Notes under the pieces: model-generated | Seen by the model: only the letters and a program-made list of their open reading frames with translations | Told to the model about the DNA's origin: nothing | The model's database searches: none | In this document: positions 1-36,120 of the stretch, piece by piece | How the letters are laid out: each line of letters starts with the position of its first letter | How positions within the stretch are numbered: the stretch's first letter is position 1 | Source: Rhodospirillaceae bacterium | Lineage (GTDB): Bacteria > Pseudomonadota > Alphaproteobacteria > CACIAM-22H2 | DNA length: 36,120 nt | Assembly: GCA_009694125.1 (NCBI GenBank) | Contig: SHVT01000010.1 | Coordinates: 1-36,120, forward strand | Direction of reading: 5' to 3' | Translations under genes and position numbers: made by a program

Positions 1-70
1 GGTTCCTGATCACGGCTTCCAGACGAACCCGGTCAGCCGACGTGACGGTGATGGATATCCCGGTGCGCAT
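1..70 (-). mobile_element. N-terminus of an IS630-like transposase, truncated by window edge
   Basis: Minus-strand ATG at 70 reads MRTGISITVTSADRVRLEAVIRN..., resembling the start of IS630-family transposases (MRTGIS.TLS..DRARLEA...). Only 23 codons are visible. Confidence 0.6.
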
Positions 71-247
71 GCGCCAGACTCGCACGCGCAACGCACGAGG
101 GGAATCCCAACCAGGACTCTTTCGTCAGGCAGGGGCCACTAGTGGGGCGAATCATGGGCGATCCTATCCTGAAGGCAATCATGGCGGGGCGGCGGCATGC
201 CATAGCGGCGTGGCGAGCGGCTCGATCTTCATCGCAAAGAGTGGGCG

Positions 248-661
248 ATGTTTCGGCTGGATGACCGTCTGGCAGCGGACACCGCCCTCGTCGATCTGTG
301 GGATTTGTGCGAAGTCCGATTGATGGACGATGCCAACTACCCGTGGTTCGTGCTGGTCCCTCAGCGCACCGACCTGCGCGAGATTCATGACCTTGCCCCC
401 GCCGACCGCCTTCAGTTGATGGACGAAATCGTGCGTGCGACGCGTATTCTCGAACAGGCTTGGCGACCGGACAAGATCAATGTCGCGGCGTTGGGCAATC
501 AGGTGACTCAACTTCATATCCACGTCATCGCCCGCTATATGACCGACGGCGCTTGGCCGCGCCCGGTCTGGGGCTTTCTGCCAGCTCTGCCATACACCAA
601 GCCGCAGCGTCTGGACGTTACATCACGCTTTCGTGAGACTCGGTCTCTGACTGCCGCCTAG
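248..661 (+). CDS. HIT domain (histidine triad) protein
   Basis: 137 aa; contains MNDANYPW-like segment (LMDDANYPWFVLVPQR) and QLHIHVIARYMTDGAWPRPVWG, typical of the HIT-like family. Confidence 0.88.
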   Translation: MFRLDDRLAADTALVDLWDLCEVRLMDDANYPWFVLVPQRTDLREIHDLAPADRLQLMDEIVRATRILEQAWRPDKINVAALGNQVTQLHIHVIARYMTDGAWPRPVWGFLPALPYTKPQRLDVTSRFRETRSLTAA

Positions 662-1026
662 CGCCATTGGCGGCATGATCGAGGCGGCGGCGGCTCTCGT
701 ATAACGTTCATGAAAAGCGGCCGATTTTAGGCTTGCCTGGCCTCGCTGCGTCCACGGACAGTCCATGAAAAACTTCATTCTTTTCGCCGCAAGCGCGGGC
801 GCCGCGGTTTTCTCTGGCGGCGGAGCCGGGCTTTGCTAGAGTTGAAATACTGGGGGCGTGTCGGGCAATCGGGCGGGTGTCGGACACCATCGATTCTGAA
901 CGGGGGACGTAATGCAGAGCCAGGTGCGGGCGGCTGCGGCCTTGTTGCTGGAGAACATTCTATTGTCCAGTGCGATCACAGCCGATGCCATCGCCGGCCT
1001 TCCCGCCCGCGCGTTCCGCAGGCGCC

Positions 1027-2409
1027 ATGACGCCTGACGGTTTGGGAAGAAGCGGACCGCGGCTCAAGATCGCGGTCGTGGGCGGAGGCGTGGCCGGCCT
1101 TGGCGCTGCTTGGCTTCTCGATCGCGGACACGACGTCACGGTCTATGAGAAAAACGACTGGATTGGCGGCCATACCCATACCATCGACGTGGGCCACCCC
1201 GGCGGCAAAAACCCGATACCCGTCGATGTCGGGTTCATTATCTTCAACGAGGCCAATTACCCCAATCTGAGCGCGTTTTTCCGGAGACTCGGGATCCGAT
1301 CGGAACCGAGCAACATGTCGTTTTCGGTAAGCGTCGGCGACGGGGCGCGGGAATACGGCACCGGATCGCTGAACGCCTTAATCGGGACCCGCAATCTGTT
1401 CCGCGCCGATCATTGGCGGATGCTGCGCGATCTGCTCCGTTTTTACCGGGAAGCGCCACGTTTGCTGGAGGTTGGGGGCAACGGCCCTTCGTTGGGCGCA
1501 TACCTGACCGCCGAAGCTTATTCAGATGCCTTCATCTTCGATCATTTGCTGCCGATGGGTGCCGCGTTGTGGTCGGCCCCGATGGCCAGGTTCATGGAAT
1601 TCCCGGCCAAAAGCCTCGTCCGTTTTTGCCACAACCACGGTCTGTTGCGCGTGTTCGGGCGCCCGCAATGGCGCACGGTGTCCAGTGGCGGCCGCGAATA
1701 TGTTCGAGCCGCGCTCGCCGACATGCGCGCCAATGTGCAAGCGGCCGCGCCCGTCGTTCAAGTCCGCCGCCTCGCCGACGGTGGGGGAGTCATGGTGCGC
1801 GACCGGCGCGGCGGCGAACGCCCATTCGATCATGTCGTCATGGCCTGCCACGCCGATGAGGCTTTGGCGTTGCTCGCCGACCCGTCCCCGGACGAACGGC
1901 GCGTTCTCGGCGGTTTTTCCTATCAGAAGAACCGCGCCTACCTGCATCGCGACACCCGCCTGATGCCGCGCCGGCGGGCGGTATGGTCGAGCTGGAACTA
2001 CATCGCCGATGATCGCCGCGACCTGGAGCGCCGCGTCTCCGCCACCTATTGGATGAACAGTCTTCAGAATCTCGACCCGGCCTGCCCAATATTCGTCTCG
2101 CTCAACCCATTCCGCGAGCCCGATCCAGGGTTGGTTTTCGCGACGCTCGATTACAGCCACCCCATATTCGATGCCCACGCCATCGGCGCGCAGCGTGAGC
2201 AGGACCGCGTTCAGGGCGTTCGCCGGACGTGGTTCTGCGGCAGCTATTGGGGTTACGGATTTCACGAAGACGCCTTTTCCTCCGGGCTTGCGGTCGCCGA
2301 ATCCCTGGGCGTCAGACGGCCTTGGGCGGCCACCCCCGTGCCCGCCGCGACGGCGGCAAACCCGACATTCGCGACCCCGGCGGTCGCCGCCGCGGCGGAA
2401 GGCGAATAG
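1027..2409 (+). CDS. FAD-dependent amine-oxidase-like oxidoreductase associated with cyclopropane/modified fatty acid synthesis
   Basis: KIAVVGGGVAGLGAAWLLDRGHDVTVYEKNDWIGGHTHTI Rossmann FAD motif; C-terminal WFCGSYWGYGFHEDAFSSGL. Directly followed by DUF1365 and CFA synthase genes. Start at ATG 1027 chosen over 970. Confidence 0.88.
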   Translation: MTPDGLGRSGPRLKIAVVGGGVAGLGAAWLLDRGHDVTVYEKNDWIGGHTHTIDVGHPGGKNPIPVDVGFIIFNEANYPNLSAFFRRLGIRSEPSNMSFSVSVGDGAREYGTGSLNALIGTRNLFRADHWRMLRDLLRFYREAPRLLEVGGNGPSLGAYLTAEAYSDAFIFDHLLPMGAALWSAPMARFMEFPAKSLVRFCHNHGLLRVFGRPQWRTVSSGGREYVRAALADMRANVQAAAPVVQVRRLADGGGVMVRDRRGGERPFDHVVMACHADEALALLADPSPDERRVLGGFSYQKNRAYLHRDTRLMPRRRAVWSSWNYIADDRRDLERRVSATYWMNSLQNLDPACPIFVSLNPFREPDPGLVFATLDYSHPIFDAHAIGAQREQDRVQGVRRTWFCGSYWGYGFHEDAFSSGLAVAESLGVRRPWAATPVPAATAANPTFATPAVAAAAEGE

Positions 2410-2415
2410 GACGAC

Positions 2416-3252
2416 ATGACCCAGGCAGCATCCGCGACCATGCCGCAGGCCGCCGTTTATGTCGGCCGGGTCATGCACAGCCGGATGCAGCCGATGCGCC
2501 ACCGCTTTTCTTATCGCGTCTTTTCCCTTCTGGTGGACCTCGATGCACTGCCGGCGTTGGCCCGGCGCCTCAAATTGTTCTCCTACAATCGCTTCAATCT
2601 GTTCGCTTTCTTCGATCGAGACCATGGCGCGCGCGACGGGGGGTTGCTGCGGCCGTGGGTCGAAAGCCAACTCGCGCCGGCCGGGATCGATCTCGCCGGG
2701 GGCCGCATTTTCCTGCATTGTTTCCCCCGCCTTCTCGGCTACGTTTTCAACCCGATCAGCATCTATTTCTGCTATCACGCCGACGGTCGATTGTTGGCGA
2801 TCCTCTACGAGGTGAAAAACACCTTTGGCGAACAGCACGGATATCTGATCGGGGTCGCCCCCGACCATCAAGCGGGCACGCCAATTTTCCAGGGTTGCAG
2901 CAAGAATTTTTATGTTTCCCCGTTCCTTCCCATGGATTGCTCCTATCGTTTCCGGGTTCTTGCGCCGGGGCCTGAATTGTCGATCCTGATTCGGCAGACC
3001 ATGGCGGCCGGCGAAGTTCTGATCGCCGCCCATACCGCGCGGGCGGAGCCGATTTCAGACGGAACCTTGCTCCGGGCCTGGCTGTCGCATCCGCTGATGA
3101 CCCTGAAGGTCATGGCCGGAATCCATTGGGAAGCCCTGCGCCTGTGGCGCAAAGGAGCCACCTATCACACCCGGCCCGCACCGCCGCCGATCGAGGTTAC
3201 GATCGTGCCCGCGATGTCCGGCGCCGATTTTCGCTTTTCGGATGCGGCATGA
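2416..3252 (+). CDS. DUF1365 family protein
   Basis: VYVGRVMHSRMQPMRHRFSYRVFSLLVDLD and YVFNPISIYFCYHADGRLLAILYEVKNTFGEQHGYL are diagnostic of DUF1365; AGGACGAC ribosome-binding site before ATG. Confidence 0.92.
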   Translation: MTQAASATMPQAAVYVGRVMHSRMQPMRHRFSYRVFSLLVDLDALPALARRLKLFSYNRFNLFAFFDRDHGARDGGLLRPWVESQLAPAGIDLAGGRIFLHCFPRLLGYVFNPISIYFCYHADGRLLAILYEVKNTFGEQHGYLIGVAPDHQAGTPIFQGCSKNFYVSPFLPMDCSYRFRVLAPGPELSILIRQTMAAGEVLIAAHTARAEPISDGTLLRAWLSHPLMTLKVMAGIHWEALRLWRKGATYHTRPAPPPIEVTIVPAMSGADFRFSDAA

Positions 3253-3259
3253 GGAGCCA

Positions 3260-4489
3260 ATGACAGACGTCAACCAACCCACCGGCGGCCCGGCGGCCGT
3301 GGCCGGGGCGTGGATCGACGAGCAATCGCTGCGGCTGTCGCTGGGTATGCTTCGCGCCGTGCGTTTTGGCGGGTTGTCGGTCGTGTTGCCCAACGGTCAG
3401 CCGATGCACATCGCGGGACTGGAACCCGGCCCGCGGGCCACGATCAACATCCGGCGAGCGCGCGTGGCCCGGAGTTTTATCGCCCATGGCGCCGTGGGTT
3501 TTGCCGAATCCTATCTCGACGGTGACTGGGACACGCCCGATCTTCCCGTCCTGCTGCATTTCTTCGCCCTGAACGAGCCAGCCCTGGCGCCGGCGTGGCG
3601 GGGCCGGGCGTGGTATCGGACCTTTCGGCGATTCACGCACGGCTTGCGCAGCAATACCCGCCGCGGCAGCCGCCACAACATCGCCGACCACTACGATCTC
3701 GGGAATGAATTCTACCGACGCTGGCTCGACCCGAGCATGACCTATTCTTCCGCAGTCTATGCCTCGCCCAATCAAAGCCTCGAAGATGCGCAACGCAACA
3801 AATATGGGCGTATCGCGGATTTGCTGGCGCTTCAGCCCGGGCAGTCCTTGCTCGAAATCGGCTGCGGTTGGGGCGGGTTCGCGCGATTTGCCGCAGCCGA
3901 ACGCGGCAGCCAGGTCACCGCGATTACATTGTCGCGCGAGCAGTACGATTTCGCCCGGCGCCAGGTGCATGAACAGGGTTTGGCCGAACGCGTCGACGTC
4001 CGCCTGATCGACTATCGCGATGTAACGGGAACATTCGACCGGGTCGCCTCGATCGAAATGCTGGAAGCAGTCGGCGAGCAATATTGGCCGGTCTATTTCT
4101 CAAAAATCCGCGAGAACCTCGTATCCGGCGGACTCGCCGCAGTACAGGTGATCACCATCGGCGATCATTGGTTCGACGACTATCGGCGCGACGCCGATTT
4201 CATCCAGCGTTACGTGTTCCCGGGCGGGATGCTTCCTTCGGAAACGGCGCTGCGGCGGGCGACGGAGGACGCGGGACTGGGCTGGCGCGAACTCAGCCGT
4301 TTCGGCGGCCATTACGCCAATACCTTGGCGGAGTGGCAGCAACGCTTCCAATCGGCCTGGGGCGACGTCGCCAAGCTCGGTTTTGACACGCGCTTCAAGC
4401 GCCTGTGGGAATATTACCTGGCCTATTGCGAGGCCGGGTTCCGAGTGGGCTACATCGACCTGGTGCAGGTCGGACTTGCCCGCAGCTGA
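3260..4489 (+). CDS. Cyclopropane-fatty-acyl-phospholipid synthase family methyltransferase
   Basis: HYDLGNEFYRRWLDPSMTYSSAVY, LLEIGCGWGGFARFAA, SIEMLEAVGEQYWPVYF, YVFPGGMLPS. Start 3260 preferred (GAGGAG RBS just upstream); ORF track start is 3242. Confidence 0.93.
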   Translation: MTDVNQPTGGPAAVAGAWIDEQSLRLSLGMLRAVRFGGLSVVLPNGQPMHIAGLEPGPRATINIRRARVARSFIAHGAVGFAESYLDGDWDTPDLPVLLHFFALNEPALAPAWRGRAWYRTFRRFTHGLRSNTRRGSRHNIADHYDLGNEFYRRWLDPSMTYSSAVYASPNQSLEDAQRNKYGRIADLLALQPGQSLLEIGCGWGGFARFAAAERGSQVTAITLSREQYDFARRQVHEQGLAERVDVRLIDYRDVTGTFDRVASIEMLEAVGEQYWPVYFSKIRENLVSGGLAAVQVITIGDHWFDDYRRDADFIQRYVFPGGMLPSETALRRATEDAGLGWRELSRFGGHYANTLAEWQQRFQSAWGDVAKLGFDTRFKRLWEYYLAYCEAGFRVGYIDLVQVGLARS

Positions 4490-5831
4490 AGGGCGAATCC
4501 GCCTCGATAACAGCCTCCTTCTCGCCTATGGCCTTCCGGCGGTGCCGCTCGCCGCGCTCGGCATCCCGCTTTACCTATACCTGCCGCCCTTTTACGCCGA
4601 TGAAATCGGTCTTGGGTTATCCACCGTGGGCGGCGTTCTGCTGCTCGCGCGGCTGCGGGATATGGCCATCGATCCGGCCATCGGCCAATTAAGCGATACC
4701 ATCTCGACTCGTTTCGGCCGCCGGCGGCCCTGGTTGATCGTGGCGGCGCCGCTGGTGATGATTTCGGTCTGGCGCCTGCTGGTACCGGACGAGGGCGCCG
4801 GCCCCGCCTATCTGCTGGGCTGGACCATGGCGCTGTATCTGTCGTGGACCTTGGTTCTGTTGCCCTATACGGCCTGGGGAGCCGAATTGTCCGGCGACTA
4901 TCACGACCGCTCCCGAGTCGCGGCATGGCGCGAAGGTGGAGTTATTCTCGGCACCCTGGCGGCGGCGGCGCTGCCCGCCCTGCTCGCCGATGGTGGCGGC
5001 TCGCAGCGTCCGGTGCTTGCCGGGCTCGCCTGGACAATCATCGTCCTGCTGCCGGCGACTCTTGCGATCCTTCTGTGGCGGGTGCCGGAGCCGAAGTCAG
5101 CGGCGCCCCGGCGCTTGGGGTGGCGCCGCGGTTGGCGCTTGTTGGCCCGCAATACGCCCTTCCTCCGACTGCTCGCGGCCTACCTATTAAACGGCCTGGC
5201 CAACGGCTTGCCGGCAACGCTGTTCTTGCTTTTCGTCGGCGATGTGATCGGCCGATCCGCGGCCGCGGGACCGTTGCTGCTCGTGTACTTCCTATGCGGC
5301 ATCGCCGCCGTACCGGCTTGGCTGAAGCTGAGCTATCGCTACGGAAAACACCGGAGCTGGGCGATCGCGATGGCGTGGGCCTCGCTGGCCTTTCTTGGCG
5401 TGCCTTGGCTTGGCCCGGGGGATGTCTATGCCTTTGGCTTGGTGTGCGTTTTGACCGGCATCGCCTTGGGCGCCGACATGACACTGCCGGCGGCCATTCA
5501 GGCCGATGTCATCGATCTCGATACACTCCGCGGCGGGAAACAACGAACCGCGCTCTATTTCGCTTTATGGAGCACGGCCACGAAGCTCGCATTGGCGCTC
5601 GCGGTTGGGATCGCCTACCCGCTTTTGGACTTCACCGGATACCGACCAGGGGAAACCAATGATGCCGATGCGCTTGGGGTGCTGACCGCGCTTTATTGCC
5701 TGGCGCCTGTCGCCTTTAAGGTCGCGGCCATTACGCTGGTCTGGAACTTCCCGCTCGACCAGGCACGACAGGCAAAGATCCGCCGGCGGCTTGAAACGCG
5801 CCCGGCGGGTGCGTCAGAAGTTCACCCTTAG
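4476..5831 (+). CDS. MFS transporter, GPH (glycoside-pentoside-hexuronide:cation symporter)-like
   Basis: Multiple TM segments; RDMAIDPAIGQLSDTISTRFGRRRPWLI is a GPH/MFS loop motif. Likely TTG start at 4476 overlapping the preceding stop; exact start uncertain. Confidence 0.85.
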   Translation: MPAAEGRIRLDNSLLLAYGLPAVPLAALGIPLYLYLPPFYADEIGLGLSTVGGVLLLARLRDMAIDPAIGQLSDTISTRFGRRRPWLIVAAPLVMISVWRLLVPDEGAGPAYLLGWTMALYLSWTLVLLPYTAWGAELSGDYHDRSRVAAWREGGVILGTLAAAALPALLADGGGSQRPVLAGLAWTIIVLLPATLAILLWRVPEPKSAAPRRLGWRRGWRLLARNTPFLRLLAAYLLNGLANGLPATLFLLFVGDVIGRSAAAGPLLLVYFLCGIAAVPAWLKLSYRYGKHRSWAIAMAWASLAFLGVPWLGPGDVYAFGLVCVLTGIALGADMTLPAAIQADVIDLDTLRGGKQRTALYFALWSTATKLALALAVGIAYPLLDFTGYRPGETNDADALGVLTALYCLAPVAFKVAAITLVWNFPLDQARQAKIRRRLETRPAGASEVHP

Positions 5832-6446
5832 GCCGGCCTTGAAATAACTGGCCGTGGTGTCGTCGTTGTTGCCTTCACCGTCGAAAAGGGTCAGATAGCG
5901 ATAACCTGCGGTGAATTTGGCCGTCGCCGACAGCGGAAAGGCCAGGCCGATCTCCCCATGGGCCGCAAGGCTCGTGTCTTCATGCCCAGGGGCTGTCACC
6001 GACACGCCGTTGATCGTGCCGCGCGACCGGGGCACATCGCTGCGCGCGACGCCGAGACCGCCGCCAACATAAGGGACCACGGCCATGCCCAGAGGCACGT
6101 CGTAAAAGGCGTTGATCGTCAGCGTATAGAAAAAGGCATTGTCGTTGCCTTGGCCAACGCTGCTGCTGCCGAAATCGAGGCTGTTGATCGGCGCGCTGGC
6201 GTAACCCAACTCGACCTCCGAACGAAAACCGCCGCCCCAATCGAGGCCGAGCGCCAGATTCAGCGCATAACTCGGATCGAAGCTAACCGTGTAGGGCACG
6301 CCACTCGCGGTGCCGTCGGTATCGTGCGGAACAAATGCGCCACCCGAGACACTGAAATAGTCGAGGCGATTCTGCGCCGATGCCGGCGTTGAAACCGTGC
6401 TGGCCAGGGCAAGAAATCCGCCGATCAGGAATGCAAAACGCAGCAT
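5814..6446 (-). CDS. Outer-membrane beta-barrel protein
   Basis: MLRFAFLIGGFLALASTVSTPASAQ signal peptide, alternating beta-strand pattern, C-terminal ...ASYFKAGLRVNF ending in aromatic Phe. Confidence 0.8.
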   Translation of the reverse strand: MLRFAFLIGGFLALASTVSTPASAQNRLDYFSVSGGAFVPHDTDGTASGVPYTVSFDPSYALNLALGLDWGGGFRSEVELGYASAPINSLDFGSSSVGQGNDNAFFYTLTINAFYDVPLGMAVVPYVGGGLGVARSDVPRSRGTINGVSVTAPGHEDTSLAAHGEIGLAFPLSATAKFTAGYRYLTLFDGEGNNDDTTASYFKAGLRVNF

Positions 6447-6525
6447 GTCAGGCCCCCGCTTCCTTCGTGTTTGTTGAACACCTAGCACAACGGTTTGTGC
6501 CCGTACAATCACGCCCGTGGCCCCC

Positions 6526-7305
6526 TTACAGCCCGGTGGCGCGCTTAAGAATTGGAAAATAGAGCCGATAGGGTAGACACCGCAGCGCCTTTAGCAGCAA
6601 GGCAAATCGGCGCGGAAAGGTGATTTCAAAGCCGCCCGAGGCGAGACCGCGCACGAGGCGGTCGGCGGCATCCTCCGCCGACATCAGAAACGGCATGGGA
6701 AACGGATTTTCATCGGTCAGCGGGGTCTTCACAAAACCCGGATTGACCAAAGACAGCCTTATGCCACAGCGGTCTAGATCGAACTTCAACGCCTCGCACA
6801 TATTGATCAACGCGGCCTTGGTCGCACCGTAGGCGGCCGCCGTGGGCAAGCCGCGGTAACCGGCGACCGAGGAAACCACGGCGATGTGGCCGCCGCGCCG
6901 CTCCACCATGCGCGGCAGCAAGGCGGCGATCCCATTGACCACGCCCATGACGTTGACCTCATGAAGGCGCCGGAAAATCGACGGGTCGAAGGTCGCGACC
7001 GAAATCGGCAGGTGGGTTCCGGCATTGAGCACGGCAAGGACGATCGGGCCATTGCGGGCTTCGATGGCGATCGTCGCCGCCCGCGTGCCTTCTTCATCGG
7101 TGACGTCGAGGGGCATGGGATCGATGCTGCCCGGCCCGCCCGCCGCTTCCTTAGCGAGATCGTCGAGAGCGGCGTCGCCACGGGCGCTGGCGGCCACCCG
7201 CCAACCATCCCGCGCTAGGCGCAAGGCGAGGGCGCGGCCGATGCCGCTGGATGCGCCCGTGACCCAAGCGCACCCGGAGGAAGGCGGCGGCAGCGTTACG
7301 GTCAC
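6526..7305 (-). CDS. Short-chain dehydrogenase/reductase (SDR)
   Basis: VTGASSGIGRALALRLA, LNAG, YGATKAAL catalytic motifs. Confidence 0.93.
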   Translation of the reverse strand: MTVTLPPPSSGCAWVTGASSGIGRALALRLARDGWRVAASARGDAALDDLAKEAAGGPGSIDPMPLDVTDEEGTRAATIAIEARNGPIVLAVLNAGTHLPISVATFDPSIFRRLHEVNVMGVVNGIAALLPRMVERRGGHIAVVSSVAGYRGLPTAAAYGATKAALINMCEALKFDLDRCGIRLSLVNPGFVKTPLTDENPFPMPFLMSAEDAADRLVRGLASGGFEITFPRRFALLLKALRCLPYRLYFPILKRATGL

Positions 7306-7347
7306 GGCTATTGTCCTTGCGGTGAAACGGGGAGAGGAAGGCGCCGA

Positions 7348-8097
7348 TTAGCGGCGCACATACTCCATGTCTTGGCCCCGGATTTCGAATTGAATCTTGG
7401 CCCAGACGCCTTGGGAATACCACAGGTTCAGATTGAGGTCGCCGGTCATGCGATAGCGGCGGGAATCGCCGGGCACGCCCCGAGCCGGTTTCGTGTCGGG
7501 ACCCATTTCCATGGCCTCGACTTTGGAGATTTCGCCGGTTTGCGTGTTGAGGAGGTTCTTCTGGTTCACGGTCGCGATGTTCCAGTAACTGGTTGGAATC
7601 AGCCCGACGGGAACAACGTGCCGATTCGCCGGGGTATCAACGACCGCCTTGTCGCCTTCGGCCCGGTACGAGACACGGTAGGGCGTGCCATCGTCGTCGG
7701 TTTTGGTGTCCAGGGACACCAGGCGCCCGCCACGCCAGACTTCAGTGTTGTGGTGCACATAGCGAAATAGGGTCAGAAACCCAAGCTGGTAGCGAAGTTC
7801 GATGTCGATGTCGACCTGCAATTCGTCGCCGTTTTCCGTAAAGACCACGCTGTGCTTGCCGAAATCGCTGCCGTTGCGAAGGACGAGAAAATCCAGGCGA
7901 CGTGTTTGCGGCACGGAAGCAAGCAGCCGCGGCGACCCACCCAAATCGGACTGCGCCCACACGTTGCTAGGCGCGAGAATCGAGCCAATGGTTCCTGCTG
8001 CGGTGCACAAAAAGCGTCGTCGCGACGACGAATCGGGCACCAGCGCGACACACAGCCGCGCAACCTCCCTCAGATTCTCCCTGTCGCCGTTTGCCAT
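7348..8097 (-). CDS. Tat-exported DUF6134-like protein
   Basis: SSRRRFLCTAAGTIGSILAP twin-arginine-like signal; body RRLDFLVLRNGSDFGKHSVVF...WNIATVNQKNLLNTQTGEI...LWYSQGVWAKIQFEIRGQDMEYVRR. Start 8097 chosen over the ORF-track start 8559. Confidence 0.72.
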   Translation of the reverse strand: MANGDRENLREVARLCVALVPDSSSRRRFLCTAAGTIGSILAPSNVWAQSDLGGSPRLLASVPQTRRLDFLVLRNGSDFGKHSVVFTENGDELQVDIDIELRYQLGFLTLFRYVHHNTEVWRGGRLVSLDTKTDDDGTPYRVSYRAEGDKAVVDTPANRHVVPVGLIPTSYWNIATVNQKNLLNTQTGEISKVEAMEMGPDTKPARGVPGDSRRYRMTGDLNLNLWYSQGVWAKIQFEIRGQDMEYVRR

Positions 8098-8267
8098 TCT
8101 GTCCACCGCGATCTCGTTGACGCCCCACGCCGGAGACTTAGGCGCAATAGCCGGAGAACAATGTGCAACCGCGTAATTGTAACAAATCGTGATCGAATGT
8201 CGACAATTGACGTTGCGGCGGGTCCGTAATAACCCTTGAGGTTCACTCGACAATACGGGAGTCGCCC

Positions 8268-8867
8268 ATGGAATCACGTCGGCCCGGAAGGTTCGCTTTG
8301 CGGGCATTTCTTCCGCTGCTCTGCGCCGGTCTCTTTGCGCGCACCGCCGAAGCCCATCTTTTCGGCGCTCATGGCGCCGCGGCGGCGGAAGGATTGGCTC
8401 ATCCCTTCGCCGGCCTCGACCATCTGTTGGCGATGATCGCGGTCGGGGTGTGGGCGGTGCAGCAAGGTGGGCGAGCCCTGTGGGCAGTTCCCACCGCCTT
8501 CGTCGCCGCGATGGCGATCGGCGGCGCCTTAAGCTTGTTTGGAGGCACCCTGCCGGCAACCGAGTCCGTCATCGCCGGATCGCTGATCGTTCTCGGCCTT
8601 CTGGTCGGGTTGGCGGTGCGCCCCGCGCCCTGGATCGCGGCCTGCGTCGTTGGCTTTTTTGCGCTGTTTCATGGCCACGCCCATGGTGGCGAATTGCCGG
8701 ATGCCGGCGCGCCTTGGTTGTATGCGCTCGGCTTCATCGTCGCGAACGTGGCGCTTCACGGCGTCGGCATGATTGGCGGTCTGGCTCTTGGCGCCAAACC
8801 CCTGTCGCGTTGGGCCGGCGCCGGCGTGACCGCCGCGGGTCTGGCGCTTGTTCTCGTAGCCTTTTGA
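8268..8867 (+). CDS. HupE/UreJ family membrane protein
   Basis: HPFAGLDHLLAMIAVGVWA and FFALFHGHAHGGELP motifs; six or so TM segments. Confidence 0.92.
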   Translation: MESRRPGRFALRAFLPLLCAGLFARTAEAHLFGAHGAAAAEGLAHPFAGLDHLLAMIAVGVWAVQQGGRALWAVPTAFVAAMAIGGALSLFGGTLPATESVIAGSLIVLGLLVGLAVRPAPWIAACVVGFFALFHGHAHGGELPDAGAPWLYALGFIVANVALHGVGMIGGLALGAKPLSRWAGAGVTAAGLALVLVAF

Positions 8868-8880
8868 TCGGGACATACCC

Positions 8881-9426
8881 ATGAGGCCGAGTGGCGAGCG
8901 GCGCGCCGCCGAGCTGCCGCGGGCGAGTGTGACGCCACGCCCACCGACTCTCGGCCGGCGGTCGCCCTTCCCCAAGCACAGCCACGACCACAAGGCCTGT
9001 GTCTCCACGGCGGTTTCCGCGGCCGGGGCCTATTGCGAGCACCGGCGCCAGCGCCTGACGCCGGTGCGCAAGCGTGTCCTGGAAATGGTGTGGCACAGCC
9101 ATAAGCCGGTCGGCGCTTATGCGCTTTTGGACGGCCTTCTCGAGGAAGGACGCCGCGCGGCGCCCACGACGGTCTATCGCGCCTTGGATTTTCTTCTCGG
9201 GCTGGGGCTGGTTCACCGCATCGCGTCGCTCAACGCCTTTGTCGGCTGTCCTCAGCCGGGCCAGCCCCATACCGGGCAATTTCTCATCTGCGAGGCCTGC
9301 GGCAGCGCCGAGGAAATAGACGATGAAGGCATTGCCCAGGCGGTGCGGCGGGGGGCCGAACGTATCGGCTTTCGCGTGCAGCACCCGACCATCGAAATCA
9401 CCGGGCGTTGCCCGCGCTGCCGCTGA
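8881..9426 (+). CDS. zur: Fur-family regulator, Zur-like
   Basis: RLTPVRKRVLEMVWHSHKPVGAYALLDGL...PTTVYRALDFLLGLGLVHRI...H..QFLICEACGSAEEI...GRCPRC. Confidence 0.85.
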   Translation: MRPSGERRAAELPRASVTPRPPTLGRRSPFPKHSHDHKACVSTAVSAAGAYCEHRRQRLTPVRKRVLEMVWHSHKPVGAYALLDGLLEEGRRAAPTTVYRALDFLLGLGLVHRIASLNAFVGCPQPGQPHTGQFLICEACGSAEEIDDEGIAQAVRRGAERIGFRVQHPTIEITGRCPRCR

Positions 9427-10528
9427 GCCGGTGCGCGGCCCACAGCGCGGCCGCGAATAGAACCATCGCGCCGGCCTGATGAAGAATGGCCAGCGGGATC
9501 GGAACGACGTAGAGCAGCGTTAATACCCCGAGGGTGACCTGGATCAGGGTCGCGGCGAGGACGACGTGGATGGCGAACCGGATTTCGCTCGCGTGCTCGC
9601 CGCCCCGCGCCCGCCACCATAACCAGACCGACACCGCCAGGATCGTTATCCCGAGAAGTCGATGATTGAACTGCACGGCGGCGACATTTTCGAACGCATT
9701 CGCCCACCACGGCGACAGATCGAAATAACCCCCTGGGATCAGCCGTCCGTTCATCAGGGGAAAGGTGTTGAAGGTCAGCCCGGCGTCCAGCCCGGCGACG
9801 AAGGCCCCGGCCAGCGCCTGTAGAAATATCAGAATCGCCAGGATCGCTGCCCAGCGCCAAAGAGCCTGCGCCGTTTCGTGCCGACGCGAACGCGGTGAAT
9901 CAAGGCCGAGTGCCAGCCACAACATCCACCCCAACACAATCATCGCCAGGCCCAAATGCGCCGCGAGTCGATAAGGGCTGACATCGGGTTCGTCCACCAG
10001 ACCGCTTTGCACCATGTACCAGCCAAGAGCACCCTGTAACCCGCCCAGGGCCAAAATGCCCGAGCACTGCAACGCCAGACCCCCGCGCAATCGCCCCTTG
10101 ATCACGAACCAGGCGAAAGGAAGCGCGAAAACCACGCCGATCAATCTTCCCCACAACCGATGTGTCCATTCCATCCAGAAGATCGCCTTGAACTCGGCGA
10201 GCGACATGCCTTCGTTCAATTTCCGATATTCGGGAAACTGCTGGTATTTGGCGAAGGCATCCGCCCAACCCCGATCCGACAGGGGCGGCAGGGCACCCAG
10301 CAACGGCTGCCATTCGACGATCGACAGGCCGGACTGGGTAAGTCGGGTCATTCCGCCCAACACGACCATGACAAAAACCATGGCGAAGCACAGATACAGC
10401 CAAAGCGCGATGGCCCGGGATTTCGGCGCCGAGGAGATTTCGGCGGAGGGGAGAGCGTCGACCTTCATGAGCCGTTCAATACGCCGCCGATCCTCGCCGC
10501 GCAATTCGTTCCCGACCACCTCGGCCAT
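9398..10528 (-). CDS. ctaA: Heme A synthase (COX15/CtaA)
   Basis: VVLGGMTRLTQSGLSIVEWQPLLGALPP, EYRKLNEGMSLAEFKAIFWMEWTHRLWGR, FNTFPLMNGRLIP, NHRLLG. Alternative start at 10468 (MKVDALPS). Confidence 0.95.
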   Translation of the reverse strand: MAEVVGNELRGEDRRRIERLMKVDALPSAEISSAPKSRAIALWLYLCFAMVFVMVVLGGMTRLTQSGLSIVEWQPLLGALPPLSDRGWADAFAKYQQFPEYRKLNEGMSLAEFKAIFWMEWTHRLWGRLIGVVFALPFAWFVIKGRLRGGLALQCSGILALGGLQGALGWYMVQSGLVDEPDVSPYRLAAHLGLAMIVLGWMLWLALGLDSPRSRRHETAQALWRWAAILAILIFLQALAGAFVAGLDAGLTFNTFPLMNGRLIPGGYFDLSPWWANAFENVAAVQFNHRLLGITILAVSVWLWWRARGGEHASEIRFAIHVVLAATLIQVTLGVLTLLYVVPIPLAILHQAGAMVLFAAALWAAHRLSGSAGNAR

Positions 10529-10652
10529 CGCGGAACTGGCATTTCCTCACCCCGCGTGGGGATGTATCGGACATGACAGGCTGCCGGCCGAGTGTTAAGA
10601 GCCTAGGCTGAAATCCAACCCTATTTCACTTCCTTAAGCGTAGTTTTGGCAC

Positions 10653-13600
10653 ATGAACGACAATCGAACCGCGATCGCCGGGACCCTCGCTCTCGCCCAT
10701 GGCCTGTCTTTCCCCGATTTGTATACCCGCGACGGTCTCGCCAAGCTCGACGCCCTGTTTATCGCGGCCCTGCGTCAAGCCAATGGCGCGCTGTGCGAAC
10801 GCCTATTGGGCGGGCGCGCGGCTCCCCAGACCCTTTCGGCGAAAGACGAGGGCAACCTTTTGATCGCGCTGGCCCCGCATTTGGATGCCTTTATCGTGGC
10901 GCTGTTCGGGGTCGCGAAGGAAGCCGCCGCACTTCGCCAAGGTCACGGCCTGCTGAACCCGCTTTTCGAGGTCAAGCGGCTGTTTGTCCAACGCCGCGCG
11001 GTAAAGGACTTCGCCGCCGCGATTGCGATGGCCTTCGACGGTCCGGCGCTGGCGGCCGCGCTGGAAAAGCGGATCGGCGGGAAGGTCACCGAACTTACCT
11101 TCGCCGGGGCCGTCGTCCAATGGCTGAAGGATGAGGCGGCGAATGCCGAGGCTCTGGACCTCGCCGCGCGTTACGCCGCCTGGGCGGTGCACAGCGATGC
11201 CGGCCGCGCGCGGCACGGCGCCGGTGTGTTGTTCAAGGTGCCGCATAAGGTCGACCACCAAAACCTGGTGCCGGTCGAATCCACATCGGTGAACGGCGTT
11301 CCGGCGGTGAGACTGCCCCCCGGTCATTGGCGTCACCGCGAAGGCTTCGCGCTGACCGATCCCGGCATGGACCTGACCCATACCTTGGACCAGGCCAATT
11401 ACTGCATCTGGTGCCACAATCAGGGTAAGGATTCCTGCTCGAAGGGCCTCACCGAAAAATCCGGCGCCTTTCGCAAGAGCCCGCTGGGCGTGACGCTCGC
11501 CGGCTGCCCACTCGAAGAAAAAATCTCGGAAATGCACGTGGCCAAGGCTGCGGGCGACGCAATCGGCGCCCTCGCGATCATCGCCGTCGACAACCCGCTG
11601 GCCGCGGCGACCGGGCACCGCATCTGCAACGATTGCATGAAATCCTGCATCTTTCAGAAACAGGAGCCGGTCGACATTCCGCAAGCCGAAACCCGGACGC
11701 TCAAGGACGTACTCGAACTTCCCTGGGGCTTCGAGATCTATTCGCTGCTCACGCGCTGGAACCCGCTCAATTTGCGCCGGCCGCTGCCGCTGCCGTCGAG
11801 CGGCCGTTCGGTGCTGGTCGTTGGCCTGGGGCCGGCGGGGTTTTCGCTGGCCCACCACCTACTTAATGACGGGCATCATGTTGCGGCCATCGACGGGCTG
11901 AAAATCGAACCCCTGCCGGAATCGGTGTCGGGAGTAAAACCCAATGGCGGGCGCGTGTCCTTTACCCCGATCCGGGACATCGCCGCACTCAATGAATCCC
12001 TGGACAACCGGGTGATGGCGGGTTTCGGCGGCGTCGCCGAATACGGCATCACCGTGCGCTGGGACAAGAATTTCCTGAAAATCATCCGCCTGATGCTGGA
12101 GCGGCGCGCGGCGTTTGCGATGTTCGGCGGAATCCGCTTCGGCGGCACCGTCACCGTTGAATCCGCGTTCGCGATGGGGTTTGACCACATCGCCCTGTGC
12201 GCCGGCGCGGGAAAACCGACGGTCATCGACATTCCCAACCGCCTTGCCCGCGGCGTGCGCGCCGCCTCCGATTTCCTGATGGCGCTGCAGTTGACGGGCG
12301 CGGCCAAAGCCGCGTCCATTGCCAACCTGCAAATCCGCCTCCCGGTGGTCGTGGTCGGCGGCGGCTTGACCGCGATCGATACGGCCACCGAATCGCTCGC
12401 CTATTACCCGCGGCAGGTCGAAAAATTCCTGTCGCGTTACGAAACTCTGGCGGCGGAACGGGGCGAGGCCGCCTTGCGCCAGGGTTGGACGGAGGAAGAT
12501 CGCGAAATCGGCGACGAATTCATCGTTCACGCCCGCGCCTTGCGCGCCGAACGCGAAGCCGCCGAACGCGAAGGTCGGGCGCCAGCCTTCTTGCCGCTGC
12601 TCGAATCCTGGGGCGGCGTGACCATGGCCTATCGGCGAAAGCTCATCGATGCCCCCAGCTACACGCTCAACCACGAAGAAGTGCACAAGGCGATGGAGGA
12701 AGGCGTGCGTTTCGCCGAAGGGCTGACGCCGGTCGCCATCGACACCGATTCGCGCGGCCATGCCTCCGCGATGCGCTTCACCCGCGCCGACGGCGCCGAG
12801 GCGGTGCTTCCGGCGCGTTCGATCCTGGTCGCCGCGGGGACTCAGCCGAACACCGTGCTGGCGCGCGAAGACTCCGACCACTTGGCGCTCGACGGCCGTT
12901 TCTTCCGCGCCCTGGACGAGGCCGGGAACCCGGCCAAGCCGGAGCGGCTGGCCAAACCCGGCGCCGCGCATGTGTTGACGCACCTCGCTCCCGATGGCCG
13001 CGCCGTCAGCTTTTTCGGCGATCTGCATCCTTCGTTTTCGGGCAATGTCGTGAAGGCAATGGGCGGCGCCAAACAAGGTTACCCCCTGGTCAGCCGCATG
13101 TTGGGCCGCGTTGCGCCGCGCCGCTCCGATCCGACGGCGCTTTTTGCCTCGCTGAACGATGAACTCCGCGCCCGCGTGCACGAGGTCGTTCGGCTGACGC
13201 CAACCATCGTGGAGGTCGTCGTCAAAGCCCCGGCCGCCGCCCGCGAATTCCGCCCCGGCCAGTTCTACCGCCTGCAGAACTACGAGACGCTGGCCTTGAC
13301 CGTGGATGGCACGACGCTGGCCATGGAAGGCCTCGCGCTCACCGGCGCCTGGGTGGACCGGGCGAAGGGGCTGGTTTCCGTGATCGTTCTGGAGATGGGC
13401 GGCTCGTCCGATCTCTGCACCTGGCTGAAGCCGGGCGAACCCGTGGTGTTGATGGGTCCGACGGGAACGCCGACGGAGACGCCGGGCGGCGAGACCGCGA
13501 TTCTGGTGGGCGGCGGACTCGGCAATGCGGTGTTGTTCTCGATTGGGCAGGCGCTGCGGTCGGCCGGGTCGCGCGTGGTTTATCTCGCCGGCTACAAACG

Positions 13601-14141
13601 CGGAATCGACCGCTACAAGGTGGAGCAGATCGAAGCGGCGGCCGATATCGTGGTGTGGTGCTGCGACGAAGCGCCCGGATTTCAGCCGACGCGGACGCAG
13701 GATCGCGCCTTTGTCGGCAATATCGTCGATGCGATGTTGGCCTATGCGACGGGTCGCTTGGGGCCGGCGCCGATCGCGCTATCCGGCGCCCAGCGCATGA
13801 TCGCCATCGGGTCCGACGGCATGATGGCGGCAGTGACCCGCGCCCGTCACGGCGTGCTCGCTCCCCATCTCAAGCCGGGCCATATCGGCATCGCCTCCAT
13901 CAATTCCCCGATGCAGTGCATGATGAAGGAAATCTGCGCGCAATGCCTCCAACCGCACCGCGATCCCGCGACCGGCGAGGAGACCGTCGTCTTTTCGTGT
14001 TTCAACCAGGACCAGTTGATGGACGACGTCGATTTCGCCGCGCTTCGTCAGCGGCTGGGCCAAAATCAGGTTCAGGAAAAGCTCACGCGGGCCTGGATCG
14101 ACCGCTGCCTGAGGCGCCTCAATCTGCGCAAGGCGGCTTGA
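10653..14141 (+). CDS. Large FAD/NAD(P) oxidoreductase: GltD/NfnL-like region fused to C-terminal PyrK/NfnS-like region
   Basis: Cys-rich region CIWCHNQGKDSC...GCPLEE...CNDCMKSC; Rossmann VLVVGLGPAGFSLAHHL and VVVVGGGLTAIDTATES; C-terminal FRPGQFYRLQN, AILVGGGLGNAVLFSI, CMMKEICAQCLQ...CFNQDQL (PyrK-like 2Fe-2S ligands). Confidence 0.85.
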   Translation: MNDNRTAIAGTLALAHGLSFPDLYTRDGLAKLDALFIAALRQANGALCERLLGGRAAPQTLSAKDEGNLLIALAPHLDAFIVALFGVAKEAAALRQGHGLLNPLFEVKRLFVQRRAVKDFAAAIAMAFDGPALAAALEKRIGGKVTELTFAGAVVQWLKDEAANAEALDLAARYAAWAVHSDAGRARHGAGVLFKVPHKVDHQNLVPVESTSVNGVPAVRLPPGHWRHREGFALTDPGMDLTHTLDQANYCIWCHNQGKDSCSKGLTEKSGAFRKSPLGVTLAGCPLEEKISEMHVAKAAGDAIGALAIIAVDNPLAAATGHRICNDCMKSCIFQKQEPVDIPQAETRTLKDVLELPWGFEIYSLLTRWNPLNLRRPLPLPSSGRSVLVVGLGPAGFSLAHHLLNDGHHVAAIDGLKIEPLPESVSGVKPNGGRVSFTPIRDIAALNESLDNRVMAGFGGVAEYGITVRWDKNFLKIIRLMLERRAAFAMFGGIRFGGTVTVESAFAMGFDHIALCAGAGKPTVIDIPNRLARGVRAASDFLMALQLTGAAKAASIANLQIRLPVVVVGGGLTAIDTATESLAYYPRQVEKFLSRYETLAAERGEAALRQGWTEEDREIGDEFIVHARALRAEREAAEREGRAPAFLPLLESWGGVTMAYRRKLIDAPSYTLNHEEVHKAMEEGVRFAEGLTPVAIDTDSRGHASAMRFTRADGAEAVLPARSILVAAGTQPNTVLAREDSDHLALDGRFFRALDEAGNPAKPERLAKPGAAHVLTHLAPDGRAVSFFGDLHPSFSGNVVKAMGGAKQGYPLVSRMLGRVAPRRSDPTALFASLNDELRARVHEVVRLTPTIVEVVVKAPAAAREFRPGQFYRLQNYETLALTVDGTTLAMEGLALTGAWVDRAKGLVSVIVLEMGGSSDLCTWLKPGEPVVLMGPTGTPTETPGGETAILVGGGLGNAVLFSIGQALRSAGSRVVYLAGYKRGIDRYKVEQIEAAADIVVWCCDEAPGFQPTRTQDRAFVGNIVDAMLAYATGRLGPAPIALSGAQRMIAIGSDGMMAAVTRARHGVLAPHLKPGHIGIASINSPMQCMMKEICAQCLQPHRDPATGEETVVFSCFNQDQLMDDVDFAALRQRLGQNQVQEKLTRAWIDRCLRRLNLRKAA

Positions 14142-14143
14142 GA

Positions 14144-15307
14144 TTATTCCGCGGCGGTTTCGCTGGCCAACACCTTGGCGAAGGGGATCGCCGCGACGGC
14201 CTGCCGACGGATGAGCTGCGATGCGGGGTTCAGCCCGGATTTGCGGGCGGCCTCCATGACGTGGCGCATCGCCGCGACCACATGACCGGGGGTGGCCGGC
14301 GCGAGATTCGCGGCGATGATGTCGATCGCGCGCTCTTCGAACGGGGCGAACCCGTTGGGGCGGCGGCGCTGGGAATCGAGCAGGGTCAACACGAACCGCT
14401 TTCCATCCGCCGCCGACAGCGGATCGAGAACGATCTGCGCGCGCAGACGACCGAGAACCGGATCGGTGAAAATCGCCGGCACTTCGGCGGCCGACAGATC
14501 GGCGGCGACGACCAGGCAAAAACAATGGCGGCACAGCTCGCACAGCTTGAACAAGGCTTGGTTGGCGGCGAATAGATCGGCCGGTTCGGCGAATCGCAGC
14601 GCGTCGAAATCGTCGATCAACACATAGGCCGCCTTCTTAAAGCGAGCCGGGTCGAGATCGATCTTGAAATCGATCACGAACAGCCCGACGACGCCGGCGA
14701 ACATGGCCAGGGCGTCCGCATTCGATTGGTGCGGCGGCGTCAGCACCGCCAGCAGATCGGGAAGTCCGGTGCAGCCTCGGATTTTCTTGGCGAGATCGGC
14801 GAGGTCCGGGACCTGAATGAGGTGATCGATGATTTCGTCGTCCGAGACGAACGCATTGACCTTGTGCAGGTCGCGATAACGCAGCAATTTGCGTTGAAGG
14901 TAGTCTTGGAAATGCAGGATTTGGCGAACGAAGTCGGATCGCCCGATGACGTCTTCCCGAAAGGTTCGGGCGAGGCCGAGCCGGCGGCCGCCGGCGACCA
15001 GCGAAGGCAGATAGAAGGCGACGGCCTGATAGTCTTCCGCCTCGGCTTCCATCACCTTGTGGCGCGCCCATTGCAGCGCGTGGGTCTTGCCGGCGCCGGC
15101 CGCACCGCGCAGCAGAACGATACCCGAGCTGCCGAACTCATCGGCTCGCGCCAGTCTCAGATGTTTGACCAGATGTTTCTGCGCCGTTTCATTTCCAGCC
15201 CAAAGCGCGGCCCGCGGATCGAGTCCGGGAACCGCCTCCGCCCGAAACGGGTTGGCGGAAAGATTGGCAGCCTTCAGAAACTCGGCGGGCGCCAGCATGG
15301 GGAGCAC
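14144..15307 (-). CDS. AAA/ORC-type P-loop ATPase of unknown function
   Basis: Walker A LLRGAAGAGKTHALQ, Walker B-like YVLIDDFDAL, followed by LCELCRHCFCLVVAAD. Confidence 0.78.
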   Translation of the reverse strand: MLPMLAPAEFLKAANLSANPFRAEAVPGLDPRAALWAGNETAQKHLVKHLRLARADEFGSSGIVLLRGAAGAGKTHALQWARHKVMEAEAEDYQAVAFYLPSLVAGGRRLGLARTFREDVIGRSDFVRQILHFQDYLQRKLLRYRDLHKVNAFVSDDEIIDHLIQVPDLADLAKKIRGCTGLPDLLAVLTPPHQSNADALAMFAGVVGLFVIDFKIDLDPARFKKAAYVLIDDFDALRFAEPADLFAANQALFKLCELCRHCFCLVVAADLSAAEVPAIFTDPVLGRLRAQIVLDPLSAADGKRFVLTLLDSQRRRPNGFAPFEERAIDIIAANLAPATPGHVVAAMRHVMEAARKSGLNPASQLIRRQAVAAIPFAKVLASETAAE

Positions 15308-15417
15308 ATATCCTTTTCGCGGTCGCTTAACGACCGCCGTTCGATAGCCGCCTCGCCCCCCCGGACATCGCCGACGCCGAGAACGATCTTAGCCATAGAT
15401 CGCACCCTTGCGAGATG

Positions 15418-15447
15418 GTTTACATCGGTTAAGCTCCGCCGGTAAAC
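15418..15447. promoter_or_regulatory. Imperfect inverted repeat GTTTACatCGG...CCGGTAAAC in divergent intergenic region
   Basis: Seen directly between the AAA ATPase and Mo-hydroxylase genes; possible operator. Confidence 0.3.
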
Positions 15448-15543
15448 AAAGTCTTAACAAGGGTGGGATTGATGGCGAAATACCGGATGCTGGCGCCGCT
15501 CCGCGCGGATTGCGAAATCTGCAATGGCGAGAGGCTTTGAACA

Positions 15544-18210
15544 TTGGCAACTCCGACCAAAACCGTCGCCTTCGGTCTGAATGGACACGGCGCCGAAGTG
15601 CCAGCCGAGCCGGAACGCCGGCTCGTCGATGCGCTCCGCCAGGATTTGGGCCTCACCGGAACCAAGATCGGCTGCGACACCGGTGATTGCGGGCTGTGCC
15701 TGGTCCTGATCGACGGCCGCCCGACACGGTCATGCAGGGCCCCGGTCAGCCAGGTCGATGGCTGTGCGGTTCGTACCGTGGAAGGCATCCTGCGCGACGG
15801 CGCGTTGAGCAAGCTGCAACTAGCCTTTATCGATCGCGGCGCCGCGCAATGCGGCTTCTGCACACCGGCGATGTTGATCGCTGCGCACGCTTTGCTGGTC
15901 CGCAATCCGACCCCCGATGCTGAGGCGGTGCGGACGGCGCTGGCGGGCATTCCCTGCCGCTGCACCGGCTACAAAACGATCGTCGAGGCCGTGCTGGCCG
16001 CTGCCGCCGACCCGCCGGCCCCGGCTGCGGGGTCGGGCACAACACCGGTGGGTGCGCGCCTGCCCGCGATCGATGCCAAGGCCAAGGTGACGGGCGCCCA
16101 ACGATTCGCCGCCGATCTACCGCCGGACCCGGAAACTCTTTATGTGCGCATCGTCGATGCCGGCGACAACCTGGGCCCGTTCGCTATTGGCAACCCAGCG
16201 CCTTTTCTCGCGAAACATCCGGGGATCATTCGGCTGCTGACGGCGGCGGACGGTCTCGGCCGGGGCGGTTCCTCACCCTTCGCCGAAAACTCGGTGTCCT
16301 ATCGCGGCCAGCCGGTCTGCGCTTTGGTGGGCGACCTCGCCGCGCTCGCGGCCATCGATGTCGCGGCCCTGCCGATCGAATGGAAGAAATCGGCGCCCGG
16401 CGCAATCGGCGCCGGGCGCGAATGGACTGTCGTCTCCGGTGACGCCGATTCCGCGTTTGCCGCTTCCCACCTGGTGGTCGAAACCACGATCGACACATCC
16501 CTGGCCGACGCCGCCGTCCTCGAGCCGGAGACGGCCAGCGCGCGGCGGAGAGGCAATGTCGTCGAAATCACCGCGGGGACGACCTCACCCTTTGCCGATC
16601 GTGCCCGCATCGCCGCGGCGCTCGGCCTCGCCCTCGACCAGGTTCGCATCTTGGCCACGCCCGCGGGCGGCGCCCGCGGCGATTCGCCTCTCTCTACCAT
16701 CGTCGCCCTGGCCGCGTGGCTAACCGGGCGGCCCACGCGATGTTCGCCGCCGCGCGCTCAATCCTTGGCCATGTCGCCGAAACGGCCGCGGGCAAAATTG
16801 TCCGGCCGCGCGGCCTGCGACCAATGGGGTTATTTCGCGGCCATGGACGTAAAGGGCCAGTTCGACATCGGCGCCGATGCCGAGACCGATGCGGGCCTGA
16901 GTTTTGCCGTGCACGCGCCGGGGCCATTCTACCTTCCCGCCGCCCGCGCCAAGTCGCGCGCCGAGCCGGGCACCAACTACGCCGCGAGCGCGGGGCGCGG
17001 CCTCGGCACGGCCGAGGCGGCTTTGCTGTACGACTCACTGGTCGACGAGTTGGCGGATCAAATGAAGATCGATCCGCTGCAATTCCGCCGGCAGAACGCG
17101 CTGCGGCGCGGGTTGCCGACGCCCAGCGGCCAATGGCTCACGGCCAGCGTCGGCCTCAAACCCTGCCTCGACGCGTTGCGTCCGCGCTGGCAGACGGCAC
17201 GCGAGGAGGCCTTGCGCTACAACACCGGCGCGGCGCGGCTGAAACGCGGAGTCGGCATCGCCGGCGGCTGGAGTGGTATCGGCGCCCCGGCCCGGCCCGA
17301 TCCGGCGGCCGCCCGCATCGGCTTGGGACAGGTCGGTTTGTTCATGCTTTACGCCGACGCCGCCGATGGCGGCGCCGGTGCCGGAACGGCATTGATCCAA
17401 ATCGCCGCGGAGGCGCTCGGCCTTCCGACGAACCTTTTCCGGCTCGCGCCGGCCGACACCGACATCATTCCCGACGCCGGCCCGCCATCGGCGTCGCGGC
17501 GTATATTCGTTCTGGGCCAGGCGGTGCGGCTCGCCGCATCCGACTTGAAGCGGCAGATTTTGGCCATGGCTGCGCTTGGCGCCGACGCCACTTTGGCGGT
17601 ACAGGGGCGAACCGTGACCGTCACCGCCGGGAAGCAGTCAAAATCGGTCGAACTCGGCTCCATGGCCAGCGATTCCCGGGGCGACACGTTGATCGGTAAC
17701 GGCAGCTTCGATCCGCCGACACTCGATCTCGACGCCGCCGGCCAGGGCCTGCCGCACGCCGTTTATGCCTTTGCGGCGCAGATCGCGGAAGTGGTGGTCG
17801 ACACCACCGACGGCTCGATCCTCGTGCTGAAAGTGACTGCCGCTCAAGATGTCGGCCGCGCCATAAACCCGACCCTGATCGAGGGCCAAATCCATGGCGG
17901 CATCGTTCAGGGCCTGGGTTGGACGTTGTTTGAACGTTATGTGCCGGCCGAGAGCGGGAGCTTCAAGGGCTACCGTATCCCGATGATCGCGGACATGCCG
18001 ACCATCGAGACGATCTTGATCGAGGACCCAGAACCGCTTGGCCCCTTCGGTGCCAAGAGTGTGCGCGACGCCGCCTTCGTGCCCACGGCACCGGCCATTC
18101 TCAATGCCGTCTTTAATGCCACCGGCGCGCGGATCGTGAGCCTGCCCGCCACCCCGCCGCGTGTGCTCGCCTCCATTCGCGAGGCGGAGCGGCGGCGCAG
18201 CAAGGCCTAG
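15544..18210 (+). CDS. Xanthine-oxidase-family molybdopterin hydroxylase with fused 2Fe-2S and Mo domains (divergent)
   Basis: N-terminal GCDTGDCGLCLVLIDGRPTRSC and CGFCTPAM...CRCTGY ferredoxin motifs; C-terminal VTAAQDVGRAINPTLIEGQIHGGIVQGLGWTLFE. TTG start preceded by GAGAGG. Confidence 0.85.
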   Translation: MATPTKTVAFGLNGHGAEVPAEPERRLVDALRQDLGLTGTKIGCDTGDCGLCLVLIDGRPTRSCRAPVSQVDGCAVRTVEGILRDGALSKLQLAFIDRGAAQCGFCTPAMLIAAHALLVRNPTPDAEAVRTALAGIPCRCTGYKTIVEAVLAAAADPPAPAAGSGTTPVGARLPAIDAKAKVTGAQRFAADLPPDPETLYVRIVDAGDNLGPFAIGNPAPFLAKHPGIIRLLTAADGLGRGGSSPFAENSVSYRGQPVCALVGDLAALAAIDVAALPIEWKKSAPGAIGAGREWTVVSGDADSAFAASHLVVETTIDTSLADAAVLEPETASARRRGNVVEITAGTTSPFADRARIAAALGLALDQVRILATPAGGARGDSPLSTIVALAAWLTGRPTRCSPPRAQSLAMSPKRPRAKLSGRAACDQWGYFAAMDVKGQFDIGADAETDAGLSFAVHAPGPFYLPAARAKSRAEPGTNYAASAGRGLGTAEAALLYDSLVDELADQMKIDPLQFRRQNALRRGLPTPSGQWLTASVGLKPCLDALRPRWQTAREEALRYNTGAARLKRGVGIAGGWSGIGAPARPDPAAARIGLGQVGLFMLYADAADGGAGAGTALIQIAAEALGLPTNLFRLAPADTDIIPDAGPPSASRRIFVLGQAVRLAASDLKRQILAMAALGADATLAVQGRTVTVTAGKQSKSVELGSMASDSRGDTLIGNGSFDPPTLDLDAAGQGLPHAVYAFAAQIAEVVVDTTDGSILVLKVTAAQDVGRAINPTLIEGQIHGGIVQGLGWTLFERYVPAESGSFKGYRIPMIADMPTIETILIEDPEPLGPFGAKSVRDAAFVPTAPAILNAVFNATGARIVSLPATPPRVLASIREAERRRSKA

Positions 18211-18269
18211 TACCGACTTTCGCGGCTCGTGAGTCGCCTTCGGCGACGCACGAGCCGCGAAATCGGTAC
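18210..18269. repeat. About 60-bp near-perfect palindrome between convergent genes (hairpin, terminator or dispersed palindromic element)
   Basis: GTACCGAcTTTCGCGGCTCGTGaGTCGCC-TTC-GGCGACgCACGAGCCGCGAAATCGGTAC; arms differ by one bulge and one mismatch. No U-tract follows. Confidence 0.85.
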
Positions 18270-18335
18270 AGAATCCGGAGCTTGTACTCGGGTCGCAGGC
18301 TCCGCGCCTGCAGCGCGGAACTCTGCGAGCGAGAA

Positions 18336-21300
18336 CTAGCCGGGATCGCGTCCCGGCCTGGATTCCGCAAGCTGCGTCAGCCGGCGGTGGGTATCGTTGG
18401 CGCGGGGACGCCACAGGCCTCGAGCCTGGGCCTCGAGTAGGCGCTGGCTCATTTCCCGCAGCGCGGCGGGGTTTGCATCCTTTAGAAACGCGCACACGGT
18501 TTCGTCGCGCAAATAGGCGTCGAACACGGCGTCGAAGTGATGATCCTTCACCGCCGCCGTGGTGGCCGCGAAGGCGAAGAGATAATCCACCGTAGCCGCC
18601 ATTTCAAAAGCGCCCTTATAGCCGTGGCGCATGACCCCGCGAATCCATTTCGGATTGACCACGCGCGCCCGCAGGATGCGCGCGGCTTCTTCCTCCAGCG
18701 TCCGCACCTTCGGCGATTCCGGCCGCGAATGGTCGTTGTGGTAGACCGTCGGCGACCGTCCGGAGATGTGGCGAATCGCGGCGGTTAGACCGCCCTCGAA
18801 CTGATAATAATCGTCGCTGTCGAAAAGATCGTGTTCGCGGTTGTCCTGGTTCTGCACCACGGCGTCGATGCGCGAAAGCCGCGTCTCGAACAACGAATGT
18901 TCGGCTTGCCCCTCGGCGCCGCCGCCATAGGCGTAACCGCCCCAGGCGACATAGGCGCGGGCAAGGTCGGCGGCGCTGTCCCAGCCGCGTTCGTCGATGA
19001 GCGCCTGCAAGCCGGCACCATAAGCCCCCGGCTTGGACCCGAAGACGCGATAACCGGCGCGTAGGCGCGCCTCCGTGGCAGAGGCGCCGGCTTCGACGAG
19101 CCGCGCCGATTCGGCCGCGACCCGTGCGGCCTGCGGGTTCACGTCCGCCGGTTCGTCGAGAGCCGCCACCGCCCGCGCGGCGCTATCGAACAATTCAATC
19201 AGATTGGGAAAGGCGTCGCGAAAAAAGCCAGAGACGCGCAGCGTTACGTCGACTCGCGGGCGGTCGAGCAGCGAAGCGGGAAGAACCTCGAAGCCGCACA
19301 CGCGGCCGGTCGCGACATCCCAACGGGGCCGGGCGCCGATAAGCGCCAAGGCCTGCGCGATGTCGTCGCCGCCGGTCCGCATGGCGCTGGTGCCCCAGGC
19401 CGACAGGGCGAGCGCCTTTGGATACTCGCCATGGTCCTGAGCATGACGCGCGAGCAGCAACCCCGCCGATTTCCAACCCAGCGTCCAGGCCGCCGGGGTC
19501 GGCAGCGCCCGTGTATCGACGGAGTAGAAGTTGCGCCCGGTGGGCAAGACCTCGGGGCGGCCGCGGCTCGGCGCGCCGGACGGTCCCGGCTTCACCAATC
19601 GGCCGTCGAGTCCGGCGAGGAGTCCCGCGATTTCGCCGCCGCCGCAGGCGAACACGGCCGGGCGCAACCAAGTCTCGATCCAGGACAACACCGCCCGCGC
19701 CCGCGCCCAGGTCGGTTCGGCGGCCCTCTCGCCCGCGACCAACGCCTTGCCAAGAAACTCCAAGCGCTCGACCGTATCGCCATGGCTGCGCCACGGCGAC
19801 CCGTCCGCCAGAGCCGACGGACGCGGCCCGGTCCATGGCGCCGCCATGTCGCAATCGAGCGGATCGAAATCGAGCCCTAGGTCGGCGGCGAGCGCGCGGA
19901 GAAGCGAGGCGTCTCCATTATCTCCCGATCGCCGCGGCAGGCGCGACAGGGCGACGAGAAGATCGACGAGTTGACCGTCGGCGGGCGCGCGACCGAAAAC
20001 ATGCAGCCCATCGCGGATTTGCAGTTCCTTGATTTCACACAGGAACGAATCGAGCTTGACCAGCGCCGCGGTCGCATCGTCGTTCGGCGCGATCCCGCAA
20101 TCGCGGTCGAGCCCGATCCGGCGCGTGAGATCGAGAATCTCACCGCCCAGAAGTTTCAGCCGGCGCGGATCGAGTCCCGACGCTTCGTAATATTCGTCGA
20201 TGAGGCACTCCAATTCGCGCAGCGGCCCGTAACTTTCGGCGCGCGTCAGCGGGGGCGTCAGGTGATCGACGATGACCGCCTGGGCCCGCCGTTTGGCTTG
20301 CGTGCCTTCGCCGGGATCGTTGACGATGAAGGGATAAAGGTGCGGCATCGGCCCGAAGGCCGCCTCCGGGAAACACGAGTCGGACAGCGCCAGCGCCTTT
20401 CCCGGCAGCCATTCGAGGTTGCCGTGTTTGCCGATATCGACGATGGCGTCGGCGCGGAAGGCCAAACGCAGCCAGGCGTAAAAGGCCAAATAGCCATGGG
20501 GCGGGGGCAGGTCTGGATCGTGATAGGAACGCGCCGGATCGATGTCGTAGCCACGCGACGGCTGCAGCCCGACGACAATCTTGCCAAAGCGCAAGGCGGC
20601 GATGGCGAAGGCCCCGCAATCGGTGGCGCCGGGCAGGAAACAGGGATCACTTTCCGCCGACCCCCAGCGTGCCGTGACTTTGTCCCGCACCGCACGCGGC
20701 AGGCTGGAGAAAAACGCGGCATAGTCCGATAGCGGAAGTGTTTCGGCGATGACACGCGACGACAGGGCGCGTTTGTCGTTGCTCGGCCCGGCCAGAAGAC
20801 TTCGCACGAGCGCGGCGCCGTCCACCGGGGGACGTCGCACGTCATAACCCGCCTCTTTGAGCGCACCGAGGATCGCGATCGTGGAGGCTGGCGTATCCAA
20901 GCCCACGCCATTGCCGATGCGCCCATCGCGATTGGGATAGTTGGCAAGGACGAGCGCGATTCTGCGTTCGCCGGGCGGCGTTCGGCGCAGCTTCACCCAT
21001 GCCGCCGCCAAGGCCGCGGTGAACTCGACACGATCGGCAAGGGGGACTTGGCCCACGATGTCGGTCTGCGTCGCCTCGTCGCGGCGCAGCCGGCCCTTGA
21101 AGGCTATCGCGCGGGTCAAAATCCGACCGTCGATTTCCGGCAGGGCGACGTTCATCGCCAGGTCGCGGGCGGCGAGGCCGTTGGTTCCCGCGCGCCACGC
21201 CTCTTCCTCGCCGCCGGAAAGAACGACCTGCAAGACAGGGCAATTCGGCGCCGCCAGCGGATCGGTCCGCCCCTCGCCCAGCGCGAAGCCGGTCGTGGCG

Positions 21301-22094
21301 AGCACGATATCCGGGGGCGCGGCGGCGAACGCCTCGGCGATCATCGCCGCCGCCATCGGGTCCTTCAAGCTCGCGACCTGTATCGGCAGCGCCGACAATC
21401 CATGCCGGTGCAGCGCCTCGATCAGAACATCGATCGCCGCCGTATTCGCCGCCAGCGCCAGGGCACGGTAGAAGACGATAGCCGCGACCGGCCGCTGGGC
21501 GGTCCAGCGGACCCGAATGTCGGCGAGACTGGGCGAGACACATCCCGGCCAATGGAAACCCGCGCGCAGCACCGGCGCCGGTTCCCGCCAGTCCATTCGG
21601 GCGCCGGTTAGGTTGGCGGCGTAGCGCAAGAACTGGCCTGCATTGTCGATGCCGCCAAACACGAAATACTGCCACAGCCGGTGCGTCGCTTCCGCCGGCA
21701 GGGTCGACAGCCCGGCAAAGCCGGGATCCGGCTGGTCGTCGCCGGGCAGAAGAGCTAGTGCAATGCCCCGCCGGCGGCAGGTGCCGACGATTTGCTCGAC
21801 GCCATGCGGCCAATAGGATTGGCCGCCAAGCACGCGGGCGACGACCAGCTTTGCCTGCGACACCACCCGCTCCACATACAGATCCACGGACAGATTGTGG
21901 GCAAGGCTGAGGGTGCTGGCGAGCCGCAGGCTGGGAAGATTGTCCCGTTCTTTTTCCAACACCTGGCGGGCGGCGGCCAGGCAAGCGATCTCGCTGTCGG
22001 CCGCGGTCAGGACAACGATGTCGCCCGGGCTCTGGTCGAGGTCGATGGCGACGCCATTGTCAACGACACCCGGCTGCGCGGCCAGCAAATGCAT
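18336..22094 (-). CDS. cobN: Aerobic-type cobaltochelatase subunit CobN
   Basis: 1252 aa; DIGKHGNLEWLPGKALALSDSCFPEAAFGPMPHLYPFIVNDPGEGTQAKRRAQAVIVDHLTPP, typical CobN/ChlH signature. Confidence 0.96.
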   Translation of the reverse strand: MHLLAAQPGVVDNGVAIDLDQSPGDIVVLTAADSEIACLAAARQVLEKERDNLPSLRLASTLSLAHNLSVDLYVERVVSQAKLVVARVLGGQSYWPHGVEQIVGTCRRRGIALALLPGDDQPDPGFAGLSTLPAEATHRLWQYFVFGGIDNAGQFLRYAANLTGARMDWREPAPVLRAGFHWPGCVSPSLADIRVRWTAQRPVAAIVFYRALALAANTAAIDVLIEALHRHGLSALPIQVASLKDPMAAAMIAEAFAAAPPDIVLATTGFALGEGRTDPLAAPNCPVLQVVLSGGEEEAWRAGTNGLAARDLAMNVALPEIDGRILTRAIAFKGRLRRDEATQTDIVGQVPLADRVEFTAALAAAWVKLRRTPPGERRIALVLANYPNRDGRIGNGVGLDTPASTIAILGALKEAGYDVRRPPVDGAALVRSLLAGPSNDKRALSSRVIAETLPLSDYAAFFSSLPRAVRDKVTARWGSAESDPCFLPGATDCGAFAIAALRFGKIVVGLQPSRGYDIDPARSYHDPDLPPPHGYLAFYAWLRLAFRADAIVDIGKHGNLEWLPGKALALSDSCFPEAAFGPMPHLYPFIVNDPGEGTQAKRRAQAVIVDHLTPPLTRAESYGPLRELECLIDEYYEASGLDPRRLKLLGGEILDLTRRIGLDRDCGIAPNDDATAALVKLDSFLCEIKELQIRDGLHVFGRAPADGQLVDLLVALSRLPRRSGDNGDASLLRALAADLGLDFDPLDCDMAAPWTGPRPSALADGSPWRSHGDTVERLEFLGKALVAGERAAEPTWARARAVLSWIETWLRPAVFACGGGEIAGLLAGLDGRLVKPGPSGAPSRGRPEVLPTGRNFYSVDTRALPTPAAWTLGWKSAGLLLARHAQDHGEYPKALALSAWGTSAMRTGGDDIAQALALIGARPRWDVATGRVCGFEVLPASLLDRPRVDVTLRVSGFFRDAFPNLIELFDSAARAVAALDEPADVNPQAARVAAESARLVEAGASATEARLRAGYRVFGSKPGAYGAGLQALIDERGWDSAADLARAYVAWGGYAYGGGAEGQAEHSLFETRLSRIDAVVQNQDNREHDLFDSDDYYQFEGGLTAAIRHISGRSPTVYHNDHSRPESPKVRTLEEEAARILRARVVNPKWIRGVMRHGYKGAFEMAATVDYLFAFAATTAAVKDHHFDAVFDAYLRDETVCAFLKDANPAALREMSQRLLEAQARGLWRPRANDTHRRLTQLAESRPGRDPG

Positions 22095-22097
22095 GCG

Positions 22098-23132
22098 TCA
22101 GCCGCGAATGATCGCGCCAATGGCGTCGCGGGGCAGGCCTTTGAAGCCGATGACGACCAACCGACCCGCGCGCACCTCGCCAACCCGCCACGGGCGATCG
22201 AAATAGGCGTCGAGACGGGGCCCCACGCCCTGGATCGCCAGTCGCATCGATTTTCCGGGTACATCGGCGAAGCCCTTGACCCGCAGGACGTCGTGCGCCG
22301 CGGTCGCCGCGACGATCCGGGCGAGCAGCGCGCTGATCTCTGGAATCTGCGGCAGCGTCATCACGAAGCTCTCGAAATCGTCATGGTCGTGACCGTCGCC
22401 TTCGGCCTCGTGATGGGAAAACCGACTGCCCAAGTCGGCCTCCGCCGCCGCGCCGAGGCCAAGCAGCACTCCAGCATCCACGGCGCCGAAACGACAAGGC
22501 ACGAGGCGCACGCCCGGCCGCAACTTGGTCCGCAATCGTCGCGACAGAACTCCCAAATCATCGGCGTCGAGCCGATCGACCTTGTTCAAAAGAACAAGAT
22601 CGGCGCAGGCGAGCTGATCCTCGAAGACCTCGCCGAGCGGATTTTCATGGGCAACCGAAGGGTCGGCCAGGAATTGCACGACGACTTTTTCGGGGTCGTC
22701 GGCAAAACGGCCGCCGGCCGCGGCCGGCGCGTCGACGACGACGATCACGCCGTCGACCGTCACCCGGCTGCGCACCTCCGGCCAGGCGAAAGCCTTGACC
22801 AAGGGTTTCGGCAAAGCCAGGCCCGAGGTTTCGATGACGATGTGATCCGGCGGCTCCCGGCGATCGAGCAACTTTTCGATGGTCGGGAGGAAATCGTCGG
22901 CGACCGTGCAGCAAATGCATCCATTCGCCAGTTCGATGATGTCATCCTCGTCGCAGCCGGCGATTGCGCAACCCAACAGCAGGTCGCGATCGATTCCGGT
23001 CTCGCCGAATTCATTGATCACGAAGGCGAGCCGACGTCCGCCCGCCGATTTCGCCAGGTGCTGCAACAGGCTCGTTTTGCCCGCGCCGAGAAAACCGGTG
23101 ACGATGGTTGCTGGAATCCGCGGCGCGGTCAT
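22098..23132 (-). CDS. cobW: CobW-type G3E GTPase metallochaperone
   Basis: TIVTGFLGAGKTSLLQHL, GCICCTVADDF, LLNKVDRL, His-rich HHEAEGDGHDHDDF. Confidence 0.95.
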   Translation of the reverse strand: MTAPRIPATIVTGFLGAGKTSLLQHLAKSAGGRRLAFVINEFGETGIDRDLLLGCAIAGCDEDDIIELANGCICCTVADDFLPTIEKLLDRREPPDHIVIETSGLALPKPLVKAFAWPEVRSRVTVDGVIVVVDAPAAAGGRFADDPEKVVVQFLADPSVAHENPLGEVFEDQLACADLVLLNKVDRLDADDLGVLSRRLRTKLRPGVRLVPCRFGAVDAGVLLGLGAAAEADLGSRFSHHEAEGDGHDHDDFESFVMTLPQIPEISALLARIVAATAAHDVLRVKGFADVPGKSMRLAIQGVGPRLDAYFDRPWRVGEVRAGRLVVIGFKGLPRDAIGAIIRG

Positions 23133-23710
23133 GGTCGCACCGCAGCGCCGGAGTCCTTGAGGATCAAAGGCAAGCCGGCGACGACGAGGACAACACGATC
23201 GGCGATCGCGGCGACATCCTGATGGAGCGCGCCGGCATGATCGCGAAAGGCGCGCGCCAGGGCGTTGTCCGGTACGATTCCCTGACCGACTTCATTGGAT
23301 ACGAGAACCACCGGGCCCTTGAGTTGCTTCAGTGCCTGGGCGAGCCGGCGCCGTGCCAACACGGGATCGTGGCCAGCACCGAGAAGATTGGACAGCCATA
23401 ACGTGAGACAATCGACCAGGATCGGCCGCGCCTCGCCCGATTCGCGGTCCAGGGCCTCGGCCAGGGCTAGGCCCTCCTCCAGCGTTCGCCAATGAGCGCC
23501 GCGGCGGGCGCGATGCTGGCGGATGCGTTCGGCCATTTCGGCATCACGCGCCGCGGCCGTCGCCACGTACAGGCCGGCGCCGTTCGGGCCGATGGCGTCT
23601 TCGATCAACCGTTCCGCATAGGTGCTCTTGCCGGATTTCGCTCCACCCAATACCAGGGTCAGCCGGGGCAATGGGGCTGGGGCGGGAACGGAGAACGGCG
23701 GCGTTATCAC
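23129..23710 (-). CDS. cobU: Bifunctional adenosylcobinamide kinase/guanylyltransferase
   Basis: LVLGGAKSGKSTYAERLIED, VDCLTLWLSNLLGAG, LVSNEVGQGIVPDNALARAFRDHAGALHQDVA. Confidence 0.95.
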   Translation of the reverse strand: MITPPFSVPAPAPLPRLTLVLGGAKSGKSTYAERLIEDAIGPNGAGLYVATAAARDAEMAERIRQHRARRGAHWRTLEEGLALAEALDRESGEARPILVDCLTLWLSNLLGAGHDPVLARRRLAQALKQLKGPVVLVSNEVGQGIVPDNALARAFRDHAGALHQDVAAIADRVVLVVAGLPLILKDSGAAVRP

Positions 23711-23756
23711 TCGATCCTCCTCCCGAGGACGGTTACCGGGCGCGGCTGTGGGCCAC

Positions 23757-23945
23757 GGCGTCGAGGAGGTCTCCTGGCTCGGGTTCGTCGATCGCGGCGC
23801 CTTCCCGGCGCTGGCGGCGCCAGTGGCATGCCTGGCGCCGATGAGGCGCCAATGGCGTGATCGAGCCGCGATCTCTTCCCTTACAGTTGCGGGGGCAGCG
23901 CCGGCTTGGCTACAGCGTCACCGGCTTCCCTGTCTCGATGCGGGG
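23757..23945 (-). ncRNA. Cobalamin riboswitch
   Basis: Minus strand contains GGGAAGCCGGTGACGC, GCTGCCCCCGCAACTGTAAGG, GCCACTGG and the B12-box-like GAGCCAGGAGACCTCC, in the right order, upstream of cobU. Confidence 0.93.
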
Positions 23946-23954
23946 CGGAGACTA

Positions 23955-24572
23955 TCACGCCGACGCCGGCGGCGGAACGTTGATCGCGGCGATGCGCCAA
24001 TCGCGCCCACCGTCTTTGCGGGCAATGTGGTCGAGCCGGGTCAGCGACAGCGTGTCCACGCTGAACGCCAGCGCCCGCTCGGGCCCCAAGGCAAGGGCGT
24101 GGCCAAGGGCGGCGCGAATCGTACCGCCATGGGCCACGGCGACGATGTCCCGTCCCGGATGGGCGAGGGTCAGCCTGTCCACCGCTTCGGCCACGCGAAT
24201 CATCATTTGGGCGAAGCTTTCGCCTCCCGGCGGCACAAATTCAGCCGACGCGAGCCATAGTTTGTGGTCGTCGTGAAAACCGATTTCGGCGTGGCTTTTT
24301 CCCTGCCATTCGCCGAAATTCTGTTCGGCCAGGGCGGGATCGACAATCGGCGGCGGCGCGGAGCCTGCGCCGCGTATCGCCGCCGCGGTGTCGCGACAGC
24401 GACTCAATTGGCTTGTCACCCATACCGCACTGCCTGGCAGGACCAGCCCCAGCGCCTCGAACCGGGCCGAATCGGATAGATCGGCGGCAACGTCGCTCTG
24501 GCCGTAAATGCGGCCGCCGGGATTGATCACGGGCGCGTGGCGTATCCACCACCACCGCGTCACGGTGGTCAT
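23955..24572 (-). CDS. Histidine phosphatase family protein, CobC-like alpha-ribazole phosphatase
   Basis: WWIRHAPV, SQLSRCRDTAAAI, LAEQNFGEWQGKSHAEI, VAHGGTIRAAL; located next to cobS. Confidence 0.85.
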   Translation of the reverse strand: MTTVTRWWWIRHAPVINPGGRIYGQSDVAADLSDSARFEALGLVLPGSAVWVTSQLSRCRDTAAAIRGAGSAPPPIVDPALAEQNFGEWQGKSHAEIGFHDDHKLWLASAEFVPPGGESFAQMMIRVAEAVDRLTLAHPGRDIVAVAHGGTIRAALGHALALGPERALAFSVDTLSLTRLDHIARKDGGRDWRIAAINVPPPASA

Positions 24573-25354
24573 GGTACCGCCAGTGCCGCCAGCAGCATGG
24601 CGATTTCGACGACTTGTTGAACCGCGCCAAGGACATCGCCGGTGTAGCCGCCGAGCCGGCGCTGCGCCAGCCAGGACGCCCAGGCGACAACAAGGGCGGC
24701 GGCGGCAAGCGCGGCGATGCCCATCAACGGGCCAAGGCCAACAAAGGCGAAGACGGCGCCGATGCCGACGGCATCGATCATGCGGTGGCGCTCCGGCCGC
24801 CCGGCGACCGCGCCGAGGCCATGATCCCTCGCGGGTCCGAGAAAATACATGACCGGGACCATCGCCGCCCGCGACATCGCACCGGTCGCAATCAGCACCG
24901 TGGCCACATCCCAGGCCCAGCCATAAGAGGAAATGGCCAGCACCCTCAACGAGATCGAGGCGATTAAGGCAAGAACGCCGAAAGTGCCGATGCGGCTGTC
25001 ATGCATGATCGCGAGTCGGCGCTCGCGGTCGCGGCCGCCGAGGCCATCGGCGGTGTCGGCCAGTCCATCTTCGTGAAGCGCGCCGGTCGCCACAATCAGC
25101 GTGAAGACGGCGAGCATTGCCCCAATGGCGGGCGGCAACCCGATGCCTTCGGCCAGCGCATAGACCAGCCCGCCACCGAAGCCGAGCAAGGCGCCGACGA
25201 TCGGAAAGCCGCGAACCGCATCGGCCAGCCCGCCCGGCGCCAGCGCCGGGGCTTCAAGCGGAAACCGCGTGAGGAAGGCCATCGAGACACGTGCATCGTA
25301 TCGCCAACCCGGCATTACCGGTTCGGCGGCGGGGTCGGGCCGGATGTCTGACAT
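24569..25354 (-). CDS. cobS: Adenosylcobinamide-GDP ribazoletransferase
   Basis: FLTRFPLEAP, GALHEDGLADTADGLGGRDRERRLAIMHDSRIGTFG, LGGYTGDVLGAVQQ. Confidence 0.95.
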   Translation of the reverse strand: MSDIRPDPAAEPVMPGWRYDARVSMAFLTRFPLEAPALAPGGLADAVRGFPIVGALLGFGGGLVYALAEGIGLPPAIGAMLAVFTLIVATGALHEDGLADTADGLGGRDRERRLAIMHDSRIGTFGVLALIASISLRVLAISSYGWAWDVATVLIATGAMSRAAMVPVMYFLGPARDHGLGAVAGRPERHRMIDAVGIGAVFAFVGLGPLMGIAALAAAALVVAWASWLAQRRLGGYTGDVLGAVQQVVEIAMLLAALAVP

Positions 25355-25440
25355 TGTTTTCCGACTTTCAGATCGGTCGCCGTGCGGTTATAGGACAACC
25401 GGAAGCATCGCGCCAACCGCACATTAACAAACCGGTCGAA

Positions 25441-26466
25441 ATGCCCGAACGCCCGCCCGCGTCATTCGATGAAATCCGCGCCCTGGTGCGTGAACTTCCG
25501 GGACCGGATTTGGAAGCCGCTTCCGCGGCGGCCGCGCGGGAGGCGCAGCTCACCAAGCCGGCCGGATCCCTGGGCCGGCTCGAGGAGCTGGCTGCCTGGC
25601 TCGCCACCTGGCAGGGGCGGCATCCGCCGCGCATCGCCCATCCCCGCACCTGTGTGTTCGCGGGCAATCATGGCGTCGCCGCGCGCGGTGTTTCGGCCTA
25701 TCCCGCCTCGGTCACCGGCCAAATGGTCAAGAATTTCATCGCCGGAGGGGCCGCGGTCAATCAGCTGTGCAAGACCGCGGATGCGGATTTGCGCGTCTAT
25801 GAAATGTCGCTCGACCGGCCCACGCGCGATTTCACCGAGACCGCCGCACTCGACGAGGAGGACTGCGCCATCGCGACCGCCTATGGGATGATGGCCGTTG
25901 AGCCCGGTATCGACCTGCTTTGCCTGGGTGAAATGGGCATCGCCAACACCACACCCGCCGCGGCCATCTGCCTCGCTTTATTCGGCGGCGAGGCCAAGGA
26001 TTGGGTCGGCCCCGGCACTGGCGTGACCGGGGATGTGTTGGCGCGGAAGACCGCCATCGTCCGGGCCGGGGTCGACAAACACCGCGCGAACCTCAACGAT
26101 CCGCTGGAAGTCCTTGCCCGCCTGGGCGGTTATGAATTCGCCGCCATCGGCGGGGCCATCCTGGCGGCGCGGCTGGCGCGGGCGCCGGTCGTGCTCGACG
26201 GCTTTGCCTGCACCGCCGCGGCGGCGATCCTGTTTGCCATCGACCGCCATTCGCTGGATCATTGCATCGTGGCCCATGTGTCGGCCGAACCAGGCCATCG
26301 GCGCCTGCTCGAGCGGCTGGGCAAACGCGCCCTCTTCGATTTCGGCATGCGCCTCGGCGAAGCCTCCGGCGCCACGCTTGCCATACCCATATTGAAGGCC
26401 GCTGCGGCTTGTCACGCTGGCATGGCGACCTTCGCCGCGGCCGGCGTCAGTGGGAGGGTTGATTGA
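25441..26466 (+). CDS. cobT: Nicotinate-nucleotide--dimethylbenzimidazole phosphoribosyltransferase
   Basis: LTKPAGSLGRLEELAAWLA, VFAGNHGVAARGVSAYP, LCLGEMGIANTTPAAA, VLDGFACTAAAAI, MRLGEASGATLAIPILKAA. ATG 25441 chosen. Confidence 0.95.
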   Translation: MPERPPASFDEIRALVRELPGPDLEAASAAAAREAQLTKPAGSLGRLEELAAWLATWQGRHPPRIAHPRTCVFAGNHGVAARGVSAYPASVTGQMVKNFIAGGAAVNQLCKTADADLRVYEMSLDRPTRDFTETAALDEEDCAIATAYGMMAVEPGIDLLCLGEMGIANTTPAAAICLALFGGEAKDWVGPGTGVTGDVLARKTAIVRAGVDKHRANLNDPLEVLARLGGYEFAAIGGAILAARLARAPVVLDGFACTAAAAILFAIDRHSLDHCIVAHVSAEPGHRRLLERLGKRALFDFGMRLGEASGATLAIPILKAAAACHAGMATFAAAGVSGRVD

Positions 26467-26467
26467 T

Positions 26468-27085
26468 ATGATCCAAGGCGAAGCCAAGAGCATGTCGGAC
26501 ATCGTCGCCTATTTCGCCGACGAATTTCCCGGCGAACGCATTACCCTGGGCGACTTCGTCACCGCGCTTGGGGACCGATCTTTCGGGATCCTGCTGCTGA
26601 TTTTCGCCCTGCCCAGCGCGCTGCCCTTGAGCGCAGTCCCGGGTGTATCCACGGTCTTCGGCATTCCGATGGCGGCGGTGGCCGCGCAGATGATGATCGG
26701 CATGAAAAGGCCGGCGATGCCGGGTTGGCTGCTGTCTCGATCGGTCGCGCGCGCCGACCTGCAACGAGCCGTTGCGCGCGTTCTGCCCTATTTGCGCCGG
26801 CTTGAAAGGGGATTGCGGCCACGCTGGCTGCCGCTGACCGGCGCACTGGCCGAACGTGCCATCGGTGGAGCCTGCTTCTTGCTCGCGCTGATCGTCACCT
26901 TGCCGATTCCGTTCGGCAACCAGCCGCCCTCGCTTGCCATCGCGCTCTTCGCGGTCGGCATCTTCGAGCGCGACGGCCTGTTCGTGATCGTGGGAACGAT
27001 CGCCGGTGTCGTGTCACTATTTCTTTTGTTCGGCGTGTATTTCACGGCCTTGCAGGCGCTGCTGTTACTGTTGCGCCAACTGTAG
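26468..27085 (+). CDS. ExoD family exopolysaccharide-related membrane protein
   Basis: ERITLGDFVTALGDRSFGILLLIFALPSALPLSAVPGVSTVFGIPMAAVAAQMMIG is typical of ExoD. Confidence 0.9.
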   Translation: MIQGEAKSMSDIVAYFADEFPGERITLGDFVTALGDRSFGILLLIFALPSALPLSAVPGVSTVFGIPMAAVAAQMMIGMKRPAMPGWLLSRSVARADLQRAVARVLPYLRRLERGLRPRWLPLTGALAERAIGGACFLLALIVTLPIPFGNQPPSLAIALFAVGIFERDGLFVIVGTIAGVVSLFLLFGVYFTALQALLLLLRQL

Positions 27086-27087
27086 GG

Positions 27088-27102
27088 GCCGACTTCGGCT
27101 TT
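27088..27102. terminator. Small hairpin between convergent exoD-like and lpdA genes
   Basis: GCCG-ACTT-CGGC followed by TTT on the plus strand, in a 15-bp convergent gap. Confidence 0.3.
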
Positions 27103-28510
27103 AGATGTGGATCGGCCGGGCCGCGACGGCCAATGCCGCTTCTTTCAACGCTTCCGCCAAGGTGGGGTGGGCATGACAGGTGCGGGCGATGTCCTCGGCC
27201 GAACCGCCGAATTCCATCACCGTCACCGCCTCGTGGATCAGGGTTCCCGCGTCCGGCCCCAAGATATGCACGCCAAGAACGCGATCGGTGGCGGCATCGG
27301 CCAGGATTTTGACGAAGCCATCGGTGTCGGCGTTACAGCGGGCGCGGCCATTGGCGGTGAACGGGAATTTGCCGGCCTTGTAGGCGATACCGGCGGCTTT
27401 CAGTTCCTCCTCCGTCTTGCCGACAGAGGCAGCTTCGGGCCAGGTGTAGACCACGCCCGGGATGGCGTCGTAGTTCACATGGCCGGCCTGACCGGCGAGA
27501 ATTTCGGCGAGCGCCACGCCCTCATCTTCAGCCTTATGCGCCAACATGGGGCCGGCGATGGCGTCGCCGATGGCGTAGATGCCGGCGACATTGGTGCGGA
27601 AATGACCGTCGGTGCGGATGCGGCCGCGATTGTCCATCTCCACACCCACCGCCTCCAAACCCAAACTCGCGGTATGCGGGCGCCGGCCGATGGCGACGAG
27701 CACGATGTCGGTTTCGATCGTCTCGGCCGCGCCGCCTTTTGCCGGCTCGATGGACAGCGCCACGCGTTTGCCCTTCTTAGCCGCGCCGGTCACTTTCGAT
27801 TCGAGGCGGAATTTCATGCCCTGACGACCGAGCAGGCGATGCAATTGTTTGCCGACCTCGCCATCCATGCCGGGGACGATGCGGTCAAGGAACTCAACCA
27901 CCGTCACCTCCGTCCCCAAGCGGCGCCAGACCGAGCCCATTTCCAGGCCGATGTAACCGCCGCCGATGACAACCATGGTCTTGGGCACGGCCGGAAGGGT
28001 CAACGCGCCGGTCGAGGATACGATTTGTTTCTCGTCAACCGCGACGCCCGGTAGATCCATGTGATCGGAGCCGGTGGCGATGACGATGTTCTTGGCCTTG
28101 AGCCGCTGGTCGCCGCCGCCATTGAGGGTGACGCCGACTTCCCCGGCGGCGACCAGGCGGCCGGCGCCCTTTACATGCTCAACCTTGTTTTTCTTGAACA
28201 GGAACTCAACGCCGCGGGTGTTGTCGCCGACGACCTTGTCCTTGCGCGCCATCATGGCGGCAAGGTCGAGATCGACCTTTCCCACTTTCACGCCGTGTTG
28301 GGCCAGACCGTGGGAGGTTTCCTCGAAAAGGTGCGAGGAATGAAGCAAGGCCTTGGACGGGATGCAGCCGACATTAACGCAGGTGCCGCCCAGCCCCGCG
28401 CGTTTTTCGACACACGCGGCCTTCATTCCGAGCTGCGCCGCGCGGATGGCGCAGACATAACCGCCTGGGCCGCCGCCGATCACGATCAGGTCGAAGCTCG
28501 CCTCCATCAT
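27101..28510 (-). CDS. lpdA: Dihydrolipoyl dehydrogenase
   Basis: [36 protein letters not shown]-terminal [15 protein letters not shown]. Confidence 0.97.
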
Positions 28511-28531
28511 CCCCGTCGCCCCCGGTCAGTC

Positions 28532-29776
28532 TTACAAACCCAGCAACAGGCGCTGGGGATCCTCGATGCATTCCTTGACGCGCACGAGGAAGGTGACGGC
28601 CTCGCGCCCGTCGACGATCCGGTGATCGTAGGAGAGCGCCGTGTACATCATCGGCCGCACCTCCACCTTGTCGCCGACCGCCACCGGCCGCGGCTGAATC
28701 TTGTGCATGCCCAGAATGCCCGATTGCGGCGGGTTGAGGATGGGCGTCGACAGCAGCGACCCGAAGACGCCGCCATTGGAGATCGTGAACGTGCCGCCGG
28801 TCAGGTCTTCGATGGCGAGTTTGCCGTCGCGGGCGCGGGTGCCGAGTTCGGCGATCGTCCTTTCGAGTTCGGCGAAATTCATCCGATCGGCATCGCGTAC
28901 GACCGGGACGACCAGACCTTGCGGCGCGCTGACGGCCACACCGATGTCGTAGCGATTCTTGTAGACGATGTCGTCGCCGTCGATTTCGCCGTTCACGGCG
29001 GGAATTTCCTTCAATGCGGCGATGCAGGCTTTGACGAAAAAGGGGAGAAATCCGAGCCGGACCTTGTGTTTTTTCTCAAAGGAATCCCGAAAGCGTTCGC
29101 GCAGGGCCATTACCTGCGTCATGTCGCATTCGTTGAAGGTCGTGAGGATCGCGGCGGTGTTCTGAGCATGTTTCAGCCGCTCGGCGATGCGTTTGCGTAG
29201 CCGGGTCATGCGAACGCGTTCTTCGCGTTCTCCGGGCGTTCGCGGAACCTGCCGAGTTTCCGCGACCGGGGGCGGAGCCGGTCGCGCGGCCGGAGCCGGC
29301 GCCTGATCGGCGCGCGCCATGACATCACCTTTGGTGACCCGCCCATCCTTGCCCGTGCCGGCCACCGCGCTCGGCTCCAGCTTCGCTTCGGCCATCATCT
29401 TGCGCGCCGCCGGGCCCGACGTCGGCGTTGCCGCGGGCTTTGCGGCTGGCGCGGGTGGTGGCGGCGGCGCGGCTGGCGCCGGAGACGCCTTCGCCGCGGC
29501 CGGGGCCGCTGCCGCCGCCACAGCCGCCCTGGGCGCGCCCGCACCTCCGATGATGCCAAGAACGGTGCCAACGGTGACCGTTTCGCCCGCCGCGACCCGC
29601 ATTTCCGACAATGTGCCGGCAGCGCCCGCGGGCACCTCGAGCGTCACTTTATCGGTTTCCAGCTCGACGATCGGCTCGTCCATGGCGACGCTGTCGCCCA
29701 CGGCCTTGAACCACTTGGCGACGGTGGCCTCGTTCACCGATTCGCCCAGCGCGGGCACCTTGATTTCAACTGCCAT
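28532..29776 (-). CDS. sucB: 2-oxoglutarate dehydrogenase E2, dihydrolipoyllysine succinyltransferase
   Basis: Lipoyl domain [13 protein letters not shown]; catalytic [32 protein letters not shown] and [16 protein letters not shown]. Confidence 0.97.
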
Positions 29777-29812
29777 CCACGCCTCGTTTCATTCCGCCCA
29801 GTCGATGGAAAA

Positions 29813-32650
29813 TCAGACCGTCAGCGCTTCGTTGACCAATTGTGCCTGTTCTTTCGTATGCCGCTTGTATTGCCCGGTCGCCGGCGATGCCGCGTCGGGG
29901 CGGCCGACATAACGGGCCCGTTTCGCCGCGATGCCGATTCCGCGGAGCACATTTTCGATGCGGCCTTCGATGAACCACCAGGCGCCCATGTTCTGCGGCT
30001 CTTCCTGACACCACACGATTTCCGCTTTCTTGAAGCGGGCGAGTTCGATACCGGCGGCGTTGAACGGAAACGGATAAAGCTGCTCCACGCGCAAGATATA
30101 GACATCTTTGAGCCCGCGTTTGTCCCGTTCCTCCGCGAGGTCGTAATAGACCTTACCGGAGCACATGACCACGCGTTTGATTTTCTCGTCCGGAACGAGA
30201 TTGGGCGCATCATCCCATAAGAGCCGATGGAAGGTCGTATTCGGTCCCATTTCGGCGAGCTTGGACACAGCCGCTTTATGGCGGAGCAGCGATTTCGGGC
30301 TCATCATGATGAGCGGCTTGCGGAAATTCCGCCTCATCTGGCGGCGCAGGATGTGAAAGTAGTTGGCCGGCGTGGTGCAGGCCGCGACCTGCATGTTGTC
30401 TTCTCCGCAAAGCTGAAGGTAACGCTCGAGCCGCGCCGATGAATGTTCCGGTCCCTGCCCCTCATAGCCGTGCGGCAACAACATGACCAACCCGGACATG
30501 CGCAGCCATTTGCTCTCGCCGGAGGCAATGAACTGATCGATGATGACTTGGGCGCCATTGGCGAAATCGCCGAACTGGGCTTCCCACAGCACAAGGGCAT
30601 GGGGCTCCGCCAGGCTGTACCCATATTCAAACCCGAGCACGCCCGCTTCCGAAAGCGGGCTGTCGATGACCTCGAACCCCGCTTGCCCGGTACGGATATT
30701 GTTGAGCGGCACATAACGCCGCTCGTCGTTCTGGTCGACGACAACCGCGTGCCGGTGAGAGAAAGTGCCACGGCCTGAATCCTGGCCGGACAGCCGGACC
30801 GGCGTGCCCTCGGCAAGCAAGGTGCCTAATGCAAGGGCTTCACCCATCGCCCAATCGAGGCCGTCGCCGGTTTCGATCATCTTGCGCCGCTGCTCGAAAA
30901 GGCGGATGACCTTTGGGTTGACGGCGAAATTTTCGGGCGGCGAGCCGATCGCCCGGCCCACCTCGCGCAGCAATTCCATGGGCGCGGCGGTGATGCCCCG
31001 GCGATCGTCGCCCGAGGCGATTTCGAGCCCGGCCCATTTGCCTTCGAGCCAATCGGCCTTGTTCGGCCGGTAGGTGGAAGCGGCCTGAAAATCGCCTTCG
31101 AGTCGCGCCTGAAATTCCGCCATCATGCGGTTCGGTTCGTCCGGCGTGACCACCTCGGCCGCGATCAGCCGCTGGGCGTAGATTTCGCGGGTGGTCGGGT
31201 GACTGGCGATCCTCTTGTACATGACTGGCTGCGTGAACGCCGGCTCGTCGCTCTCGTTGTGGCCGTGGCGCCGGTAACAGAACATGTCGATGACCACGTC
31301 CTTGTGGAAGCGCTGGCGGAACTCGATCGCCAGGCGCGCGGCGTGCACGACTGCTTCGGGATCGTCGCCGTTCACATGCAGGATCGGCGCCTGGACGCTC
31401 TTGGCCACATCGGATGGATAGGGAGAGGACCGCGAATAAGCCGGGCTCGTCGTAAAGCCGATCTGGTTGTTGACGATGTAGTGAATGGTGCCACCGGTTC
31501 TGTAGCCTTTCAGATCGGACAGGCCGAGGGTTTCGGCGACCAGGCCCTGACCGGCGAAAGCCGCGTCGCCGTGCATGAGCAGGCCCATCGCCTGGCTGCC
31601 GTCAGCGTCCTTACGCTGGGCCTGCTTGGCGCGCACCTTGCCGATGACGACCGTGTCCACGGCTTCGAGATGCGACGGATTGGCCGTAAGCGACAAATGC
31701 ACGGTGTTGCCGTCGAAATCGCGGTCGGCCGAAGTCCCCAGATGGTATTTCACGTCGCCCGATCCCTGGACTTCTTCGGGATGGCTGGGATTGCCCTGGA
31801 ATTCGGAGAAAATGGCGGCGAAGGGTTTGCTCATGAAATTGGCGAGCACGTTGAGCCGCCCGCGATGGGGCATGCCGACAACGATGTCCCTGAGACCGAG
31901 CTGTCCCCCGCGTTTGACGATCTGCTCAAGCGCCGGAATCAACGATTCCGCACCCTCGAGGCCAAACCGTTTGGTGCCGACATAACGACGGTCGAGGAAC
32001 CGTTCGAAGACCTCGGCCATAGTCAGTTTTTCGAGGATCGCGCGTTTGCCGCGCTCGGTGAACAGCGCGCGGCCGCGGGCGCTTTCGATATGTTCTTGAA
32101 TCCAGGATTTTTGCTCGGGGTCCTGGACGTGCATGAATTCAAAGCCGGTCGTACCGCAATAGGTCTCTTCCAGGATCGCCACGAATTCGCGGATGGTCGC
32201 GGATTGCCGGCCCAAGACGCCGCCGACGAAAATCGGCCGGTCGTAATCGGCCTCGGTGAAGCCATAAGCCTTGGGGTCGAGTTCGGGATGGGCGAGGCGG
32301 TTTTCCAAACCGAGCGGGTCGAGCCGGGCGTGAAGATGTCCGCGCACGCGGTAGTTGCGGATCAACATGAGCGCGCGAATGGAATCCATCGTCGCGGCGC
32401 GGATCTGTTCAAAATCGAGCGCCGCCGACCGCGGTCGTGCATCGTCGCCATTAACCAGCGGATGGCGTTCGTTCGGCGCCCAACTGGCGCCCCGCGCGTC
32501 GCTTTTTGCGGTGGCCGGTTCGTCCTTGAGCTCGGCGAAGAATTCCGCCCAACCGGGATCGACCGAAGCCGGATTCTGCAAATAACGAAGGTACAGATCG
32601 CTGATGAACGGCGCATTGGCGCCGAGGAGGAAGGAATCGATGTCCTGCAT
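29813..32650 (-). CDS. sucA: 2-oxoglutarate dehydrogenase E1
   Basis: RGLIV-type IVVGMPHRGRLNVLAN, FCYRRHGHNESDEPAFTQPVMY, PHGYEGQGPEHSSARLERYLQL. Confidence 0.97.
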   Translation of the reverse strand: MQDIDSFLLGANAPFISDLYLRYLQNPASVDPGWAEFFAELKDEPATAKSDARGASWAPNERHPLVNGDDARPRSAALDFEQIRAATMDSIRALMLIRNYRVRGHLHARLDPLGLENRLAHPELDPKAYGFTEADYDRPIFVGGVLGRQSATIREFVAILEETYCGTTGFEFMHVQDPEQKSWIQEHIESARGRALFTERGKRAILEKLTMAEVFERFLDRRYVGTKRFGLEGAESLIPALEQIVKRGGQLGLRDIVVGMPHRGRLNVLANFMSKPFAAIFSEFQGNPSHPEEVQGSGDVKYHLGTSADRDFDGNTVHLSLTANPSHLEAVDTVVIGKVRAKQAQRKDADGSQAMGLLMHGDAAFAGQGLVAETLGLSDLKGYRTGGTIHYIVNNQIGFTTSPAYSRSSPYPSDVAKSVQAPILHVNGDDPEAVVHAARLAIEFRQRFHKDVVIDMFCYRRHGHNESDEPAFTQPVMYKRIASHPTTREIYAQRLIAAEVVTPDEPNRMMAEFQARLEGDFQAASTYRPNKADWLEGKWAGLEIASGDDRRGITAAPMELLREVGRAIGSPPENFAVNPKVIRLFEQRRKMIETGDGLDWAMGEALALGTLLAEGTPVRLSGQDSGRGTFSHRHAVVVDQNDERRYVPLNNIRTGQAGFEVIDSPLSEAGVLGFEYGYSLAEPHALVLWEAQFGDFANGAQVIIDQFIASGESKWLRMSGLVMLLPHGYEGQGPEHSSARLERYLQLCGEDNMQVAACTTPANYFHILRRQMRRNFRKPLIMMSPKSLLRHKAAVSKLAEMGPNTTFHRLLWDDAPNLVPDEKIKRVVMCSGKVYYDLAEERDKRGLKDVYILRVEQLYPFPFNAAGIELARFKKAEIVWCQEEPQNMGAWWFIEGRIENVLRGIGIAAKRARYVGRPDAASPATGQYKRHTKEQAQLVNEALTV

Positions 32651-32690
32651 GTTTATGTCCGTTCGGCCCCAACCACTGGCGAGGCGGTCA

Positions 32691-33566
32691 TCAACCCCGC
32701 ATCGCCTCTGCCATGGCCGCGCCCAGCCCCGCCGGCGCTTCGGCCACGCGCATGCCGGCGCTTTTCAGCGCCTCGATCTTTTCTCCGGCGCCGCCGCGCC
32801 CGCCCGCGATGATGGCACCGGCATGGCCCATCCTGCGGCCCGGGGGGGCGGTGAGACCGGCGATGAACCCGACGACGGGTTTCTTTCGCTTTTCCCGACG
32901 CAAGAAAGCGGCGGCTTCTTCTTCCGCCGTGCCCCCGATTTCGCCGATCATGACGATGCCCTGGGTTTCGGAATCGGCAAGAAACAGCTCAAGGCAATCG
33001 ACGAAATTGGTGCCATTGACGGGGTCGCCGCCGATGCCGATGCAGGTGGTCTGGCCGAGCCCGGCGGCGGTCGTCTGCGCCACCGCCTCATAGGTCAGCG
33101 TGCCCGAACGCGACACGATCCCGATGCGGCCGCGACTGTGGATGTGACCGGGCATGATGCCGATCTTGCATTCGCCGGGCGTGATGATCCCCGGACAGTT
33201 CGGCCCGATCAGCCGGGTCTTGGAGCCCTGCAGCGCCCGTTTGACAACAACCATGTCGAGCACCGGGATGCCCTCGGTGATGCACACCACCAGACGGATG
33301 CCGGCATCGATCGCTTCAAGGATCGCATCGGCGGCAAAGGGCGGCGGGACATAGATGGCCGAAGCGTCTGCCCCGGTCGCCGCCGCGGCCTGGGCCACGG
33401 TGTCAAAGACCGGGAGGTCGATATGTTTGGTCCCGCCCTTGCCGGGTGTGACGCCGCCAACCATGCGGGTGCCGTAGGCGATCGCCTGTTCGGAATGGAA
33501 CGTGCCTTGAGCGCCGGTAAAGCCCTGGCAGATCACACGTGTCTGGGCGTTGACGAGAACGGCCAT
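32691..33566 (-). CDS. sucD: Succinate--CoA ligase subunit alpha
   Basis: [72 protein letters not shown]. Start 33566, overlapping the sucC stop. Confidence 0.97.
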
Positions 33567-34735
33567 CAGGCGACCTCCCGCACGGCCTTGACGATCTTCT
33601 CGGCGGCATCGGCGAGATTTTCGGCGGACACGATGGCCAGCCCCGATTGTTTGATGATCTTTTTGCCGAGTTCCACGTTGGTGCCTTCCAGCCGCACGAC
33701 CAGCGGCACGTTGAGGCCGATTTCGCGAGCCGCGGCGACCACACCTTCGGCAATCACGTCGCAACGCATGATCCCGCCGAAAATGTTGACCAAGATGCCT
33801 TCGACCCGCGGGTCCGAAAGGATCAGCTTGAACGCGACGGTCACTCTTTCGCGAGTGGCGCCGCCGCCGACATCGAGAAAATTCGCCGGATCGCCGCCGT
33901 ACAGCTTGATGATGTCCATGGTCGCCATGGCCAGGCCCGCGCCGTTGACCATGCACCCGATATTGCCGGTAAGCCGGATATAGTTAAGGCCGTGGCGGCC
34001 AGCTTCGAGTTCGGCGGCATCCTCTTCGCTTTCGTCGCGCAGATCTTCGACTTCCTTGTGACGGAAAAGGCCGTTGTCGTCGAAGTTCATTTTCGCGTCG
34101 AGCGCGATGACGCCGCCATCGCCGGTGACGACCAGCGGATTGATCTCGACCAGGCTCGCGTCCAGCGCGGTGAAGGCCTGATAGAGCCCGGTGATAAGTT
34201 TACCCGCGGCGGCCGCCTGTTTCGGATCGAGGCCCAAGCCAAAGGCAAGGCGCCGCGTGTGAAACGGGCGCAGCCCGATCGCCGGGTCCACGGCCAATCG
34301 CATGATCTGGTCGGGATGTTTGGCGGCAACCTCTTCGATATCCATGCCGCCCGCCGTGGACGCGATGAATGTCGGACACCCCGTCGCCCGATCGATCAGC
34401 AAACCCAGATACAACTCGCGTTTGATGTCGCAGCCCTCTTCGACATAGACCCGCTTGACTTCCTTGCCGGCGGGACCGGTCTGGTGGGTGATGAGCTGCA
34501 TGCCGAGAATCTTCGCCGCGGTGGATTTGACCTCGGCGATCGATTTCACCACCTTGACGCCGCCGCCCTTGCCGCGACCGCCGGCGTGAATCTGCGCCTT
34601 GACCACCCAGACCGGTCCGGGCAGGCCCCGTGCAACCGTCTCGGCCTCATCGGCGGTATAGGCGACGCCCCCCCTGGGGACGGCGACGCCGTGTTTGGCC
34701 AATAGCTGCTTGGCTTGATATTCGTGGATATTCAT
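33566..34735 (-). CDS. sucC: Succinate--CoA ligase subunit beta
   Basis: [64 protein letters not shown]. Confidence 0.97.
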
Positions 34736-34816
34736 GCGGAACCCGCGCGGGCCGGGCCATGTCGATGTTGGCCGGACTTGTACTCTACCACGCCACCCCC
34801 CGGTGCAATCGCCGCC

Positions 34817-35935
<1,119 letters not shown>

Positions 35936-36120
35936 TCAATTTAGCGTTCCTGTAGGACTGGCCCAGTAGTTCTAACCCGATCTATTCACGAGGGTCACTG
36001 ATTTTGCCGGGCGACGTGACGAGTGTGACGCCGGGACGTGAGGGATCGTGGCGCCGGCGGCGCTGGAGAGAGGTCTGAGTTTTCGTGGGTTTGGGGTTGA
36101 CGGGGTATATCGCCCCGCCG

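Follow-up and report, generated by a model that had tools for sequence, protein, structure and literature searches.

A fused iron-sulfur/molybdenum-domain protein encoded in the window (the whole stretch of 36,120 nucleotides analysed) is likely a catalytically dead and probably cofactor-free pseudoenzyme that selection has kept for a new role. Pseudoenzymes are well known among kinases and some other enzymes. To our knowledge, the molybdenum-enzyme cases are NuoG-type domains, which belong to another family, and an inactive xanthine-oxidase-family homolog kept by selection was not found in the literature searched, whose coverage was partial. The setting is notable: molybdenum cofactor is clearly still produced in these cells, which also encode many paralogs that look active. 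Our sample consists of three species of one freshwater alphaproteobacterial genus, all represented by metagenome-assembled genomes or draft bins. The window genome is a 75%-complete draft of 65 contigs, and the other two genomes are 94% and 97% complete. One of the bins (L012, CAMDDQ010000001.1) was deposited as Asaia bogorensis; it groups in the window genus with L011 ("Rhodospirillales bacterium") and its species name looks wrong.

Cluster ligands and molybdenum-site motifs

The 888-aa protein matched the Pfam domains Fer2, Fer2_2, MoCoBD_1 and MoCoBD_2, each above its curated cut-off. The claim of canonical 2Fe-2S ligands made in the original prediction holds in the alignment, where all eight cysteines are intact, and the predicted open frame of 888 codons is a real gene (Table 1). 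Its TTG start and surrounding context are also kept in the two other species (L011 and L012), and an in-frame TGA lies two codons 5' of the start. The upstream intergenic DNA is conserved no more than other intergenic regions and gave no Rfam match, which rules out a special conserved upstream element.

Table 1. Features of the locus, with positions in the window
Feature	Position	Strand	Remark
GltD-like NAD(P)/FAD oxidoreductase (PRK06567-like), 1162 aa	10653..14141	+	Syntenic anchor common with sister genera
P-loop/AAA-like protein, 387 aa, divergent neighbour	14144..15307	-	Genus-only; may be a partner
AGAGG, probable ribosome-binding site	15530..15534	+	9 nt 5' of TTG; purine-rich AAAGG/GAGG in 3/3 species
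Fused [2Fe-2S]-[2Fe-2S]-Mo-domain protein (xanthine-oxidase fold), 888 aa	15544..18210	+	TTG start; no FAD domain
Plant-type ferredoxin cluster ligands C44, C49, C52, C64	15673..15735	+	Intact (CDTGDCGLC + C64)
Second (proximal) cluster ligands C103, C106 (CGFC), C138, C140 (CRCTGY)	15850..15963	+	Intact
GTTSP (345-349) replacing xTQxP	16576..16590	+	Gln (XO Gln767 equivalent) to Thr347
GGARGDS (375-381) replacing GGGFGGKLD	16666..16686	+	Pterin-stacking Phe to Arg378
AGRGLG replacing AFRGFG, active-site loop (GRGLG 484-488)	16990..17007	+	Arg485 kept; both Phe lost
DGGAGAG replacing DIGQGSN (GQG to GAG)	17365..17385	+	Gln lost; residue 611 is Ala/Ala/Gly across three species
SASRR replacing SASRQ	17488..17502	+	Gln to Arg653
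AQDVGR replacing AHDVGR	17842..17859	+	His to Gln768
GAKSVRDAAF replacing GAKGIGEPAL (SVRD 839-842)	18049..18078	+	Catalytic Glu to Asp842; preceding Gly to Arg841
cobN, convergent neighbour	18336..22094	-	Slot holds 6-hydroxynicotinate-reductase-like operon in sister genera

The molybdenum domains present a different picture. The unusual sequences GTTSP, GGARGDS, GRGLG and SVRD had been predicted at their landmarks, and each was found as described. Changes beyond those predicted are Ala611, Arg653 and Gln768 and the deletion of three residues that follow GGGFG in orthologs (e.g., GKL). The family's pocket motifs GGxFGxK, xTQxP and GQG are absent, as is the active-site base Glu (Glu1261 in XO, Glu869 in AOR). 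A search for intact motif copies elsewhere in the protein returned none: the changed residues occupy the motif columns themselves, and comparison with 34 canonical orthologs and solved structures rules out misalignment. Retention in the pterin pocket was assessed by equivalence to five residues that stabilise the pterin in human AOX1 (hAOX1). Gln113 corresponds to Gln102, immediately before the proximal-cluster ligands, and Arg921 to Arg485, and both are kept. For Gln776 and Phe807, the counterpart has been lost. Gln1203 probably corresponds, by register, to Gln782, which two species retain and L011 replaces with His.

These changes are not isolated to one genome. Two other species of the genus carry the same gene (L011/G009 and L012/G008; 92% and 90% identical), and the molybdenum-site changes are the same at nearly every site in 3/3 sampled species. 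An assembly artefact or local frameshift is ruled out, since three species whose genomes were assembled separately show identical changes. A strong relative was detected in 65 of the 385 genomes sampled from the class. Among the homologs collected from outside the genus, 139/139 that cover the site have the catalytic Glu and 150/150 the stacking Phe, at the positions where the genus has Asp842 and Arg378. The loop Arg, found in 150/150 homologs covering its site, is the one that the genus keeps as Arg485. Near-invariant columns were defined on the 34 canonical alphaproteobacterial orthologs. In the molybdenum domains, every one of the three genus members departs from the reference at 83/237 such columns, which indicates that the motif changes are not due to chance; in the Fe-S domain 12/59 are changed, none of them a cluster-ligand cysteine. 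The lost near-invariant columns of the molybdenum domains vary within the genus at 9% of positions versus 18% at ordinary variable columns, so that the replacement residues appear to be constrained themselves.

The closest true relatives of the protein are a nicotinate-dehydrogenase-like alphaproteobacterial group. Escherichia coli XdhD and selenium-dependent hydroxylases, originally proposed as comparators, proved not to be apt: scores fall far below the equivalog cut-offs of NCBIfam TIGR03313 and TIGR03311 (XdhD-type and selenium-dependent; 169 versus 1102 and 366 versus 830 bits). The cut-off of NF045668 (molybdopterin-dependent aldehyde oxidoreductase) is likewise not reached (404.5 versus 1100 bits). 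No canonical close copy was found elsewhere in the genus, where the next-best Mo-domain paralog scores 112 bits.

AlphaFold2 predicted the full fold (mean pLDDT 85.6, pTM 0.90), which is closest to Desulfovibrio aldehyde oxidoreductase (D. gigas; TM 0.88). Prediction confidence falls at the cofactor loops. It falls too in a canonical control (L013) run with the same alignment (57 versus 61 for the GGGFG-loop block), and we therefore dropped this signal as evidence.

Selection and history of the gene

The 888-aa protein is under purifying selection. Across the three species, dN/dS was 0.15-0.17 with the Nei-Gojobori method (NG86) and 0.11-0.13 with YN00, at a dS of 0.25-0.30, and 888/888 codons align gap-free without a single stop or indel. 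The Fe-S domains are the most constrained (0.09-0.12), followed by the second (0.15) and first (0.20) molybdenum domains. Among the neighboring genes, dN/dS was 0.16-0.20 for ctaA and 0.07-0.09 for cobN, so that the 888-aa protein falls within the span of functional neighbors and close to ctaA. The absence of indels and stops at a dS of ~0.3, together with a dN/dS of 0.15-0.17, indicates that the gene is neither decaying nor an assembly artefact, and the predicted absence of simple decay is borne out by the orthologs in two other species. It is highly improbable that the gene died recently and that its frame has simply not yet been broken. Two facts would accord with such a scenario: the genus no longer has the other genes of the ancestral operon, and its branch is very long, at 1.8 changes per column. 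However, the 888 codons are free of indels in three species, dN/dS is only 0.11-0.17 across methods, and neutral simulations produced ~4-6 stops per copy and kept the frame intact in <2% of runs.

The gene order Zur, heme A synthase, 1162-aa GltD-like protein, one variable gene and Mo-domain gene is common to the genus and its sister genera, and this synteny supports orthology between the gene of the genus and the canonical genes of the sisters. The sister-genus orthologs, from the same family, are 45-48% identical to the window protein and have fully canonical motifs. In a tree built with distant outgroups, the genus, on its long branch, takes a basal position in the alphaproteobacterial group, a placement flagged for long-branch attraction. 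Without distant outgroups, the genus groups with its family (support 79/99, not starred), which, with the synteny, counters the possibility of an ancient paralog. Identity by domain is 41-53% between the genus and the sister genera versus 71-77% among the sisters. The neighboring 1162-aa protein shows 71% and 77% for the same comparisons, and the drop in the Mo-domain protein therefore reflects unusually fast change on the genus branch. The 1162-aa protein itself carries a C-terminal DHOD electron-transfer-like domain and adjoins the locus throughout the family.

The same branch also saw the loss of an operon. In sister genera, the ortholog is followed on its 3' side by a 6-hydroxynicotinate-reductase-like gene (named after RefSeq homologs), UPF0280, an "amino acid synthesis" protein and an ABC transporter; in some of them, genes for an FAD subunit and a ferredoxin-NADP reductase lie 5' of it. 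Each canonical copy in the family has the 6-hydroxynicotinate-reductase-like gene next to it; none of the three genus genomes (75%, 94% and 97% complete) contains this gene. The Mo-domain gene of the genus is monocistronic, with a divergent genus-only gene on one side and the convergent cobN on the other, and no redox partner was identified at this locus.

Loss of molybdenum cofactor synthesis is not the cause of these changes, since moaA and many other molybdenum hydroxylases are kept. We found moaA in 3/3 genus genomes. NTP-transferase-domain proteins, a class to which MobA/MocA belong, are also present, and the two more complete genomes (G008 and G009) contain 40 and 52 MoCoBD_2 stretches (e.g., L139-L168). 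These two genomes are only 2.2-2.6 Mb each and the counts suggest at least 20 molybdenum-hydroxylase large subunits apiece, which is an unusual number.

Proposed role and competing explanations

We propose that the ancestral protein would have been a canonical alphaproteobacterial N-heterocycle hydroxylase, nicotinate-dehydrogenase-like, with a fused Fe-S/Mo chain and co-encoded with a 6-hydroxynicotinate-reductase-like enzyme. In the genus, the remaining operon has been lost, together with the general base (Glu to Asp842) and several molybdopterin-pocket residues, and positive charge has been gained in the pocket motifs through Arg378, Arg653 and Arg841. The resulting protein would fold without molybdenum cofactor and lack hydroxylase activity, with a stable scaffold that still carries both [2Fe-2S] clusters. 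Judging from its residues, the window protein most likely binds no cofactor and performs no hydroxylation.

Studies of related enzymes bear on this proposal. Removal of the catalytic Glu inactivates both mouse AOX1 (E1265Q; PMC2671166) and Kdh (E748A; PMC8305194). Kdh has Phe269 stacked on its pterin (PMC8305194), and the equivalent residue in the window protein is Arg378. The natural human AOX1 variant G1269R is inactive, and its crystal structure is Moco-free with the fold and Fe-S centres preserved; Arg1269 fills the position of the Moco phosphate and so keeps the cofactor out (PMC6487702). The alignment register, which pairs fragment residue 105 with chain residue 1269, puts Arg841 of the window protein at this very position.

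The original prediction had offered either repurposing for electron transfer or sensing, or altered enzyme chemistry. We favor non-catalytic repurposing because invariant residues are lost and because the protein matches the cofactor-free AOX1 G1269R. An altered-chemistry enzyme would bind molybdenum cofactor through Gln102, Arg485 and Gln782, use Asp842 as base and shape an anionic-substrate site with its new arginines. Several observations are consistent with it: the exchange of Glu for Asp is conservative, Arg485 and other pocket residues are retained, the molybdenum domains are under selection too (dN/dS 0.15-0.20), and the genus invests heavily in other molybdenum hydroxylases. We nevertheless consider it unlikely, given that Arg841 occupies the site where hAOX1 Arg1269 blocks the Moco phosphate position (PMC6487702), that the stacking Phe, the Gln now replaced by Thr347 and other near-invariant residues were lost together, and that a non-Glu base was seen in 0 other homologs examined. 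Some points still speak against the cofactor-free pseudoenzyme. With Gln102 and Arg485 kept, and Gln782 in two of three species, some cofactor binding may persist, and Asp842 is still a carboxylate that may function weakly as a base. The surroundings of the monocistronic gene offer no redox partner either.

An electron-carrier or scaffold role is suggested by elimination and by analogy with the formate-dehydrogenase-like domain of StnC. Within this range, the likeliest use, which we advance tentatively, is that of a one-electron carrier or a binding module that responds to redox state by way of both clusters. Alternatively, the protein might act as a scaffold or sensor in which the old cofactor pocket binds another anionic ligand via the three new arginines, with clusters that are structural or signalling and a possible link to the AAA-like neighbor. 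Arg378, Arg653 and Arg841 were indeed gained in pocket motifs and are fixed in 3/3 species, and the divergent AAA-like gene is genus-restricted and strongly conserved. This 387-aa P-loop/AAA- or STAND-like protein has no relative at E<=1e-10 outside the genus among the 385 class genomes, yielded only weak NACHT/AAA_22 matches and zero PDB matches, and has a dN/dS of 0.07-0.10. However, its slot is the variable one of the locus and is held by unrelated genes (an EAL protein, a sulfatase) in other genera, such that the neighbor may be incidental, and we regard the scaffold or sensor as quite unlikely. It is also conceivable, if rather unlikely, that the genus as a whole possesses a cofactor-free pseudo-hydroxylase whose arginine-lined pocket binds an anionic ligand and is coupled to the two [2Fe-2S] clusters, which would make the xanthine-oxidase fold the basis of a new kind of redox sensor or carrier.

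Comparison with known systems

Human AOX1 G1269R (6q6q) is similar to the window protein in having an Arg directly before the catalytic base, as Arg841. It differs as a single-residue human variant in which the Glu is retained, whereas the change in the window protein is fixed in the genus and accompanied by the loss of the Glu and pocket residues. The window protein would represent a natural, evolved counterpart of this variant, and it enables a direct test of whether the xanthine-oxidase fold can serve as a stable [2Fe-2S] electron carrier after cofactor loss. It also carries a warning for annotation: such genes are labelled "xanthine dehydrogenase" though they would not be enzymes.

The best match in both sequence and fold is Desulfovibrio aldehyde oxidoreductase (1dgj, 1sij), in which one chain likewise joins two [2Fe-2S] domains to the molybdenum domains and FAD is lacking. 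In contrast to the window protein, with its Arg378, GAG and SVRD, this enzyme has the GGTFG-loop Phe, GQG and the GVGE base (Glu869). A formate-dehydrogenase-like domain that is inactive and kept within an Fe-S electron-transfer protein is known from StnC (PMC10482914). StnC and NuoG-type domains share with the window protein a molybdenum-enzyme fold that has lost catalysis, but they belong to another molybdenum-enzyme family, carry [4Fe-4S] clusters and reside inside a known large complex.

The nicotinate dehydrogenase of Eubacterium barkeri (3hrd) is, with the Desulfovibrio enzymes, among the best-matching solved relatives. In the alignment with it the C-terminal Mo half is covered over its full length, and the sister orthologs share with this system an operon that includes a 6-hydroxynicotinate-reductase-like gene. 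Unlike this enzyme, the window protein is without the catalytic Glu and the GAKGVGE motif, and the genus is without the partner reductase. A conserved alphaproteobacterial hydroxylase gene set, for which no description of the gene set or operon was found in the literature searched, is also present on a Sulfitobacter pontiacus plasmid (L183; NZ_CP084962.1, record 116305-130610). This set comprises a ferredoxin-NADP reductase, an FAD subunit, an Fe-S/Mo hydroxylase, a 6-hydroxynicotinate-reductase-like protein, UPF0280, two "amino acid synthesis" proteins, a Rieske dioxygenase and an ABC transporter.
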